Positions 1 through 64,000 of a DNA stretch of 64,000 nt are shown one piece after another. Source of the stretch: Bacillota bacterium (GTDB lineage Bacteria > Bacillota > Clostridia > Caldicoprobacterales > DTU083); assembly GCA_029549985.1 (NCBI GenBank), contig JAKPIB010000031.1, forward strand, positions 1 to 64,000, given 5' to 3'. The notes beneath the pieces are model-generated. The model was given only the letters and a program-made list of their open reading frames with translations, was not told where the DNA came from and ran no database searches. How positions within the stretch are numbered: the first letter of the stretch is position 1; each line of letters opens with the position of its first letter. Both the position numbers and the translations under genes were made by a program.

Positions 1-132
1 GACGGTATAATCGGACCGAAGACCCAGGCCCGGATCGTAGAATTATTGCTACAGGATCAGGAAAACAACATCAAGAATACGGCTAAATTGACAAAGGCCA
101 AAGAACTGGCTGATCAAATCAAGAAATTGTAA
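1..132 (+). CDS. C-terminal fragment of a peptidoglycan-binding protein (probable cell-wall hydrolase)
   Basis: The window opens inside a reading frame that ends with TAA. The 43 visible residues begin with DGIIGPKTQARI, the typical second half of a PG_binding_1 repeat (D-G-x-x-G-x-x-T), followed by a charged helical tail rich in Lys and Gln. Such domains anchor amidases, lysozymes and endolysins to peptidoglycan. The catalytic part lies outside the window, so the enzyme class is unknown. A holin-like gene starts 14 bases downstream behind its own ribosome-binding site. The pair therefore resembles an endolysin-holin cassette, either a domesticated phage lysis module or a sporulation-associated hydrolase unit. 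The domain call rests on one short motif. Confidence 0.6.
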   Translation, partial: DGIIGPKTQARIVELLLQDQENNIKNTAKLTKAKELADQIKKL

Positions 133-146
133 AGGGAGGTCTCAGT

Positions 147-419
147 ATGGACGTATTAGCTTTGATCGTTATAGCCCTCACGGGCGAAGCCATTTGGGAA
201 ACACTCAAGATGATATGGGAGGAAGGCAAGGTATCTATAGACCGCATAGGGGCAATAATCGTATGCCTTTTATTGGCCTTCGGCGCACGGGTGGACATTT
301 TTGAGCTTATTGGCATACCGTTGGTCATCCCGTATCTTGGAATGGTATTTACAGGGATACTGACAAGCAGAGGGGCTAATTTTATACACGACCTGTATGC
401 AAAACTGAAAACGAAGTAA
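147..419 (+). CDS. Small holin-like membrane protein
   Basis: A 90-residue protein with ATG behind a good AGGGAGG site. Three hydrophobic stretches are visible: about residues 2-14, 32-48 and 56-74. They are separated by a short acidic/basic loop (WEEGKVSIDRIG) and followed by a charged C-terminus (HDLYAKLKTK). Size and topology suit a phage-type holin. I recall similar 85-90 residue proteins beside peptidoglycan-binding hydrolases in Clostridia, but this is memory of family appearance and not a search. It sits directly after the peptidoglycan-binding gene and before a strong inverted repeat, so the two probably share a transcript. Holin function (membrane pore formation) is inferred. Confidence 0.55.
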   Translation: MDVLALIVIALTGEAIWETLKMIWEEGKVSIDRIGAIIVCLLLAFGARVDIFELIGIPLVIPYLGMVFTGILTSRGANFIHDLYAKLKTK

Positions 420-426
420 AGCTGTC

Positions 427-457
427 CAAGGGTTTCGGCATCCGTGCTGAAACCCTT
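427..457 (+). terminator. Inverted repeat after the holin-like gene
   Basis: CAAGGGTTTCGGCA and TGCTGAAACCCTTG are near-perfect complementary arms around a 4-base loop, starting 8 bases after the holin-like stop codon. The downstream flank is CTGCTTGTTGC and not a clean T-run, so termination efficiency is uncertain. Confidence 0.55.
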
Positions 458-651
458 GCTGCTTGTTGCATTACAGAGCATGCCTGAAAAATACTTCTTA
501 TGTGATAATATCAAGCATTTGATGCTGTTATTTTTGCCTGTTATATGGTAATGTATTGGTAAGGTCTGCTGGCATAGGCTTTATCGGAACATAATCAACA
601 GCCGGTACGTCTTATCGGACAAAACTTATCTACAACAAGGGGGTAATATAT
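458..651. other. Intergenic region without a recognised gene
   Basis: About 190 bases between the inverted repeat and the DUF4349 lipoprotein gene. I see no convincing ORF or RNA gene. The only pattern I noted is an 8-base direct repeat TTATCGGA at 581-588 and 612-619, which may sit in the promoter region of the downstream gene. A usable GGGGG ribosome-binding site lies at 639-643. Confidence 0.4.
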
Positions 652-1536
652 ATGAAGAAGGTCCTGTTGACGATACTCTTGCTGCTGTTGGCGGCCGTTT
701 TGATAGTCGGGTGCGCCAGGCCCTATACCCGGGATGATGAACCCGGCGGTGAGCCAACTCAAGGCACCGACGACGGCTTTCAGCCCCCGGTCGATATTGA
801 TGATGAGGATGAACAGGAGGAACCAGGTACCGGCAATATAGGGAACAAGATAATAAAGACCGGACATATGGAGATCGAAACAATCGATTTTGATGATACG
901 ACCTCGGCGATCGTCAGGAAAACAAATCAGGCAGGCGGGTTCGTTGAATCGTCTTATGTGAAGGGCAGATCCAGAAAGAATGCACCCTATCCATCGCTGC
1001 GAGAAGCCTGGTTCAGGCTGAGGATACCCAGTGAAAAACTTGAGCAGTTCATGACAGACATGGGCGATCTGGGCAATGTTGTCAGGAACGAGCTTTCAGG
1101 AGAAGATATTTCGGGGAAATACTATGATACGGAGGCCAGGCTCCTATCGCTCAAAACTCAGGAGACCAGGCTTTTAGCCCTAATGGAGAAGGCAGACCAG
1201 CTGTCTGACATACTGGAGCTGGAGAGGGAGCTGTCTGAAGTCCGGTATGAGATAGAGATTCTCACCGGCACACTCAAAAAATGGGATAACCTTGTGAGGT
1301 ATTCCACCCTGGAGATCGACATAACCGAAGTTGAAGAAATCGAAGAAGTCCAAAAGCGGCCCGTGACCTTGTGGGAGAAGATGTCGACAGGCTTTACGGC
1401 TTCACTCAAAGCCGCGATCAGGCTGCTTGAGTTCCTGCTGGTGCTTTTTGTGAGCGCCCTGCCATTCCTTGCCTTGTTTGGAGCAATAGCAGCTATAGTC
1501 CTGCTGATACTGAGGCTCATCAGAAAGAGAGCCTAG
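652..1536 (+). CDS. DUF4349 domain lipoprotein
   Basis: A 294-residue protein with a lipoprotein signal peptide: MKK, a long Leu-rich core and lipobox IVGC with Cys at residue 21. An acidic, low-complexity linker follows (about 25-60). From about residue 62 the sequence matches the DUF4349 family: IIKTGHMEIE, a 'GGFVESS' turn, 'FRLRIPSEKLEQFM', and 'LSGEDISGKYYDTEARL' leading into a coiled coil (about 155-205). The family usually ends with a membrane helix, seen here at about 248-288 with an Arg/Lys-rich tail. The protein is thus tethered at both ends outside the membrane. The function of DUF4349 is not established. It appears to be a single-gene unit, with a terminator directly after it. Confidence 0.85.
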   Translation: MKKVLLTILLLLLAAVLIVGCARPYTRDDEPGGEPTQGTDDGFQPPVDIDDEDEQEEPGTGNIGNKIIKTGHMEIETIDFDDTTSAIVRKTNQAGGFVESSYVKGRSRKNAPYPSLREAWFRLRIPSEKLEQFMTDMGDLGNVVRNELSGEDISGKYYDTEARLLSLKTQETRLLALMEKADQLSDILELERELSEVRYEIEILTGTLKKWDNLVRYSTLEIDITEVEEIEEVQKRPVTLWEKMSTGFTASLKAAIRLLEFLLVLFVSALPFLALFGAIAAIVLLILRLIRKRA

Positions 1537-1560
1537 TGAGGCAGTCACGCCTATTAACGG

Positions 1561-1594
1561 TCAGCCGCGATAATATGCGGCTGATTTTTTATTT
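1561..1594 (+). terminator. Rho-independent terminator after the DUF4349 gene
   Basis: TCAGCCGC, 8-base loop, GCGGCTGA, followed by TTTTTTATTT: a GC-rich 8-bp stem with a T-run. Confidence 0.9.
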
Positions 1595-1620
1595 GGCGTA
1601 AATCTTTTCCGTAATATAAT
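1593..1620 (+). promoter_or_regulatory. Candidate sigma-A promoter for the 1684 gene
   Basis: TATAAT at 1615-1620 with TTGGCG at 1593-1598 (16-base spacer). The -35 box overlaps the preceding terminator tail. The -10 is perfect and the -35 matches the consensus at four of six positions. Confidence 0.5.
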
Positions 1621-1683
1621 GTATACAGAATCATGGACAAGCTTTGAATCAAAAATATAATTGATGAATTTACGGAGCGGATC

Positions 1684-2442
1684 ATGGACAGGTTTGTAGA
1701 TAAACCCTTTATACCAAGCAATAGAGTAAACATAGTGATCATAGACTCCCGGCTCGGCGATTTACATAAAAAGCAGCTCAAGGCAAGGTCTATCGAGCTT
1801 ATCGAGGTCGGGCCGTGCAGCGACCTGTATGAGGCTATATCCTGCCATCCCGACATACAATGCCATCCTCTTGGAGGCAACAGGATAGTGGTGGCACCTA
1901 ATGCTAGCAGGTCCCTCAAAGACCATTTAATACATCAAGAATTCGAACTGGTCGTAGGGAATACTAGTCTTGAGGGAAACTATCCAAATAACATTGCATA
2001 TAATGTAGCGAGACTCGGGGATGTGGCCTTTCATAATACGGCTTGTACCGATCCTGTGCTGAAGTATGAGCTGATAAAGCAGGGAGTCAAATTGGTACAT
2101 GTAAACCAGGGTTACACCAAATGCTCTGTTGCCATTGTCAGTGAAAAGGCTCTGATCACAGCCGACAAAGGGATAGCTGCAGCAGCCCGGGACAATGGCA
2201 TCGATGCATTGCTGATACGCCCGGGTTTTATTACTTTGAAGGGCTTGAGCTATGGGTTTATAGGCGGGACCTGCGGCCTGACCGGTCCGGATGAGATCAC
2301 CTTTATAGGAGACATAACCAAACACCCTGATTTCGGTCTGATCAGCCGCTTTGTTATGAAGCACGGCAAAAGGATCGTTTTTCTGGAGGGGGCTGGTCTA
2401 TCGGACTTTGGCAGCATGATCCCGGTTAAGGAAGCTATGTAG
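1684..2442 (+). CDS. Conserved hypothetical protein, DUF6873-like (GME fold)
   Basis: A 252-residue soluble protein without signal peptide or membrane helix. Sequence features resemble the clostridial family annotated as DUF6873/GME fold, related in fold to amidinotransferases and dimethylargininases. Examples are 'GGNRIVVAPNAS', 'YNVARLGDVAFHNTACTD' and 'INQGYTKCSVAIVS'-like text around residues 134-155, 'ALITADKGIAAAARDNGID' and 'GFIGGTCGLTGPDEITFIGDITKHPD'. The family assignment is from memory and the enzymatic activity is unknown. Conserved Asp, His and Cys positions would be the places to look for a catalytic set. It stands directly upstream of ytxC and thrS with its own likely promoter. 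The start ATG has only a weak upstream GGAGCGG site. Confidence 0.6.
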   Translation: MDRFVDKPFIPSNRVNIVIIDSRLGDLHKKQLKARSIELIEVGPCSDLYEAISCHPDIQCHPLGGNRIVVAPNASRSLKDHLIHQEFELVVGNTSLEGNYPNNIAYNVARLGDVAFHNTACTDPVLKYELIKQGVKLVHVNQGYTKCSVAIVSEKALITADKGIAAAARDNGIDALLIRPGFITLKGLSYGFIGGTCGLTGPDEITFIGDITKHPDFGLISRFVMKHGKRIVFLEGAGLSDFGSMIPVKEAM

Positions 2443-2500
2443 TGCCTACAGCGGGCAGGATTAGACTATAGCGCGTGTTTCCATGGAGGGGAGTGGTATT

Positions 2501-3382
2501 ATGCAGTTGTTATCCATCGGTATAGATGAGCGAGACCAAAATGCAAAGGCTGCTTTGCTCTCCAAGGCTCATTCAAGGAAACCGGATGGATTGGATATTG
2601 AAGAAAAATCAGCGGGCAACATCCTGTTTTTGAATTATGTAAGCAGGCAGCAGCACGACGAGACCGCCTTGAAGGAAATAAGCAACAGGCTGCATGAATA
2701 TATAGCGGACAGCATATCTGAGTTCATAATGGAGGATATGCAGTCCCAGCTGGTTGAAAAGATAATCAGGGATGAGTACTTTTATTTCAGCCAGGAGGAA
2801 AAGAACAAGATCCTCAGGGATGCGATGGCGATCATGTGGGGCGGGAACCCTACGGTGCGGTCGGAAGTGATAAGAAACAGGTGGCGCGGCCGTGTCTGGA
2901 AAAGGCTGATGGAGCACCTGCAAACCAATAACGAGCTTGTACTGGAAGGGTTTATCCGGTTCAGGCTGAAAGACTTTCTAAGCGAGCTGGAGGAAGCGGT
3001 AGACAGGGCGGTAGATGATCTGCTGATAGAAAAGGAGTATACCGAGTTTATAAAGCTCCTCCGCTATTTTGTAGAGATCCAGGAGCCGAAAGTGGATGAG
3101 GTCCATGTGGTGATGGGAGACGATAAAAAGTACACCTTGCTCGATTCCAGCCTTCGGGTCATAAACAACGACATACTGGAGGACCTGGCCAAGGAGATCT
3201 CAGATAAGGAGATAAGCTACGATGACCTGCTGATAAGCTCTCTGATCACCATTGCGCCCAGAAAAATCACCATCCACCAGTTTGACAAGATCAAGAACAC
3301 CGAGCTGCTAAACACGATAAACAATGTATTCAGCGGCAGGGTCACTATGTCAAAGGACAGTGTGATACCAAGAAAATACTGA
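2501..3382 (+). CDS. ytxC: Putative sporulation protein YtxC
   Basis: A 293-residue protein of the YtxC family. The family is tied to sporulation by phylogenetic distribution and lies next to thrS in Bacillus, an arrangement kept here with one DUF445 gene in between. The body is helical and charged. The C-terminal third carries the most conserved-looking segment: 'RYFVEIQEPKVDEVHV', 'YDDLLISSLITIAPRKITIH' and a final short strand. I chose ATG 2501 over ATG 2483 because GAGGGGAG at 2486-2493 is an ideal ribosome-binding site for 2501 and would lie inside the coding sequence of the longer version. The molecular role is unknown. No signal peptide or membrane span is visible. Confidence 0.8.
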   Translation: MQLLSIGIDERDQNAKAALLSKAHSRKPDGLDIEEKSAGNILFLNYVSRQQHDETALKEISNRLHEYIADSISEFIMEDMQSQLVEKIIRDEYFYFSQEEKNKILRDAMAIMWGGNPTVRSEVIRNRWRGRVWKRLMEHLQTNNELVLEGFIRFRLKDFLSELEEAVDRAVDDLLIEKEYTEFIKLLRYFVEIQEPKVDEVHVVMGDDKKYTLLDSSLRVINNDILEDLAKEISDKEISYDDLLISSLITIAPRKITIHQFDKIKNTELLNTINNVFSGRVTMSKDSVIPRKY

Positions 3383-3400
3383 AATCAGCCACGCGCTTAT

Positions 3401-3430
3401 CCGGGGTAGGCAGGGTCCGACCCCGGTTTT
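3401..3430 (+). terminator. Rho-independent terminator after ytxC
   Basis: CCGGGGT at 3401-3407 pairs with ACCCCGG at 3420-3426, followed by TTTTCGT. The stem is GC-rich and the T-run is short. Confidence 0.75.
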
Positions 3431-3510
3431 CGTATATGGAGCAGCTTTACAAAACAGCATCATTGTATTAAAATGTACAAAAAGTAACAAAATGCTTGGG
3501 GCGTGTTGCA

Positions 3511-4107
3511 GTGCTTGACATAATTATTATGGCAATAGTCGGAGCAGCGATCGGCTGGTTCACCAATCACCTGGCTATCAGGATGCTGTTCAGGCCGCTG
3601 GTCCCATGGAAGCTACCGCTTATCGGGATCGAGCTGCAGGGGCTTATCCCGAAGCGTCGGAGGGAGCTGGCGGTATCGATCGGGCTGGCGGTGGAACAAC
3701 AGCTGTTTAGCGCAAGCGATATAGTAAACAGGCTTGTAGAGGGCGAAAACAAGCAGGAGATCATATCTGGCATAAGGCACAAGGTATTGAATGTCATAGA
3801 GGAAAAGATCCCATCCATCATACCAGGGGCTATAAGGAATGCCATCGTCAGTAAAATCGGAAGCGTATTTGACAAGGAAATCGAAGGCATGTTCGACAGC
3901 ATGATGGAAGACAACATACACAAGGCCGTGAGCAGGATCAACATCAGGGAGATAGTGGAGGAGAAGCTCAACAGCCTGGACCTTATGGAGCTGGAATCCC
4001 TGATACTGGAGATAATGGGCCGTGAGCTGAAGTATATAGAGGTGCTCGGGGGCGTGCTTGGCTTACTGATCGGTATCATGCAGGGACTCTTGCTCCTTTT
4101 TATATAG
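3511..4107 (+). CDS. DUF445 family membrane-associated protein
   Basis: About 198 residues. The N-terminus 'IGWFTNHLAIRMLFRP' with 'LQGLIPKRRRELA' is the hallmark of the DUF445/YheB family: a membrane helix, then the N-x-x-A-I-x-M-L-F-x-P motif and an amphipathic helical body. A second membrane helix lies at the extreme C-terminus ('VLGGVLGLLIGIMQGLLLLFI'). Many family members are about 380-420 residues, and this is the short form. I prefer the GTG at 3511, with GGGGCG about 9 bases upstream, over TTG 3496. The longer version would add five residues. B. subtilis YheB-type proteins are linked to sporulation or cell-envelope work, but the mechanism is unknown. Confidence 0.8.
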   Translation: MLDIIIMAIVGAAIGWFTNHLAIRMLFRPLVPWKLPLIGIELQGLIPKRRRELAVSIGLAVEQQLFSASDIVNRLVEGENKQEIISGIRHKVLNVIEEKIPSIIPGAIRNAIVSKIGSVFDKEIEGMFDSMMEDNIHKAVSRINIREIVEEKLNSLDLMELESLILEIMGRELKYIEVLGGVLGLLIGIMQGLLLLFI

Positions 4108-4112
4108 AATAC

Positions 4113-4141
4113 TTGACATTATATGAAAGCAGATTTATAAT
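4113..4141 (+). promoter_or_regulatory. Sigma-A promoter for the T-box/thrS transcript
   Basis: TTGACA at 4113-4118, a 17-base spacer and TATAAT at 4136-4141: a full consensus match. It begins just after the DUF445 stop codon and precedes the T-box leader. Confidence 0.9.
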
Positions 4142-4154
4142 TGCTGATATATGG

Positions 4155-4367
4155 TTATATGCGATGAGAAGGACGAGTAGATCGAACACCGTCCCCAGAG
4201 AGGGAATATCGCAGGCTGGAAGTATTCCCGGACAGGAGCCTTTGAAAACCACCTTCGAGCATACCGTTGGCTTACGTTACAGCCGCTAGAGTGGACATTT
4301 AGTGATGTCAATAAGGGTGGAACCGCGAGAAAGCTCTCGTCCCTTCAAGGGATAAGAGCTTTTTTTA
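4155..4367 (+). promoter_or_regulatory. T-box riboswitch, threonine specific
   Basis: This is the leader RNA of thrS. Visible parts in order are: the stem I apical motif AGAGAGGGAA near 4196-4206 with GGCTGGAAGT after it; a specifier region reading TTTGAAAACCACCTTC (4241-4256), which holds ACC threonine codons at 4248-4250 and 4251-4253; the T-box sequence AAGGGTGGAACCGCG at about 4313-4326; and a terminator hairpin at about 4331-4367 (AGCTCTCGTCCCTT / AAGGGATAAGAGCT, T7). The 5' arm of the terminator also belongs to the antiterminator with the T-box. Uncharged tRNA-Thr should therefore allow readthrough into thrS. The exact specifier position among the two ACC triplets is not certain by eye. 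Confidence 0.92.
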
Positions 4368-4429
4368 GTTGTATTTACTCAGATAGCGAGAATATTTCTG
4401 CGATCAATATAAAGGAAGGAGTGTCATGT

Positions 4430-6337
4430 ATGATAAACGTCAAGCTGAAAGACGGATCAGTAAAGGGATACCCGGAGGGGATCACTGTATTGGATATAGC
4501 CAGGGATATAAGCCCGAGGCTTGCCAGGGCTGCTATGGCCGGAGAGGTCGATGGAGATGTGACCGATCTGAGGGCGCAGCTAGATCGTGACTGCAGCCTG
4601 GATATCCTTACCTTTGACGATAAAAACGGCAAAAAGGCCTTTTGGCATACATCGTCCCATATAATGGCCCAGGCGGTCAAGCGCCTGTTCCCGGAGGCGA
4701 AGCTTGCCATAGGCCCGTCTATCGATAATGGCTTTTATTATGATTTCGATGTCGAAAGGCCGTTCAGCACAGATGACCTGGATGCAATCGAGCAGGAAAT
4801 GGCCAGGATCGTAAAGGAGGACTACAAGCTTGAGCGGTTTGAGCTGCCCAGGACCGAAGCGATAAGGCTCATGGAGGAAATGGGCGAGCCTTACAAGGTG
4901 GAGCTTATAAACGACCTGCCTGAGGATGCGGTCATCTCCTTCTACAAGCAAGGCGAATTCGTAGACCTTTGCGCCGGGCCCCATATCATGTCCACAGGAG
5001 CGGTAAAGGCCGTAAAGCTGCTCAGCGTGGCGGGCGCCTACTGGAGGGGCAGTGAAAAGAACAAGATGCTCCAGCGTATCTATGGGGTTTCCTATCCCAA
5101 GAAGAGCGAGCTGGATGAATACCTGGCCAAATTGGAGGAAGCCAAGAAGCGCGACCACAGAAAGATCGGAAAGGCCCTCGACCTGTTCAGTATATTGGAG
5201 GAAGGCCCAGGCTTTCCCTTCTTCCATCCGAAGGGCATGATTATCAGAAATGAGCTTGAAAACTTCTGGAGGAAAGAGCATACGAAGAGGGGCTACCAGG
5301 AGATAAAGACTCCCATAATACTGAACCGCGACCTTTGGGTCCGATCGGGCCACTGGGACCATTACCAGGAGAATATGTACTTTACCAGGATCGATGATAT
5401 GGACTTTGCCATCAAGCCTATGAACTGCCCGGGGAGCATGCTCCTATACAAGCGCAGGATACATTCCTACAGGGATTTCCCCTTGAGGGTCGGCGAGCTT
5501 GGTCTGGTCCATCGCCATGAGCTGTCCGGTGTATTGCACGGCCTGATGAGGGTCAGGTGCTTTACCCAGGATGACGCCCATATCTTTATGCTGCCGGAGC
5601 AGATAAAGGATGAAATAATCGGGGTCATTGAACTGATAGACTATTTCTACAGCATCTTTGGGTTCAAGTACCATGTGGAGCTGTCCACCAAGCCGGAAAA
5701 AGCAATGGGCAGCGACGAGGACTGGGACAGGGCGACCAACGCATTGAAGGAAGCCCTCGAAGAAAAGAACATCAAGTATGTGATAAATGAGGGCGACGGC
5801 GCATTTTACGGTCCCAAGATCGACTTCCACCTGGAGGACTGCCTGGGCAGGACCTGGCAGTGCGGGACCATTCAGCTGGACTTCCAGATGCCTGAGCGCT
5901 TTGACCTGACTTACGTCGGCGCTGATGATGAAAAGCACAGGCCTGTTATGATCCACAGGGTCGTTTTCGGCAGCATCGAGCGCTTTATTGCCATCCTGAC
6001 AGAGCACTTTGCCGGCGCATTCCCGGTATGGCTGGCTCCGGTACAGGTCCGGATCATGTCCATCACCGATAGGTCGGATGAGTATATACGCGAGCTGGCG
6101 GACAACTTCGAAAGGTTCGGCATAAGGGTAGAGACCGATCTTAGAAATGAGAAGATCGGCTTCAAGATCCGTGAAGCCCAGATGGAAAAGATCCCGTATA
6201 TGCTGATCATAGGCGATAAAGAGGTCGAGAACGGTACCGTGGCGGTCCGGTCCAGAAGCGCAGGCGACCTGGGCGTCATGTCGCCGGAAGGATTCAAGGC
6301 CCGTATCCTGGATGAGATCGCCAACAAAACGATATAA
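4430..6337 (+). CDS. thrS: Threonyl-tRNA synthetase
   Basis: A 635-residue class II synthetase that charges tRNA-Thr. Domains in order are: N-terminal TGS (about 1-62); the editing domain with H73-x3-H77 and C181-x3-H185, which together bind the mischarged Ser-tRNA; the catalytic core with C333 of 'MNCPGSM' as first zinc ligand and 'QDDAHIF' and 'VMIHRVVFGS' supplying the His ligands; and an anticodon-binding domain from about 535. Length and motif order match the bacterial enzyme. ATG 4430 was chosen because AAGGAAGGA at 4412-4420 is spaced 9 bases from it; the upstream GTG 4421 abuts that site. It is expressed through the upstream T-box, so it responds to threonine starvation. Confidence 0.98.
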   Translation: MINVKLKDGSVKGYPEGITVLDIARDISPRLARAAMAGEVDGDVTDLRAQLDRDCSLDILTFDDKNGKKAFWHTSSHIMAQAVKRLFPEAKLAIGPSIDNGFYYDFDVERPFSTDDLDAIEQEMARIVKEDYKLERFELPRTEAIRLMEEMGEPYKVELINDLPEDAVISFYKQGEFVDLCAGPHIMSTGAVKAVKLLSVAGAYWRGSEKNKMLQRIYGVSYPKKSELDEYLAKLEEAKKRDHRKIGKALDLFSILEEGPGFPFFHPKGMIIRNELENFWRKEHTKRGYQEIKTPIILNRDLWVRSGHWDHYQENMYFTRIDDMDFAIKPMNCPGSMLLYKRRIHSYRDFPLRVGELGLVHRHELSGVLHGLMRVRCFTQDDAHIFMLPEQIKDEIIGVIELIDYFYSIFGFKYHVELSTKPEKAMGSDEDWDRATNALKEALEEKNIKYVINEGDGAFYGPKIDFHLEDCLGRTWQCGTIQLDFQMPERFDLTYVGADDEKHRPVMIHRVVFGSIERFIAILTEHFAGAFPVWLAPVQVRIMSITDRSDEYIRELADNFERFGIRVETDLRNEKIGFKIREAQMEKIPYMLIIGDKEVENGTVAVRSRSAGDLGVMSPEGFKARILDEIANKTI

Positions 6338-6361
6338 TTGCTGACTAAATAGCAAAAACTG

Positions 6362-6390
6362 TTGACTTGAGCACAATGGTATGATATTAT
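6362..6390 (+). promoter_or_regulatory. Sigma-A promoter for infC-rpmI-rplT
   Basis: TTGACT at 6362-6367, a 17-base spacer and TATTAT at 6385-6390, immediately after the thrS stop. Each box has one mismatch to consensus. Confidence 0.8.
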
Positions 6391-6567
6391 ATCAATCGCG
6401 AATAAGTAGAAGTTATCCACTTCTCACCTACCGGCTGAGATATGCCAGGGCAGGTTGCTATGTTTGTTCAACCGACATGCATGTATTGGAGTGGGTAAGT
6501 ATTTCTTCCCACTCCTTTTTGGTGTGGGAGTAGATTCGATACTCTTTACAAATTTCGGAGGTGAACA
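6391..6567 (+). promoter_or_regulatory. L20-type leader RNA upstream of infC
   Basis: About 175 untranslated bases between the infC promoter and start codon contain a structured segment (ACTTCTCACCTA... about 6418-6485). A terminator hairpin at 6488-6521 follows, and the infC ribosome-binding site comes last. In Firmicutes this position is occupied by the L20 leader, through which free L20 causes early termination of the operon. The presence of an internal terminator between promoter and first gene supports the same mechanism. The assignment rests on position and architecture; I could not score it against a covariance model. Confidence 0.65.
6488..6521 (+). terminator. Leader attenuator in front of infC
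   Basis: GGAGTGGG, 12-base loop, CCCACTCC, TTTTT. The following GTGTGGGAG (about 6522-6530) can pair with part of the 3' arm instead, giving a possible mutually exclusive structure. Confidence 0.85.
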
Positions 6568-7083
6568 ATTATCAGCAATAAAGAGCTCTCCATCAATGAG
6601 CAAATCCGTGAGAAGGAAGTCAGGGTAATCGACACCAATGGTGACCAGCTTGGTATCATGCCCACCAAAAAAGCGCTTGAGCTGGCCGAGCAAAAGCAGC
6701 TTGACCTGGTCCTTATCGCACCCCAGGCCAATCCGCCGGTATGCAAGATTATGGATTACGGCAAGTACAAGTTTGAGATAGCCAAGCGCGAAAAGGAAGC
6801 ACGGAAAAACCAGCGCACGATCACTATAAAGGAAGTGCGTTTATCTGCGGCTATTGAAGAGCATGATATGAGTGTAAAGGCAAAAAATGCGGAAAAGTTT
6901 CTGAAAGCGGGAGATAAGGTAAAGGTAAGCATCCGTTTTCGGGGACGGGAGATGGCCCATAGGGAGATCGGTTACGAGGTTATGGAGAAATTCAACTCCA
7001 TGCTGTCCAGGGATTTTGTCATAGAGCGACAGCCCAGGATCGAAGGCAGGAGTATGATCATGGTCTTAGCGCCGAAAGAATAG
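6568..7083 (+). CDS. infC: Translation initiation factor IF-3 (ATT start codon)
   Basis: About 171 residues. IF-3 binds the 30S subunit and proofreads the initiation codon. The N-domain ([14 protein letters not shown], '[16 protein letters not shown]') and C-domain ('[27 protein letters not shown]', '[12 protein letters not shown]', '[13 protein letters not shown]') are complete. The frame is open from ATT at 6568, and GGAGGTG at 6557-6563 is correctly spaced from it. No ATG, GTG or TTG lies in frame before 6658, which is already inside the N-domain. A rare AUU start is known for infC in other bacteria and gives autoregulation, because IF-3 discriminates against its own start codon. An annotation starting at ATG 6658 would lose 30 residues. 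Confidence 0.95.
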
Positions 7084-7102
7084 CTTGAGAGGAGGAAAAC
7101 AA

Positions 7103-7300
7103 ATGCCTAAATTAAAAACCCATCGCGGTGCAGCAAAAAGGTTCAGACTGACCAAATCCGGAAAGGTTAAAAGGGCCAAGGCCTACAAAAGTCATATATT
7201 GACGAAGAAGTCGCCCAAGCGTAAGAGAAATCTGCGCAAAGGCACATATATAGCTGCTGTTGAGGAAAAGAACATCAGACAGTTGATCCCATACAAATAA
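7103..7300 (+). CDS. rpmI: 50S ribosomal protein L35
   Basis: A 65-residue, strongly basic protein starting [14 protein letters not shown], the L35 signature. '[16 protein letters not shown]' is the conserved rRNA-binding region. ATG 7103 lies 7 bases after GAGAGGAGG at 7087-7095. A longer in-frame version from ATG-like 7085 would include that ribosome-binding site and is rejected. It is the second gene of the infC operon, with 19 bases between infC and this start. Confidence 0.97.
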
Positions 7301-7325
7301 TAACAGCAAAGGAGGTAGTACCTAA

Positions 7326-7685
7326 ATGGCAAGAGTAAAAAGAGGCGTTAACGGTAGAAAAAACCAGAAAAAAGTGCTGAAGCTTGCAAGCGGCTATTAC
7401 GGCGCTAGCAGCAGAAGGTTCAGAGCAGCCAATCAGGCAGTCATGAAAGCACTTGCCTATGCATATACAGGAAGAAAGCTCAAAAAGAGAGACTTCAGAA
7501 AGCTTTGGATAGCAAGGATCAATGCAGCGGCCAGGACCAACGGCCTCAGCTATAGCAGGTTCATAAACGGCCTTAAGCTGGCAAATGTGCAGGTAGATCG
7601 CAAGATCCTGGCTGATATGGCTGTAAATGATGCAGCCGGCTTCGCGCAGCTCGTCAGCCTGGCGAAAGAAAAACTGGAAGCATGA
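7326..7685 (+). CDS. rplT: 50S ribosomal protein L20
   Basis: A 119-residue ribosomal protein. The text [20 protein letters not shown] and '[29 protein letters not shown]' is typical L20. It binds 23S rRNA early in 50S assembly and, in Firmicutes, represses its own operon through the leader upstream of infC. AAAGGAGG at 7310-7317 precedes the ATG. It is the last gene of the operon, closed by a terminator at once after the stop codon. Confidence 0.98.
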
Positions 7686-7686
7686 C

Positions 7687-7713
7687 AAAAAGACCTCTTT
7701 ACGAGGTCTTTAT
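7687..7713 (+). terminator. Terminator of infC-rpmI-rplT
   Basis: AAAGACCTC, 5-base loop, GAGGTCTTT, then ATTGTT. It starts 2 bases after the rplT stop codon. Confidence 0.85.
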
Positions 7714-7797
7714 TGTTGAAAGCATTTGACAATGGCGGTATACTGAAATAAAAATAATCAGTACATAAATGAGTCGGAGGAGACTGCTTTTTCAGCC

Positions 7798-8628
7798 ATG
7801 CCAGAGTACGGTTTTGATGTGATAACTAGCACCTCCAACAGCAACATAAAATTTATCAAGGCCCTGCAAATGAAAAAATACAGGGACGAATACGGCCTTT
7901 TTACAGCCGAGGGCATCAAGCTGGTGGACGAAGCGCTCGCATCCGGCCATAAGCTGAAATACCTCTTGCTTGCCAAAGCGAATGCTGATCTGACTGAAAA
8001 ATACAGAGGGCAGGCAGAGAGGAAAGGGATACAGCTTCTGATCACAGCTGACCACGTCTTTGATTCCATATCCGATACAAAGACACCCCAGGGCGTGATG
8101 GCTGTCATACATAAAAAGCATTATGACCTGGATACCGTCCTGGGAGGGCTTGAAGGCTTTTTAGTGCTGCTGGACGGCATAAGTGATCCCGGCAATCTGG
8201 GGACAATAATAAGAACGGTAGATGCCGCCGGAGGGGCCGGCGTTGTCTTGCTGAACAGTTGTACTGACCCATATGGGCCAAAAGCTGTCAGGTCCACTAT
8301 GGGATCCATATTCAGGGTACCCGTATTTGAAAGCAATGATGCCCCGAGCCTGGTGACCAGGCTCAAGAATGCCGGTTACCATATCGCAGCCAGCCATCTT
8401 GCAGGCAGTGATGTTTTCAGGTGGAAAGGAGGCGGGCCTAAGACCGCCTTGATAATAGGCAGCGAGTCACGGGGTGTCAGCCGGCAGCTGACGGACCTTG
8501 CCGACAGCCTCATCAAGATCCCGATGGCCGGCGGGGCCGAATCCCTGAATGCTTCCGTGGCGGCAGGCATCCTGATTTACGAAATTTACCGTAAAGGGAT
8601 TAAAATGGACATGCAGTCCCTTGAATAG
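7798..8628 (+). CDS. TrmH/SpoU-family RNA 2'-O-ribose methyltransferase
   Basis: A 276-residue SPOUT methyltransferase. The N-terminal substrate-binding domain opens with 'ITSTSNSNIKFIKALQMKKYR', typical of the family. The C-terminal knot carries the three SpoU motifs: 'LLDGISDPGNLGTIIRT' (motif 1, N and R), 'ALIIGSESRGVS' (motif 2) and 'IPMAGGAESLNASVAAGILIYE' (motif 3, N-S-x-x-V). It probably methylates rRNA or tRNA; the exact site is not predictable. It corresponds in position to B. subtilis ysgA, which also lies beside pheST. The start is uncertain: GGAGGAG is 16 bases from ATG 7798, and GTG 7819 would also give a normal N-terminus (M-I-T-S). Confidence 0.9.
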   Translation: MPEYGFDVITSTSNSNIKFIKALQMKKYRDEYGLFTAEGIKLVDEALASGHKLKYLLLAKANADLTEKYRGQAERKGIQLLITADHVFDSISDTKTPQGVMAVIHKKHYDLDTVLGGLEGFLVLLDGISDPGNLGTIIRTVDAAGGAGVVLLNSCTDPYGPKAVRSTMGSIFRVPVFESNDAPSLVTRLKNAGYHIAASHLAGSDVFRWKGGGPKTALIIGSESRGVSRQLTDLADSLIKIPMAGGAESLNASVAAGILIYEIYRKGIKMDMQSLE

Positions 8629-8649
8629 GCAGGTCTGGTATGCTATAAT
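8621..8649 (+). promoter_or_regulatory. Sigma-A promoter for yqzL and the pheST T-box
   Basis: TTGAAT at 8621-8626, a 17-base spacer and TATAAT at 8644-8649, with a TGn extension just before the -10. The -35 overlaps the end of the methyltransferase gene. Confidence 0.8.
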
Positions 8650-8683
8650 TACTTAAAATAACCTGCTGAAGGAGTCGGGTTCC

Positions 8684-8773
8684 ATGCTGGCTGAGCTCTT
8701 TTGGAGGATTTTCGAGACAACAGGTTTACCAACCGCCTATCTGGTATACAAACAATTGATAATGCTTAAGTAA
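8684..8773 (+). CDS. YqzL-like small protein
   Basis: A 29-residue ORF (ATG 8684 to TAA 8773) starting MLAELFWRIFETTG and ending in YLVYKQ plus a short tail. It has a correctly placed GAAGGAG site at 8668-8674. The 'FW-x-I-F-x-x-T-G-x-x-x-A-Y-L-x-Y-K' pattern matches the YqzL-like family of tiny Firmicutes proteins, whose function is unknown. It lies 35 bases after a strong promoter and ahead of the pheS T-box, so it is probably made whether or not the T-box allows readthrough. It is small enough to be missed by automated annotation. Confidence 0.75.
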   Translation: MLAELFWRIFETTGLPTAYLVYKQLIMLK

Positions 8774-8780
8774 AGGCAAT

Positions 8781-9016
8781 GACGGAGAGGAGTAGTCTCA
8801 GGAGACTTTATGCAGAGAGGGAGCGTCGCAGGCTGAAAGCGCTCCTATAAAGACCTGGATCGAAGTTCGCTCCCGAGCTGCGGGCTGAAACAGGAGTAGG
8901 CCTGGCCGGTAAAGACCGTTATATCTGAAAGAGGTTTCATTCATCATGAAATGAAATTGGGTGGTACCACGAGGTAATTGACCTTCGTCCCAAGGGGGGC
9001 GAAGGTTTTATTTTTT
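8781..9016 (+). promoter_or_regulatory. T-box riboswitch, phenylalanine specific
   Basis: This leader of pheS-pheT shows AGAGAGGGAGCG with GGCTGAAAGC near 8814-8840 (stem I apical part). The specifier region GAAGTTCGCTCCC holds TTC, a Phe codon, at 8866-8868. The T-box GGGTGGTACCACGAGG lies at about 8959-8975. A terminator hairpin follows at about 8981-9016 (ACCTTCGTCCC / GGGGCGAAGGT, T-rich tail). Uncharged tRNA-Phe should favour the antiterminator and expression of both PheRS subunits. Confidence 0.92.
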
Positions 9017-9042
9017 CACAACGCCGAAAGGAGCATACGCAA

Positions 9043-10062
9043 ATGAGAGAAAAACTTGAGCAGATCAGGCTGGAAGCAGTACAAGCCTTAGAAAAGCTGA
9101 ACAGCCTTAACGAGCTGGAGGATTTCCGGGTAAGGTTCCTGGGCAAAAAAGGCGAGTTGACGCTCCTGCTCAGGGAAATGGGCAGCCTGCCTGCTGATGA
9201 GCGCCCGGTAATGGGACGCATAGCCAATGAGATCAGGGCTTTTCTTGAAAATGAGCTCGAGACAAAGACCGCTGTATTGAAGGAGGCTGAGCTCAGGCAA
9301 AAGCTTGAGTCCGAAGCGATCGATGTAACGGTCCCGGGGAAACGCCCTGCTGCGGGCAAGCTTCACCCGCTGACCACTGTCCTTAATGAGCTTAAGGATA
9401 TATTCCTTGGCATGGGTTTTGAAGTGGCCGAAGGCCCCGAGGTCGAATACGACTACTATAACTTCGAAGCCCTGAACATCCCCAAAAACCATCCGGCAAG
9501 GGACGTACAGGATACCTTTTATATCAATGATAACATACTGCTCCGCACCCATACGTCGCCGGTCCAGGTACGGGTGATGGAGAGCCAGAAGCCGCCGATC
9601 AAGATAATCGTACCGGGCAGAGTCTACCGGTCTGACGAGGTGGATGCGACCCATTCCCCCATCTTCCATCAGATCGAAGGCCTTGTCGTTGACAAGGGAA
9701 TAACGATGGGCGACCTCAAGGGTGTATTGGATGTATTCGCAAAAGCCCTGTTCGGTCCTGAGACCAGGACCAAGTTCAGACCCCATCATTTCCCCTTTAC
9801 GGAGCCCAGTGCAGAGGTCGATGTGTCTTGTGCCATCTGCCACGGGGCAGGCTGCAGGGTCTGCTCCTATACCGGATGGATCGAGATCCTGGGTGCAGGC
9901 ATGGTCCATCCGAAGGTGCTTCAGTATGCAGGCATAGATCCTGAGGAATACAGTGGCTTTGCCTTTGGGATGGGCCTTGACAGGATCGCCAACATAAAAT
10001 ATGGCATTGATGACATCAGGCTCTTGTTTGAAAATGACATCAGGTTCTTGAAGCAATTTTAA
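9043..10062 (+). CDS. pheS: Phenylalanyl-tRNA synthetase alpha subunit
   Basis: A 339-residue class II catalytic subunit of the (alpha-beta)2 PheRS. The N-terminal coiled coil binds tRNA-Phe (about 1-85). The core starts at '[28 protein letters not shown]' and contains motif 2 ('[22 protein letters not shown]'), the Phe pocket region '[16 protein letters not shown]', '[25 protein letters not shown]' and motif 3 ('[22 protein letters not shown]'). The ATG follows AAAGGAG. It is co-transcribed with pheT, 14 bases away. Confidence 0.98.
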
Positions 10063-10076
10063 AGGAGGCTTTGGAA

Positions 10077-12470
10077 ATGAAGGTACCTGTAAACTGGGTC
10101 AAAGACTATACTGATATAAACGTGAGCGTCAAAGAGCTGGCCGACATGATGACCATGACCGGGTCCAAGGTGGAAGAGATCATTACTCTGGGTGAAGATA
10201 TATCCAATGTTGTGGTCGGAAGGATACTGTCAGTCGACCGCCATCCCGATGCGGACAAGCTTGTCGTATGCAGCGTAGACGTCGGACAGGAGACAGTACA
10301 GATAGTGACCGGCGCCCCCAATGTAGAGGCCGGCCAGTTGGTGCCCGTGGCCTTGCATGGAGCCAGGCTGCCCGGGGGTGTAACGATCAAGCGCGGCAAG
10401 CTAAGAGGAGTAGAGTCCCAGGGGATGCTGTGCTCGGGAGAAGAGCTGATGCTCAAGGAGGAGGACTATCCCGGTGCCGGGGTAAACGGGATCCTGATAC
10501 TTAAAGAGGATTATGCGCCGGGTATGGACATCAAGGAAGCTTTGGACCTGGGCGGTGAAGCGATCGATTTTGAAATAACATCAAACCGCCCGGACTGCCT
10601 GAGCATTATAGGCATTGCCAGGGAAATAGCTATTACCTGTGGTACGGAATTCAGGATGCCGGAAGTATCCCTGAAAGCAGGAGTCGGTGATATCAATGAA
10701 GAGCTGGCTGTCAGGGTGGAAAATCCGGACCTGTGCCCGAGATACATGGCCAGGGTCGTAAAGGATGTGAAGGTCGGGCCTTCGCCCCAGTGGATGCGCA
10801 GACGCCTTGCAGCAGCAGGCATCAGGCCGATCAACAATATAGTTGATATAACGAACTATGTCATGCTGGAAATGGGCCAACCCATGCATGCCTTTGATAT
10901 CGAGGATATAGAGGGCAGGACCATAGTGGTCAGGAATGCCAGACCGGGTGAAACAATCAAGACCCTTGATGACAAGGACAGGCAGCTGACCGAGGATATG
11001 CTCGTAATAGCCGATGTAAAAAAGCCCATCGCGGTCGCCGGTGTGATGGGAGGCGCCAACTCTGAGATCACAGAAAAAACAAAATGCATAGTTTTTGAGA
11101 GCGCTTTGTTCAATGCACCCAGCGTAAGGCTGACCTCCAAAGCCCTTGGCCTTCGCAGCGAGTCATCGATGCGCTTTGAAAAAGGGCTCGACATCAACAC
11201 CGTTGCCCTGGCCCTGGACAGGGCTGCACAGCTCGTACAGGAGCTGGGTGCCGGTACGGTAGTGAACGGTATGCTGGATGTACTCAGCGCATCCCTGGAG
11301 AAACGGACAATAAGCGTCAGGTGGAACCGGATCAATGAGCTGCTGGGGCTCAGCCTGACCGTTGACACTATATGCGGAATACTGGCCAGAGTCGGCATCG
11401 AAACGGATGTCCAGGGAGATACCTTGACTGCAGTCATCCCGACATATCGCAATGACATAGAAGGAGCTGCGGACCTTGCAGAGGAGGTAGCCCGAGTCTA
11501 TGGCTATGACAAAATACCGATGACTCTGATGGAAGGGTCTGCGGCCAGAGGCCAAAGGTCCCGCAAGGAGAAGCTGCTGAGCTGTGTGAAGAACAGGCTG
11601 ACTGGCGCCGGGCTCTATGAAGTAGTGACTTACTCCTTTACAAGTCCTGACATATATAGGGCAATAGGCTACACTGATCCGGCAGAGTACCCGCAGGCGG
11701 TGAAGATAGCCAATCCCCTTGGCGAGGATCAGAGCATCATGCGTACGACCTTGTTGCCGAGCATACTGGAGGTGCTGTCCAGGAACTACAACCGCAGGAT
11801 CAGCAGCTGCCGTATATTTGAGATAAACCCGGTATTCTTGCCCAAGTCCCTGCCCCTCACCGAGTTGCCCGACGAGGTATTGACTCTGGCCATAGGGGAG
11901 TATGGCAACGATACGGACTTCTATACCCTGAAGGGAGTAATAGAGGAGGTCGCTGACCTGCTCGGCCTTGGCGACAGGCTCTGCTTCGAGCGCTCGTCCC
12001 ATCCCGCCCTGCACCATGGCAGGACAGCCCAAATCCTGCTTGACGGGAAACCGGTTGGGTTCATGGGTGAAGTCCACCCCAAGGTCCTGGAGAACTTCCA
12101 GCTAGATGTCAGATCATGTGTTGCAGAGCTTGATCTCCAGACCCTGCTTGATACGGCGAATACGGAGAAGCAATACAAGGCCCTGCCTCGTTTCCCAGCC
12201 GTCAACAGGGACCTGGCGCTGATAGTTGATAAAAAGGTGACTGCAGCACAGATAGAAAAGGTCATAAAGGGCAAGGGCGGTAAGATCCTTGAGGCTGTTG
12301 AGCTCTTTGACATCTATGAAGGGAAGCAGATACCGGAGGGCTGCAAGAGCATGGCCTACTCTCTGACATACAGGGCATCTGACAGGACATTGGTTGATGA
12401 TGAGGTCAATGCAGTGCATCAGAAAATAGTAAATGCCCTTGAAGCCGAGCTGGGAGCCAGACTGAGATAA
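10077..12470 (+). CDS. pheT: Phenylalanyl-tRNA synthetase beta subunit
   Basis: A 797-residue structural and editing subunit of PheRS. Domains in order are: an EMAP-like tRNA-binding fold (about 40-150); the B3/B4 editing domain (about 205-380, including 'DITNYVMLEMGQPMHAFD'); the B5 domain (about 400-470); a degenerate class II core (about 480-680); and the C-terminal FDX-ACB anticodon-binding domain (about 700-797, 'LPRFPAVNRDLALIVD'). ATG 10077 lies 8 bases after AAAGGAGG (10061-10068). The TTG six bases earlier is less well placed. Confidence 0.98.
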   Translation: MKVPVNWVKDYTDINVSVKELADMMTMTGSKVEEIITLGEDISNVVVGRILSVDRHPDADKLVVCSVDVGQETVQIVTGAPNVEAGQLVPVALHGARLPGGVTIKRGKLRGVESQGMLCSGEELMLKEEDYPGAGVNGILILKEDYAPGMDIKEALDLGGEAIDFEITSNRPDCLSIIGIAREIAITCGTEFRMPEVSLKAGVGDINEELAVRVENPDLCPRYMARVVKDVKVGPSPQWMRRRLAAAGIRPINNIVDITNYVMLEMGQPMHAFDIEDIEGRTIVVRNARPGETIKTLDDKDRQLTEDMLVIADVKKPIAVAGVMGGANSEITEKTKCIVFESALFNAPSVRLTSKALGLRSESSMRFEKGLDINTVALALDRAAQLVQELGAGTVVNGMLDVLSASLEKRTISVRWNRINELLGLSLTVDTICGILARVGIETDVQGDTLTAVIPTYRNDIEGAADLAEEVARVYGYDKIPMTLMEGSAARGQRSRKEKLLSCVKNRLTGAGLYEVVTYSFTSPDIYRAIGYTDPAEYPQAVKIANPLGEDQSIMRTTLLPSILEVLSRNYNRRISSCRIFEINPVFLPKSLPLTELPDEVLTLAIGEYGNDTDFYTLKGVIEEVADLLGLGDRLCFERSSHPALHHGRTAQILLDGKPVGFMGEVHPKVLENFQLDVRSCVAELDLQTLLDTANTEKQYKALPRFPAVNRDLALIVDKKVTAAQIEKVIKGKGGKILEAVELFDIYEGKQIPEGCKSMAYSLTYRASDRTLVDDEVNAVHQKIVNALEAELGARLR

Positions 12471-12513
12471 CGCCCCTGAATGCAAAATATTTCGTATATT
12501 TTGACGAATCAGC

Positions 12514-12542
12514 TTGTATAAATATGGAAAGCAGTGTATAAT
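12514..12542 (+). promoter_or_regulatory. Sigma-A promoter for zapA
   Basis: TTGTAT at 12514-12519, a 17-base spacer and TATAAT at 12537-12542. Confidence 0.75.
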
Positions 12543-12580
12543 GTAATCGGTTTATACAATATATTAGGGGTTGTTAGGAG

Positions 12581-12892
12581 ATGGCGCAGAAAACAAAGGC
12601 AGTCGTTAAAATTGCGGGCAGGGAGTATACTATAAGGGCATATGAGACCGAGGAGTATATCCACAGTGTAGCCATCTATGTGAACAGAAAGATGGAGCAG
12701 ATAGAACAGACACAGCCCGGCCTCAGCACCACCATGGCAGCGATCCTGACTGCCATGAACCTGGCCGATGAAGCCATAAAGCTCAAGGCTGAGGTCGATG
12801 AGCTCAAGGACAGGCTGAAGGAGCTGGAGGAAAAAGGCCGGCCGGCAGCCCAACCCACAGTTATCGATGTGCAGAGGAAGGCTAAGAGATAG
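12581..12892 (+). CDS. zapA: Cell division protein ZapA
   Basis: A 103-residue protein. 'VVKIAGREYTIRAYETEEYIHSVAIYVNRKMEQI' is the ZapA globular head, followed by a long C-terminal coiled coil ('DEAIKLKAEVDELKDRLKELEEK'). ZapA binds FtsZ and bundles protofilaments at the division ring. The location between pheT and mutS2 matches the gene order in Bacillus, where zapA also follows pheST. It has its own promoter and terminator. Confidence 0.92.
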   Translation: MAQKTKAVVKIAGREYTIRAYETEEYIHSVAIYVNRKMEQIEQTQPGLSTTMAAILTAMNLADEAIKLKAEVDELKDRLKELEEKGRPAAQPTVIDVQRKAKR

Positions 12893-12893
12893 A

Positions 12894-12921
12894 AAGAACA
12901 GCGTATAGCTGTTCTTTTTTT
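12894..12921 (+). terminator. Terminator after zapA
   Basis: AGAACAGC, 5-base loop GTATA, GCTGTTCT, then a run of T. A classic Rho-independent structure. Confidence 0.9.
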
Positions 12922-12989
12922 GCACCGCCTGTACAGATTGTCCTTTTTTTCACCGCATATAGTATAATATAATCAGAAAGGATGATCTG

Positions 12990-15464
12990 ATGCACAGGCA
13001 AATAGAACTGCTTGCGCCAGCGGGCAGCAGGGACGCGCTTATAGCCGCCGTCCAGAACGGGGCGGACGCCGTGTACATGGGGGGCACCCGGTTCAGTGCC
13101 CGCAGGTTCGCAGACAACTTTGACGATGAAGCTCTCAGGGAAGCAGTTGATTATGCTCACCTGTATGGTGTCAAGGTATACATAACCCTCAACATACTTA
13201 TAAAGGAAAAGGAACTGCGTGATATAAGGCCTTTCCTGGACCTGCTAAGCGACTTTTGCGTTGATGGGGTCATAGTGCAGGACCTGGGTGTTGCCGCCAT
13301 GATCGCCAGGGAGTATCCACAGCTCTCTCTTCATGCAAGCACCCAGATGACGATACACCAGCTGGAGGGGGCAAAGGTACTCGAAAAGCTGGGCTTCAGC
13401 CGTGTGGTCCTGGCCAGGGAGCTGACCCTGGACGAGATAAGGCATATATCAAGCGGCACTGAGCTGGAAACAGAGTGCTTTATCCACGGGGCCCTATGTG
13501 TTTCCTATTCAGGCCAGTGCCTTATGAGCAGCATGCTGGGAGGCAGGAGCGGCAACCGCGGGATGTGTGCCCAGCCCTGCAGGCTTCCGTACACTATAGA
13601 CAGCTGTAGCAGCGAGGGGGGCAGGGAGACCGCATATCACCTGAGCACCAAGGACCTGTCTACGGTTGATTTCCTTAATGAGATCGCAGAGGCAGGTGTT
13701 GTCAGCCTGAAGATCGAAGGCCGGATGAAGCGCCCCGAGTATGTGGCCGTGGTCACCAGGGAATACAGGAGGGCGCTGGATGCTTTGATGGGACCCGGCC
13801 GCTATGCAGCCGACCCCGGTTCCTACCGGGAACTCATGCAGATATTCAACCGCGGCGGATTCACGAAAGGGTATTACTACGGAACTGACCACACCACCTT
13901 GTACAGCCCTGATAAGCCCAACAACTGGGGGATCTATCTGGGGAAGACGGTCAAAAGGGACGGAAGGACAGTCTATGTTGAGCTCAGGGAGGACCTGGAG
14001 GTCGGCGACGGTATCGAATACTGGGTCCAGGGAGGAGAAGGCAGGGGGCAGACGGTGACAGCCCTCCTTTGGGACGGAAAGGCTGTGGACAAGGTGCCAA
14101 AAGGCGGCTTCGCTGGAATAAGGACTTCCATGAACATTTCACCCGGCACGAAAGTATATAAAACATCAAGTTCGCGCCAGCTTAAAGCTGCCCAGGCTAC
14201 CTATGGCAATATGTACGGCCGAAAAATGCCTGTATCGGCCAGAGCAGCCTTTAAGCATGGCCGGGAGCCATATATAATACTATGCGATGACGAAGGCAAT
14301 ACCGGGCAGGCGAAGGCGGACAGCCCTGTACAAGCAGCTTTGAGCAAGCCCCTGTCAAGGGAGGATATCATAGCCCATCTGGGCAAGCTTGGTGATACTC
14401 CCTATACCATAGTCGACTGGGACCTGGACCTGGATGACAGCATCTTCCTTCCGGTGTCCGCTTTGAACAGGATGCGCAGGGAAGCCATCCAGGACCTCAG
14501 CGGAAACAGGATCAGGCATTATACTCAGAGGGCCCGTGTTAACGGCCCGGTAGTCCCTGCACCCTTCCCGGAGGAAAAGGAAACGGCTGAGACTAAAGCC
14601 ATACAGCCGGTGCAGCTGAAGGGATATCTGAGCAGCCTAAGCCTGGATCCATCCGTCCTGGACGGGCTGGATACGATATACTACACGCCGCAGAAATATG
14701 ATTTTGACCTGAAAGAGCTGGCAGAAAGGATCAGCAGGCTGAAAGAAAGGGGCATGAGGGTCGGGCTGTCCTTACCCCCGATAACCCGAAGGGCTGACCT
14801 GGACTTGCTTAATGGCCTGTCCCGATCCTTCTGGGGATTGTTCGACGAGTTTCAGGCCGGCAATATAGGCCAGCTTGACCTGCTTGCCGCCAGAGGCAAT
14901 GATATGCTGTTCGGCGGCCATACACTAAATGTCATGAACACGGTCACCATTTCTGTCCTTCGCAGCCTGGGACTGAAGGGGGTCGTTTTGTCTCCCGAGC
15001 TTACGGCCGACGAAATATATGAGGTGGTAAGGGGCAGCAGCCTGCCCTGTGAGATCCTGGTCTTTGGCAGGGTAGGCCTCATGACGACGGAGTACTGCCC
15101 TCATGCCGGGAAGAGAAGCAGCTGCTGCGGATGTCAAAAGATGGATACCCGGACTATGACCGACAGGATGGGCTATGAGTTCCCGCTTGTCAAGCGGAGG
15201 ATATCCAGGTGCTATACGGAGATACTCAACAGCGTACCGGTCTTTGTCGCAGACGACATGGATGCCATATGCCGCATCAAGGCAGCAGCATGGGGACTGC
15301 GGCTGGATATGGTGCCGCCTGAGGATATAATAGAGATCGTAGCCCTGTACAAGTACGCCAGGGACAACAGGGGTGGCAGTTTGCCGGCGTATTTGGCCGA
15401 AAGTGCTGAAGCTATCAAGGCTAAGGGTTTTACGAGAGGACACTTTTTCAGAGGTGTGGAGTAA
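12990..15464 (+). CDS. U32 family peptidase with DUF3656-type extension
   Basis: An 824-residue protein. The N-terminal TIM-barrel-like region begins 'ELLAPAGSRDALIAAVQNGADAVYMGG'. It carries the U32 signature 'ECFIHGALCVSYSGQCLMSS' followed by 'RSGNRGMCAQPCRLPY', whose Cys residues are characteristic of the family. A collagenase-associated (DUF3656-like) middle region and a second barrel-like half follow (to about 820), with more Cys near 'CPHAGKRSSCCGCQK'. Relatives such as RlhA and TrhP act in RNA hydroxylation, so proteolysis should not be assumed for this member. An alternative -35/-10 pair with a 19-base spacer (TTGTCC 12938, TATAAT 12963) lies just upstream. It is followed by mutS2 within 15 bases. 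Confidence 0.93.
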   Translation: MHRQIELLAPAGSRDALIAAVQNGADAVYMGGTRFSARRFADNFDDEALREAVDYAHLYGVKVYITLNILIKEKELRDIRPFLDLLSDFCVDGVIVQDLGVAAMIAREYPQLSLHASTQMTIHQLEGAKVLEKLGFSRVVLARELTLDEIRHISSGTELETECFIHGALCVSYSGQCLMSSMLGGRSGNRGMCAQPCRLPYTIDSCSSEGGRETAYHLSTKDLSTVDFLNEIAEAGVVSLKIEGRMKRPEYVAVVTREYRRALDALMGPGRYAADPGSYRELMQIFNRGGFTKGYYYGTDHTTLYSPDKPNNWGIYLGKTVKRDGRTVYVELREDLEVGDGIEYWVQGGEGRGQTVTALLWDGKAVDKVPKGGFAGIRTSMNISPGTKVYKTSSSRQLKAAQATYGNMYGRKMPVSARAAFKHGREPYIILCDDEGNTGQAKADSPVQAALSKPLSREDIIAHLGKLGDTPYTIVDWDLDLDDSIFLPVSALNRMRREAIQDLSGNRIRHYTQRARVNGPVVPAPFPEEKETAETKAIQPVQLKGYLSSLSLDPSVLDGLDTIYYTPQKYDFDLKELAERISRLKERGMRVGLSLPPITRRADLDLLNGLSRSFWGLFDEFQAGNIGQLDLLAARGNDMLFGGHTLNVMNTVTISVLRSLGLKGVVLSPELTADEIYEVVRGSSLPCEILVFGRVGLMTTEYCPHAGKRSSCCGCQKMDTRTMTDRMGYEFPLVKRRISRCYTEILNSVPVFVADDMDAICRIKAAAWGLRLDMVPPEDIIEIVALYKYARDNRGGSLPAYLAESAEAIKAKGFTRGHFFRGVE

Positions 15465-15479
15465 CCTGTCAGGGAGCTT

Positions 15480-17849
15480 ATGAATATGGATGAGAGAACA
15501 CTAAAGGTAGTGGAGTATTATAAAATCATAGCTATGCTGGAGTCGTACGCCCAGTCGGAGATGGGCAAGGAAATAGTCCGCAGCTTAAGGCCTGTGGCGG
15601 ACAAGGAAAAGGTGGCAGAGCTGCTGGAGGAGACCTCAGAGGCCGAATCAATAATTGCCACTGAAGGCTATGGCTTTGTGTCATCATTTCCGGATATCAG
15701 GCTTCAGCTCAAGAAGGCGGCAATCGGTTCCGTCCTGACTCCGGGAGAGCTGCTGAAAGTCGCTCAGGTCCTGTCGCAGATCAGCAGTGTGACCAGACGG
15801 ATGAATGAGTACAAGCGCAGGCCTGATCTCAGGATAGTACCTGCCCTGGTAGGTGGAATGATGCCCCAGCCTGAGCTGCTTGGAAGCATCAACAGGTGTA
15901 TAGAGAGCGAGGATATCATCTCTGACAATGCCAGCCCTGCATTGGCTGACTTAAGAAGGCGGATCGCCCGGGCCAATGACCGCATACGGGAACGGCTGAA
16001 CAGCTTCCTGCACTCGCCACAGACGCTCAAATACCTGCAGGAGCCGATCGTGACCATACGCAATGACAGGTATGTCATACCTGTAAAACAGGAGTACCGG
16101 ACGAATGTCCCGGGGATAATCCATGACCAGTCTTCCAGCGGGGCTACCCTCTTCATCGAACCGGTCTCTGTGGTGGAAGCCAATAATGAGGTAAGGCAGC
16201 TGAAGCTCAAGGAAGAGGAGGAAATCAGGCGGATACTGGCTGAGCTGACAGCCCGGACCGCCCAGGTCGCAGATTCGATACTGGATTCTATGGAGATCAT
16301 GGCAAAGCTGGACTTTATCTTTGCCAAGGGAGCTTTCAGCCGGGCGCTCAGGGGTATATCCCCTAAACTAGCTGACAGTCCGTCCTTCAGGATAGTCAGA
16401 GGCAGGCACCCCTTGATAGACAAGGATGAGGTGGTGCCTGTATCCTTTGAGCTGGGTAAGGACTTCAATATCCTGGTGATTACAGGGCCCAACACCGGAG
16501 GGAAGACAGTCACCCTTAAGACTGCCGGCCTTTTTGTCCTGATGGCCCAGTCAGGTCTGCACCTGCCTGCTGATTTCGGCACTGAGATGGGGATTTTCTA
16601 CAATGTATTCGCAGATATCGGCGATGAGCAGAGCATAGAGCAGAGCCTGAGCACCTTTTCCTCCCACATGACCAATATAGTGCGCATCCTTGATGAAGCC
16701 GGGCCGGGAGACCTTGTGCTCTTTGACGAGCTGGGCGCGGGAACGGACCCGACTGAAGGAGCGGCCCTGGCCATGTCCATACTGGATTGGCTGAATGCAA
16801 GGGGCATCATGGCCATGGCCACTACCCACTACAGTGAGCTGAAGGTATATGCCCTGACCCGCGACGGTGTGGAAAATGCGTCCATGGAGTTCAACATAGA
16901 GACCCTTAAGCCGACTTACAGGCTGCTTACAGGCATACCGGGCAAAAGCAACGCCTTTGAGATATCCAGGCGACTGGGGCTTAACAGCCAGCTGATCGAA
17001 AATGCCAAGCAATACCTGAGCAAGGAGGACATCAGGTTTGAGGATGTCCTGCAGGGCATTGAGAAAAGCAGAGTGGAAGCCGAGCAGGAAAGGATAAAAG
17101 CCAGGGAATACCTGGAGGAGATCGACCGGTTGAAGGCCGAATACAAGGCAGCCCTGGAGAAGTTTGAGGAGAACAAGTCAAAGCTGCTGGATAAAGCCCG
17201 GGAAGAGGCCAGGAGCATAATACGGGATGCCCGGGCCCATGCGGAATCGATCATAGCCGAGCTGCGGGATGCCGCCCGAGAGCAGGACGCAAAGGAAATC
17301 AACAGGGCTATTGAGCTGTCTCGGAAAAAGCTCAAGGATACCCAGGAGGAGCTGGAACGGAAGCAGAAAATGCCGGGGCGGTCTTTGTCAAAGCCGCCAA
17401 AGGACCTGCAGCTTGGCGAGACCGTCCATATCGTCTCCCTGGACCAAAAGGGGCAGGTGCTGAGCCTTCCGGACGCCAATGGCAATGTTGCGGTGCAGGC
17501 AGGCATCATGAAGATAAATGTCCATATTTCAGACCTGCGGCGCACTGAGGAAGACAAGCCAAAGCAGCCCAAAACCGGCAGGGCGGTCAACCTGCGGATG
17601 CCCTCCATATCACCGGAGCTGGACTTAAGGGGGCAGAGCGCCGAGGATGCCATGCTCAATACCGACCGTTATCTGGATGAGGCCTTTTTGGCAGGCCTTA
17701 AGGAGGTCACTCTTATCCACGGCAAGGGGACCGGGGTCTTGCGAAATGCCATACAGCAGCTTTTAAGGAACCATCCCCATGTAGACTCCTTCAGGCTCGG
17801 AAAGTTCGGCGAAGGGGAGTCGGGGGTGACAGTGGTCGTACTGAAATAA
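15480..17849 (+). CDS. mutS2: MutS2 ATPase/endonuclease
   Basis: A 789-residue MutS paralogue lacking the mismatch-recognition domain. A helical lever/clamp occupies about 1-300. The ABC-type ATPase holds Walker A 'GPNTGGKT' from residue 336 and Walker B 'LVLFDELGAGTDPTEG'. A long coiled coil spans about 515-640, a KOW-like segment follows, and the C-terminal Smr nuclease domain is at about 705-789 ('LDLRGQSAEDAM', 'LIHGKGTGVLR'). The family has been linked to recombination control and, in B. subtilis, to rescue of collided ribosomes. The ATG lies 15 bases after the U32 stop with GGGAG between them, so the two genes are probably co-transcribed. Confidence 0.97.
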   Translation: MNMDERTLKVVEYYKIIAMLESYAQSEMGKEIVRSLRPVADKEKVAELLEETSEAESIIATEGYGFVSSFPDIRLQLKKAAIGSVLTPGELLKVAQVLSQISSVTRRMNEYKRRPDLRIVPALVGGMMPQPELLGSINRCIESEDIISDNASPALADLRRRIARANDRIRERLNSFLHSPQTLKYLQEPIVTIRNDRYVIPVKQEYRTNVPGIIHDQSSSGATLFIEPVSVVEANNEVRQLKLKEEEEIRRILAELTARTAQVADSILDSMEIMAKLDFIFAKGAFSRALRGISPKLADSPSFRIVRGRHPLIDKDEVVPVSFELGKDFNILVITGPNTGGKTVTLKTAGLFVLMAQSGLHLPADFGTEMGIFYNVFADIGDEQSIEQSLSTFSSHMTNIVRILDEAGPGDLVLFDELGAGTDPTEGAALAMSILDWLNARGIMAMATTHYSELKVYALTRDGVENASMEFNIETLKPTYRLLTGIPGKSNAFEISRRLGLNSQLIENAKQYLSKEDIRFEDVLQGIEKSRVEAEQERIKAREYLEEIDRLKAEYKAALEKFEENKSKLLDKAREEARSIIRDARAHAESIIAELRDAAREQDAKEINRAIELSRKKLKDTQEELERKQKMPGRSLSKPPKDLQLGETVHIVSLDQKGQVLSLPDANGNVAVQAGIMKINVHISDLRRTEEDKPKQPKTGRAVNLRMPSISPELDLRGQSAEDAMLNTDRYLDEAFLAGLKEVTLIHGKGTGVLRNAIQQLLRNHPHVDSFRLGKFGEGESGVTVVVLK

Positions 17850-17948
17850 AACTTGGGTCGGGATTGCCTGTATCAGGCAGGATAACATTTGCCGATATAG
17901 AATTATTTACATACGAACAAAACCTATATTGCAAAAGGAGGCTTTCTA

Positions 17949-19478
17949 ATGATCTATTTGCTAGGCGTAGATATAGGTACTTCAGGTACCAAGACCGTGC
18001 TGTTTGACGCAGAGGGCAATACGGTAGCTTCTGCCCTGTCCGAGTATCCCCTGTATCAGCCTCATATCGGTTGGGCGGAGCAGGATCCGGAGGACTGGTG
18101 GAGAGCTACTGTTGAGACTATCTCCAGCGTTATAAAGAAAAGCGGAGTGAATCCGTCCGACATAAAGGGCGTCGGCTTGTCAGGACAGATGCATGGCATG
18201 GTATTGCTCAACAAGGAAGGCAGGGTCCTGAGACCTTCGATCATCTGGTGCGATCAGAGGACGCAGGCGGAATGCGATCAGATCACCGAAATCGTCGGAA
18301 AGAAACGCCTGATCGAGATAACTGCCAACCCGGCCCTTACAGGATTCACTGCTTCCAAGGTCATGTGGGTCAAAAACCACCAGCCTGACGTGTTCAATCA
18401 GATATACAAGATACTTCTGCCAAAGGATTATGTAAGGTACAGGCTGACCGGCGTGTTTGCAACCGAGGTGTCTGATGCGAGCGGCACCCAGTTCCTGGAT
18501 GTGCCAAAACGCAGATGGAGCGAAGAACTGCTCAACCTGCTGGGCATAGATCCCGCATGGATGCCGGAAGTCTACGAATCCCAAGAGGTCAGCGGTACAG
18601 TGAGCAGTGAGGCAGCAAGGCTGACCGGCCTCAGCGAAGGGACTCCCGTGGTAGGCGGAGGCGGAGACCAGGCAGCCGGCGCTGTTGGCAACGGTATCGT
18701 GAGACAGGGAGTGATCTCTTCCACCATAGGCACATCCGGTGTTGTGTTTGCCCATATGGACGACATTAGCATCGATCCGGAGGGCAGGGTACATACCTTC
18801 TGCCACGCTGTGCCTGACAAGTGGCATGTGATGGGAGTCACCCAGGGGGCCGGCCTGTCATTGCAATGGCTGCGCAACAACTTCGGCGGTATGGAAAAGG
18901 ATCTGGCCGCCCATATGGATATAGATCCCTACCAGCTCATGGACAAACAGGCAGAGAAAGCAAAGCCGGGATGCGATGGCCTGATTTATCTGCCATATCT
19001 GATGGGCGAAAGGACACCTCATCTCGATCCCTGTGCCAGAGGCGTTTTCTTCGGTCTGACCGCAAGCCATGGGCGCCGGGAGATGATCAGGGCGGTCATG
19101 GAAGGCGTTGCATACAGCCTGAGAGACTGCCTGGAGATCATAAGAGGTATGGACGTGTCCATAACTGAAGTGAGGGCCTCGGGGGGCGGCGGCAGGAGCC
19201 CGTTGTGGAGGCAGATGCAGGCCGACATATTCAACAACCCGATCGCTACGATAAATTCCGCAGAAGGGCCGGCGCTTGGAGCTGCACTGCTTGCCGGAGT
19301 CGGAGCAGGAGTCTACAAGAGCGTTGTTGAGGCCTGCGATACAGCGATCAAGGTAGTGAGCGTACAGGAGCCCATAAAGGAGAATGTGCCCGTATATGAT
19401 AAGTACTATGAGATATACGGAGAATTGTACAGGGCATTGAAGGACAGCTTCAGGAAGGTAGCAGGCATCACCAGATAG
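17949..19478 (+). CDS. xylB: Xylulokinase (FGGY family)
   Basis: A 509-residue carbohydrate kinase. The N-domain nucleotide/sugar fold begins 'YLLGVDIGTSGTKTVLFD'. 'GWAEQDPEDWW', 'GLSGQMHGMVLL' and 'IIWCDQRT' are typical of xylulokinase and contact D-xylulose. The C-domain shows 'VGGGGDQAAGAVGNGIV' and 'RASGGGGRSPLWRQMQADI' for ATP binding. It phosphorylates xylulose for the pentose phosphate pathway. No xylA, transporter or xyl regulator is adjacent, so it stands alone. A good AAAGGAGG site precedes the ATG. Related FGGY kinases differ in substrate, so D-xylulose is the likely but not proven substrate. Confidence 0.92.
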   Translation: MIYLLGVDIGTSGTKTVLFDAEGNTVASALSEYPLYQPHIGWAEQDPEDWWRATVETISSVIKKSGVNPSDIKGVGLSGQMHGMVLLNKEGRVLRPSIIWCDQRTQAECDQITEIVGKKRLIEITANPALTGFTASKVMWVKNHQPDVFNQIYKILLPKDYVRYRLTGVFATEVSDASGTQFLDVPKRRWSEELLNLLGIDPAWMPEVYESQEVSGTVSSEAARLTGLSEGTPVVGGGGDQAAGAVGNGIVRQGVISSTIGTSGVVFAHMDDISIDPEGRVHTFCHAVPDKWHVMGVTQGAGLSLQWLRNNFGGMEKDLAAHMDIDPYQLMDKQAEKAKPGCDGLIYLPYLMGERTPHLDPCARGVFFGLTASHGRREMIRAVMEGVAYSLRDCLEIIRGMDVSITEVRASGGGGRSPLWRQMQADIFNNPIATINSAEGPALGAALLAGVGAGVYKSVVEACDTAIKVVSVQEPIKENVPVYDKYYEIYGELYRALKDSFRKVAGITR

Positions 19479-19487
19479 AGTTTTACA

Positions 19488-19530
19488 AAGGACATGCCAT
19501 ATTCAGCGACAAGAAGAAGGGCATGTCCTT
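19488..19530 (+). terminator. Inverted repeat after xylB
   Basis: AAGGACATGCC at 19488-19498 and GGCATGTCCTT at 19520-19530 are perfect 11-base arms around a 21-base loop. No T-run follows, so it may stabilise the 3' end and not terminate strongly. Confidence 0.55.
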
Positions 19531-19567
19531 ATATGTTAAATCCGCATGCAGCAGGGGGATGAGCTGA

Positions 19568-20251
19568 ATGAATGGTTACAGGATACTGGTAGTGGATGAC
19601 GACTACAACATAGCCCAGCTGGTCAAGCTATACCTTGAAAAGGAGGGCTTTACGGTCGAAACACAGTCAAATGGCCAGGAGGCCGTGAAAGCCTTCAAGT
19701 CAAATCCGCCGAACCTCGTAGTGCTTGACATCATGCTGCCCGGCATGGACGGCTGGGAGGTCTGCAAGGAGATAAGGAAAATAAGCGATATACCGATCAT
19801 CATGCTCACAGCCAAGGGGGAGACCTTTGACAAGATACTGGGCCTGGAGTTGGGTGCCGACGACTATGTCGTAAAGCCCTTTGATCCTAAAGAGCTTACA
19901 GCCCGCGTCAAAGCAGTGCTTAGAAGGCACAAGGGCTTATCAGGGGACACCAGGCAGGTAGCCTATCCCAACCTGGTCGTAGACATATCGAACTATACAG
20001 TTACCTATCATACGAAAGTCATGGAGCTGCCGCCAAAGGAGCTGGAACTTTTATACTTTCTTGCATCCAATCCCAACAAGGTCTTTACGCGGGAACAACT
20101 GCTGGAACAGGTATGGGGATTTGATTTTTTCGGCGATTCCCGTACAGTGGATGTACACATAAAGCGCCTGCGAGAGAAGTTCAACAATGAAAACGACACA
20201 TGGCGCATCAAAACCGTCTGGTCCGTCGGGTATAAGTTCGAGGTGAAATAG
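19568..20251 (+). CDS. OmpR-family response regulator
   Basis: A 227-residue two-domain regulator. The receiver domain (about 1-120) has the acidic pocket D10-D12, phospho-acceptor D54 in 'VVLDIMLPGMDGWEV', a conserved Thr/Lys switch in 'IIMLTAKGE' and 'GADDYVVKPFDPKEL'. A winged-helix DNA-binding domain follows (about 130-227, 'LPPKELELLYFLASNPNKVFTREQLLEQVWG', 'RTVDVHIKRLREK'). It is adjacent without a gap to a sensor kinase and 5' of an htrA gene, an arrangement that suggests envelope-stress control similar in logic to CssRS-HtrA. That target is inferred from neighbourhood only. Confidence 0.95.
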   Translation: MNGYRILVVDDDYNIAQLVKLYLEKEGFTVETQSNGQEAVKAFKSNPPNLVVLDIMLPGMDGWEVCKEIRKISDIPIIMLTAKGETFDKILGLELGADDYVVKPFDPKELTARVKAVLRRHKGLSGDTRQVAYPNLVVDISNYTVTYHTKVMELPPKELELLYFLASNPNKVFTREQLLEQVWGFDFFGDSRTVDVHIKRLREKFNNENDTWRIKTVWSVGYKFEVK

Positions 20252-21676
20252 ATGTTTCGTTCCCTGTATGTGAAGCTGATGGTGACCTATTCGATCATCC
20301 TGATCGCCACCCTCATAGTGCTTGGCTTACTGCTGTCCTCCTTTTTCCAAAACAGCATACTGGATAAGCGTAAGCAGGAGCTTGAACGGGAAGGGAATGC
20401 GCTGGCACCCTATTTTGAGTTCTTTTCCTATGGGCTGATCGACGTGAAGACCCTGGAAGGCCAGTTCAAGGTTATAGACAGATTCCTCAATGTAAGCATA
20501 TGGATGACTGATACCACCGGCCTCATATATTATGTCTATCCTGAGTCGGAGGCAATGATATGGAGAAATCACAGGCTCAATGATGAGGTGCTCAAGCCGG
20601 TGCTCGATGGAGAGACCCTGACCCTCACGGGTAACTTCGGAGATCGTTTTTCCATACCCGTGCTGACCGTAGGGATGCCCATCAGGCTGAACAACCGGAT
20701 AATAGGCACTATTTTCATGCATTCCCCGGTACAGGAGGTAAACAGGACCCTGAGGGACACCTACAGGAGCATTTGGAGGTCTGCTTTCTTTTCGTCCATT
20801 CTGTCCATGCTCCTGCTATACTATGTATCAAGGAGGATCTCAAAGCCTCTTACCGAGATGAACACGATCTCCCGGGAGATCGCCTCGGGCAATTTCAAGC
20901 GGCGGGTCAAGGTGACTACTGAGGACGAGGTCGGCCAGCTTGGGGTGAACTTCAATGCCATGGCCGACTCACTGGAGAGCCTCGAGCAGATGCGTAGGAG
21001 CTTTGTCGCAAACGTATCCCATGAGCTGCGTTCTCCCCTCACTTCAATGAAGGGCTATATCCAGGGCATACTCGATAAAACGATCAAGCCTGAGGAGCAG
21101 GATAAATACCTTCGGGTCGTGCTCGATGAGACCGAGAGGATGAACCGGCTCATAAATGGTTTGCTGGATCTTGCCCAGGTCGAGTCGGGGCAGTTCTCCA
21201 TAGATATAAAGGTGTTCGACATAAATGAGAAGATTCGCAGGATACTCATTGCCCACGAGGAAAGGATCAGCGAAAGCAATATGGAGGTAGAGGTGAAGTT
21301 CGGGGAGGATGTATTGTCCGTAGAAGCGGATCCGGACAGGATCCAGCAGGTAGTCATCAACCTTCTGGACAATGCCATCAAGTTCAACAGACCGGGCGGG
21401 ACCATCTCCATAGAGACATGGAGGCACAAGGAGCTCGCTTTTGTCAGGATAGCTGATCAGGGGCAGGGGATCCCAAAGGAGGAGATAGCTCATATCTGGG
21501 AACCCTTTTATCAGGTTGACAAGTCCAGAAGCAGCAGGAAGGTAGGAACCGGATTGGGGCTTTCGATAGTCAAAAAGATAATTGATGCCCACAGCCAGCA
21601 AATCTGGGTCAACAGTACGCCGGGAGCCGGCACAGCCTTCGTGTTCTCGCTCAAAGCGGTAAAAAGCAGGCAATAA
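20252..21676 (+). CDS. Membrane sensor histidine kinase
   Basis: A 474-residue kinase whose ATG follows the regulator stop codon with no gap. Layout: membrane helix at about 8-29; extracytoplasmic sensor segment about 30-165 (a mixed alpha/beta region with 'RLNDEVLKPVLDGET'); second helix about 170-190; HAMP ('RRISKPLTEMNTISREIASGNFKRRV'); HisKA with H257 in 'VSHELRSPLTSMKGY'; and HATPase with N-box 'VVINLLDNAIKFNR', G1 'IADQGQGIP' and 'GTGLGLSIVKKI'. It should phosphorylate the upstream regulator. The signal is unknown. Confidence 0.95.
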   Translation: MFRSLYVKLMVTYSIILIATLIVLGLLLSSFFQNSILDKRKQELEREGNALAPYFEFFSYGLIDVKTLEGQFKVIDRFLNVSIWMTDTTGLIYYVYPESEAMIWRNHRLNDEVLKPVLDGETLTLTGNFGDRFSIPVLTVGMPIRLNNRIIGTIFMHSPVQEVNRTLRDTYRSIWRSAFFSSILSMLLLYYVSRRISKPLTEMNTISREIASGNFKRRVKVTTEDEVGQLGVNFNAMADSLESLEQMRRSFVANVSHELRSPLTSMKGYIQGILDKTIKPEEQDKYLRVVLDETERMNRLINGLLDLAQVESGQFSIDIKVFDINEKIRRILIAHEERISESNMEVEVKFGEDVLSVEADPDRIQQVVINLLDNAIKFNRPGGTISIETWRHKELAFVRIADQGQGIPKEEIAHIWEPFYQVDKSRSSRKVGTGLGLSIVKKIIDAHSQQIWVNSTPGAGTAFVFSLKAVKSRQ

Positions 21677-21769
21677 CTGCATATTTGTTTACAACCTGTT
21701 CATATTTTATTAAAAATCCTGGGCTATAATCAAACTAAAGCAAAAATATGCAGTGGAGGTGCGATCGAT

Positions 21770-22975
21770 ATGCAGGATTTCTATGAATTTGATGAGGAAA
21801 GGTATCATAAGAGAACCAGTTTGAGGATCTATATCGCTGTAGCTCTGATATTCGCCATATTGGGCGGCACGATAGCATATGCGCTTACAACAACCTTTGG
21901 CAAGGCTCAGACCGGCCCGCTCAATCAATATGAGACCAGCAACCGTAACAATACGAACGATTCCAATGATGACCCGGTCCAGATCGGATTTGCCGGTGAC
22001 CTGCTGATAGATGAGAAAAACCCGGTAGTCGATATTGCCAAAAAGGTTGAACCTGCAGTAGTAGGCATAACATCAACGATAGAAGTCACCATACCGGACT
22101 TCTTCTTCAACATCCAGCGCAAACAGGAGACCGAAGGCTACGGCTCGGGCATCATCATCAGCGAGGAAGGCTACATCCTGACCAATAACCATGTGGTTGC
22201 AGGCGCAAAGAAGCTGTATGTAGTGCTCTCAAGCGGGGACACGGTTGAGGCCAGGCTCGTAGGTGCCGACCCCCATACCGATATAGCAGTCATCAAAATC
22301 GAGCACGATAATCTGACTGTAGCAAAGATCGGAGATTCGACCAAGACTCAAAAGGGCGAGTTTGTGGTCACGATAGGCAATCCCCTGTCCGGCCATGCTC
22401 TGGCGGGCACGATAAACTTTGGCATAATCAGTGCAGTCGACAGGGAACTTAAGGTGGAGAACAAGGTCATGAAGCTCCTGCAGACAGATGCAGCCATAAA
22501 TCGGGGCAACAGCGGCGGTGCCCTTGTCAACATGAAGGGCGAAGTGATCGGAATGAACACAGCAAAAATCGCCGGTGAATCAGTCGAAGGCCTTGGATTC
22601 GCAATACCGTCCGATGTGTTTGTACCGATAGCCCAGGAGCTTATCAAAAACGGCAAGGTCACCAGAGAAGCCCAACCCTGGCTGGGTATAATCAACCCGC
22701 TGGCGATCGATGAGAACATGTCCAGGGAATATGGCTATCCCGTAGGCGTACTGGTAAGAGAGGTCTATGAGGGAGGTCCGGCCTATGAAGCCGGAGTCAA
22801 GCCTGGCGACGTCATCATCGGTTACAACAACAAGACCATACGTACCCTGGATGAGCTCAAGTCCGCCATTTCGCAAAACAAGGTAGGAGATGTCGTTGAT
22901 GTGAAGCTCTGGAGGAACGGAAATGAGTTTGTACTGAAAATAAAGCTGGGTGATATCAGCGTATTTGAACAATAG
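21770..22975 (+). CDS. HtrA/DegP-family serine protease
   Basis: A 401-residue membrane-anchored protease. It has one N-terminal membrane helix (about 21-46) with the catalytic domain outside. The triad is visible as H141 ('TNNHVVAG'), D171 ('HTDIAVIKI') and S248 ('NRGNSGGALVN'). A single PDZ domain follows (about 300-390, 'GVLVREVYEGGPAYEAGVKPGDVIIGYNNKTI'). It degrades or refolds damaged envelope proteins. TATAAT at 21725-21730 is a clear -10 but has only a weak -35 (ATATTT). The position directly after a two-component system suggests control by it. The gene ends at a strong two-way terminator shared with the opposite gene. Confidence 0.95.
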   Translation: MQDFYEFDEERYHKRTSLRIYIAVALIFAILGGTIAYALTTTFGKAQTGPLNQYETSNRNNTNDSNDDPVQIGFAGDLLIDEKNPVVDIAKKVEPAVVGITSTIEVTIPDFFFNIQRKQETEGYGSGIIISEEGYILTNNHVVAGAKKLYVVLSSGDTVEARLVGADPHTDIAVIKIEHDNLTVAKIGDSTKTQKGEFVVTIGNPLSGHALAGTINFGIISAVDRELKVENKVMKLLQTDAAINRGNSGGALVNMKGEVIGMNTAKIAGESVEGLGFAIPSDVFVPIAQELIKNGKVTREAQPWLGIINPLAIDENMSREYGYPVGVLVREVYEGGPAYEAGVKPGDVIIGYNNKTIRTLDELKSAISQNKVGDVVDVKLWRNGNEFVLKIKLGDISVFEQ

Positions 22976-23006
22976 CCTTCCGGTATTAGCCGGAAGGCTA
23001 TTTTTG
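22973..23006. terminator. Terminator between convergent genes
   Basis: TAGCCTTCCGG, 6-base loop, CCGGAAGGCTA, TTTTTG. The stem begins at the htrA stop codon. It can act for htrA, and possibly for the opposite gene whose stop is at 23024. Confidence 0.9.
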
Positions 23007-23023
23007 TGCTGCGAAAGATTGCT

Positions 23024-24607
23024 TTAGTTGCTGCGATAGAGGTACTTGGCCAGGATGTAGGGGATACCGTCCTTGTTGCCCCATCGGTTGCCGAAAACCC
23101 TGACCTTTTGTCCGACAGTAAAGCTGTGTGTTCCAAAAAATTCGACATGTATCAGCTTCTCGTTACTATCCGTGCCCGTATTTACGATCAGGATATTCTT
23201 GGTCCCCGTTGAGTCCAGCTTCTTTATAACTCCGGTAAATACGAAGGACTGGCCGTTGTGCAGGTTTTCATTGCCTTTTAGCCTTTCATATTCGGGAGCC
23301 CAGGCTGACCGGGTATATGTTGCCTCATCCACAGTCCTGTCTATGACCAGCTCTAGCACCGAATCCTCCTTGCCTTCTACCCGGGCTGTCAGTACCAAGG
23401 GTGTATAACCCGATCTGGTTGCCCTGACATGGAGAACGAAATTGCCGGTGTCCGGATCCACAGCCGGTTCTTCCCTGGTCGGCAGACTTGATGAGAGGAC
23501 TGCTTGTGGGTCTGTTGTACCGGTTATCTCCACCCATTCCTCGGCCGATGTGATAGGTATGGTCTGGTAGATGGCCAGGGGGATCTCCATTTGCCTGCGC
23601 TTCAAGGTGATCGTTTTTTCGTTGTCAGCATACCCTGGGTAGACTACCCTTAGGGTATAAGTCAGCTCAGGCAGGTCAGGCACCTCAAGCGGTACGGTCA
23701 GATTGCCGTCTTCGTCGACCATATGTGAATAGCTGTTGTCATCGATAAAGACTTCAGAACCCGGCTTGACCTTGATTATCAGCTTGTAATTGTATGCGTC
23801 AACAACAGCCTCGCTGTCAGCAGGCTGGATCATCGTTAGCGGGGCATATGCCACCGGCATTTTCAGCGTTATCTTGTCGAACCTGTCCTTATACCCATCT
23901 GACCGCACCTTGATATTTAACGTGATGTTGAAATGGCCGTCCACTATATCGTGATCCTGGCTCAGAAAGTCAGTGCTTAGGAGTATTAGCTCAGCCTTGC
24001 CGTTCACTACGGGCAGCTCATAGCTCAGATCCTGCTCCAGGTCTCCGGTGACTATGATCCTGCTGCCTTTGGTGGAATAGAAGGTGATCTTTTTTCCGTT
24101 TTCGCCATCCTGGATGATATCCTCTATATCATAAGTCAGATCCAGGCTGTTGGAAACCGGCGGCTGACCTTTCCTGCCCCACAACTCGGTATAACCGACA
24201 TAGATGAGCAGGCAGGTCAGTACGCACAGCATTATTACAAGGCTGGCTTTCAAGAGCTTCTGGGCTCCGTGGCCCTTTTTGGAAGCGGCTTTCTTGTAGC
24301 GGCGCAGGGGCAGGGTCTCCTGAAGGTCAAAAGGATCATCTGCAGTTTTGGACTCGTCTGTGTCATCATATGAAAAGTCGAAGGCAGCTGAGCCTAAATT
24401 GCTGAAGAAGGTATCTTCATCGATCTTTTTGGTTCCTTCACCTTCATCAAGGTCTGTATTGAAGAAATCCTGGAATGATTCCAGCTCATTTTCCGGATTT
24501 TCATGTTCGCCCTGGGGTTGCTGTTCGTCTGTGACCAGACAGGTCCCGCAAAGGAAGCAATAGCGATGATAATAGTTGTTCTTTGTTCCGCAGTTTGGGC
24601 AGTACAT
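23024..24607 (-). CDS. Zinc-ribbon membrane protein with beta-domain repeats and a C-terminal OB-like domain
   Basis: A 527-residue protein on the minus strand. The N-terminus is a treble-clef zinc ribbon: C3-x2-C6-x10-C17-x2-C20. An acidic linker (about 28-100) and a basic stretch (KKAASKKGHG) lead to one membrane helix (about 118-140). The remaining 385 residues, presumably outside, hold several beta-rich segments. One is PEGA-like ('YNYKLIIKVKPGSEVFIDDNSYSH', about 265-310). The C-terminal about 70 residues resemble an OB fold ('FVFTGVIKKLDSTGTKNILIVNTG', 'HSFTVGQKVRVFGN'). The architecture recalls TcaA/YvbJ-like zinc-ribbon membrane proteins, but I cannot name a family. AAGGGGGG precedes the ATG. 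Function unknown. Confidence 0.8.
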   Translation of the reverse strand: MYCPNCGTKNNYYHRYCFLCGTCLVTDEQQPQGEHENPENELESFQDFFNTDLDEGEGTKKIDEDTFFSNLGSAAFDFSYDDTDESKTADDPFDLQETLPLRRYKKAASKKGHGAQKLLKASLVIMLCVLTCLLIYVGYTELWGRKGQPPVSNSLDLTYDIEDIIQDGENGKKITFYSTKGSRIIVTGDLEQDLSYELPVVNGKAELILLSTDFLSQDHDIVDGHFNITLNIKVRSDGYKDRFDKITLKMPVAYAPLTMIQPADSEAVVDAYNYKLIIKVKPGSEVFIDDNSYSHMVDEDGNLTVPLEVPDLPELTYTLRVVYPGYADNEKTITLKRRQMEIPLAIYQTIPITSAEEWVEITGTTDPQAVLSSSLPTREEPAVDPDTGNFVLHVRATRSGYTPLVLTARVEGKEDSVLELVIDRTVDEATYTRSAWAPEYERLKGNENLHNGQSFVFTGVIKKLDSTGTKNILIVNTGTDSNEKLIHVEFFGTHSFTVGQKVRVFGNRWGNKDGIPYILAKYLYRSN

Positions 24608-24847
24608 GTCTGAAGCCCCCCTTTACAGATAAGATAAGCATACTTCAGCCTAAGCCTGTCATCGATACTTTAGTTATGTAAATTCGTTAAGCTTAAACTG
24701 AAATCCTGCTTAATTCTGCAATTATCAACAATGTTTTTAATTATTTTTAGGCCGCAGGGTTACGCTTGTTTCAAAATCATGTTACAATAATAGTTGAATC
24801 ACAAAAGCCAGATACTCTGGCTGAAGTAAAGGGAGCGTGACCACAAG
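24608..24847. other. Divergent intergenic region
   Basis: About 240 AT-rich bases between two divergent genes, so it should hold both promoters. For the plus-strand gene, TACAAT at 24783-24788 with TTACGC 17 bases upstream is a weak candidate. No ORF with a proper start and no RNA structure was evident. Confidence 0.4.
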
Positions 24848-25402
24848 TTGGAATTTCGTGATCGAAGTATGAACCTTTTCCGTGAAGAATCGGTGCATAA
24901 AGTTGATACGAGTCTTAGCACTCTTCTTTATATCTTTACATACGGAGCGATGATTTTTTCCGGTATCCTGGCATTTATCTTTCTGACAGCGATCATGCAG
25001 GGACTATTCAATGAGTTCAACGTAATATGCCTTGTGCTTTTTGCCGGCCTGACTTTCGGCTTTTATATCCTGCGCAACAACCAAAGGGTAGAATATGACT
25101 ATACCTTTACCAACGGCGTCCTGGACATAGCCAAGGTGATCAACAACAACAAGCGTAAAAAGCTATTGTCCGCAGATATAAAGGATTTTGAGATAATTGC
25201 GCCCATCAGTGATGAAGGCTTCAACAGGATGCTGAACCATCCGGGCATCAAAAAACTAAACTATTTCCTCAACCGCGGCGGAGGGCTCTATTACGGGGTA
25301 TATACCAAGGATGGCGCCAAATCCCTCCTGGTCTTCGAACCAAGCGAGGAGATGGTGGCCTTGTTTAAAAAAGTCAGTCCAAAGAACGTAAAGGAGAAAT
25401 AA
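24848..25402 (+). CDS. Small membrane protein, DUF6106-like
   Basis: About 184 residues with two membrane helices (about 26-50 and 56-73), then a cytoplasmic beta-rich domain. The segment 'VEYDYTFTNGVLDIAKVINNNKRKKLLSADIKDFEIIAP' and 'LLVFEPSEEMVALFKK' resemble the clostridial DUF6106 family, recalled by eye. The pattern is similar to PH-like membrane domains in which a short strand series follows two helices. The start is uncertain: TTG 24848 is 12 bases from GGGAG, and ATG 24869 is in frame without a clear site. No conserved partner gene is adjacent. Confidence 0.65.
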   Translation: MEFRDRSMNLFREESVHKVDTSLSTLLYIFTYGAMIFSGILAFIFLTAIMQGLFNEFNVICLVLFAGLTFGFYILRNNQRVEYDYTFTNGVLDIAKVINNNKRKKLLSADIKDFEIIAPISDEGFNRMLNHPGIKKLNYFLNRGGGLYYGVYTKDGAKSLLVFEPSEEMVALFKKVSPKNVKEK

Positions 25403-25406
25403 AGCA

Positions 25407-25436
25407 AAAGCGCTCCCTGCCGAAGGGGGCTTTTTT
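25407..25436 (+). terminator. Terminator after the DUF6106-like gene
   Basis: A short GC stem (GCTCCC with GGGGGC, one wobble, 7-base loop) followed by T6, just after the stop codon. Confidence 0.7.
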
Positions 25437-25521
25437 CTGCTGGAGCCGGGGATGGCAAAGTAAAATCATTTATGGCAAAAAGGATAAACTATAAACCGAT
25501 AACCACAACAGGAGCAATGTT

Positions 25522-26679
25522 ATGGAAATGATATATCTGGACAATGCCGCAACTACGCCTGTGCTGGATGAGGTAGTCGAAGCCGTTGCTGACTGTTTGA
25601 GGAACTATTTCGGCAACCCGTCATCATTGCACAGGCTGGGGATACGGTCGGAAAAGCTGATAAAGGAGGCTGCGGACAGCGTTGGCGCAGTCCTGCATGT
25701 CGATGCGGACGAGATCATCTTCACCTCAGGGGGCACAGAGGCCAACAATATGGCCATACTGGGGACAGCCCTTGCCCGGCAAAGGACAGGCAGGCACCTG
25801 ATCACCACAGCTATCGAACATCCATCAGTGCTGAGGGTTTTTGACCATCTTAAGTCCCAGTCCTTTGAGGTCACCTATCTGCCCGTGGACAAAAGCGGAC
25901 TCATTTCACCGGACAGGCTGGAAAAGGAGATCAGGCCTGACACCACCCTGGTCAGCATCATGCATGTGAACAATGAGATAGGGTCAATACAGCCCATAGA
26001 GCAGCTGGGACGGATCATAAAAAGCATCAACCCAAACACTGTGTTCCATGTGGATGCGATCCAATCCTTTGGTAAGCTCGGGTTGTACCCTAAGAAATGG
26101 GGCATAGACCTTTTGTCCTTGAGTGGACACAAGATACACGCTCCCAAGGGCATTGGAGCTCTGTACGTAAAAAAGGGTGTAAGGCTCCAGCCAATACTTT
26201 TCGGCGGCGGGCAGCAAAGAGGATACCGCAGCGGCACTGAGAACATTGCCGGTATAGCCGGGCTTGGAGCAGCATCGAAGTTCATCAGGCGAGAGCTTGA
26301 AACCAAGTCCGCATACCTGTATGATTTAAAAAACAGACTTGTAGCCGGACTGAAGGATGCCCTTCCACAGGCGGTCATCAACGGGAGCCTGGAGTCAGGA
26401 GCTCCTCATATAGTCAATATAGGTTTTCCGGGTATGAAGGGCGAGGTACTCCTGCATGCCCTGGAGGATGAGGGTGTGTTTGTCAGCACGGGCTCTGCCT
26501 GCTCGAGCAGGGATAGGACGGTCAGCCATGTCCTGAAGGCTGTCGGGGTCGATGACAGGATCGCGGGGGGATCCATTAGGGTCAGCACCTCATATCTGAC
26601 AACCATGGATGAGATCGATGCCTTCATATCCATCCTCGCATCCGTAGTCAGCAGGGTCGAGAAATATTCCAGGAGGTAA
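25522..26679 (+). CDS. Cysteine desulfurase (NifS/IscS family)
   Basis: A 385-residue PLP enzyme that removes sulfur from cysteine. K204 in 'SLSGHKIHAPKG' forms the Schiff base. C327 in 'STGSACSSRDRTVSHV' is the persulfide cysteine. 'YLDNAATTPV' at the N-terminus and 'GTEANNMAI' are family hallmarks. It lies 2 bases upstream of thiI, the arrangement in which a dedicated desulfurase feeds 4-thiouridine synthesis in tRNA (NifZ-ThiI in Bacillus). That role is therefore more likely than general Fe-S cluster assembly. Confidence 0.95.
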   Translation: MEMIYLDNAATTPVLDEVVEAVADCLRNYFGNPSSLHRLGIRSEKLIKEAADSVGAVLHVDADEIIFTSGGTEANNMAILGTALARQRTGRHLITTAIEHPSVLRVFDHLKSQSFEVTYLPVDKSGLISPDRLEKEIRPDTTLVSIMHVNNEIGSIQPIEQLGRIIKSINPNTVFHVDAIQSFGKLGLYPKKWGIDLLSLSGHKIHAPKGIGALYVKKGVRLQPILFGGGQQRGYRSGTENIAGIAGLGAASKFIRRELETKSAYLYDLKNRLVAGLKDALPQAVINGSLESGAPHIVNIGFPGMKGEVLLHALEDEGVFVSTGSACSSRDRTVSHVLKAVGVDDRIAGGSIRVSTSYLTTMDEIDAFISILASVVSRVEKYSRR

Positions 26680-26681
26680 AG

Positions 26682-27851
26682 ATGGAAAAGGTCATACTGA
26701 TTCGCTACGGCGAAATACATTTGAAGGGGCAGAACAGGCCCTTTTTTGAAAAAGCGCTGCACAAGAACATAATCAAAGCCCTTTCCGGTTTCCCGGATGT
26801 AAAGGTCATTAAGGCTCAGGGACGGTACTATATCGAAAATTTCAGTGATGAAGCAGGGGTACTGGATGCCCTGACCCGGGTATTCGGCATAGTGTCCGTG
26901 AGCCCGGCCTACAAGACCGAGAAAGACTTTGACACGGTGGCGCATGCTGCCGTAAAGCTGATGGAGTTGTATCTGGATCGGCAGGGCGGTGACGGGCCTG
27001 TCACGTTCAAGGTGGAGTCCCGCCGGGCGGACAAGAGCTTCCCCATGGATTCAATGACCTTGAGCAGCAAGCTCGGGGGCAGGCTCCTGAAGGCCCACGA
27101 CCGGCTTACCGTCGATGTTCATGCCCCTCAGGTCACGCTGAATGTGGAGATAAGGGAGCATGCCTACGTATACAATGAGAGCATACCCGGCGCAGGCGGC
27201 ATGCCCGTCGGCACCAATGGCAAGGCTGCCCTCCTGCTTTCAGGCGGCATCGACAGCCCCGTTGCCGGGTACATGATCGCAAAACGCGGTGTGGAGCTGA
27301 CGGCGGTGCACTTTCACAGCTTCCCCTTCACAAGCGACAGGGCAAAGGAAAAGGTGATTGACCTTTGCAAGCGCCTGACCCGGTATTGCGGGGCGGTCAG
27401 GCTGCATGTGGTCCCCTTTACGAAAATACAGCAGGAGCTGTATGAAGAATGCCCGGACAGCCAGCTTACGGTCCTGATGCGGCGCTTCATGATGAAGATC
27501 GCAGAGCGGATAGCTGAAAAGGAAGGGGCATTAGCGCTGATAACCGGCGAGAGCATAGGCCAGGTGGCAAGCCAGACCATAGAGAGCCTGGTGGTTACGA
27601 ACGAGGCGGTTTCCCTGCCCGTGTTCAGGCCCCTGATCGGCTTTGACAAGGTGGATATAATGGAGATCGCCCAGAAGATCGGAACATATGAGATATCCAT
27701 ACTGCCCTATGAGGATTGCTGTACGATCTTTACCCCTAAGCATCCTGTCACCCATCCCAGGCTTGACAGGATAAAGGCATCCGAGCTCCTTGTGGACGGG
27801 GATACCCTGATCGAAGAGGCAGTGGGCAATACGGAGGTAATCGTGCTTTGA
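26682..27851 (+). CDS. thiI: tRNA 4-thiouridine synthase ThiI
   Basis: A 389-residue enzyme for s4U at position 8 of tRNA. It has an N-terminal ferredoxin-like part and THUMP domain (about 1-165), then the PP-loop ATPase 'LLSGGIDSPVAGYMIAKRG' (about 182 onward). It ends near residue 389 without the rhodanese domain of E. coli ThiI. That is the short Gram-positive form, which takes sulfur directly from the partner desulfurase. 'YEDCCTIFTPKHP' near the C-terminus holds candidate catalytic Cys residues. AGGAGG overlaps the end of the upstream gene. Confidence 0.96.
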   Translation: MEKVILIRYGEIHLKGQNRPFFEKALHKNIIKALSGFPDVKVIKAQGRYYIENFSDEAGVLDALTRVFGIVSVSPAYKTEKDFDTVAHAAVKLMELYLDRQGGDGPVTFKVESRRADKSFPMDSMTLSSKLGGRLLKAHDRLTVDVHAPQVTLNVEIREHAYVYNESIPGAGGMPVGTNGKAALLLSGGIDSPVAGYMIAKRGVELTAVHFHSFPFTSDRAKEKVIDLCKRLTRYCGAVRLHVVPFTKIQQELYEECPDSQLTVLMRRFMMKIAERIAEKEGALALITGESIGQVASQTIESLVVTNEAVSLPVFRPLIGFDKVDIMEIAQKIGTYEISILPYEDCCTIFTPKHPVTHPRLDRIKASELLVDGDTLIEEAVGNTEVIVL

Positions 27852-28789
27852 ACCGGGAGAGGACTGGCTGTATATATCTGATACTTATACTGGCAATGTT
27901 AGTGCTGCTGGCATCCGGATGCCGGGTGGACTCAGCCTTCAAGGCGGGAGGCAATATCTATGCCTTTGTCCGTCCGACATATTCGGAGTACTGGCAGCAG
28001 ATCGTCTGGGGCATGGAAGCCTATGCCTCGGAAAATGGCCTGACTTTGAACATAGTTGAGGTGGACGGCGAAAGGGAACCTGAGGACAGCCTCAAGCAGA
28101 TAGGATATGCCGTGAGGAACAGCACGGATGCGATAATACTTGCACCGTTCAAAAGTGATAAGCTCAAGGACCTGATGGACAAGGCAGCCAAAAAAGGTAT
28201 TTCAGTGATATATCTGGATCAGAAGGCTGAAAACGGCATAGAGGGCATATGTGTTTATTCAGACAATGAAAAGGCTGCCGAAAGGGCTGGAGAGGCTATG
28301 GCAGATCTGATAGGCGGAGCCGGGGATGTGGCTATGCTCAACATATCCTCCGAGGATCCGAATGCAGCTTACATGGAGTCAGGGTTCAAAAACGCCATTT
28401 CGGGATTTGAAGGCATACGGCTCATCAATGTTTATGAGTGCCGCAGCAACAGGGTCAATGCCGAAAAGACCGTCAATGACATACTTTTAGCATACCCCGG
28501 ATTGAAGGGGATCTTTGCAGCATGCCCGGAGACTGCCGCCGGTGCTGCTGAAGCTCTTATCAGGCTTGGCAGGATCAAAGAGGTCGCCATAGTCACCTTT
28601 GATTATACGGAAGAGATCCTGGACCTTATCAGCAAAGGCCGGATACGGGCGGCAGTGGGCAAAAACCCCTACAAGCTCGGCTATATGGCAGCAGAAGCAG
28701 CGGCCCGGTCGATTGCCGGGGAAAAACTCCCGGAGATCATTGACATCGGGTATGATTTCCTCGAAAGCAGCAAGGCCGATCAAGAGTAG
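27848..28789 (+). CDS. Periplasmic-binding-protein-type lipoprotein (sugar-binding family)
   Basis: A 313-residue exported lipoprotein. It has a signal peptide with lipobox LASGC, then a type I periplasmic-binding fold (Peripla_BP_4, LacI/RbsB-like): 'YWQQIVWGMEAYASENGL', 'DAIILAPFKSDKLKDLMDKAAKKGISVIYLDQ', 'GDVAMLNISSEDPNAAYMESGFKNAI' and 'VAIVTFDYTEEILDLI'. The TTG start overlaps the thiI stop as TTGA, so the two are translationally coupled. No ABC permease, ATPase or chemoreceptor is near. It may serve a distant transporter or a sensor. The ligand cannot be predicted. Confidence 0.88.
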   Translation: MNRERTGCIYLILILAMLVLLASGCRVDSAFKAGGNIYAFVRPTYSEYWQQIVWGMEAYASENGLTLNIVEVDGEREPEDSLKQIGYAVRNSTDAIILAPFKSDKLKDLMDKAAKKGISVIYLDQKAENGIEGICVYSDNEKAAERAGEAMADLIGGAGDVAMLNISSEDPNAAYMESGFKNAISGFEGIRLINVYECRSNRVNAEKTVNDILLAYPGLKGIFAACPETAAGAAEALIRLGRIKEVAIVTFDYTEEILDLISKGRIRAAVGKNPYKLGYMAAEAAARSIAGEKLPEIIDIGYDFLESSKADQE

Positions 28790-28867
28790 CTTTGGCTGAA
28801 AGCAACAGCATGTTCTAATACCGCTGTACGGATAATATAATTATCTAAGCGGTGGAGGTGCTGTTAT

Positions 28868-29593
28868 ATGAAGATCCCCAAGCTGTATGCAACGACCATA
28901 CTGTACCTGGTCATAATCGCCCTGCTGTATGCAGGCCTGGAAACCCATCCGATGCTGACTCAAAGCAGCATTGATGCATCAGCCCGGCAGAAAGAAGCAA
29001 GGGAAGATAAAAACCCGTACGATATCTTCATAGATCTCACAGAATCCATGCTTTATCTTTTTGAAAACGGGCAAATGATCAAAAAGTACCCGATTGCCCA
29101 GGGTAAGCCAAGCACTCCCTCGCCGGTCGGCATCTGGCATATCATAAACAAGGCCCGCAACTGGGGTACGGGTTTTGGCACCAGATGGATGGGCCTGGAT
29201 GTACCATGGGGGACCTATGGGATCCATGGGACCAACCGGCCGGACTCCATAGGTCGGATGGCATCCAAGGGATGCATCAGGATGAGGAACAGGGATGTGG
29301 AGGAGCTGTACAGCATAGTGCCATACATGACCAGAGTGGTCATTTATGGCGGGCCCTACGGAAGCATGGGCAGCCTCTTCAGGGTGCTTGAGCCGGGCGA
29401 TCGGAGCGCACAGGTGGCAGAAGTGCAAAAGCGCTTGCAGAGGCTGGGCTACTACCAGGGCAGCATTGACGGGATCTATGGAGAGGGCATGAAGGCGGCC
29501 CTGCTCAGGTTCAAGCGTGACAACAAGCTGCAGGTCAACCACTATGTGGACTGGGAAACCTATAAGGCCCTTGGGATCTTTCCCTTTGAGTAA
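28868..29593 (+). CDS. L,D-transpeptidase with C-terminal peptidoglycan-binding domain
   Basis: A 241-residue protein with an N-terminal membrane anchor (about 8-24). The YkuD domain (about 50-160) shows the catalytic motif: H120 in 'YGIHGTN' and C136 in 'ASKGCIRMRN'. A PG_binding_1 domain ends the protein ('VAEVQKRLQRLGYYQGSIDGIYGEGMKAALLRFK', about 180-235). It would form 3-3 cross-links or attach proteins to peptidoglycan outside the cell. GGTGGAGG precedes the ATG. It is a single-gene unit ending at a strong terminator. Confidence 0.94.
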   Translation: MKIPKLYATTILYLVIIALLYAGLETHPMLTQSSIDASARQKEAREDKNPYDIFIDLTESMLYLFENGQMIKKYPIAQGKPSTPSPVGIWHIINKARNWGTGFGTRWMGLDVPWGTYGIHGTNRPDSIGRMASKGCIRMRNRDVEELYSIVPYMTRVVIYGGPYGSMGSLFRVLEPGDRSAQVAEVQKRLQRLGYYQGSIDGIYGEGMKAALLRFKRDNKLQVNHYVDWETYKALGIFPFE

Positions 29594-29636
29594 ATACATC
29601 GCCATCAGGCGAATGAAAGCATATGGTTAATAATGG

Positions 29637-29682
29637 ATGCATCCCGCATCAGTATAACTGATGTCAGGGATGCATTTTTTGT
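29637..29682 (+). terminator. Terminator after the L,D-transpeptidase gene
   Basis: Two stacked stems: ATGCATCCC with GGGATGCAT outside, and CATCAG with CTGATG inside, followed by T6. Confidence 0.9.
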
Positions 29683-29775
29683 CCTTTCCTGCCCTATTTT
29701 CTGCAAATAGGTTTCAAAATCGGCGATGTGCTTTATATATAAGTAAAATAACGGGAGTACGGGAGGAGAAACCGG

Positions 29776-30222
29776 ATGGATAAGCAGAACCTGCTGGCCA
29801 GACTTGAATATATAATCGAGGACTCCAACAGCGGCGTCCTGTCAACTGTAGATTCGGAAGGAAGGCCTCATGTGCGGTGGATGACACCGGTACTGTTGAA
29901 AGACCGGAAAGGGGTCATTTTTACTGTCACACCGCGGGATTGTGAAAAAACAAAACAGATCATGCATAGGCCCGACGGGGTATGGATGGTGCAGACCCGC
30001 GATCTGGATCAGATAATAACTGCCAGAGGCAAGATAAACATCCTTGACAACCCTTCTATAAAGTCGGAGGTCATGGAGTCTGCGGGAGACAAGCTGACGA
30101 TGTTCTGGACCCTGAATAGGGACATAAGCGAATATGTCGTCCTGGAAACCGTGCTGGAGGAGGCTGAGTTCTACCAGCCCCTGAAAGACATAAGACAGTT
30201 TGTGCGCTTTGGTAATAGCTAA
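29776..30222 (+). CDS. Pyridoxamine 5'-phosphate oxidase-like FMN-binding protein
   Basis: A 148-residue split-barrel protein. 'NSGVLSTVDSEGRPHVRWMTPVLLKDRKGVIFTVTPRDCEKTKQI' is the N-terminal flavin-binding half of the general-stress FMN/PNPOx superfamily. The rest is a shorter strand-helix segment. The family holds flavin reductases, haem-degrading and stress proteins, so a precise reaction cannot be given. It ends 17 bases before the E1-alpha gene of the dehydrogenase operon and may share its transcript. Confidence 0.85.
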   Translation: MDKQNLLARLEYIIEDSNSGVLSTVDSEGRPHVRWMTPVLLKDRKGVIFTVTPRDCEKTKQIMHRPDGVWMVQTRDLDQIITARGKINILDNPSIKSEVMESAGDKLTMFWTLNRDISEYVVLETVLEEAEFYQPLKDIRQFVRFGNS

Positions 30223-30239
30223 AACGGAGGTGGATTTTA

Positions 30240-31211
30240 TTGGATCTGAAAAACCATGATACTGGATTTTTGCTGAAGCTCCTGGAGCAGATGCTTCTTA
30301 TAAGACGATTCGAGGAAAAGGCTGCTCAAATGTACGGACTGAGGAAAATCGGTGGGTTCTGCCACCTTTATATAGGCCAGGAGGCCGTAGCAGTGGGGTC
30401 CATAGCGGCTTTGGACCTTGGTAAGGATTATGTGCTCACCGGCTACAGGGACCATGGCCATGCCCTGGTTTGCGGCATGTCGCCCAATGCAGCCATGGCT
30501 GAGCTTTTTGGGAAGGCTACCGGCTGTTCGAAGGGCAAGGGGGGTTCTATGCACTTGTTTGATACAGAACACCACATGTACGGCGGGAATGGAATAGTCG
30601 GCGGTCATATACCCATAGCTGCCGGCGTGGCGTTCAAAATAAAGTATAATGCTGAAGCTGGAGTGGTCCTGTGCTACTTCGGCGATGGGGCCATACACCA
30701 GGGAGTTTTCCACGAGACGTTGAATATGGCCAGGATATGGAACCTGCCTATCGTATTCATTTGCGAAAACAACCAGTATGGTATGGGTACGGATTTCAGA
30801 AGGGTATCTTCCGTGCTTGACTTTTCGGTGATGGGAGGCTCCTATGAGGTCCCGGCGAAGCAGGTTGATGGCATGAAAGTGCTTGAGGTATATGAGGAAA
30901 CCGCTAAAGCGGTCAAATTGGCAAGGGAAGAGGGCATGCCCTCGTTCCTGGAGATGAAGACCTACCGCTACAGGGGGCACTCGATGAGTGATCCGGCACG
31001 ATACAGGACCAAGGAAGAGCTGGATGAAAACAGGCGCTTGGATCCGATCCTGATGCACAAGCAGGACCTTATAGCAGCCGGGCTTTTGACTGAGGATGAA
31101 TACAAGGCTATGGACAAAAGGTGCATAGCGATCTGCGATGAGGCTGTGCGCTATGCCGAGGAGAGCCCAGAGCCTCCCCTGGAGGCTATGTACGAGGACA
31201 TTTTAGCATAG
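30240..31211 (+). CDS. pdhA: Pyruvate dehydrogenase E1 component, alpha subunit
   Basis: A 323-residue thiamine-diphosphate subunit. 'MYGLRKIGGFCHLYIGQEAVAVG' and 'YRDHGHALVCGM' lead to the ThDP motif 'GDGAIHQGVFHETLNMARIWNLPIVFICENN'. The 'RYRGHSMSDPARYRTKEE' segment matches the phosphorylation-loop region of mitochondrial-type PDH. Together with E1-beta it decarboxylates pyruvate and acetylates lipoate on E2. The related acetoin dehydrogenase has the same layout, but the text is closer to PDH of alphaproteobacteria and mitochondria. TTG start with GGAGGTGG upstream. First of four operon genes. Confidence 0.88.
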   Translation: MDLKNHDTGFLLKLLEQMLLIRRFEEKAAQMYGLRKIGGFCHLYIGQEAVAVGSIAALDLGKDYVLTGYRDHGHALVCGMSPNAAMAELFGKATGCSKGKGGSMHLFDTEHHMYGGNGIVGGHIPIAAGVAFKIKYNAEAGVVLCYFGDGAIHQGVFHETLNMARIWNLPIVFICENNQYGMGTDFRRVSSVLDFSVMGGSYEVPAKQVDGMKVLEVYEETAKAVKLAREEGMPSFLEMKTYRYRGHSMSDPARYRTKEELDENRRLDPILMHKQDLIAAGLLTEDEYKAMDKRCIAICDEAVRYAEESPEPPLEAMYEDILA

Positions 31212-31226
31212 GAGGAGGGAAACAAC

Positions 31227-32222
31227 ATGCCTGTTATTACCTATCGGGAAGCCATAAGGCAGGCTATCGACGAAGAAATGGCGAGGGATGAGCGCGTGTT
31301 TCTGATGGGTGAGGAGGTCGCCCGTTATAACGGCGCTTACAAGGTAAGCCAGGGATTATTGGATAAATACGGCCCAAGGCGGGTCATAGATACACCGATT
31401 ACCGAGGCAGGGTTCACGGGGATAGGCATCGGCGCAGCCATGGCGGGCTTAAGGCCTGTAGTGGAATGGATGACCTTCAACTTTTCCCTCCTGGCCCTGG
31501 ACCAGGTGATAAACAACGCTGCAAAGCTAAGGCATATGTCAGGAGGGCAGGTCAGCATACCCATAGTGTTCAGGGGCCCGAACGGACCTGCCGAGTACTT
31601 GAGCTCTCAGCATTCCCAGGCCCTGCAGTCCCTGTTTGCCCACATACCCGGGCTGCTGGTCGTGGCTCCTGCGACCCCATATGACGCGAAGGGGCTTTTG
31701 AAAACCGCCATCCGCAATGACAATCCGGTGGTTTTCCTGGAGTCGGAGCTGATGTATTCGTGGCAGGGCGAGGTGCCCGAGAGAGAGTATACGATACCCC
31801 TGGGCAAGGCCGATATCAAGCGGCAGGGCAGGGATGTGACCCTGATAACCTATTCCAAGCCTTTGAAGCTGGTGCAGGAGGCTGCCCAGCGGCTTGCTGA
31901 GACAGGCGTGGAGGCTGAGATCATAGATCTGCGTTCCATACGGCCGTTGGACGAGGAGGCTGTATACAGCTCGGTAAAAAAGACCAACAGGTGTGTGATA
32001 GTGGATGAGACCTGGCCTTTTGCATCTGTGGCTTCACATGTGGGCTGGCTGATATCCTGCAACTGCTTTGATTACCTGGATGCTCCGGTCGAGATCGTGA
32101 CCTCGGAGGATGTGCCCATGCCGTATAACCACAGGCTGGAGCTTGAGGTGCAGCCTACTGTGGAAAAGATCTTAAGGGCTGTTGAAAGGGCTATGTACAA
32201 GCCAATCGGCACATTCCAGTGA
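31227..32222 (+). CDS. pdhB: Pyruvate dehydrogenase E1 component, beta subunit
   Basis: A 331-residue transketolase-like partner of E1-alpha. 'TYREAIRQAIDEEMARDERVFLMGEEVA', 'DTPITEAGFTGIGIGAAMAGLRPVVEWMTFNF', 'PIVFRGPNGPAEYLSSQHSQ' and 'NPVVFLESELMY' align by eye with mitochondrial PDHB. The C-terminal domain carries 'EIIDLRSIRPLDEEAV'. The start codon lies 15 bases after pdhA with GGAGGAGGG between them. Confidence 0.9.
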   Translation: MPVITYREAIRQAIDEEMARDERVFLMGEEVARYNGAYKVSQGLLDKYGPRRVIDTPITEAGFTGIGIGAAMAGLRPVVEWMTFNFSLLALDQVINNAAKLRHMSGGQVSIPIVFRGPNGPAEYLSSQHSQALQSLFAHIPGLLVVAPATPYDAKGLLKTAIRNDNPVVFLESELMYSWQGEVPEREYTIPLGKADIKRQGRDVTLITYSKPLKLVQEAAQRLAETGVEAEIIDLRSIRPLDEEAVYSSVKKTNRCVIVDETWPFASVASHVGWLISCNCFDYLDAPVEIVTSEDVPMPYNHRLELEVQPTVEKILRAVERAMYKPIGTFQ

Positions 32223-32290
32223 TCATGAACGATTTTACTGATCCGGCCGGCTATTGGCATATATTTTAGAATGCAGGAGGGATGATGAAC

Positions 32291-33616
32291 ATGGCTGAAA
32301 AAGTATTGATGATTGCGCTGTCCCCTACCATGGACTCCGGGCTGATCGCGAGATGGCACAAGGGTGAGGGTGACAGGGTTGAAATAGGAGATGTTATATG
32401 TGAGGTGGAGACAGACAAGGCGACCATGGATTACGAATCCACCCAGGAAGGCGTTATTCTAAAGCAGCTCGTCAAGGAGGGCGAGAAGGCCGGGATAGGG
32501 GATACTATCGCAATTATCGGCGAACCCGGAGAGGATATAAGTGCTCTTTTGGATGATGACCGGCCGCTGTCCGGTGCAGGTTTATCGGAGACTGTGCATG
32601 AAACAATGGATAGCCTAAAAGGCACAGCAAGAGACAGTGAAACAGCCATTGACCAGGGCAGCGGAAAAGCAGGTGAAATTGAAGGCGGCAGGCGTATAAA
32701 GGCCTCGCCCCTGGCTCGCAGGCTGGCCGAGGAAGGCGGCATACCGCTGGACAGGATAAAAGGCAGCGGCCCTGACGGCAGGATCGTTAAGGCAGATGTA
32801 GAAGCATACTCTGCAGGGCTTGATAATGATACCCATATGCCGGCCGTAGATAAGGCACCGGCTATGCAGACGGTCGCAAAAAAGCCATTTGACAGGCAGG
32901 CGGCGGTCGATAAAGCGGGCGTTATGCCTGCAGACAAGGTCAGATATGTACCGGTAACGGGTAAAAGGAACATTATTGCAAGCAGGCTGTCGGAGTCCAT
33001 GTACTCCGCACCCCATTACTACCTGACCGTCAGTGTAGTCGCAGATAACCTGATCGAAACCAGAAGGCATCTGAACGAAAGCACAGGCAGCAAGGTCTCC
33101 TATAATGCCTTGCTGATAAAGTATGTGGCCGAGGCCCTGAAGAGACATCCCATGGTGAATGCCTCATGGCTGGGGGATAGGATTGCCTTGTTCACAAGCG
33201 CCGACATAGGCCTGGCAGTTGCCCAGCCTGACGGCCTTATCACGCCGGTGGTCAGAGACTGCGGCAATAAAGGCATCCTGGCGATTGAAAATGAATTGAA
33301 GGATTTGATAGAAAAAGCTCGAAATAATTCTCTGCTGCCTGAAGAATATCAGGGGGCAGGATTTACGATAAGCAACCTGGGCTCTTACGGCATCGAACAG
33401 TTTACAGCGATAATAAACCCGCCTGCCTCTGCGATACTGGCGGTTGGAGCTATGAAAAGAACCCCGGTGGTTGACGATGACGGGCAAATAGCTGTTAAGA
33501 CCATTATGAAGCTGACCCTGTCATGCGACCACAGGGTCATTGACGGAGCGGTAGGTGCCGCTTTCCTGAAAAACCTCAAGGACATCATTGAAGATCCTTT
33601 ATCTGCCCTGTATTGA
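32291..33616 (+). CDS. pdhC: Dihydrolipoyl acetyltransferase (E2)
   Basis: About 441 residues. The single lipoyl domain (about 1-78) starts 'LMIALSPTMDSGLIARWHKGEGD', with the lipoylated K43 in 'VETDKATMDY'. A flexible linker follows, then the E1/E3-binding domain ('ASPLARRLAEEGGIPLDRIKGSGPDGRIVKADVE', about 135-170), a second linker and the catalytic domain (about 215-441) with 'TISNLGSYGIEQFTAIINPP' and active-site 'SCDHRVIDGAVGAAFL'. It forms the core of the complex. Three ATGs (32282, 32285, 32291) compete; AGGAGG at 32275-32280 fits 32291 best. Confidence 0.92.
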   Translation: MAEKVLMIALSPTMDSGLIARWHKGEGDRVEIGDVICEVETDKATMDYESTQEGVILKQLVKEGEKAGIGDTIAIIGEPGEDISALLDDDRPLSGAGLSETVHETMDSLKGTARDSETAIDQGSGKAGEIEGGRRIKASPLARRLAEEGGIPLDRIKGSGPDGRIVKADVEAYSAGLDNDTHMPAVDKAPAMQTVAKKPFDRQAAVDKAGVMPADKVRYVPVTGKRNIIASRLSESMYSAPHYYLTVSVVADNLIETRRHLNESTGSKVSYNALLIKYVAEALKRHPMVNASWLGDRIALFTSADIGLAVAQPDGLITPVVRDCGNKGILAIENELKDLIEKARNNSLLPEEYQGAGFTISNLGSYGIEQFTAIINPPASAILAVGAMKRTPVVDDDGQIAVKTIMKLTLSCDHRVIDGAVGAAFLKNLKDIIEDPLSALY

Positions 33617-33698
33617 ACCATCGGCTGACCATGTGGAAAGCAGATATCTGTAGTGAGTTATATAAAGTGGCAAGTCCAAACATTATGGAGGATACGTT

Positions 33699-35096
33699 AT
33701 GATGAAGCAAGATTTCGATTATGACCTGCTTGTATTGGGCGGCGGCCCCGGGGGATATGTGGCTGCCATAAGAGCTTCCCGGCTGGGCCTGAAAACCGCT
33801 GTGATCGAAAGGGATAAGCTGGGTGGGGTATGCCTCAACGTAGGGTGCATACCTTCGAAGTCGCTGATACACCAGGCTAAAATGTTCGATTCCCTGGGTG
33901 AGCTGGAAAGCTTGGGTGTTACCGTAGACCGAAAGGGCCTGGACTACAAGAAGGTGTATTCCAAATCCAGGAAGGCGGCAGACACCCTGTCCAGGGGCGT
34001 AAGCTACCTTATGAAAAAGAACGGGATCGATGTGATCCAGGCCGAGGGGATGATCACCGGCAAAAACGAGATAAGCCTGTCGACCGGCCGGAAGGTTACA
34101 GGCCGGTTCATAATCATAGCAACGGGTTCAAGGCCAAAAGTCATCCCCGGCTTTGAGTTTGATGAAAAATATGTGCTTTCCTCAACGGGAGCCCTCATGC
34201 TTGACAAGCTGCCTGAAAAAATGCTCATATTAGGTGCCGGAGCCATTGGAGTGGAGTTTGCGTATATCATGAACTCATTTGGGGTAGAGGTGGTCCTGGT
34301 GGAGCTGATGGACCGGATCCTGCCCCTGGAGGATGAGGAGATATCAAGCCTGCTGGCCAGATCCTTCACAAAAGCCGGCATCAAGGTCATGACCGGAGCA
34401 AAAGCCCTGTCGGTGTCAGTAGAAGGAGATAAGGCAAGAGTTGAGCTTGAGGACAACAAGGGCACGAGGTCAGCTGTAACTGTAGACAAGGTACTCGTGG
34501 CGGTCGGCAGGACACCCAACACCGACGGCATAGGGCTGGAGAACATTGGTATAGCAACCGAAAAGGGCTACATACCTGTAGGTGACTATTACCGGACTTC
34601 GGTCGAAGGCATATATGCCATCGGCGATGTGGTGAATACTCCGCTGCTGGCCCATGTGGCTTCAAAGGAGGGAGAAATAGCTGCAGAAGACATAGCGGGC
34701 ATAAGTACGCAAAAGAGGATCGATCCCTTGAGCATACCCGGGGCTGTATACTGCGAGCCACAGGTGGCGAGCTTCGGCTTGTCCGAATGGCGTGCAAAAA
34801 AGGAGGGTGTCCCATATGAAAAGGCATCCTTCCCATACAGGGGAGCAGGCAAGTCAGTAGCAGTCGGGCAGCCTGACGGCTTCGTAAAGGTGCTTTACGA
34901 TCCCAGGACCAAGGAGCTGCTGGGCGCTCATATCATCGGGGCCGATGCCACCGAGATAATCCATGAGCTCCTCCTGATAAGGGCCGCGGAGCTGCTGCCG
35001 GAGGATGTCGCGTCCATGGTCCATGCCCATCCCACCATCTCGGAGGTAGTGATGGAGGTCATGCGGGCGGTCGAAGGCAAGGCGGTCCACGTATAG
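33699..35096 (+). CDS. lpdA: Dihydrolipoyl dehydrogenase (E3)
   Basis: A 465-residue flavoprotein that reoxidises E2 lipoate and reduces NAD. It has FAD-binding 'LLVLGGGPGGYVAAIRASRLG', the redox disulfide C45-x4-C50 in 'GVCLNVGCIPSKS', NAD-binding 'MLILGAGAIGVEFAYIMNSFGVEV', a second FAD motif 'IYAIGDVVN', and the interface base 'MVHAHPTISEVVME'. No N-terminal lipoyl domain is present. It is the last gene of the dehydrogenase operon, closed by a terminator. Confidence 0.95.
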   Translation: MMKQDFDYDLLVLGGGPGGYVAAIRASRLGLKTAVIERDKLGGVCLNVGCIPSKSLIHQAKMFDSLGELESLGVTVDRKGLDYKKVYSKSRKAADTLSRGVSYLMKKNGIDVIQAEGMITGKNEISLSTGRKVTGRFIIIATGSRPKVIPGFEFDEKYVLSSTGALMLDKLPEKMLILGAGAIGVEFAYIMNSFGVEVVLVELMDRILPLEDEEISSLLARSFTKAGIKVMTGAKALSVSVEGDKARVELEDNKGTRSAVTVDKVLVAVGRTPNTDGIGLENIGIATEKGYIPVGDYYRTSVEGIYAIGDVVNTPLLAHVASKEGEIAAEDIAGISTQKRIDPLSIPGAVYCEPQVASFGLSEWRAKKEGVPYEKASFPYRGAGKSVAVGQPDGFVKVLYDPRTKELLGAHIIGADATEIIHELLLIRAAELLPEDVASMVHAHPTISEVVMEVMRAVEGKAVHV

Positions 35097-35129
35097 GAAA
35101 AGTGCCCAAAACTGACAGCATGCACATTT

Positions 35130-35156
35130 AAGCTGCGGATACCGCAGCTTTTATTT
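35130..35156 (+). terminator. Terminator of the dehydrogenase operon
   Basis: AAGCTGCGG, 3-base loop, CCGCAGCTT, TTATTTT. A compact, strong structure. Confidence 0.9.
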
Positions 35157-35160
35157 TCAA

Positions 35161-35189
35161 TTGACGATTGTCCCTGATTATTATATAGT
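35161..35189 (+). promoter_or_regulatory. Sigma-A promoter for the 35228 gene and perhaps secDF
   Basis: TTGACG at 35161-35166, a 17-base spacer and TATAGT at 35184-35189, directly after the previous terminator. Confidence 0.75.
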
Positions 35190-35227
35190 AGATTATGTTG
35201 AATATACGAAACAAAGGGGAGGAGCAC

Positions 35228-35650
35228 ATGAGGACAGGCAGCGGCTTTTTCAAAACTACTGCCTTCATCACGGCAGCATTGCTATTAGCCTTATTGCTGT
35301 GCTCAATCCTTATGCTTTCATACAGTATAGCGCATAGGTCATCACTCTCGGATCCATTGTCTGACAACGGGGCAGAGGCTTTCACCCCCCTGCAGACCAA
35401 ATACAGCCTGATGGCCCTGCCTGAAAAGGAGCCGGCAAACCATGATATCAAGCTGGTGCAGACCGGCAGAAGGCTCTTTCAGGGCTTTTGCCGGGCACTT
35501 GTCTCGGTGCCGGCAAAGCTCTCCGTGCTGGCTCTTGCAGCGGTTGCCATAAGCGCTTTTCTGGCCTTTACCGGCAATATTAACAACCACACATCGGAGA
35601 TATCCCTGCGGGTCGGAGGACATGCACCTCCTTTCCTTAAAGTGCACTAA
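35228..35650 (+). CDS. Unknown two-helix membrane protein
   Basis: A 140-residue protein I do not recognise. Helix one is at about 10-33 ('TAFITAALLLALLLCSILMLSYSI'), a hydrophilic loop of about 70 residues follows, and helix two is at about 99-118 ('LSVLALAAVAISAFLAF'). There is a short C-terminal tail with 'RVGGHAPPFLKVH'. ATG 35228 was chosen because GGGGAGGAG sits just in front; an ATG at 35195 would bury that site. A strong promoter precedes it, and secD starts 43 bases downstream. It may be the first gene of a secDF transcript, and a link to protein export is only positional. Confidence 0.65.
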   Translation: MRTGSGFFKTTAFITAALLLALLLCSILMLSYSIAHRSSLSDPLSDNGAEAFTPLQTKYSLMALPEKEPANHDIKLVQTGRRLFQGFCRALVSVPAKLSVLALAAVAISAFLAFTGNINNHTSEISLRVGGHAPPFLKVH

Positions 35651-35693
35651 TAGGCTTAGAGTTGACAACGACATTAAGGGAAGGATGGAATCT

Positions 35694-36983
35694 ATGAACA
35701 AAAAGCCAACCTTTTTTATAGTATTGGCAATTTCCTTGTTGATGGCATACACAGCGCTCAACGGACTGGTAGTGCCGCTTTGGAATGCCTGGGAGCTGAC
35801 GGTAAAGGGCGCTCCTGATATCAGGTTCGGTATCGACATCAGAGGCGGTGTCGATGCAGTGTTCGTGCCTGCTGATATTGACAGGAAGCCAACTGCCGAA
35901 GAGCTGGACGCAGCCCGCTCCATCATTGAGACCCGCCTTGACAACCAGAATATCCTGGACAGGGAGGTTACGGTGGACAAGCAGACAGGCTCGGTCATCG
36001 TACGCTTCCCCTGGAAAGCTGATGAGACCGAATTTGACCCTGAGACTGCTATCGCTGAGCTTGGTGAAACGGCCATGCTGACCTTCCAGGATGAGGACGG
36101 CAACATCCTGGTCCAAGGCTCACATGTCAAGGAGAGCTTTGTATCTACCGACGAGTATGGCGCATATGTTGTCGCCCTGAAGTTTGACGAGGAAGGCACT
36201 GAGCTTTTCAGCAAGGCTACCAAGGAGCTGATAGGCAAACCGATAAGCATATATATGGACGAAACCCTGATACAGACCGCCACGGTCAAAGAGCACATAA
36301 CGAAAGGCGAAGCCATCATTTCAGGCTTGAGCGGCATCAAGGAGGCCAAGGAGCTGTCCGACAAGATAAATGCCGGTGCCCTGCCCTTTTCCATGGTGAC
36401 CAAGAACCATTCGACCATCAGCCCCATGCTGGGCAGCGGTGCGCTTGACATAATGGTGCTGGCAGGCGTAATTGCCTTTGTTATCATCTGCGCCTTCCTG
36501 ATCTTCTATTACAGGCTGCCGGGCTTTGTTGCCAGCATCGCCCTGCTGATCCAGGTATCGGGCCAGATCCTTGTGATCTCAGTGCCCCAGATCACCCTGA
36601 CGCTCACCGGTATTGCAGGTGTCATCCTGTCAATCGGTATGGGCGTTGACGCCAACGTCATCATTTCCGAACGTATCAGCGAGGAGATAAGCAGCGGCAA
36701 AAGCCTGGGCTATGCCATATCCTCAGGCTTCCAGAACGCATTTTCTTCAGTATTTGACGGCAACATCACCGTAATGATCGTGGCTGTGATCCTGATGATT
36801 TACGGCTCGGGTTCACTCCTGTCCTTCGCATACACGCTTATGACAGGTATAGTCTTCAATTTCCTGGCAGGCGTCACCGCATCCAGGCTGATGATAAGCT
36901 CATTGAGCCAGTTTGAGTTCCTGCGCAGGCCTGCCCTGTACAAATGCTTATCAAGGAGGGTTATTGTAAATGAAAATAATTAG
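35694..36983 (+). CDS. secD: Protein translocase subunit SecD
   Basis: A 429-residue RND-type membrane protein. Helix 1 is at about 8-28. The large extracytoplasmic P1 region follows ('DIRFGIDIRGGVDAVFVP', 'LTFQDEDGNILVQGSHVKESF'). Five further helices occupy the C-terminal half, with the conserved 'ILSIGMGVDANVIISERI' and 'ITVMIVAVILMIYGSG'. SecD and SecF use the proton or ion gradient to help proteins released by SecA-SecYEG. ATG 35694 fits the GGGAAGG site at 35678-35684; a longer frame opens at 35622 but lacks a site. It overlaps secF by 14 bases. Confidence 0.95.
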   Translation: MNKKPTFFIVLAISLLMAYTALNGLVVPLWNAWELTVKGAPDIRFGIDIRGGVDAVFVPADIDRKPTAEELDAARSIIETRLDNQNILDREVTVDKQTGSVIVRFPWKADETEFDPETAIAELGETAMLTFQDEDGNILVQGSHVKESFVSTDEYGAYVVALKFDEEGTELFSKATKELIGKPISIYMDETLIQTATVKEHITKGEAIISGLSGIKEAKELSDKINAGALPFSMVTKNHSTISPMLGSGALDIMVLAGVIAFVIICAFLIFYYRLPGFVASIALLIQVSGQILVISVPQITLTLTGIAGVILSIGMGVDANVIISERISEEISSGKSLGYAISSGFQNAFSSVFDGNITVMIVAVILMIYGSGSLLSFAYTLMTGIVFNFLAGVTASRLMISSLSQFEFLRRPALYKCLSRRVIVNENN

Positions 36984-37887
36984 ATTCTATGAAAACCGTT
37001 GGATTTACTTTGCCATCTCATTGACCCTGTTCCTGGTAGGCATTGCTATGATATTTGTCAACGGAGTGCAGCTGGACATCCAGTTCAAGGGCGGTGCCAT
37101 ACTGAAATACAATTATGTTGGTGACATAAATGAGGATAGGGCGACCGATATAGCAGAAGAGGTCACGGGCCGGGTCGTCACCACCCAGATAACCTCCGAC
37201 CTGGCCACCGATGAAAAACGCCTGGTCCTGAACATTGCCGGCAACCAGGGTCTTGACGCCAAGGTCCAGTCCGAGCTGGACGATGCATTGAAGGCGGAGT
37301 TCCCCGACGCAGGCCTCAAGCTTTCCGAGTCATCAATGGTAGAGCCCTTCTTCGGGCATAGGTTCCTGAGAAACGGAATTATAGCCATCCTGCTGGCATC
37401 CTTCTTCGTGGTCGTATACGTCTGGATCCGGTTCAGGAGGATCGGCGGCCTTTCAGCCGGCCTTATGGCCCTTGTGGCCCTGTTCCATGACCTTCTTGTA
37501 GTCTTTTTCACTTGCGTCATCTTCGGTATACCGATCGGCGATTCCTTTGTTGCTGTGGCCCTTACGATAATCGGTTACTCGATAAACGATACGATCGTTA
37601 TCTACGACCGTATAAGGGAGAACTTCAAGAAATACCCCAGGCAGCCCATTGAATGGGTCACCAACCTGTCGATCTCCCAGTCCATGATGCGGTCCGTCAA
37701 CACCAACCTTTGCGTGACATTGAGCGTTGCGATCGTTTATGTACTGGCTTTCGCCAACAGCATCGAATCGATACAGGGCTTTGCGCTCCCCATGGCCATA
37801 GGTTCCATAAGCGGCTGCTATTCGACCATATGCATCTCCGGCCCCCTCTGGGTAATGTGGAAAAAGCATAAGGCAGCAAAAAAATAG
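36970..37887 (+). CDS. secF: Protein translocase subunit SecF
   Basis: A 305-residue partner of SecD with six membrane helices. 'FVNGVQLDIQFKGGAILKYNY' is the SecF P1 entry. 'ALTIIGYSINDTIVIYDRIRENFKK' is the hallmark helix-4/5 motif, with 'RSVNTNLCVTLSVAIVYVLAF' after it. The ATG lies inside the end of secD, with AAGGAGGG at 36952-36959, so the two are translationally coupled. A strong terminator follows. Confidence 0.96.
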   Translation: MKIIRFYENRWIYFAISLTLFLVGIAMIFVNGVQLDIQFKGGAILKYNYVGDINEDRATDIAEEVTGRVVTTQITSDLATDEKRLVLNIAGNQGLDAKVQSELDDALKAEFPDAGLKLSESSMVEPFFGHRFLRNGIIAILLASFFVVVYVWIRFRRIGGLSAGLMALVALFHDLLVVFFTCVIFGIPIGDSFVAVALTIIGYSINDTIVIYDRIRENFKKYPRQPIEWVTNLSISQSMMRSVNTNLCVTLSVAIVYVLAFANSIESIQGFALPMAIGSISGCYSTICISGPLWVMWKKHKAAKK

Positions 37888-37924
37888 TTGGTGCGATGTA
37901 AAATATAGCTGACAGTGTAAGAAG

Positions 37925-37957
37925 ACCCCCTGGAATGTAAGCCGGGGGGTTTTTTTG
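37925..37957 (+). terminator. Terminator after secDF
   Basis: ACCCCCTGG, 8-base loop, CCGGGGGGT with one bulge, then T7. Confidence 0.92.
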
Positions 37958-38067
37958 ATACGGTCGGCCCCCACAAAAATCGAATAGACATTCGCCTGAT
38001 AAAAATATATAATTTAATCAGCAAAGCAGGCGCTGATAAGGAATACAATGTTTGAGGAGCGAAAGGG

Positions 38068-40383
38068 ATGAACATTGATCAGCTTATAGAGCAAATCAGA
38101 TCCAACCGGGAAATCATGGACAATGTCACCCACTGGGAGGTCATAGAGGGCAGGGAGGCAGTTTATGGGCCCTTTCCTCAGGGCATAAGGCAGGAGCTGA
38201 TAGAAGTGCTCGCCAGGAAGGGCATAAGCCGCCTGTACTCCCATCAGTCCAGGGCCATTGAGCAAGTCGGGCAGGGCATTGACGTGGTCGTCGTTACGCC
38301 CACTGCCTCCGGCAAGACCCTGTGCTACAACATACCCGTTATTAATGCGATCCTTGAAAACGATGATGCCAGGGCCCTGTATCTGTTCCCGACCAAGGCC
38401 CTGTCACAGGACCAGGTAAGTGAGCTCCATGAGATCCTCACCCTGCTTGATCATCCCATCAAAACCTATACATATGACGGTGATACTCCGGTCAGTGCCC
38501 GAAAGGCCATACGCCAGGTCGGGCATATAGTAGTGACCAACCCGGATATGCTCCATTCGGGTATACTGCCCCACCACACCAAGTGGGTAAAGCTGTTTGA
38601 AAATCTGGAGTATGTGGTGATCGATGAGATCCACTCGTACAGGGGGGTCTTCGGCAGCCATTTTGCCAATGTTTTGAGGCGCTTGAAGCGCATATGCAGG
38701 TTTTACGGGTCCAACCCCAGGTTCATCTGCTGTTCGGCGACCATTGCCAATCCGAAGGAGCTTGCAGAGCGCATAACAGGCCGGGAGATGGTTTTGATCG
38801 ATCAAAACGGTGCTCCGTCAGGCCAAAAGCATATGATCTTTTACAACCCCCCCGTCGTCAACAAGCAGCTCGGTATTCGGAAGAGCTCGATTCTGGAAAC
38901 GCGCAGGCTCGCTTCGATCTTTTTGAAAAATAGCATCCAGACTATCGTATTTGCCAGGAGCCGGCTCCTGGTCGAGGTCCTGCTGACCTACCTGAAGGAC
39001 CTCACGCAAGCCAGCCCCGGGCGGCAGGAGACCATCAGGGGCTACCGTGGCGGTTACCTGCCCAACGAGCGAAGGGCTATAGAGCGCGGGCTGAGAGACG
39101 GCTCTATACTAGGCGTTGTGAGTACCAATGCCCTTGAGCTCGGCATCGATATTGGACGCCTGCAGGTGTGCATCATGTGCGGCTATCCGGGCACTATAGC
39201 CTCCGCCTAGCAGCAGGCCGGCCGGGCGGGCAGGAGGAGCGAGTCGTCCGTTGCCCTTTTGGTTGCCCGGAGCTCACCGCTGGACCAGTTTATCATCCAG
39301 CATCCGGAGTACTTTTTCAAAGCCAGCCCGGAGCTTGGCCTTATAAACCCCAACAATCTGTATATCCTGATGTCTCATATTAAGTGTGCTGCCTTTGAGC
39401 TCCCCTTTGAGGACGGGGAGACCTTTGGCGTAGATACCCTGGACCAGGTCCTGGAGTATCTGGAGGAGGAGAGAGTACTGCGCCATGTCGGCGGCAGGTG
39501 GCACTGGACAGCGGACAGCTTTCCTGCCGACGCGGTCAGCCTGAGAAGCGCTGCTGATGAAAACTTCGTCATAATAGACATATCCACACCTCATCACAGG
39601 GTCATAGGCCAGATCGACAGGTTCAGCGCTCCCATGTTTTTGCACGAAGAGGCTATCTATATCCATGAGGGGATCCAGTACCAGGTCGAAAAGCTGGACT
39701 TTGAGGAAAAAAAGGCCTATGTGCGCAAGGTTGATGTGGACTATTATACCGATGCGAGCCTGGCAGTCAACCTGAAGGTACTTGATGTGTTCAGGTCGGA
39801 GGAAGGGGACCGGATCGGAAGGGCCTGGGGCGAGGTAATGGTTACCGCCCTTGTCACGATGTTTAAAAAGATCAAGTTTGATACCCATGAGAACCTCGGC
39901 TGGGGCCCCGTCAGGCTGCCTGAGCTGGAGCTACATACCACAGCCTACTGGGCGACCCTGGAGGACCATCCTGCCGGCATACAAAGCCAGGATGAGCTCC
40001 AAAACGCCCTCATGGGAGTAGCCAACGTGCTGGGGCAGATCGCGCCCCTGTATCTGATGTGTGACCCAAAGGACATCAGTGTTGTGTATCACGTCAAATC
40101 GCCGTTTACACAAAAGCCGACGATATATATCTATGACAGCTGCCCGGGTGGAGTGGGCTTCAGTGAAAAGCTCTATGAGATCCATACCGACCTGTTTGAA
40201 AAGGCCTATGAGGTCATATCCCAGTGCGGCTGCGATACCGGCTGCCCGGGATGCGTAGGCCCGGCTGCGGAGGTCACGGATCAGGGCAAGGACCTTGCAT
40301 TAAGGATACTGGGAGGAATAATCCTTGATAACCAACCTGAAGGCAAAACTCAGAGAAATGTCTTCGAGCTCCCGTTCAAATGA
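38068..40383 (+). pseudogene. mrfA: mrfA: DEAD/DEAH helicase with DUF1998, interrupted by an in-frame TAG
   Basis: The single frame 38068-40383 encodes a 771-codon helicase of the MrfA (YprA) family, except that codon 381 (39208-39210) is TAG. Before it come the helicase motifs: K83 in 'TPTASGKT', D186-E-I-H and 'CCSATIANP'. The text then reads 'GYPGTIASA', stop, 'QQAGRAGRR'. Relatives have Trp at the stop position (A-S-x-W-Q-Q-A-G-R-A-G-R), so TGG to TAG is the simplest change. After the stop the frame stays open through the DUF1998 region and the zinc-type motif with C720, C722, C726 and C729. MrfA works with MrfB in mitomycin-type lesion repair. It is a fresh nonsense mutation, a sequencing error or, less likely, a readthrough site. 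Truncation at 380 would remove motif VI and the whole C-terminal half. Confidence 0.93.
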
Positions 40384-41557
40384 GTATATCAGGCCCAGGC
40401 CCCGGACAGTAGACAGGGGAGACTTCGGGGGCAGGGTTGTAGAAGGGGCTGAAGGCCGGTATGTTCTCAAAAGTGCAGTGTACGATGCTGACAGCAGCTT
40501 TGGGACCGTGCCCTTGAGAACGCTTCTCGGCGCAGATTTCAGTGACAGCTGCTGGTGGACGCGGCTGGATGAGGCTATAGACGTAAATGACATCGTTTTT
40601 CTGGATACGGAGACCACCGGCCTGGCCGGAGGCACAGGCACCATGGCGTTCCTGATCGGCCTTGGGTCCATAGAAGATGACAGGCTGGTCGTCAGACAGT
40701 ATCTTGCCAGGGACTTTGACGAGGAATATGCCATACTGGCAGCGGTCCTTGAGGAACTGAAGAAGCGCAGGGTGCTGGTTACCTTCAACGGCAGGTCCTT
40801 TGACTGGCCCCTCTTGGAAAGCCGGATCATATATTCAAGGCTTAAGCCCCTCTGCTGGGACGGACGCCACCTGGACCTGCTGCACGTTGCGCGCCGCCTT
40901 TGGGGAGACCGGCTTGAGAGCTGTTCCCTGTCATCGCTGGAGGAACACATCCTGGAGCATTCAAGGCCAGATGACATACCAGGATCGATGATACCAGGCA
41001 TTTACCTTAAATACCTGGATACAGGAGATATTGATGACATGCTTCGGGTCATGAGGCATAACGAATGGGACATCCTTGTAATGGCAGCCCTGCTAGCCCG
41101 CATGGCGTATATGTTCAAAAGACCTGCTGCATACTGTGATGATGTGGAGCTTTTGGGCGTGGCAAAGGATCTGGAGCGTGCCGGCAGGACCGAAGAAGCC
41201 TGCCGGTGCTACAGGGCTTGTATAGACAAGACCAATACAGGCTATGTAAGGATCCAGGCGCAAAAGCGGCTGGCATTCCTGGTAAAGAGGCATCAGGGGT
41301 CTGCGGCCGCCATGGATATATGGGCGGAGATGGCTGAAAGTCCAGGCAACATCATGGTGCTGCCCCTTATAGAGATGGCAAAGCATTTAGAACATAGGGA
41401 AAAGGACATTGACAGTGCCCTCAGTCTTACTGAACAGGCTTTGTCCATCTTGCAGACACATCGATCAATATCATCCGGGAAAATATATGACGAACTGCTT
41501 CACCGAAGGGCGAGGCTGCTCAGAAAAAAGGGAAGGGTTGAAGGATCGTGGGTTTGA
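40325..41557 (+). CDS. mrfB: MrfB-like DEDD exonuclease (YprB family) with C-terminal TPR-like region
   Basis: A 410-residue protein. The RNase H-like domain (about 88-255) shows D94 and E96 in 'FLDTETTGLAGGTGTMAF', D160 in 'FNGRSFDWPLLESR', D184 in 'RHLDLLHVARRLWG' and D249 in 'HNEWDILVM'. This fits the four-acid DEDD active site. A helical repeat-like C-terminal region follows (about 275-400). B. subtilis MrfB is the nuclease partner of MrfA in repair of mitomycin C damage. The TTG start, with GGGAGG 8 bases before it, lies 59 bases inside the end of mrfA in another frame. Translation therefore normally depends on ribosomes finishing mrfA, so the upstream TAG could also lower MrfB synthesis. 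Confidence 0.9.
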   Translation: MITNLKAKLREMSSSSRSNEYIRPRPRTVDRGDFGGRVVEGAEGRYVLKSAVYDADSSFGTVPLRTLLGADFSDSCWWTRLDEAIDVNDIVFLDTETTGLAGGTGTMAFLIGLGSIEDDRLVVRQYLARDFDEEYAILAAVLEELKKRRVLVTFNGRSFDWPLLESRIIYSRLKPLCWDGRHLDLLHVARRLWGDRLESCSLSSLEEHILEHSRPDDIPGSMIPGIYLKYLDTGDIDDMLRVMRHNEWDILVMAALLARMAYMFKRPAAYCDDVELLGVAKDLERAGRTEEACRCYRACIDKTNTGYVRIQAQKRLAFLVKRHQGSAAAMDIWAEMAESPGNIMVLPLIEMAKHLEHREKDIDSALSLTEQALSILQTHRSISSGKIYDELLHRRARLLRKKGRVEGSWV

Positions 41558-42252
41558 TCGGAAACATATATGGTATGCTCGGTTATGCATATCAGATAAG
41601 GGGCAAAGCTGACAAGGCTTTAGTATTGTATGAAAAGGCCATGGCAAAGGGGGTGTCCATCCCCGGCTGCCAGATGGCATATGGAGTTATGCTGCTCAGG
41701 AGGGGAGAGTTTGAGCAGGCCCGGCAGGTATTCGGCAGGCTGATTATCGAATACCCGCACAGCGACCCAGTAAGAAACAGGGCGAAAGTAAACCAGGCCC
41801 TGGCATACTGGAAGCTTGGCGACCTGGATACGGCCCTGGATATGCTCACCGAGGTCCATAACAAGCTGAGGAATTCAAGGACATACAGCATCCTGGGATA
41901 TCTGCTTATTGAGGCCGGAGATCTGGAAAAGGCCCTTGAGTTCAACCTGGAAGCCCTGGACTACGATGATACCGATGAAGAAATACTGGACAACCTCGGC
42001 CAGATATATTACCTCAAGGGCGACCTTGATGAGGCACTCAGGTATTTCGGCAAAGCCTACGAAGAGAATCCGGACCAGCTATCCACCTTGTATCATCTTG
42101 GATGCATCTATCATGACAAGGGTGACAAGGCAAAAGCCCTGGAGTATTTGAAGAAGGCAAGCGCACGCGATATCTCAGCTCTTAGCACAGTAAGCCGGGA
42201 CCGTATAGAGGAGAGGCTTCAGGCTCTTGAGCATGGGCAAGATGAGGGCTGA
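41548..42252 (+). CDS. TPR-repeat protein
   Basis: A 234-residue soluble helical protein with several tetratricopeptide repeats: 'AYQIRGKADKALVLYEKAMA', 'MLLRRGEFEQARQVFGRLI', 'YLLIEAGDLEKALEFNLEALDYD', 'GQIYYLKGDLDEALRYFGKAYEENPD' and 'GCIYHDKGDKAKALEYLKKAS'. TPRs mediate protein contacts. The GTG start overlaps the end of mrfB by 10 bases, so it is the third gene of the mrf operon. Whether it takes part in repair is unknown. The next gene is convergent and only 5 bases away. Confidence 0.88.
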   Translation: MGLIGNIYGMLGYAYQIRGKADKALVLYEKAMAKGVSIPGCQMAYGVMLLRRGEFEQARQVFGRLIIEYPHSDPVRNRAKVNQALAYWKLGDLDTALDMLTEVHNKLRNSRTYSILGYLLIEAGDLEKALEFNLEALDYDDTDEEILDNLGQIYYLKGDLDEALRYFGKAYEENPDQLSTLYHLGCIYHDKGDKAKALEYLKKASARDISALSTVSRDRIEERLQALEHGQDEG

Positions 42253-42257
42253 AATGC

Positions 42258-44711
42258 CTAGTCGCCCCTCCTGTTGAAGAACCAGTCCCATATGTCACCA
42301 CCCCTGCCGGGTATTTCAACCTTGATGGTCTCGGTCGGAGTGCCTTCAACAGGCTTTCCATCCTGCTTCATCACTGTGTGTAAGGGCAATACGTAATAGC
42401 CATATGTCTTGCCTTTGGCTACCTGGTGATCGATTACTTCGATGGGGTCAAGGGTACCCGTAACTATCTGCCTGACCAGGGTGGGGGATCCCCCATCCTC
42501 TTCTATGCGCATTATGTTGTACGCAGCTAAGGTACTGGACGGTGTAAAGGATATGACGGGGAATCCGTCCTCGTTCAGAACGACGCTGAAATTGTACGGT
42601 GGTCCGGGAGCCACCCAGTATTCGGATTGCTCTGTCGGTACCGTATCCTTTCTGAAATACTCCTTCAGGACATATTCATCAGGAGTCATTGGAGAGGCCA
42701 GCACCACTCTATGCTCATCTTCAAGAGCTTTCCTGTCCAGATCTACCGTGATTACCCCCATTGGCTGCACAAAGTCCGGTGGTTCAGCTCCTTCATACAG
42801 AAAATCGAAGATCCTTCTTGCCAGCTGAGCGGGCATATTGCCGCCATACGTTCCCGATGGCAGATAGTTCTGCGCAGTGGTCCGGTCAAAGCCCATCCAG
42901 ATGGCCAGAGTATAATCGGGATTGTAGGCAGCGATCCAGGCATCGTTTATGCCGCTGATTCCGTTAAATTCGGCCGTTTCCGGCAGCTGGACGGTCCCGG
43001 TCTTGGCAGCAAGCTTAAGGCCGCTCAGCCTCCATGCGGTGCCCCCGGGCCCGGCCGCCGATTGCAGTATGCTGCTTACCAGAAAAGCAGTCTCCTCCGT
43101 CAGGACCTGCTTTTTCTGCGGGCGATGCTCGTACAGCACGTTGCCATATGAATCAGTTATACAGCGGATCGTAGTGTAATCCTTATAAGCCCCCCTGTCT
43201 CCGAGCACCGTGTAAGCCCTGGCAAGGTCTATGGGGCTTATGCCCCGGACCAGTCCTCCCAGTGCTACGGTCAGGCTGTTCCTGTCCTTCGGGTCAAATT
43301 CCAGTCCCATCTGTTCTGCAAAGCTGATACCCTGATTAACGCCTATGTCATGTAGTATTTTGACTGCCGGAATGTTTATTGAATCCGCCAGCGCAGTCCT
43401 GACTGTCACAAAGCCGTCAAATTTGTTGTCTGCATTTCTAGGAGAATAATCACCAAAGGAGACCGGGGCATCTTCTACGAGAGTTGCCGGTGTATACCGG
43501 TTCAGCTCGATGGCCGGCGCATAGACCACCAGTGGCTTGATGGCGGAGCCCGGCTGCCGCTTCTCCAATGCCCTGTTCCATACCTTCCGCTGCCCCTCGG
43601 GGTATCTTCTGCCCCCGAGTATGGCTCGTATCTCGCCTGTAGTAGTATCCAGCACTATGAGGGCTGATTCACATGTCTCACCCGAAACAGGGCTCTTCGG
43701 AAACAGGCTGTCGTCCGCGTACAAGGCTTCAGCATGCTCCTGGAGAGACTTGTCCAGGGTCGTGTATATGCGATAGCCGCCCGTGTATAGCTGCTCCTGG
43801 CCGACATTAAGCAGGGAAGCAGCCTCTGACATCACCATATCCATAAAGTATCCATGCTCGTATTTGGGCTTGGTATCCTCTGCAAACTCGATCTTTTCAT
43901 TCTTAGCAGCCTCACCTTCTTCAGGAGTCAGCTTTCCGTACTTGACCATCAGGCTGATGACCAGGTCTTTTCGCTGCAGGGCCCGGTCCATGTTTATGAA
44001 GGGTGAGTTCTTATGGGGGTTCTTTATGATGCCTGCCAGCAGCGCTCCTTCTGCTACGGTAAGCTCGGAAGCCGATTTGCCGAAGTAGGTCCTTGATGCT
44101 GCTTCTATGCCATAAGCACCTTCAGCAAAGTAGATTACATTCAAGTACATCTCAAGGATCTGATCCTTGGAGAATTTTTTCTCAAGCTGCCATGCCAGGA
44201 ATATCTCCTTGACCTTGCGGTCAATTGTCTTTTCCTGTGTGAGGACAGTGTTTCTGATAACTTGCTGGGTTATTGTGCCCCCGCCTGCAACGATGCCCCC
44301 GGCCTTTATGTTCTGGAGCAGGGAGCCGAAAATCCTGCGGATGTCAAAGCCAGGGTGGGACCTGAACCGCCTGTCCTCAGCAGAGATAAAGGCATCCTGC
44401 ACATGAACGGGTATTTCGCTCAAGGGTATTTGAATCCTGTTTTCTATGCCATGGATGGATGATATGAGGTTATCCTCGCTGTCATAGACGAAGGTGGTCA
44501 GCTGGTAGTCATCCAGTGCATCAGGATCGAATTTATCAAGGGTTCCCAGAATGGTATACAGGTATACCCCCGCAGCAATTCCGGCGACCGCTCCAAGAAT
44601 GAGGAATACTGTCAATATTTTTTTGACAACGGACCAAATGGTCCTTTTTCTATCCTTTTTCCTCCTGTTTTCAATTCGGGATGCTCGCTTGGATCCAGAC
44701 ACCAGTCTCAC
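42258..44711 (-). CDS. Class A penicillin-binding protein (PBP1A type)
   Basis: An 817-residue bifunctional peptidoglycan synthase on the minus strand. It has a short basic cytoplasmic tail and membrane helix (about 27-52). The GT51 glycosyltransferase shows 'AFISAEDRRFRSHPGFD', 'GGGTITQQVIRN' and 'KVKEIFLAWQLEKKFSKDQILEMYLN'. The transpeptidase domain carries S-x-x-K in 'RQPGSAIKPLV', S-x-N in 'ADSINIPA' and K-T-G in 'LAAKTGTVQL'. The last about 120 residues resemble a fibronectin-III-like domain. It polymerises and cross-links glycan at the outer membrane face. A second, different class A PBP lies at 53101-55881. Confidence 0.95.
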   Translation of the reverse strand: MRLVSGSKRASRIENRRKKDRKRTIWSVVKKILTVFLILGAVAGIAAGVYLYTILGTLDKFDPDALDDYQLTTFVYDSEDNLISSIHGIENRIQIPLSEIPVHVQDAFISAEDRRFRSHPGFDIRRIFGSLLQNIKAGGIVAGGGTITQQVIRNTVLTQEKTIDRKVKEIFLAWQLEKKFSKDQILEMYLNVIYFAEGAYGIEAASRTYFGKSASELTVAEGALLAGIIKNPHKNSPFINMDRALQRKDLVISLMVKYGKLTPEEGEAAKNEKIEFAEDTKPKYEHGYFMDMVMSEAASLLNVGQEQLYTGGYRIYTTLDKSLQEHAEALYADDSLFPKSPVSGETCESALIVLDTTTGEIRAILGGRRYPEGQRKVWNRALEKRQPGSAIKPLVVYAPAIELNRYTPATLVEDAPVSFGDYSPRNADNKFDGFVTVRTALADSINIPAVKILHDIGVNQGISFAEQMGLEFDPKDRNSLTVALGGLVRGISPIDLARAYTVLGDRGAYKDYTTIRCITDSYGNVLYEHRPQKKQVLTEETAFLVSSILQSAAGPGGTAWRLSGLKLAAKTGTVQLPETAEFNGISGINDAWIAAYNPDYTLAIWMGFDRTTAQNYLPSGTYGGNMPAQLARRIFDFLYEGAEPPDFVQPMGVITVDLDRKALEDEHRVVLASPMTPDEYVLKEYFRKDTVPTEQSEYWVAPGPPYNFSVVLNEDGFPVISFTPSSTLAAYNIMRIEEDGGSPTLVRQIVTGTLDPIEVIDHQVAKGKTYGYYVLPLHTVMKQDGKPVEGTPTETIKVEIPGRGGDIWDWFFNRRGD

Positions 44712-44799
44712 CTTCTTTGATTTGGAAAATCCAATATAATTTTTCCCAACGGCCCATTAAATAAACAGAAGTCTGACCGAAAGACTGCCTAACTAAATA

Positions 44800-44828
44800 T
44801 GGACTTGATCTGATTTATATTATATAAT
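44800..44828 (+). promoter_or_regulatory. Candidate sigma-A promoter for the FtsH-type gene
   Basis: TATAAT at 44823-44828 with TGGACT at 44800-44805 (17-base spacer). Confidence 0.6.
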
Positions 44829-44877
44829 TGAACATATGCATGTATTATGTAAATCTATTAGGAAGGAGGGATTGTGG

Positions 44878-46635
44878 ATGAGAAGAATCAGAATGGTCTA
44901 CGTGGCTGCGATATTAGTGATCATCGCCATTGCAGCCTCAGCAACATTTTTGATGAAGCCGCCCCAAGCGGAAAAGCTGTCTTACAATGATTTTATCAAG
45001 GCGGTCGATGAAGGAAAGGTCGAAAAAGTATATCTAAACGACAGTGATGTCATAACAGGCACATACACGGACGGAAGAGCCTTTTCTACCGACAATCCCC
45101 GAAAGGAAGGCTTCAAGGAGGAGCTCCTTAAAAAGGATATCGTTGTAGATGAGCGTATCAAGCAGATGCAGATAGAGCAAACCGGTGGTATCATCCTGAC
45201 CCTGGGCATATTCGGCGTAGCTCTGTTGCTCTTTCAAAAGAGGGCCAAGCAAGCCCAGGGGGGCTTTGGCAAGTCCGTATTGCTGAGCCCGGAGGAAAAC
45301 ATAAAAGTCACCTTTGACAGTATAGCAGGCAATGCTGAGGCAAAGGAAAGCATGCAAGAGCTTATAGATTTCATCAAATACCCTGATAAATATGCCAGAT
45401 ACGGTGCCCGTCTGCCCAGGGGCGTAATATTGTACGGCCCTCCGGGAACGGGTAAGACCCTGATGGCCAAGGCTGTTGCCGGCGAAGCCGGTGTCCCATT
45501 CTTTGCGGTTTCCGGTTCTGATTTCGTTCAGGTTTATGTCGGTGTCGGGGCCGCCAGGATCAGGGACCTGTTCAAAAAGGCCAGGGAGAGCGGCAAATGC
45601 GTGATTTTTATTGACGAGATCGATGCCATGGGCAAGAAACGCGACGGTGGGCCTGAAGGCGGGAGCAATGATGAGAGGGACCAGACCCTCAATGCTCTCC
45701 TGTCAGAGATGTCAGGGTTCAACGATAACGAAGGCATCGTGGTCATAGCTGCGACCAACCGGCTTGACACACTGGATGAAGCCTTGCTAAGGCCTGGCAG
45801 GTTTGACAGGCATATTGAGATAGAGCTGCCTGATGTAAACAGCAGGCTTAGGATACTGGAGCTCCACTCCAGAAACAAGCCCCTGGACAAGGATGTCGAC
45901 CTTAGGAAGGTAGCCCGGCAGACAGCTTATTTCAGCGGAGCCAAGCTGGAAAGCCTGCTGAATGAAGCGGCGATAATAGCTGCAAGGAGCGATTGCGGCC
46001 ATATACGCATGGAAGATATCGACAAAGCCTTCTATACCGTAATAGCCGGAGCTGAAAAAAAGGACAGGAGCACCATTGCCCAACGAGATCGGGAGATAAC
46101 CGCCCACCATGAGGCAGGGCATGCCCTGGTCACGAAGCTGATCGCACCTGAGAACAGGGTGACCAAGGTCACCATAATACCAAGCGCAAGAGGGGCCGGG
46201 GGCTTTAGTATGAACATACCGCCCGACCGGATGTACCACAGGAAGGTCGATATGGAAAACAGCATAAAAATAGCCCTGGCCGGCAGGGCAGCGGAAGAGC
46301 TGGTTTTTGGTCCTGAAAATATCACCACAGGTGCCGCCAACGACCTGGAGCGGGCTACATCCATACTGCTCGACATGGTAAGGCGGTTTGGTATGAAAGA
46401 AAAATCAGGCCTGCTCAACTATGATGTACTGTACAGGAACGGTTTTGCCCAGGTCCAGGCTGATGTGGTGAATGATATAAAGGCATACATGGATGACCTG
46501 TATGCCATTACCCTGGATATGCTCAAGGCAAATATGCATGTGCTGAAAAGGATCGCAAACAGCCTGCTTGAAAAGGAAAGCCTTGACGAGAATGATCTGG
46601 AGGCCGTTATTCTATCTACCAAGGCTGCTGTATGA
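44878..46635 (+). CDS. FtsH-type AAA+ membrane zinc protease
   Basis: A 585-residue protease. Two membrane helices (about 8-27 and 99-118) flank a small external domain. The AAA+ module has Walker A 'GPPGTGKT' (K193), Walker B '[14 protein letters not shown]' and SRH '[18 protein letters not shown]'. The M41 peptidase has H411-E412-x2-H415 and a distal Asp in '[11 protein letters not shown]'. The pore loop reads '[10 protein letters not shown]', whereas main-line FtsH usually has M-F-V-G there, so it may be a second, specialised FtsH. ATG 44878 is 8 bases after GGAAGGAGGG. It degrades membrane and regulatory proteins; substrates are unknown. Confidence 0.93.
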
Positions 46636-46709
46636 ACTCTTTGCCGCCATCCTTCATACTATGTTGTTAAGAAGTATACCAAAAGCATTTATATGAAGGA
46701 GGCACTTTT

Positions 46710-47156
46710 ATGCAATATGCAGACTGGGGCATGTACCATCCGTGGGATTGCATGTATCCGATAGGATATCATGAAAGATACGGGCATATGTACCCATCGA
46801 TAGAGCCCGACATATACGATGATATGGTCTCACTGATAATGTACCCCGATATATACTACAGGATCTATCCATATGCCAGCATGATATGCGACCGCATGGA
46901 CAATCCCTATATGATGTATCCCTCGGAAGCCCATGTGGAAAGCATGATCGATGAGTGTTACGATGTATGCGTCAGAAATATGCCTGATCTGATTGATTAT
47001 GCAGATATGAAGGCACAGTCTGATGCCGAGGTAAGCCAGCGATTCAGGAGGATGCCCTTACTCAGGGATCTTATCGCAATAATACTGATCAGCGAGCTTT
47101 TCAGGAGGCGAAGGCGCAGCTACGCCTATGAAGGCGGTGGCGGATACTGGTATTGA
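46710..47156 (+). CDS. Unknown Tyr/Met-rich protein with MYP repeats
   Basis: A 148-residue protein I do not recognise. It has about 20 Tyr and 14 Met. The tripeptide M-Y-P occurs four times ('CMYPIG', 'HMYPSI', 'IMYPDI', 'MMYPSE'), plus one 'IYPY', all in the first 75 residues. Several His and four Cys are scattered among them. The C-terminal part changes character: a hydrophobic helix 'LLRDLIAIILISELF', then five Arg in a row and a Gly/Tyr tail. The RBS (AAGGAGG) and ATG are good, and a strong terminator follows. Aromatic, repetitive composition with an amphipathic Arg-capped helix would suit a spore-coat or surface-associated protein, but this is inference. It starts 75 bases after the FtsH-type gene. 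Confidence 0.7.
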   Translation: MQYADWGMYHPWDCMYPIGYHERYGHMYPSIEPDIYDDMVSLIMYPDIYYRIYPYASMICDRMDNPYMMYPSEAHVESMIDECYDVCVRNMPDLIDYADMKAQSDAEVSQRFRRMPLLRDLIAIILISELFRRRRRSYAYEGGGGYWY

Positions 47157-47169
47157 TACAAACAACATA

Positions 47170-47202
47170 CAAGATGCAGCTAATTTAGCTGCATTTTTTT
47201 GC
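47170..47202 (+). terminator. Terminator after the Tyr/Met-rich gene
   Basis: ATGCAGCTAA, 2-base loop, TTAGCTGCAT, then T7. Confidence 0.92.
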
Positions 47203-47227
47203 ATCTAAGCAAAAATAGGTGTATAAT
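47199..47227 (+). promoter_or_regulatory. Sigma-A promoter for the oxoamine synthase gene
   Basis: TTGCAT at 47199-47204, a 17-base spacer and TATAAT at 47222-47227. The -35 overlaps the end of the terminator T-run. Confidence 0.75.
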
Positions 47228-47271
47228 GTTCTTAGTGCACAAAATTGAGCACAAAAGAAGGAGGCTTTGAT

Positions 47272-48519
47272 ATGGATTCAACGAAGTACAGCTTGAAGGA
47301 TTTTTATGATATACCCGGGAAAGATATCATGGAAAAAGCGGCTGTATTCTCGGAGTATTCCGAGGATGTAAAGCGAAGACATCATTACCAGTACCGAAGG
47401 GTGTCATTGACAGGCTCCGGCCCGACCATGGAGGTAATCGATACATATACGGGCAAGGCCAGAGAGATGATCTATATGGCATCCAATGACTACCTGAACC
47501 TGACCAAGCACCCGAGGGTGATAGAAGCAGGCAAAAGGGCACTGGAGAAGTACGGGGCAGGGGCCGGGAGCGTACCCCTATTGGGAGGCACGCTGGATAT
47601 CCATTGCGAGCTGGAAAAGGCCGTTGCAGAGTTCAAGGGCTGCAAGGACGCGATCATATACACATCCGGATTCGGCTCCAACTGCAACACCTTGCTGGCC
47701 ATGCTCGGCAAAAGCGACATCGCCATACTCGACCAATACGTCCATGCCAGCATAGTAGATGGCTGCAGCCGGACAAATGTGCGCTTTTTCAGGCACAATA
47801 ACCTGGAAGCTCTCGAAAAGCTCCTTGTAAAGTTTGAAAATGAGTATGTGACAAAGCTTGTGGTCGTTGACGGAGTCTATTCCATGGATGGAGACATAGC
47901 GCCCCTCGACCGGATAGTAGAACTTGCCCACAGTCACGGTGCCTATGTGATGGTGGATGAAGCCCATGCAACAGGGGTCATAGGCGAAAACGGCAGGGGC
48001 ACACCGGAGCACTTCCATATCGAAGGCAAGGTGGACATAGTTGCAGGCACCTTCAGTAAAGGGCTGGGCGCTGTGGGAGGCTTCATAGCGGCCAATCCCG
48101 AGCTGATAGAGTACTTAAGGTTCTATTCCAGGGGATACATGTTCTCGACAGCTATGACGCCCCAGGTAGCAGGCTCTCTGCGGGAAGGGCTGAAGGTGAT
48201 AGTTGATGAGCCCGAGAGAAGAAAACGCCTCTGGGACAACATCAACTACTTCAGGAACAATCTAAAGACCCTGGGCTTCAATCTTGGAAACTCCCAGACA
48301 GCCATATTCCCCCTGATCATAGGGGACGACATGAAAGTCAAGGAGATCTGCCGCCGGCTTGATGAAATGGACATATATGTGAATCCGGTATTCTATCCTG
48401 CGGTATCAAGAAACCTGGCCAGGATCAGGATCAGCCTGATGTCGGAGCACACCAGGGAACACCTTGACAAGGTGCTGAATGCCCTGGAGTATCTTGGCAA
48501 GGAGTATGATATAATATAA
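47272..48519 (+). CDS. Alpha-oxoamine synthase family PLP enzyme (KBL/BioF-like)
   Basis: A 415-residue aminotransferase-fold enzyme. K263 in 'GTFSKGLGAVGGFIA' binds PLP. 'MASNDYLNLTKHPRV', 'GAGSVPLLGGTLDIHCELEKAVAEF' and 'YVMVDEAHATGVIGENGRG' are shared by 2-amino-3-ketobutyrate CoA ligase, 8-amino-7-oxononanoate synthase and serine palmitoyltransferase. These condense an amino acid with an acyl-CoA. The exact substrate cannot be chosen by eye, and no biotin or threonine dehydrogenase gene is adjacent. An N-terminal extension of about 50 residues precedes the core. ATG 47272 fits AAGGAGG at 47258-47264. Confidence 0.9.
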   Translation: MDSTKYSLKDFYDIPGKDIMEKAAVFSEYSEDVKRRHHYQYRRVSLTGSGPTMEVIDTYTGKAREMIYMASNDYLNLTKHPRVIEAGKRALEKYGAGAGSVPLLGGTLDIHCELEKAVAEFKGCKDAIIYTSGFGSNCNTLLAMLGKSDIAILDQYVHASIVDGCSRTNVRFFRHNNLEALEKLLVKFENEYVTKLVVVDGVYSMDGDIAPLDRIVELAHSHGAYVMVDEAHATGVIGENGRGTPEHFHIEGKVDIVAGTFSKGLGAVGGFIAANPELIEYLRFYSRGYMFSTAMTPQVAGSLREGLKVIVDEPERRKRLWDNINYFRNNLKTLGFNLGNSQTAIFPLIIGDDMKVKEICRRLDEMDIYVNPVFYPAVSRNLARIRISLMSEHTREHLDKVLNALEYLGKEYDII

Positions 48520-48547
48520 TCGCAAGGCCCGATCGCGGGCGCGATTT
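48519..48547 (+). terminator. Stem-loop after the oxoamine synthase gene
   Basis: Outer arms AATCGC and GCGATT and inner arms GCCCG and CGGGC around ATCG. The tail is only TTTGAT, so it is a probable but weak terminator. Confidence 0.55.
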
Positions 48548-48561
48548 GATAGCAAGCCACT

Positions 48562-48634
48562 GATCATCCTTTTATGTTTAAAATTAGCAGTATTGGACAA
48601 AATATTGCTGACTTTTAGCAGTGAAAGGATGATC
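48562..48634 (+). promoter_or_regulatory. Long inverted repeat covering the ctc ribosome-binding site
   Basis: GATCATCCTTT (48562-48572) is perfectly complementary to AAAGGATGATC (48624-48634). The second arm contains the purine-rich AAGGATGA that serves the ATG at 48641. Between them a second hairpin can form from AGCAGTATT and AATATTGCT (one wobble). When folded, the start region would be hidden. The 3' arm can alternatively pair with the following ATCCTTT, giving a short competing hairpin. This looks like translational control of L25, possibly by the protein itself. Confidence 0.55.
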
Positions 48635-48640
48635 CTTTTT

Positions 48641-49231
48641 ATGGGAGAAACGCTCAACATTATGCCCCGAATGACCACGGCGAATGCCGGCAGGCTCAGG
48701 CGTGAGGGCTATATACCCGGAGTGCTCTACGGCGGTGGCGCCAATCAGCCTGTGGTATTCGATAAAAAGAGCGCAGAGAGCTTTGTCCTGCATAAGGGTG
48801 AGAATGCGGTTTTTCAGGTATCCCTGAATGGGCAGATACAGCCTGTGAGGATACGTGAGGTGCAGCGCCATCCCGTCACCGGCGAGATAGTACATATAGA
48901 TCTGCAAAAAGTGCAGATGGACAAAAAGGTAAAAGCCACCGTACCGGTAAGGTTCGAAGACAGAGAAAAGATAAGCAGGCTGGGCTATATAATAAACCAG
49001 CAGCTCAACACGGTCGAGGTGGAGGGATTACCGGGCAGCATACCGCCCCATATAAGCATTCCCCTTAGGGCATTGGACGGCAGGCGGAGCATAAGGGTCA
49101 GTGACATCGAGGCCGCTGAGGAGTTGAGCATCATAAGCGATCCAAGTGACATAATAGCAACAGTTACCAGGGCTTCCCGGACTGAAGAGACAGATGAAGA
49201 GGACAAAGGCCAGCCCGGCCAGGAGCAATAG
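48641..49231 (+). CDS. ctc: Ribosomal protein L25 / general stress protein Ctc
   Basis: A 196-residue long form of L25. The N-terminal 5S rRNA-binding domain ('TANAGRLRREGYIPGVLYGGG', 'HPVTGEIVHIDLQKVQ', about 1-95) is followed by the TL5/CTC C-terminal beta domain ('KATVPVRFEDREKISRLGYIINQQLNTVEVEGLPGSIP', 'RSIRVSDI') and an acidic tail. It binds 5S rRNA in the large subunit. ATG 48641 is preferred over the ORF opening at 48593, because the family N-terminus and the AAGGATGA site fit it. Confidence 0.93.
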   Translation: MGETLNIMPRMTTANAGRLRREGYIPGVLYGGGANQPVVFDKKSAESFVLHKGENAVFQVSLNGQIQPVRIREVQRHPVTGEIVHIDLQKVQMDKKVKATVPVRFEDREKISRLGYIINQQLNTVEVEGLPGSIPPHISIPLRALDGRRSIRVSDIEAAEELSIISDPSDIIATVTRASRTEETDEEDKGQPGQEQ

Positions 49232-49305
49232 GGTAAACCCATATTGAATTTCTTTGTCGATTGATGTAAACTTATTAAGCAGACTTAAGTAAGGAGCTTG
49301 GGGAC

Positions 49306-49533
49306 ATGAAATTCGTTTACGCAATACTCACAGTACTGGAGAACAAGCCGATCATGCAGACCCTGGTAAGCAACCGGCAGCTTACGGGCAGGGAGATCCT
49401 GGACAAGGTAATACTGACGGAGGATGAGCGAAAAAAGTACAAGGCCTGGAAAGACGAGCACAAGATACTTGAAGACCTCAACAAGCATCAGTCGATCCGG
49501 GTAGAGATCCAGGAAGTAGAAGTGCAAAATTAG
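49306..49533 (+). CDS. Hypothetical 75-residue protein
   Basis: A small protein I do not recognise. Its first 13 residues are mildly hydrophobic ('KFVYAILTVLENK'), followed by a charged helical body with 'TGREILDKVILTEDERKKYKAWKDEHKILEDLNKH' and a short strand-like C-terminus ('SIRVEIQEVEVQ'). Coding potential is supported by a good AAGGAG site 12 bases before the ATG and by a strong terminator after the stop codon. It sits between ctc and the spoIIA operon and may be transcribed on its own. Confidence 0.6.
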   Translation: MKFVYAILTVLENKPIMQTLVSNRQLTGREILDKVILTEDERKKYKAWKDEHKILEDLNKHQSIRVEIQEVEVQN

Positions 49534-49547
49534 ACCAAGCGATACCA

Positions 49548-49576
49548 AACCCCTTTGGACAAAAACCAAAGGGGTT
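49548..49576 (+). terminator. Terminator upstream of the spoIIA operon
   Basis: AACCCCTTTGG, 7-base loop, CCAAAGGGGTT: perfect 11-base arms, followed by GTTGCATTT. Confidence 0.8.
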
Positions 49577-49622
49577 GTTGCATTTAAACAGCAATTACGC
49601 CAAAAGCATACATTATTCGCTG

Positions 49623-49648
49623 AAGGATATTCCCTGGCTGCGAAGAAT
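49623..49648 (+). promoter_or_regulatory. Sigma-H-like promoter for spoIIAA-spoIIAB-sigF
   Basis: AAGGATAT at 49623-49630, then 11 bases, then GAAGAAT at 49642-49648. This matches the sigma-H pattern (RnAGGAwWW, 11-12 bases, RnnGAAT). The spoIIA operon of Bacillus is transcribed by sigma-H at sporulation onset, so the position is as expected. Confidence 0.75.
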
Positions 49649-49689
49649 ATAAACACTGATTATGACTCTTTCCAAGGGAGGTATACGTC

Positions 49690-50037
49690 TTGCGGCTAAA
49701 CAGCAGAAGAGACAAGGATGTGCTGATAGTTGAGCTCTGCGGAGAACTTGACCACCATCATGCCGACGAGGCCAGGGAAAGGCTCGATGAGATGCTTGAG
49801 GATACTTCCATAAAGCATATGATATTCGACCTGAGCAAGCTGCAGTTCATGGACAGCTCAGGTATAGGAGTTTTTCTAGGCAGATATAAGACGATAGCCA
49901 GGCGCAGCGGTCAGGCTTGCCTGGCCGCCATAAATCCTCAACTGGACAGGATCCTGGATATATCAGGGCTGTACAAGATATTAAAGGTCTATGACAGTGT
50001 CGGGCAGGCCATAAAAGGCATTAGGGAGGTGCAGTGA
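49690..50037 (+). CDS. spoIIAA: Anti-sigma F factor antagonist SpoIIAA
   Basis: A 115-residue STAS-domain protein. '[26 protein letters not shown]' and '[17 protein letters not shown]' match SpoIIAA, with S56 equivalent to the phosphorylated Ser58 of B. subtilis. Unphosphorylated SpoIIAA binds SpoIIAB and frees sigma-F in the forespore; the SpoIIE phosphatase that starts this is not in the window. TTG start with AAGGGAGG upstream. First gene of the three-gene operon. Confidence 0.97.
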
Positions 50038-50486
50038 TGGAACTGAGGAACGAGATGCGGCTGGAGTTTTTGAGCAAGTCACAGAATGAATCCTTTGCCC
50101 GAGCTGCGGTAGCTGCGTTTGCGGCCCAGCTTGACCCCACCCTGGAAGAAATTGCCGACATCAAGACTGCCGTTTCCGAGGCGGTGACCAACGCTATAAT
50201 ACATGGCTATGAAAGTCCGGACAAATATGTACAGGTCATAACGAAGATATATGATGGCACAGTGGTCATAGAAGTGATCGACCATGGCAAGGGCATAGAA
50301 GACGTAGAGCTGGCGCGACAGCCCCTTTATACGACAAAGCCTGAGCTTGAGCGGTCCGGTATGGGCTTCACGGTCATGGAGACCTTTATGGATGAGGTGG
50401 AGGTGACCTCAGCGCCGGGGCAGGGCACAAGGGTACGGATGGTAAAGCATATCAGAAGTAATTCCGGAGAAACGGGGAATGGCTGA
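50037..50486 (+). CDS. spoIIAB: Anti-sigma F factor / protein kinase SpoIIAB
   Basis: A 149-residue GHKL kinase. '[23 protein letters not shown]' is the N-box, and '[41 protein letters not shown]' holds the G1 and lid regions. It binds and holds sigma-F, and phosphorylates SpoIIAA using ATP. ATG 50037 shares one base with the spoIIAA stop (TGATG), and GGGAGG at 50024-50029 is well spaced. A GTG one codon earlier is less likely. Confidence 0.97.
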
Positions 50487-51244
50487 TGTGTGCAGTTACT
50501 GACTTCGGGGAAGACAGAGAGCTGCTTTCCCATGAAGAGACCCTCAGCCTGATCAGGAAGGCCCAGAACGGAGATGAAGAAGCGAAGGACAGGCTGGTGC
50601 GCAAAAACATCGCCCTGGTCAAGAGTCTGGTAAAGAAGTTTCTGAACCGAGGCTACGAGTATGAGGATCTGTTTCAACTGGGATCAATAGGCCTCATAAA
50701 GGCCATACAGAACTATGAGCCCAAGTACAACGTTCGTTTTTCAACCTATGCTGTTCCATTGATAGTGGGGGAGATAAAGCGTTTCCTGAGGGATGATGGG
50801 ATAATAAAGGTAAGCCGGTCCCTGAAGGAGCTTGTGAACAAGGCTTTGGCAGTCAAGGAGCAGCTCAAGGGGACCCTGGGCAGAGATCCGAGCATTCAGG
50901 AGATCGCAGAAGCAACGGGCAGTACTCCTGAAGACATCATCTATGCCATGGAGGCTGTGCGGACTCCGGCTTCGATATATGATGTGATCTATGAGGATGA
51001 TGACAATCCGATCCTGCTGATCGACAAGATGGCAGAAGACAGCACGCAAATGGAGGAATCCACCAACAGAATGACATTGAAGGATATGCTGTCCAGGCTC
51101 GACAAGAGGGAACGGACAGTCATCATATTGAGATACTTCAAGGACAAGACCCAGAGTGAGATAGCCCAGCTCCTTAACATTTCCCAGGTCCAGGTCTCAC
51201 GGATCGAAAAAAAGGTCCTGCTCAAGATGCGGGAGATGATGTGA
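50486..51244 (+). CDS. sigF: RNA polymerase sigma-F factor
   Basis: A 252-residue forespore-specific sigma factor. Region 2 reads 'NIALVKSLVKKFLNRGYEYEDLFQLGSIGLIKAIQNYEP' with 'RFSTYAVPLIVGEIKRFLRDDG'. Region 3 has 'VSRSLKELVNKALAVKEQL'. Region 4 has 'RLDKRERTVIILRYFKDKTQSEIAQLLNISQVQVSRIEKKVL'. Its ATG overlaps the spoIIAB stop by one base. It directs early forespore genes, including that for sigma-G. A weak hairpin and T-run (about 51253-51288) follow. Confidence 0.97.
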   Translation: MCAVTDFGEDRELLSHEETLSLIRKAQNGDEEAKDRLVRKNIALVKSLVKKFLNRGYEYEDLFQLGSIGLIKAIQNYEPKYNVRFSTYAVPLIVGEIKRFLRDDGIIKVSRSLKELVNKALAVKEQLKGTLGRDPSIQEIAEATGSTPEDIIYAMEAVRTPASIYDVIYEDDDNPILLIDKMAEDSTQMEESTNRMTLKDMLSRLDKRERTVIILRYFKDKTQSEIAQLLNISQVQVSRIEKKVLLKMREMM

Positions 51245-51325
51245 TATGATCTTAGGCTGTTCATTCTGACAGGTCTTTTTTTTATTTAAAGGATTTCACT
51301 TCATCCAGGCCTTGGAATGGTTTCC

Positions 51326-51355
51326 GTATAATACACACAAGGGCTGCACATACTA
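51326..51355 (+). promoter_or_regulatory. Sigma-G/F-type promoter upstream of the spoVA genes
   Basis: GTATA at 51326-51330, an 18-base spacer and CATACTA at 51349-51355. The -10 matches the CATnnTA forespore consensus exactly, and the -35 matches the GnATA core. In Bacillus the spoVA operon depends on sigma-G. An overlapping TATAAT at 51327-51332 lacks a partner at the right distance. Confidence 0.7.
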
Positions 51356-51417
51356 GCTATAGCATTTCGGGCTGATTAGGCCACTTTTATCTATCATGCA
51401 TTGAGGGATGATGTACC

Positions 51418-51579
51418 GTGAGATCCGGAAGGATTATTTTAAGGCTTTTTGTCGCGATTTTACTGCTTGCCGCGATCAGCGCCCTGTCAGTTCTGGCCGT
51501 TGTACATTACCAGGCCATCAAGAACAAGACATACTCCGGGGCAATATACATAAATGTCTGCTATACTGACCTGATATGA
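51418..51579 (+). CDS. Unlabelled 53-residue membrane protein coupled to spoVAA
   Basis: An ORF from GTG 51418 to TGA 51579 with GAGGG 10 bases before the start. The product has a basic N-terminus (RSGRIILR), one strong membrane helix ('LFVAILLLAAISALSVLAVVHY', about 10-31) and a short C-terminal tail with one Cys. Its stop overlaps the spoVAA start as ATGA, and spoVAA has no ribosome-binding site of its own, so spoVAA translation likely depends on this ORF. It lies just downstream of a sigma-G-like promoter. I know no family for it. It could be a small accessory subunit of the SpoVA dipicolinate channel or only a translational leader. Confidence 0.6.
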   Translation: MRSGRIILRLFVAILLLAAISALSVLAVVHYQAIKNKTYSGAIYINVCYTDLI

Positions 51580-52199
51580 ACCGGCACGATCAAAATGGCA
51601 GGGTCATATACACCCAGTTCAAAACCGGATTCAGGGCTGAACCTGGCAAGCCGGTACTGATCGGAGATATCCTTGACATATCCTGTCCCCCGGGGCTTAA
51701 AGACAAAGTCGTGAGGATCCGGGTTTTTTCCGAGGGGATTAAAAGGCCTGTAAAGCTTTCAGCAGTACAGATCGTAGACATCATAACCTCAGAAATCGGG
51801 GATGCGGCCATAAACCATATGGGCAATACGAACATCCTGCTGGTACCGTCAAAACAGCAGAAGGAGAACAGGCTGTTTGCATACATAAGACTTATTCTCG
51901 CCATGATCCTCCTGTTTTTGGGGTCTGCCCTGGCTATAATGTACTTCCATGCTGACGTGAACATGAAGGAGGTCCACAGGTTGATCAGCCGCCTGATTAA
52001 CGGGGACCGTGCCGCAAGTCCCTTGCTGTTCAGCATCCCCTATTCCCTGGGTATTGGTATCGGGATCGGGGTATTTTTCAATGTATTTTCGGGCAAGGAC
52101 AAAAAGAGCCGGCCCGGCCCCCTGGAGCTGGAGCTGCATCAGAGCAAGCGGGAGCTTCATGACTATCTGATCGACATGGAGGAGCAAAATAAAAGTTGA
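51576..52199 (+). CDS. spoVAA: Stage V sporulation protein AA
   Basis: A 207-residue protein. The N-terminal beta domain ('GRVIYTQFKTGFRAEPGKPVLIGDILDI', 'LSAVQIVDII') is followed by a two-helix membrane part. 'YIRLILAMILLFLGSALAIMYFHADVNMKEVHRLI' and 'LLFSIPYSLGIGIGIGVFFNVFSGK' match the signature of SpoVAA. SpoVA proteins form the route for dipicolinic acid into the forespore and out at germination. The gene overlaps the small upstream ORF by ATGA and ends in a TTGA overlap with spoVAB. Overall length is normal. Confidence 0.9.
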   Translation: MNRHDQNGRVIYTQFKTGFRAEPGKPVLIGDILDISCPPGLKDKVVRIRVFSEGIKRPVKLSAVQIVDIITSEIGDAAINHMGNTNILLVPSKQQKENRLFAYIRLILAMILLFLGSALAIMYFHADVNMKEVHRLISRLINGDRAASPLLFSIPYSLGIGIGIGVFFNVFSGKDKKSRPGPLELELHQSKRELHDYLIDMEEQNKS

Positions 52200-52600
52200 G
52201 ATACATCATTTCCGTGCTGACTGCACTTGCCGGCGGGCTGGCAGTAGGCGCAGCTGTTGTTGCATTTTTAACTGTACTGGGGGTTATTATAAGGATAGTG
52301 GAGCTGACCGGGGAAAGCTTCAGTATCCGTTGGTATCAGACAAGCATCATACTGGGGAGCTTGTTTTCCTGCGCCGCGTACTTCCTCGACCCGGACCTGT
52401 CAGGCTGCAGGATACTGGCTGTCCCGGCGGGACTTGTCTGTGGCATCTATATTGGCATGATCGCAGCTGCCCTGACAGAAACCTTCGATATATTGACGGT
52501 TGCGGCAGATACCTTCAGTATAGTTAGGTGGATCTACCTGCTGGTATGGACCGTTGTTTTGGGCAAGATCATAGGCTCGGTCATATTCTTTATGTATTAG
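52196..52600 (+). CDS. spoVAB: Stage V sporulation protein AB
   Basis: A 134-residue integral membrane protein with about four helices: 1-30, 48-62, 68-90 and 110-134. 'ALAGGLAVGAAVVAFLTVLGVIIRI' and 'LPDLSGCRILAVPAGLVCGIYIGMIAAALTETFDIL'-like text match SpoVAB. It acts with SpoVAA in the inner forespore membrane. The TTG start overlaps the spoVAA stop (TTGA). spoVAC, spoVAD and spoVAE do not follow here and must be elsewhere if present. Confidence 0.9.
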   Translation: MRYIISVLTALAGGLAVGAAVVAFLTVLGVIIRIVELTGESFSIRWYQTSIILGSLFSCAAYFLDPDLSGCRILAVPAGLVCGIYIGMIAAALTETFDILTVAADTFSIVRWIYLLVWTVVLGKIIGSVIFFMY

Positions 52601-52625
52601 TTCAATAGTTGCTGCATAGGGAGTG

Positions 52626-52781
52626 ATGTTCAGATTGAACAGGGTCAGGCATCAGATCAGACAGCCTGAAACAGAAGGGAGAAACCCTGAGGAGAATGAA
52701 ATACATCACAAGGAGATAAGTGATATCGCAATAAGCAAGGATATCAGAAATACCGCTATAGGAAGGGATACTTCCGAATAG
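52626..52781 (+). CDS. Possible small hydrophilic ORF after spoVAB
   Basis: A 51-residue frame (ATG 52626 to TAG 52781) starting MFRLNRVRHQIRQPETEG and ending in ISKDIRNTAIGRDTSE. AGGGAG lies just before the start, at a short distance. The sequence is charged, with no membrane helix. The 'EISDIAISKDIRNT' stretch faintly recalls the start of GerA/SpoVAF proteins ('I-S-K-x-L-x-x-N'), and spoVAF belongs to this operon in Bacillus, so it could be a decayed remnant. Evidence is weak, and it may not be translated. Confidence 0.3.
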   Translation: MFRLNRVRHQIRQPETEGRNPEENEIHHKEISDIAISKDIRNTAIGRDTSE

Positions 52782-52806
52782 CGGCGCGGATGAAGGAGGG
52801 ACAGGC

Positions 52807-53016
52807 GTGTCAGTATACAAGATACTGGACCTTGTAGGGTCATCGACCGTAAGCTGGCAGGATGCGGTGGAAAACTGCGTAGCTACTGCTGCCAGGACCA
52901 TAGATAATATAGTGGGTGTAGAAGTGATCAGCCAGACCGCTAAGGTTGAAAACGGCAAAATAGTGGAATACAGGGCCAATGTACATGTTTCCTTCAGGGT
53001 CGAAAACAGGGACTGA
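52807..53016 (+). CDS. Dodecin-family flavin-binding protein
   Basis: A 69-residue protein of the dodecin fold. 'YKILDLVGSSTVSWQDAVENCVATAARTI' has the conserved Trp-x-D/E-A segment that stacks on flavin. 'GVEVISQTAKVENGKIVEYRANVHVSFRVE' completes the three-strand sheet. Dodecins form hollow 12-mers that store or buffer flavins. GTG start behind AAGGAGGG. It has its own terminator and may be co-transcribed with the spoVA genes, which would link flavin storage to the spore, but this is inference. Confidence 0.9.
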   Translation: MSVYKILDLVGSSTVSWQDAVENCVATAARTIDNIVGVEVISQTAKVENGKIVEYRANVHVSFRVENRD

Positions 53017-53037
53017 ACAAGGCTGCAAGAGATAAGG

Positions 53038-53064
53038 AAAGAGAGGCATTTGCCTCTCTTTTCG
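53038..53064. terminator. Terminator between dodecin and the convergent PBP gene
   Basis: AAAGAGAGGCA and TGCCTCTCTTT, nearly without loop, followed by TTCG. The perfect arms with A-run and T-run make it usable on both strands. Confidence 0.85.
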
Positions 53065-53100
53065 TTGTTCTGTCACTTATCTATGCTGTTGTTGATATCA

Positions 53101-55881
53101 TCATCTGCCGGAGTATATCCGTGCCAGCACCGTATCATAAGCAGCTACGAGGCTGTTCATTTTATCTCTGACCAGGTCTGGCTGCAGGTGAGGTATACTT
53201 GTGTAATAGGGCTGTCCGTCTCCTGGCGGCGCTACTTTGCTTTCTTTGAGGGCATTTTCTACTGCTTCGATCGCTTTCTCCAGTACGGTCAGCTCCTCCT
53301 GTGTCATCATGCTGCTATATCTGCGGATGTTGTCATTGATCTGGTCGATCAGCCTGCTTGCCTCAGCCTCAAGGGCAGGCCTCTGGCTTTCGGCTGCCTG
53401 CCACTCTTCAGTGTGCAGGTGGCAGAAGGAATCCCGCTGGGATGGATCGTAGTAGTTCATTTCCGAGTTGACGGGCTTGCGGAATGCACCGGGCACATAT
53501 ACTGCCAGCTCTTCATCGGTCAGCAGCTGATAGGGCGAATTCTCAGGGATCACTACGATGGACTTCCTGGCCAGATGCTCGGTCGGGCAGTAGGGCGTCG
53601 GAAGCTTGCCTGAATACTTGCATATGAGCAGCTCCTGATGCATATCGCACTCTTCCGTCGGTACGGCATAATCGGGATAGTATTCGGTAACCAGCTTGGT
53701 GCAATGCTCATTCGGCAGCTTGCCCGACAGGGCGCAGACCGTAGCTTTGGTGACTCCCTCGGGGACACTTTCGTAGAATGGCTTATTAGGAAGGTCCTTA
53801 TGGATTTTTTCCATGAAGGCTTTCCAAAGGGGGGCTGCAGTCCTGCCGCCTGTACTGTTTGATGCCAGGGGCTTGTAGTCATCTACAGCTATGCCGACCA
53901 CTGCTGTATAGTAGGGGGTGTACCCCGCAAAGAAGACACCTCTGTGACTGGTATTGGTACCTGTCTTGCCCGCAATGGACATGTTGGGAAAGGCTGCCCT
54001 GGTGCCCGTTCCCTTGGACACGACATCCTGAAGTATGTCGGTGATTATAAAGGCGGTGCTTTCCTTGAACACAGTGAGCTTGCGCTGAGTATTGTTGCTG
54101 AGTATTATGTTGCCGTCCTTGTCAAGCACCTTGGTAAAGGAGATCGGCTGGCGGTACTCGCCTTTGTTTGCAAGAGCACCATAAGCCCCGACCGCCTCGA
54201 TCATGTTCACCGTGTCTGTACCCAGGGCCAGGTTGTTCGGCATGGGGTTATCCACATACAGCCGGGAAGTAATGCCGAGCTCTTTGAGCTTGTTGGCTGA
54301 ATACTCGACGCCGACCCTTTCGAGAAGGGTCCTGGCTGAGGATACGTTATAGGATTGAACAATGGCTTGCCGCACCGGGGTAGGGCCGTAAAACTCGCCT
54401 GCTGTAAAATTGAAGGGATAACCCTTGTCACCTCCGTCATCCCAGCCTTTGATCGGGACAGGCACATCTTCTATTATTATTCCCCCTGGATAGCCTGCCT
54501 CAATAAAGGAAGCGTATACGCCCAGGGGCTTTATTGATGAACCCAGGGGGAAGCCCGCTTTAGAGCCGGCCCTGTTGAGCCAGCGCCTTCCCTGCGGTTC
54601 GATCCTGCCGCCGACTATGGCTCTTAGCTCGCCTGTATTATGATCCAGTACGACAGCAGCCGCCTGGGGCTGCGGCAGTTCTATGACCATGTCGCCAATG
54701 ACCTGCCTGCGCACGCTGTCTTTGGGATTGGCAGTCTTGGGATAATTGTCCCAGTTGTACAAGGTATCCTCAACGATCTTCTGGATCTCGGGGTCCACTG
54801 TCGTGTATATGTGGAGGCCGCCGTTTAGCAAGAGGTTCTGGGCTCTGCTGTAGCCTTCATTGCCTGTCCAGCCGTTCTGCTTCATCAGCGCGTCGATGAC
54901 ATCCTCCACTACATACTCGATAAAATAGGGCATGTCATAGAGCTTCTGGTGGCTTGACTCCTCTATGACCATAAAGCCTGCATTCTTGGTCTCATCACCC
55001 TGGGTGTCGAAAAGTGCCTGTTCATATTCGCTCTTGGTGATAAAGCCATTCTCGTACATGAGAGTGAGCACCAGGTTCGCTCTTTTGTACGTGACCTCGG
55101 GCCTGTTCCTGGTATAGATGTTCAACCTGGGATCGAAATAATAGGGGTTCTTGGTGATGCCTGCGATCACGGCACATTCCCTGAGGGTAAGGTCCTTGAG
55201 CTCCTTGCCGAAATAGTTCATGGCGGCTGCTTTTACTCCGTAATTGCCGCTACCGAGGTAAATAGTATTGAGATAGGCTTCAAGGATCTCCTGCTTTGTA
55301 TATTCCTGCTCCAGCTGCAGGGCGAGATAGGCTTCCTGGATCTTCCTCTTGTAAGTTTGCTCCGGGCTGAGCAGGGTGTTTTTTATGAGCTGCTGGGTTA
55401 TCGTACTGCCGCCCTGGACGGTCTCGCTGAGCAAGTTGTTGATAAATGCGCCCACAAGCCTTTTATAATCCAGGCCGTTGTGCGCCATAAAGCGGACGTC
55501 CTCGGTCGCGATGAATGCATCTATCAAATCCTGGGGCATTTCATCGAGGGTCGCCCAGATACGGTGCTCCAGCCCTTTGTACTCGGTTATAAGGTTCCCG
55601 TTCATGTCATATATAAATGAGGTAAGGTTCTGATCCTCTATCCGCCTGACATCAAGGGTGGGGGTACCGTCTACATAAGCCTTGGCCACTCCGAGCAAGG
55701 TGCCAAAGCCTGCGAAGCCTGCGACTATCAAGAAGATGATGAAAAGCCTTGCGGTAGTCACGATTACCGAAAGCACAAAGTTCGGTTCCTTTTTTCTGGG
55801 CACGAGATGGCGCTTAAGCCAGCCTTTTATCTTCGATCCGGCCTTGTCGCCCTTACTTTTGCCTTGGGTCATTCTTCTCAT
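53101..55881 (-). CDS. Class A penicillin-binding protein (PBP1A type) with Cys-rich C-terminal repeats
   Basis: A 926-residue bifunctional peptidoglycan synthase. It has a basic tail and membrane helix (about 37-65). GT51 shows 'AFIATEDVRFMAHNGLD' and 'GGSTITQQLIKNTLLSPEQTYKRKIQEAYLALQLEQEY'. The transpeptidase has S-x-x-K in 'FPLGSSIKPLG', S-x-N in 'QSYNVSSA' and K-T-G in 'IAGKTGTNTS'. After the catalytic domain comes an unusual tail with two related units, each C-x4-SGKLP-x3-C followed later by a C-x2-H ('ECDMH', 'FCHLH'), and then a coiled coil ('LEKAIEAVENALKE'). GGAGG precedes the ATG. It is distinct from the shorter PBP at 42258-44711. Confidence 0.95.
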   Translation of the reverse strand: MRRMTQGKSKGDKAGSKIKGWLKRHLVPRKKEPNFVLSVIVTTARLFIIFLIVAGFAGFGTLLGVAKAYVDGTPTLDVRRIEDQNLTSFIYDMNGNLITEYKGLEHRIWATLDEMPQDLIDAFIATEDVRFMAHNGLDYKRLVGAFINNLLSETVQGGSTITQQLIKNTLLSPEQTYKRKIQEAYLALQLEQEYTKQEILEAYLNTIYLGSGNYGVKAAAMNYFGKELKDLTLRECAVIAGITKNPYYFDPRLNIYTRNRPEVTYKRANLVLTLMYENGFITKSEYEQALFDTQGDETKNAGFMVIEESSHQKLYDMPYFIEYVVEDVIDALMKQNGWTGNEGYSRAQNLLLNGGLHIYTTVDPEIQKIVEDTLYNWDNYPKTANPKDSVRRQVIGDMVIELPQPQAAAVVLDHNTGELRAIVGGRIEPQGRRWLNRAGSKAGFPLGSSIKPLGVYASFIEAGYPGGIIIEDVPVPIKGWDDGGDKGYPFNFTAGEFYGPTPVRQAIVQSYNVSSARTLLERVGVEYSANKLKELGITSRLYVDNPMPNNLALGTDTVNMIEAVGAYGALANKGEYRQPISFTKVLDKDGNIILSNNTQRKLTVFKESTAFIITDILQDVVSKGTGTRAAFPNMSIAGKTGTNTSHRGVFFAGYTPYYTAVVGIAVDDYKPLASNSTGGRTAAPLWKAFMEKIHKDLPNKPFYESVPEGVTKATVCALSGKLPNEHCTKLVTEYYPDYAVPTEECDMHQELLICKYSGKLPTPYCPTEHLARKSIVVIPENSPYQLLTDEELAVYVPGAFRKPVNSEMNYYDPSQRDSFCHLHTEEWQAAESQRPALEAEASRLIDQINDNIRRYSSMMTQEELTVLEKAIEAVENALKESKVAPPGDGQPYYTSIPHLQPDLVRDKMNSLVAAYDTVLARIYSGR

Positions 55882-56089
55882 TTCAAACCTCCGTTTTGAG
55901 TCCGGATTTTATAATATTATATCATACATGGACAGTATCGTGTATTAATACGAAATTACAATTATATTACCATATTGTATAACCATATGTGTCAAAAGTA
56001 AAGCAATGCTAAATTGAGCCATGCCTTCTGCCTGTCAATGTGTCACGTTTTACGCCTGAAGGCATAAAATGTAGGGGAGGCGTATGCTT

Positions 56090-56749
56090 ATGAAGCAGGT
56101 CAAAATCGGGAGGAAGCTCCTTATCATAACCCTGATCGTAATCGGAGCATCCATAGTTGTCTTCGTTCTGATAGATATCGGCATAAAACCAACGATAATA
56201 GCTATGTCCGAAGCAAAGGTAGAGTATATAGCCATACTTGCCATGAACAATGCGGTCAACAAGATCCTGGGCTCGGACATAAAGTATACTGACCTTACAG
56301 ATGTGCTGCTGGACAAGGACGGGAAGATCTCCATGATCCAGTATAATACCATTCTGATCAACAGGCTGGCCCGGGAAACTTCTACCCTGGCCCAGGACGA
56401 GATCAGGTCCCTGGGTGAGGAGGGCGTAACCGTGCCTCTGGGCTCGATCACACGCAGCAAGATACTGTCGGGCCTGGGGCCCAATATCAAGGTCAGGATA
56501 ATCCCGGTCGGTGCGGTCTCCACAGATTTTACCGATGAGTTCCAGCAGGCGGGCATCAATCAGACCAGGCACAAAATATATCTCCAGCTCAGGACCCAGG
56601 TCAGGATAGTCGTGCCCTTGGGCAGTGAGACCATAAACGTTTCGACCAGGGTACCGATCAGCGAGTCAATAGTGGTGGGCGACGTGCCCAACACCTATGT
56701 CAATGTGGCGAATGAAGACCAGATGCTCAACCTCATACCCATTGAATAA
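56090..56749 (+). CDS. yunB: Sporulation protein YunB
   Basis: A 219-residue protein with one N-terminal membrane helix (about 9-31) and a large external domain. 'AMNNAVNKIL', 'NRLARETSTLAQDEIRSL', 'VTVPLGSITRSKILSGLGPNIKVRIIPVG' and 'RIVVPLGSETINVSTRVPISESIVVGDVPNTYVN' match YunB, which is needed for efficient sporulation in Bacillus. ATG 56090 is 9 bases from GGGGAGG at 56074-56080; ATG 56084 is too close. A near-perfect inverted repeat (TTTTACGCC / GGCATAAAA, about 56047-56069) lies just upstream. Confidence 0.92.
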   Translation: MKQVKIGRKLLIITLIVIGASIVVFVLIDIGIKPTIIAMSEAKVEYIAILAMNNAVNKILGSDIKYTDLTDVLLDKDGKISMIQYNTILINRLARETSTLAQDEIRSLGEEGVTVPLGSITRSKILSGLGPNIKVRIIPVGAVSTDFTDEFQQAGINQTRHKIYLQLRTQVRIVVPLGSETINVSTRVPISESIVVGDVPNTYVNVANEDQMLNLIPIE

Positions 56750-56760
56750 AGCCCGTTTTC

Positions 56761-56789
56761 TTTACAGGAGTGCCGACATGTGATATCAT
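56761..56789 (+). promoter_or_regulatory. Candidate sigma-A promoter for yebC
   Basis: TTTACA at 56761-56766, a 17-base spacer and TATCAT at 56784-56789. Confidence 0.65.
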
Positions 56790-56820
56790 TAAATGTTAGT
56801 AGCATATAGGAGGTTAAAAT

Positions 56821-57549
56821 ATGGCCGGCCACTCGAAATGGGCAAATATAAAACATAAAAAGGAAAAGACGGACGCACAGAAGGGCAAGATCTTTACAAA
56901 GCTCGGCAGGGAACTGGCTGTAGCAGTCAAGGAGGGAGGCGGAAGCGACCCATCTACGAACTCCAGGCTTCGCGATGCGATAGCCAAGGCGAAGGCTGCC
57001 AATATGCCCAATGAAAATATCATGCGCAGCATCAAGAAGGCAGCTGGAGAGCTCGGCTCGGTCACTTATGAAAATGTTACATACGAGGGGTATGGACCCA
57101 ACGGTGTAGCAGTCATAGTGGAAGCCCTGACAGACAACAGGAACAGGACGGCGAGCGAGATGCGGTACATCTTCGACCGCAACGGGGGCAGCCTGGGAGC
57201 GACGGGATGCGTATCATGGATGTTTGACCGGAAAGGTGTACTTGTCATTGAAAACACCGGCGATATTGACCCGGATGCCCTGATGATGGAAGCCCTGGAG
57301 GCTGGAGCGGAGGATATCGAGGAGAGCGAGGATGCCTTTGAGATCTATACCGACCCTTCTAACTTCTCAGCAGTAAGGGATGCCCTGGAAAATGCAAACT
57401 ACAAGTTTGTATCAGCTTCCATCGAAATGATCCCGCAGAACACTATAAAGCTTGAAGCCACGCAGGCTGAGCAGGTGGAAAACCTGATAGATAAGCTCGA
57501 GGACAACGATGATGTCCAGAATGTGTTCCACAACCTGGAGATAGTATAA
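56821..57549 (+). CDS. yebC: YebC/PmpR family protein
   Basis: A 242-residue three-domain protein. '[27 protein letters not shown]' is the family N-terminus. '[17 protein letters not shown]', '[31 protein letters not shown]' and '[13 protein letters not shown]' follow. The family was long called transcriptional regulators. Recent work connects members (YebC, YeeI, TACO1) to translation of proline-rich stretches, so either description may apply. It often lies just upstream of ruvC, and here the interval holds an amidase gene and proBA. Confidence 0.96.
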
Positions 57550-57557
57550 CGGCAGAT

Positions 57558-57602
57558 ACCCCCCGCACATATACTGGTAGCAGTATAAGTGCGGGGGTTT
57601 TT
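57558..57602 (+). terminator. Long-stem terminator after yebC
   Basis: ACCCCCCGCAC with GTGCGGGGGT outside, and ATACTG with CAGTAT inside, then TTTTT. The 3' part overlaps the purine-rich region directly before the next start codon at 57606. Confidence 0.88.
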
Positions 57603-57605
57603 GGT

Positions 57606-58109
57606 ATGTATGGCTTGAAACTGGCCTATGACAGGCAAAAGGCATTGGATTATTCCAATCGGTGGGCCCTTGGCAGGAATCCTGCCTACTACGACTACTC
57701 GAACCTGGGAGGCGACTGCACCAATTTCATATCCCAGTGCATATATGCCGGGTGTGGAAGGATGAACTACACAAAGGATCTGGGCTGGTACTATATCAGT
57801 CCCAATGACAAGGCGCCTGCCTGGACGGGTGTGCAGTACCTGTACAACTTTCTGACCAGAAGGACCCTGGACCCGGGGCCTTACGGGCTGGAGGTGGATG
57901 TATCCGAGATCGAGCCTGGGGACATCATACAGTTGGCTTTCCAGGATCCGGGGCAGTTTGCCCATTCCCTCTTCGTAGTCCGCTGTGGCGCCCTGCCTGC
58001 GGTTGATAATATTTTCATCAATACTCACTCCTATGACAGAAAGGATTATCCCCTGTCCGAATATTACTGGACCAGGATCAGATTTCTGAAAATCCTTGGC
58101 GTAAGGTGA
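57606..58109 (+). CDS. Amidase-domain (Amidase_6-like) cysteine hydrolase
   Basis: A 167-residue protein covering just one domain. 'YDRQKALDYSNRWALGRNPAYYDYSNLGGDCTNFISQCIYAGCG' carries the candidate nucleophile Cys in G-D-C-T-N-F. 'QFAHSLFVV' supplies a candidate His. The fold belongs to the putative amidase (NlpC/P60-related) families of Clostridia. No signal peptide or membrane helix is visible, so the protein appears intracellular or is exported without a classical signal. The start codon comes 4 bases after the T-run of a terminator, and GGGGG in the hairpin's 3' arm is the only ribosome-binding site, so translation may be sensitive to folding. Confidence 0.85.
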   Translation: MYGLKLAYDRQKALDYSNRWALGRNPAYYDYSNLGGDCTNFISQCIYAGCGRMNYTKDLGWYYISPNDKAPAWTGVQYLYNFLTRRTLDPGPYGLEVDVSEIEPGDIIQLAFQDPGQFAHSLFVVRCGALPAVDNIFINTHSYDRKDYPLSEYYWTRIRFLKILGVR

Positions 58110-58257
58110 GCGCTTATGGGCCTGCTGTTTGGTCCAGGCCTTCAAACAGAACATGTTTGGCAGGATAGTGCGGCATGGGACTCTGTGGACTTCTTTTCTT
58201 GTAAATGATCATATTTGAGTGTAAAATTATATAAAAACTCTGGCAGGGGGGTCCTTC

Positions 58258-59070
58258 TTGACCGAACTAAAAAACAGGATAAAAGCTGCAAACAAGATCG
58301 TGATAAAGGTAGGAACATCCACCGTCACCCACCCGAACGGCAAGCCCAACATCATGCTCATCGAAAGGCTCGTCAGGGTCATCTCCAACCTTGTCAACCA
58401 GGGCAGGCATGTGGTACTGGTAACCTCCGGAGCTATCGGTGTTGGCCGGGCGAAGATGGGACAGGACCATAAGCCTGCGAGCATACCTGAAAAGCAGGCC
58501 CTTGCAGCCATAGGCCAGGTCAACCTTATGTACATATACTCCAAGCTCTTCAGCGAGTATGGCCAGACCGCCGCCCAGGTGCTCCTGACTAGGGACGTGC
58601 TGGACAACGGAGTACGGGAGCAGAATACCATCAATACCTTCAACACTCTTTTGCTGCAGTACAACAGCATTCCCATAGTGAATGAAAATGACACGGTATC
58701 GACCGAGCAGATCGAGTTTGGCGACAATGATACCCTGTCCGCAATGGTTGCTGCCTTGATAAGGGCAGACCTTCTCATTCTCCTGTCCGACATAGACGGC
58801 CTCTATGACAAGGACCCGAAAAACAGCGCTGATGCCAGGTTTATTCCCACGGTGTATGGAATAACAGACGAGATCGTGAGCATGTGTGGGGGCACCAATG
58901 GGAATCTTGGCACAGGGGGCATGAAGACCAAGATAGAGGCGGCAAGGATATGCATAGATGCGGGCGTCCCGATGGTCATCGCCAACGGTGACGATCCGGA
59001 GAATATAAACAGGATAATATCAGGCCAGGAGCTGGGGACCCTCTTCGTACCCCATAGAAAGGAGGACTAA
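58258..59070 (+). CDS. proB: Glutamate 5-kinase
   Basis: A 270-residue amino acid kinase catalysing the first step of proline synthesis. 'KIVIKVGTSTVTHPNGKPNIMLIERLVRVI', 'VVLVTSGAIGVGRAKMG', 'PIVNENDTVSTEQIEFGDNDTLSAMVAALIRADLLILLSDIDGLYD' and 'GTGGMKTKIEAARI' are typical. It lacks the C-terminal PUA domain found in the longer E. coli enzyme. TTG start behind AGGGGGG. It is directly followed by proA; proC is not in the window. Confidence 0.96.
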   Translation: MTELKNRIKAANKIVIKVGTSTVTHPNGKPNIMLIERLVRVISNLVNQGRHVVLVTSGAIGVGRAKMGQDHKPASIPEKQALAAIGQVNLMYIYSKLFSEYGQTAAQVLLTRDVLDNGVREQNTINTFNTLLLQYNSIPIVNENDTVSTEQIEFGDNDTLSAMVAALIRADLLILLSDIDGLYDKDPKNSADARFIPTVYGITDEIVSMCGGTNGNLGTGGMKTKIEAARICIDAGVPMVIANGDDPENINRIISGQELGTLFVPHRKED

Positions 59071-59072
59071 GG

Positions 59073-60317
59073 TTGAGCGAGGTAAGGACCAAGGCCCTAT
59101 TGGCCAAAAGCGCATCCAGATCCCTGGCTGACCTTTCATCCGTTGAAAGGGACAGGGCGCTGGAACTGATGGCCGATGCTCTTATCCGGAATGCAGACCG
59201 GATCATGAAGGAAAACAGAAAGGATATGGTTAAGGCTGAAGAGAATGGAAAGCCTCAGGCATTCCTTGACAGGCTCATGCTCAATGAGACCAGGATAGGG
59301 GATATGGCCAAAGGCCTCATGAGCATCAGGCAGCTCAGTGACCCCATAGGTGAAACGGTTGCAGCCTGGGTCAGGCCTAACGGGCTTGAGATAGCCCAGA
59401 TCAGGGTGCCCTTGGGGGTTGTGGGCATGATCTACGAGTCCAGGCCCAATGTAACTGCCGATGCTGTGGGCTTGTGCATTAAAACAGCCAACGCGGTGGT
59501 CCTGAGGGGTGGGTCGGATGCCATAAACTCGAACCGGATCATAGCTGATGTTCTTGCCCAGGCTTCTCTGGAAGCAGGCATACCCGAAGGGGCCATACAG
59601 CTGATCCACGATACGGACCGGAGCAGTGCAGTCGAGCTGATGACCTTAAGCGGCATAATAGACGTGCTCATCCCCAGAGGGGGAGGAGGGCTCATCAGGT
59701 CAGTGGTGGAGAACGCGAAAGTACCTGTGATCGAAACCGGGGAGGGCAACTGTCATGTGTATATAGACGATGACTGTGACCCTCAGATGGCGATCGACAT
59801 TGTAGTAAATGCCAAGACCAGCCGGCCTGGAGTATGCAATGCCGCAGAAAAGCTTCTTATCTCCAGAAAATCAGCCCCAAGGCTGCTGCCTGACCTGGTC
59901 AGGGCATTGAAAGAAAAAGGTGTCGAACTCAGGGGATGTCCGGAAGCCATGAGGCTGGCCAACGGGATAATGCCGGCTGCGGAGGATGACTGGGGCAGGG
60001 AGTACCTCAGCCTTATCATGGCAATAAAGGTGGTGGACGGCATTAATGAGGCGATAGAGCACATAAACCGTTATGGCTCAGGGCATTCGGAGGCTATCGT
60101 CACATCCAGCTACTTCAACAGCCGCAAATTCACATCCCAGGTGGATGCAGCCGCCGTATATGTCAATGCATCCACAAGGTTCACTGATGGATATGAATAC
60201 GGCTTTGGGGCAGAGATAGGCATCAGCACCCAAAAGTTCCATGCCAGGGGCCCGATGGGACTCAAGGCTCTGACCACCATCAAGTATGTGGTACATGGAA
60301 ACGGACAGACGCGGTAA
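59073..60317 (+). CDS. proA: Gamma-glutamyl phosphate reductase
   Basis: A 414-residue aldehyde-dehydrogenase-fold enzyme, the second step of proline synthesis. 'VPLGVVGMIYESRPNVTADAVGLC' and 'NAVVLRGGSDAINSN' bind NADPH. 'TSRPGVCNAAEKLL' has the catalytic Cys. 'YGSGHSEAIVT', 'VNASTRFTDGYEYGFGAEIGISTQK' and 'ARGPMGLKALTT' end the protein. TTG start 2 bases after the proB stop, with AAAGGAGG inside the end of proB. Confidence 0.97.
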   Translation: MSEVRTKALLAKSASRSLADLSSVERDRALELMADALIRNADRIMKENRKDMVKAEENGKPQAFLDRLMLNETRIGDMAKGLMSIRQLSDPIGETVAAWVRPNGLEIAQIRVPLGVVGMIYESRPNVTADAVGLCIKTANAVVLRGGSDAINSNRIIADVLAQASLEAGIPEGAIQLIHDTDRSSAVELMTLSGIIDVLIPRGGGGLIRSVVENAKVPVIETGEGNCHVYIDDDCDPQMAIDIVVNAKTSRPGVCNAAEKLLISRKSAPRLLPDLVRALKEKGVELRGCPEAMRLANGIMPAAEDDWGREYLSLIMAIKVVDGINEAIEHINRYGSGHSEAIVTSSYFNSRKFTSQVDAAAVYVNASTRFTDGYEYGFGAEIGISTQKFHARGPMGLKALTTIKYVVHGNGQTR

Positions 60318-60324
60318 GTCTGCG

Positions 60325-60353
60325 TTGACATGCCCGGTCAAAAGGCATAATAT
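60325..60353 (+). promoter_or_regulatory. Candidate sigma-A promoter for ruvCAB
   Basis: TTGACA at 60325-60330, a 17-base spacer and TAATAT at 60348-60353. No clear LexA-type palindrome was seen beside it. Confidence 0.65.
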
Positions 60354-60401
60354 TGTCTATGGACGAACGAGCATTCAGGGGTTCAGGGAAGGGTGACTCT
60401 A

Positions 60402-60896
60402 TTGAGAGTTCTTGGAATAGATCCGGGTATGGCGATAATGGGATACGGTGTAGTTGAAGACCGGGGCAATAGCCTCAAGGTTTTGGACTATGGTGTGATC
60501 ACCACCTCGCCCGATATGGAAACTCCGCAAAGACTGCTCCATATATACAACTCGGCTGCAGAGTTGATCAAGCGCTATTCACCGGATGCTGCCGCCCTTG
60601 AAGAGCTGTTCTTCAACAAAAACGCCAAAACCGCGATAATCATCGGCCATGCCAGAGGAGCGGCGGTAGTGGCCTGTGCAGGCTTAGGGATCGACCTATA
60701 TGAATATACTCCCCTGCAGGTCAAGCAATCCGTTGTAGGATACGGCCGGGCTGACAAGCACCAGGTCCAGCAGATGGTAAAGCTGCTCTTGAACCTCAAG
60801 GACGTGCCCCGGCCTGATGATGCCGCGGATGCTCTGGCAGTGGCGGTTTGTCATATACATAGCTCGCAGATGGGACGTAAACTGGGAGATCGATAG
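60402..60896 (+). CDS. ruvC: Holliday junction endonuclease RuvC
   Basis: A 164-residue resolvase. '[17 protein letters not shown]' places D7 as in E. coli; '[29 protein letters not shown]' and '[13 protein letters not shown]' supply the other acidic residues. It cuts symmetric strands at four-way junctions. TTG 60402 gives the normal N-terminus and is 8 bases after AGGGAAGGG. GTG 60393, in frame, would overlap that site. Confidence 0.96.
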
Positions 60897-60906
60897 GAGA
60901 TAAGAG

Positions 60907-61503
60907 ATGTACGCATATATAAAGGGGACTCTGGAAGAGGTCGGCAATCAGCAGGTCATCCTCGAAGCCAATGGCATCGGGTACCTGATATATGTTCCGA
61001 ATACCGTCATATCCGACCTGCCCGGGCAGGGAGAAGCTACAAAGCTGTTTACATATATGCACCTCAGGGAGGATGTACAGGAGCTATACGGCTTTCTCGA
61101 TGAGGAGGACAAGCTTTTTTTCGAAAAGCTGATCACAGTATCGGGCATCGGACCGAAAGCAGCCTTGAACATGCTATCCAGCTACAGCAGGCTCCAGCTT
61201 GCCACAGCCATATTGACCGGCGACAGCAAGCTGCTCAGCACAGTGCCCGGAGTGGGCAGGAAGACGGCGGACCGCATAATACTAGAGCTGAAGGACAAGC
61301 TTGACAAGGCAGCCCTTGCAGCGAAAGCCGGCCCTGCACTGCCGGCAGCCCGGGGCAGCATGTACTTTGAAGCCCTGGAAGCCCTCCAGGGGCTAGGATA
61401 CTCTGCTGCTGATGCAGAGGATGCTTTGCGGGGCCTGGAAGGGAAGGATGCCTCAGAGCTTATCAGGCAGGCGCTCAAAAGCCTGGATAATCGAAACAGA
61501 TAG
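60907..61503 (+). CDS. ruvA: Holliday junction helicase subunit RuvA
   Basis: A 198-residue junction-binding protein. It has an OB-fold domain ('[28 protein letters not shown]', '[21 protein letters not shown]'), two HhH motifs ('[13 protein letters not shown]', '[16 protein letters not shown]') and a flexible C-terminal domain III ('[20 protein letters not shown]') that contacts RuvB. ATG start 10 bases after ruvC, behind GATAGGAG. Confidence 0.97.
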
Positions 61504-61514
61504 GGGGAGTCGTT

Positions 61515-62537
61515 TTGGACGAGCTCCAGGATCGGATAATAGCAGCAAACAGAACGGTCGAGGACCAGGACATAGAGCTGAGCCTTAGGCCAAGGACTAT
61601 GAACGAGTATATCGGCCAGACCAAGGTCAAGGAACAGATATTGATATTCATACAGGCTGCCCGGGAGCGCAACGAGGCTCTCGACCATGTCCTGCTGTAC
61701 GGCCCGCCCGGGCTTGGCAAGACTACCCTGGCCAACATAATTGCCAATGAGCTTGGCGTCAGCATAAGGATAACCTCAGGCCCGGCCATTGAGAAGCCGG
61801 GAGATCTGGCTGCCATACTGACCAACCTGGGGGACAGGGATGTCCTCTTCATAGATGAGATACACAGGCTCAACCGCAGCGTTGAAGAAATACTGTATCC
61901 TGCGATGGAGGATTTCGCGCTGGATATAATCATCGGCAAGGGGCCCAGTGCCAGGTCGATCAGGCTCGACCTGCCCAGGTTCACCCTGGTGGGTGCCACG
62001 ACCCGGGCAGGTATGCTCACATCACCCCTTAGGGACAGGTTTGGGGTCATAAACAGGCTTGAGCTATACAGCCCGGCTGACCTGGCAAGGATCGTCACGA
62101 GGTCTGCCGGCATACTGGGTATTGAAATAGACCCTGAAGGTGCTATGGAGATCGCAAAGCGCTCCAGGGGGACGCCGAGGGTGGCCAACAGGCTGCTCAA
62201 GAGGGTAAGGGACTACGCCCAGATCAAGGCCGGCAATGTTATCACCCTGGATGTGGCCAACGATGCCCTGAACATGCTTGAGGTCGATGCCATAGGGCTT
62301 GACGAGGTCGACAGGCGCATCCTCAGGACCATTTATGAAAAATTCGACGGCGGCCCTGTCGGACTGGAGACCCTTGCAGCATCCACTGGAGAAGAGAGCA
62401 CCACGATTGAGGATGTATACGAGCCATACCTGCTGCAACTGGGCTTTATTGCCCGTACGCCCAGGGGAAGGGTGATCACATCCCTGGGGCTCAGGCATCT
62501 GAATATCCCCGTGGAAGAACAGGCAAGCCTTTTGTAG
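61515..62537 (+). CDS. ruvB: Holliday junction helicase motor RuvB
   Basis: A 340-residue AAA+ motor. '[26 protein letters not shown]', Walker A '[22 protein letters not shown]', Walker B '[24 protein letters not shown]', sensor and arginine-finger '[18 protein letters not shown]' and the winged helix '[13 protein letters not shown]' are all present. It drives branch migration with RuvA. TTG start with AGGGGGAG in front; 11 bases after ruvA. Confidence 0.98.
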
Positions 62538-62549
62538 GACCGGTGCAGA

Positions 62550-62558
62550 TGGTATAAT
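62550..62558 (+). promoter_or_regulatory. Extended -10 element upstream of queA
   Basis: TGG followed by TATAAT, an extended -10. The -35 is poor (TTTTGT 17 bases upstream, or TTGTAG with a 15-base spacer). Confidence 0.45.
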
Positions 62559-62630
62559 AAGCGGGATTCGGGATATTATGAAATTACATATAACATCTTT
62601 CAAAATAACACATGAAACGGAGAGGCACTG

Positions 62631-63656
62631 TTGAAGGTTTCGGATTTTGATTACAGCCTGCCCGAAGAACTGATTGCCCAAAGGCCGATCGATAAACGGG
62701 ACGAATCAAGGCTCCTTGTTTACAACAGGGCTGACGGCAGTATAGAGCACAGGGTGTTCAAGGATATCGTGGATTACCTCGATAAGGGCGACTGTCTCGT
62801 CCTCAATGATACGAAGGTCATACCTGCAAGGCTTTTGGGAAAAAAGGAAGATACGGGCGGCAGCATGGAATTTGTTCTGCTCAGCAGGCAAGAGGATGAT
62901 GTATGGCGTGTACTGGTAAAGCCAGGTAAGAGGGCGCAGATCGGGACACGCTTTATATTTGCAGACGGCCTGCTAAAGGCTGAGGTCCTGGCTAAAACCG
63001 AGGAAGGCGGACGCCTGGTAAGATTCCACTACGACGGAGTGTTCGAGGAGGTCCTGGACAAGGCGGGGATCATGCCCCTGCCCCCATACATCCATGAGGA
63101 GTTGAAGGACAGGGACCGGTATCAGACCGTTTATGCCCAGCATAGCGGTTCGGCAGCGGCGCCCACCGCCGGGCTCCACTTTACGCCGGACCTGCTGCGG
63201 AGGATCGAGGAGTCCGGTGTACGGATCGCCAAGGTGACGCTGCATGTAGGCATTGGCACCTTCCGTCCGGTCAAGACGGAAAACCTTGAAGACCACCATA
63301 TGCACGAGGAGGTCTACAATGTGGATGCGAAAGCGGCCGATATCATCAACAGGACAAGGGACGCAGGAGGCAGGGTGATAGCAGTAGGGACCACATCCCT
63401 TAGGACCATTGAATCGATCGCTGATGAAACAGGCCATGTAAAACCGGGCAGCGGTTCTACCGGTATCTTCATATACCCGGGATACAAGTTCAAAGTGACT
63501 GATGCCCTCATCACCAACTTCCATCTTCCCAAATCCACCCTGCTCATGCTTGTCAGCGCCCTTGCGGGCAGGGAGGAAATACTGAGGGTATACAGGGAAG
63601 CCATAGAAAAGCGTTACAGGTTTTTCAGCTTCGGTGACGCCATGTTTATATATTGA
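62631..63656 (+). CDS. queA: S-adenosylmethionine:tRNA ribosyltransferase-isomerase
   Basis: A 341-residue enzyme that makes epoxyqueuosine in tRNA. '[27 protein letters not shown]', '[17 protein letters not shown]', '[17 protein letters not shown]', '[26 protein letters not shown]', 'TTSLRTIES' and '[18 protein letters not shown]' are hallmark segments. TTG start after ACGGAGAGG. tgt follows, so the queuosine steps are grouped, as is usual next to ruvAB. Confidence 0.97.
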
Positions 63657-63696
63657 CGGTTGGTTTATGTTTGTCTATATTTGCCTAGAATCATAA

Positions 63697-64000
<304 letters not shown>

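What the first reader, a model, noticed from the sequence alone, without database searches (positions are those of the whole stretch)
51418..51579. Uncharacterised 53-residue membrane protein between sigF and spoVAA
Seen: GTG-started ORF with one clear membrane helix, a sigma-G-type promoter 60-90 bases upstream, and an ATGA overlap with spoVAA, which has no ribosome-binding site of its own. The coupling suggests the ORF is translated in the forespore at the same time as the SpoVA proteins. It could be a small subunit or regulator of the dipicolinate channel. I know of no named gene at this place in Bacillus.
Basis: partly seen in the sequence, partly recalled or inferred. Interest (0 to 1): 0.7.

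Follow-up and report, generated by a model that had tools for sequence, protein, structure and literature searches.

The report
Unnamed conserved spoVA-operon membrane microprotein
A 53-residue membrane protein that no database names is encoded at the head of the spore dipicolinate-channel (spoVA) operon in many Clostridia-type spore formers, but in none of the Bacillus-type genomes checked, so it is probably an unrecognised part of the machinery that loads or releases the spore's main protective small molecule.

Summary
The finding holds and is broader than claimed. The GTG ORF at 51418-51579 is a real gene. Its sister genome keeps the same frame, a start at the same position (ATG there), the Shine-Dalgarno and the ATGA overlap, with dN/dS 0.21 against 0.19 for spoVAA. 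All 23 relatives with spoVAA carry it. A profile built outwards from it finds one small ORF in each of about 80 of 391 Clostridia genomes. Of 64 hits checkable against listed spoVAC coordinates, 63 lie just 5' of spoVAC on the same strand. It also occurs in Halanaerobiia, Symbiobacterium and Tissierellales, and in none of 21 Bacilli genomes. Architecture is constant: short basic N-tail, one helix, then 6-9 residues later a motif [YFP]-x-[RGK]-[AG]-x-[FLM]-V, probably extracytoplasmic. A sigma-G-type promoter lies before it. It follows spoVAC away from sigF and persists where spoVAA/AB are lost. No Pfam or NCBIfam family and no solved structure matches. Best explanation: an accessory SpoVA subunit docking at the extracytoplasmic mouth of the dipicolinate channel; the mechanism is inferred, not shown. 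A second unnamed small ORF (52623-52781) lies in the same operon.

The parts
51326..51355 (+). sigma-G-type forespore promoter: -35 GTATA (51326-51330), 18-nt spacer, -10 CATACTA (51349-51355)
   Evidence: sequence; same exact site in sister L002; enriched over shuffles across 52 loci
51403..51412 (+). Shine-Dalgarno GAGGGATGAT of the small ORF
   Evidence: sequence; conserved in sister genome
51418..51579 (+). 53-aa single-pass membrane protein, first gene of the spoVA transcript (GTG start, stop TGA overlapping spoVAA)
51445..51504 (+). transmembrane segment (residues 10-29)
   Evidence: hydropathy; AF2 helix
51532..51552 (+). conserved post-TM motif YSGAIYI (residues 39-45), family consensus [YFP]-x-[RGK]-[AG]-x-[FLM]-V
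   Evidence: alignments A1, A4; constant 6-9 residue distance from TM
51576..51579 (+). ATGA stop/start overlap with spoVAA
   Evidence: sequence; same overlap in sister L002
51576..52199 (+). spoVAA
   Evidence: Pfam SporV_AA E 1.7e-7
52196..52600 (+). spoVAB
   Evidence: Pfam SpoVAB E 2.2e-22
52623..52781 (+). second conserved, unnamed small hydrophilic ORF of the operon (consensus YHQI...KNxEEKExRHDL)
50486..51244 (+). sigF (upstream neighbour)
   Evidence: TIGR02885 338 bits, above cut-off

Best explanation
It is a conserved forespore inner-membrane microprotein of the spoVA operon (shown: gene, conservation, operon position; promoter by sequence; inferred: function). It inserts N-in/C-out. 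Its short motif-bearing tail sits just above the membrane and docks onto the extracytoplasmic side of the SpoVA complex (SpoVAC/SpoVAEb channel, with SpoVAA/AB where present), helping to gate or assemble the dipicolinate channel. It would work like a minimal tethered counterpart of the extracytoplasmic 'cap' NJ2 of Bacillus anthracis SpoVA2.
For: Purifying selection: dN/dS 0.21 against the sister, Fisher p 6e-5. Unbiased synteny: 63 of 64 checkable profile hits lie directly 5' of spoVAC or its spoVAA/AB neighbours, 52 of them within 700 nt of spoVAC. It follows spoVAC away from sigF (L049, L050, L082-L084, L099, L103). It persists without spoVAA/AB. Forespore-type promoter upstream. Constant TM-to-motif distance and positive-inside bias, net charge +3.4 on the N side against +1.9 on the C side. 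The tail is unstructured alone in AF2 (pLDDT about 70), as expected of a docking peptide. A channel cap on this face is documented for SpoVA2 (PMC13059800), whose yhcN gene lies directly 5' of spoVAC (PMC10126465).
Against: No complex prediction was possible and nothing shows physical contact. In the window's own family spoVAC-AD-AEb sits in another operon without this ORF. In G008/G011, which lost spoVAA/AB at this locus and have spoVAC elsewhere, the ORF survives beside sigF but with higher dN/dS (0.44 core, sigF 0.06), so the partner could be SpoVAA/AB. Published work found C. difficile SpoVA works in B. subtilis without any cap (PMC13059800), so a cap-like part is not universal.
Confidence: 0.48

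Rival explanations
1. It is a partner of the SpoVAA/SpoVAB module, not of the C/D/Eb channel, and helps restrain premature germination signalling.
For: In the window's family it stays with spoVAA-AB while spoVAC-AD-AEb is elsewhere. dN/dS is higher after spoVAA/AB loss in G008/G011. B. subtilis spoVAA or spoVAB mutants germinate prematurely, suppressed by gerA deletion (PMC11841064).
Against: Many families have the ORF next to spoVAC with no spoVAA in the operon. Bacilli have spoVAA/AB but lack the ORF.
Confidence: 0.2
2. It is a forespore membrane protein with an unrelated function that merely shares the forespore promoter.
For: It remains beside sigF without any spoVA gene in G008/G011; no interaction evidence exists.
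Against: It moves with spoVAC to several non-sigF neighbourhoods, which chance sharing would not predict repeatedly.
Confidence: 0.2
3. It is a leader ORF that controls translation of the spoVA mRNA (coupling or ribosome arrest); its product has no function in the membrane.
For: First ORF of the transcript, ATGA overlap with spoVAA lacking its own SD in the window.
Against: Coupling geometry is not conserved (4-nt overlap here, about 25 nt in Caldicoprobacter, up to several hundred nt before spoVAC). The motif is at a fixed distance from the TM but at variable distance from the stop (0 to about 30 residues). With 6-9 residues between TM and motif, the TM would still be in the ribosome tunnel at arrest.
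Confidence: 0.07
4. It is a precursor of a secreted peptide cleaved at the motif.
For: Basic N-tail plus hydrophobic segment resembles a signal sequence; SGA could fit a -3/-1 rule in the YSGAKFV branch.
Against: The PSRGVFV, PKRATLV and EPEKADLV branches break the -3/-1 rule; the motif is 6-9 polar residues beyond the hydrophobic segment.
Confidence: 0.04

Closest known systems
SpoVANJ2 (YhcN/YlaJ-family lipoprotein) of Bacillus anthracis SpoVA2, PMC13059800
   Different: NJ2 is a lipoprotein with a folded domain; this is a 53-aa single-pass protein with a short tail and no matching Pfam/NCBIfam family; function untested
SpoVAA / SpoVAB accessory proteins of the spoVA operon
   Same: Same operon, inner forespore membrane, accessory to the C/D/Eb core
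   Different: No sequence relation; found without spoVAA/AB in many Clostridia and absent from Bacilli that have them
Translation-monitoring leader proteins (MifM, SecM type; from general knowledge)
   Same: Short TM-containing ORF upstream of a membrane-protein gene
   Different: Motif placement, variable downstream spacing and genomic mobility do not fit arrest control

Membership tests
SpoVA operon component | Conserved position in the spoVA operon across lineages | tested here: met
   63 of 64 checkable profile hits 5' of spoVAC within 2.5 kb, same strand; 23/23 directly 5' of spoVAA
SpoVA operon component | Forespore (sigma-G/F type) promoter driving it with spoVA | tested here: met
   Promoter-like sites upstream of the small ORF, enriched over shuffles; sigG present in genome. 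Transcription itself not measured
SpoVA operon component | Required for DPA transport or release | not testable with these tools
   Needs deletion and DPA assay
YhcN/YlaJ (NJ2) cap lipoproteins | YhcN/YlaJ domain and lipobox cysteine | tested here: not met
   No credible Pfam/NCBIfam hit for the window protein or family members; no conserved Cys in A4
YhcN/YlaJ (NJ2) cap lipoproteins | Binds extracytoplasmic face of the SpoVAC/AEb channel | not testable with these tools
   No multimer prediction available; topology only inferred from charge bias
Ribosome-arrest leader peptide | Arrest motif at fixed spacing to the regulated gene | tested here: not met
   Spacing to the next gene and to the stop varies widely

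The most novel reading that the evidence does not exclude
The ORF founds an ancient protein family, present in Clostridia, Halanaerobiia and Symbiobacteria and lost in Bacilli, that is a tethered extracytoplasmic gate of the dipicolinate channel, so that the Bacillus SpoVA complex on which current models rest is a reduced version.
Probability: 0.25. Interest if true: 0.82.

Novelty: new variant of a known kind. Interest (0 to 1): 0.62.

Why it matters
How dipicolinate is pumped into and released from spores is an open question. Current models rest on Bacillus SpoVAC/D/Eb plus, in one operon, an extracytoplasmic cap. A small gene under purifying selection at the head of the spoVA operon across Clostridia-type spore formers gives a concrete extra component to test, and its absence from Bacilli explains why model-organism genetics would not have found it. 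Its motif is short and variable, and no curated family covers it.

Tried and rejected
A direct genome-contig scan with the small-ORF alignment was not possible (too few conserved columns), so SpoVAA was used instead. Weak Pfam/NCBIfam/PDB hits (flagellin, FliL, cytochrome oxidase, MacA) are generic TM matches and were rejected. The overlapping +1-frame ORF 51408-51569 was rejected: it is hydrophilic, and its frame was not among those found in relatives. The absence of spoVAC/AD in the window's genome was considered as real loss and rejected as probably an assembly gap: the S1-protein gene that flanks them in relatives is also missing. The signal-peptidase cleavage idea was rejected because other branches break the rule. 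Literature searches found no mention of this gene, but subscription papers are not covered.

Full report
What is there. The ORF at 51418-51579 encodes VRSGRIILRLFVAILLLAAISALSVLAVVHYQAIKNKTYSGAIYINVCYTDLI. It lies between sigF (TIGR02885) and spoVAA/spoVAB (Pfam SporV_AA and SpoVAB). Its stop overlaps the spoVAA ATG. The only genome of the same genus searched (G001) has the same ORF at 72-74% identity, with ATG in place of GTG, the same Shine-Dalgarno and the same overlap.

Is it a gene. In all 23 genomes in which SpoVAA was found in the first search (the window's own included), a 52-78 residue ORF (first-start call) with one TM helix and a shared motif sits immediately before spoVAA. dN/dS for 13 pairs is 0.07-0.47. 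For the window against its sister it is 0.21, beside 0.19 for spoVAA of the same pair, with nonsynonymous sites changing far less than synonymous ones (Fisher p 6e-5). Substitutions summed over pairs fall 126/49/203 on codon positions 1/2/3.

How wide. An A1 profile search of 391 Clostridia genomes showed the ORF also in order members without spoVAA, where it precedes spoVAC, and in a lineage (f40) where spoVAC is not near sigF. Reading 1.3-3.5 kb ending in spoVAC in 60 loci, mostly one to three per family, revealed the same architecture in many more families, with motif variants PSRGVFV, PNRAKLV, PKRAVLV and EPEKADLV. A scan of named genomes for SpoVAA showed it in Caldicoprobacter (the window's order), Alkaliphilus, Anaerosolibacter, Geosporobacter, Tissierella, Natronincola, Thermohalobacter, Natroniella, Halonatronum, Symbiobacterium and others. 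It was not found in Bacilli, where the sigF-spoVAA gap is usually about 80-230 nt when sigF was recognised. The broad profile A4 was then run over the 391 genomes at E<=1e-5: 82 genomes matched, nearly always once. Of the 64 hits in genomes whose spoVAC position had been listed, 63 lie 5' of spoVAC on the same strand, 52 of them within 700 nt and the other 11 at about 1.1-1.4 kb, the distance spoVAA and spoVAB occupy. Some of these genomes contributed seeds; many did not. In 36 named genomes all 15 non-Bacilli hit at 1e-16 to 6e-8 (most of these were seeds or close relatives of seeds), while 21 Bacilli gave nothing better than 9.5e-5, and those hits were partial TM matches in larger frames. 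At E<=1e-5 about four fifths of the sampled Clostridia give no hit. Some of that is limited sensitivity (several families found by eye were missed), some is true absence (family f43, where sigF and spoVAC nearly abut).

Anatomy. N-tail about 7.6 residues, TM about 20, motif 6-9 residues after the TM in most of 48 sequences, then a variable tail that in some members ends at the motif. Charge bias favours N-in/C-out (+3.4 against +1.9), a modest difference. AF2 gives a confident helix 3-35 and a disordered tail. No fold search was made because a single helix is uninformative.

Expression. A sigma-G-like promoter (GTATA-18-CATACTA in the window) lies upstream of the small ORF. Such sites are enriched about 13-fold (exact) or 3.4-fold (one mismatch) over dinucleotide shuffles. 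sigG is present. The ORF is therefore probably the first gene of the forespore transcript; this is a sequence inference, not a measurement.

What it tracks. It goes with spoVAC when the operon is away from sigF (f9, f40, f62, f66). It exists without spoVAA/AB. In the window's family spoVAC-AD-AEb is a separate operon with no small ORF, and the ORF stays with spoVAA/AB. In G008/G011 it stands alone beside sigF with dN/dS 0.44 in its core against 0.06 for sigF, from few substitutions. So SpoVA as a whole is the best-supported partner; which subunit is unresolved.

Mechanism. SpoVAC and SpoVAEb form the channel and SpoVAD the cytoplasmic plug. In B. anthracis SpoVA2 a lipoprotein (NJ2) co-purifies with the complex and is predicted to cap its extracytoplasmic face (PMC13059800); its gene lies directly 5' of spoVAC (PMC10126465). 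A motif held 6-9 residues above the membrane on the same face, from a gene in the same position, suggests an analogous docking role. This is analogy. It is not membership: there is no YhcN/YlaJ domain.

Second small ORF. Between spoVAB and spoVAC in this order there is another unnamed hydrophilic ORF, window 52623-52781, with consensus YHQI-x-KNxEEKExRHDL. In L055 it is fused to the TM protein, and in L056/L057 it follows it directly, which suggests that the two act together.

Limits. Start codons of several relatives are uncertain. Seeds and hits partly overlap. The literature library lacks most subscription papers. No interaction, expression or phenotype was tested.

Noticed in passing
window 52623-52781 (+); also L109, L112, L043, L036, L041, L042, L012-L015, L018-L022, L003, L005, L006: Second conserved, unnamed small hydrophilic ORF between spoVAB (or the small TM ORF) and spoVAC; consensus YHQI...KNxEEKExRHDL...RDIRN; fused to the small TM protein in L055.
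   Followed up: partly
window 52807-53016 (+); L111 (G047): A dodecin gene (Pfam PF07311) follows spoVAB in the window, and a dodecin-like ORF also lies between spoVAB and spoVAC in G047, suggesting dodecin can be a spoVA-operon member.
   Followed up: no
L114-L121 (family of the window): In this family spoVAC-AD-AEb forms a separate operon behind an S1-like ribosomal-protein gene, with more divergent SpoVAC, away from sigF-spoVAA-AB; possibly a replaced operon.
   Followed up: partly
G000 (window genome): No spoVAC/spoVAD in the assembly, but the flanking S1-protein gene is missing too, so a missing contig is likelier than loss.
   Followed up: yes
L082-L084, L228, L224 (family f9): Small TM ORF and spoVAC-AD directly follow a gene for a large (about 750 aa) ClpC/ClpB-like ATPase (by eye, not profile-tested) instead of sigF.
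   Followed up: no
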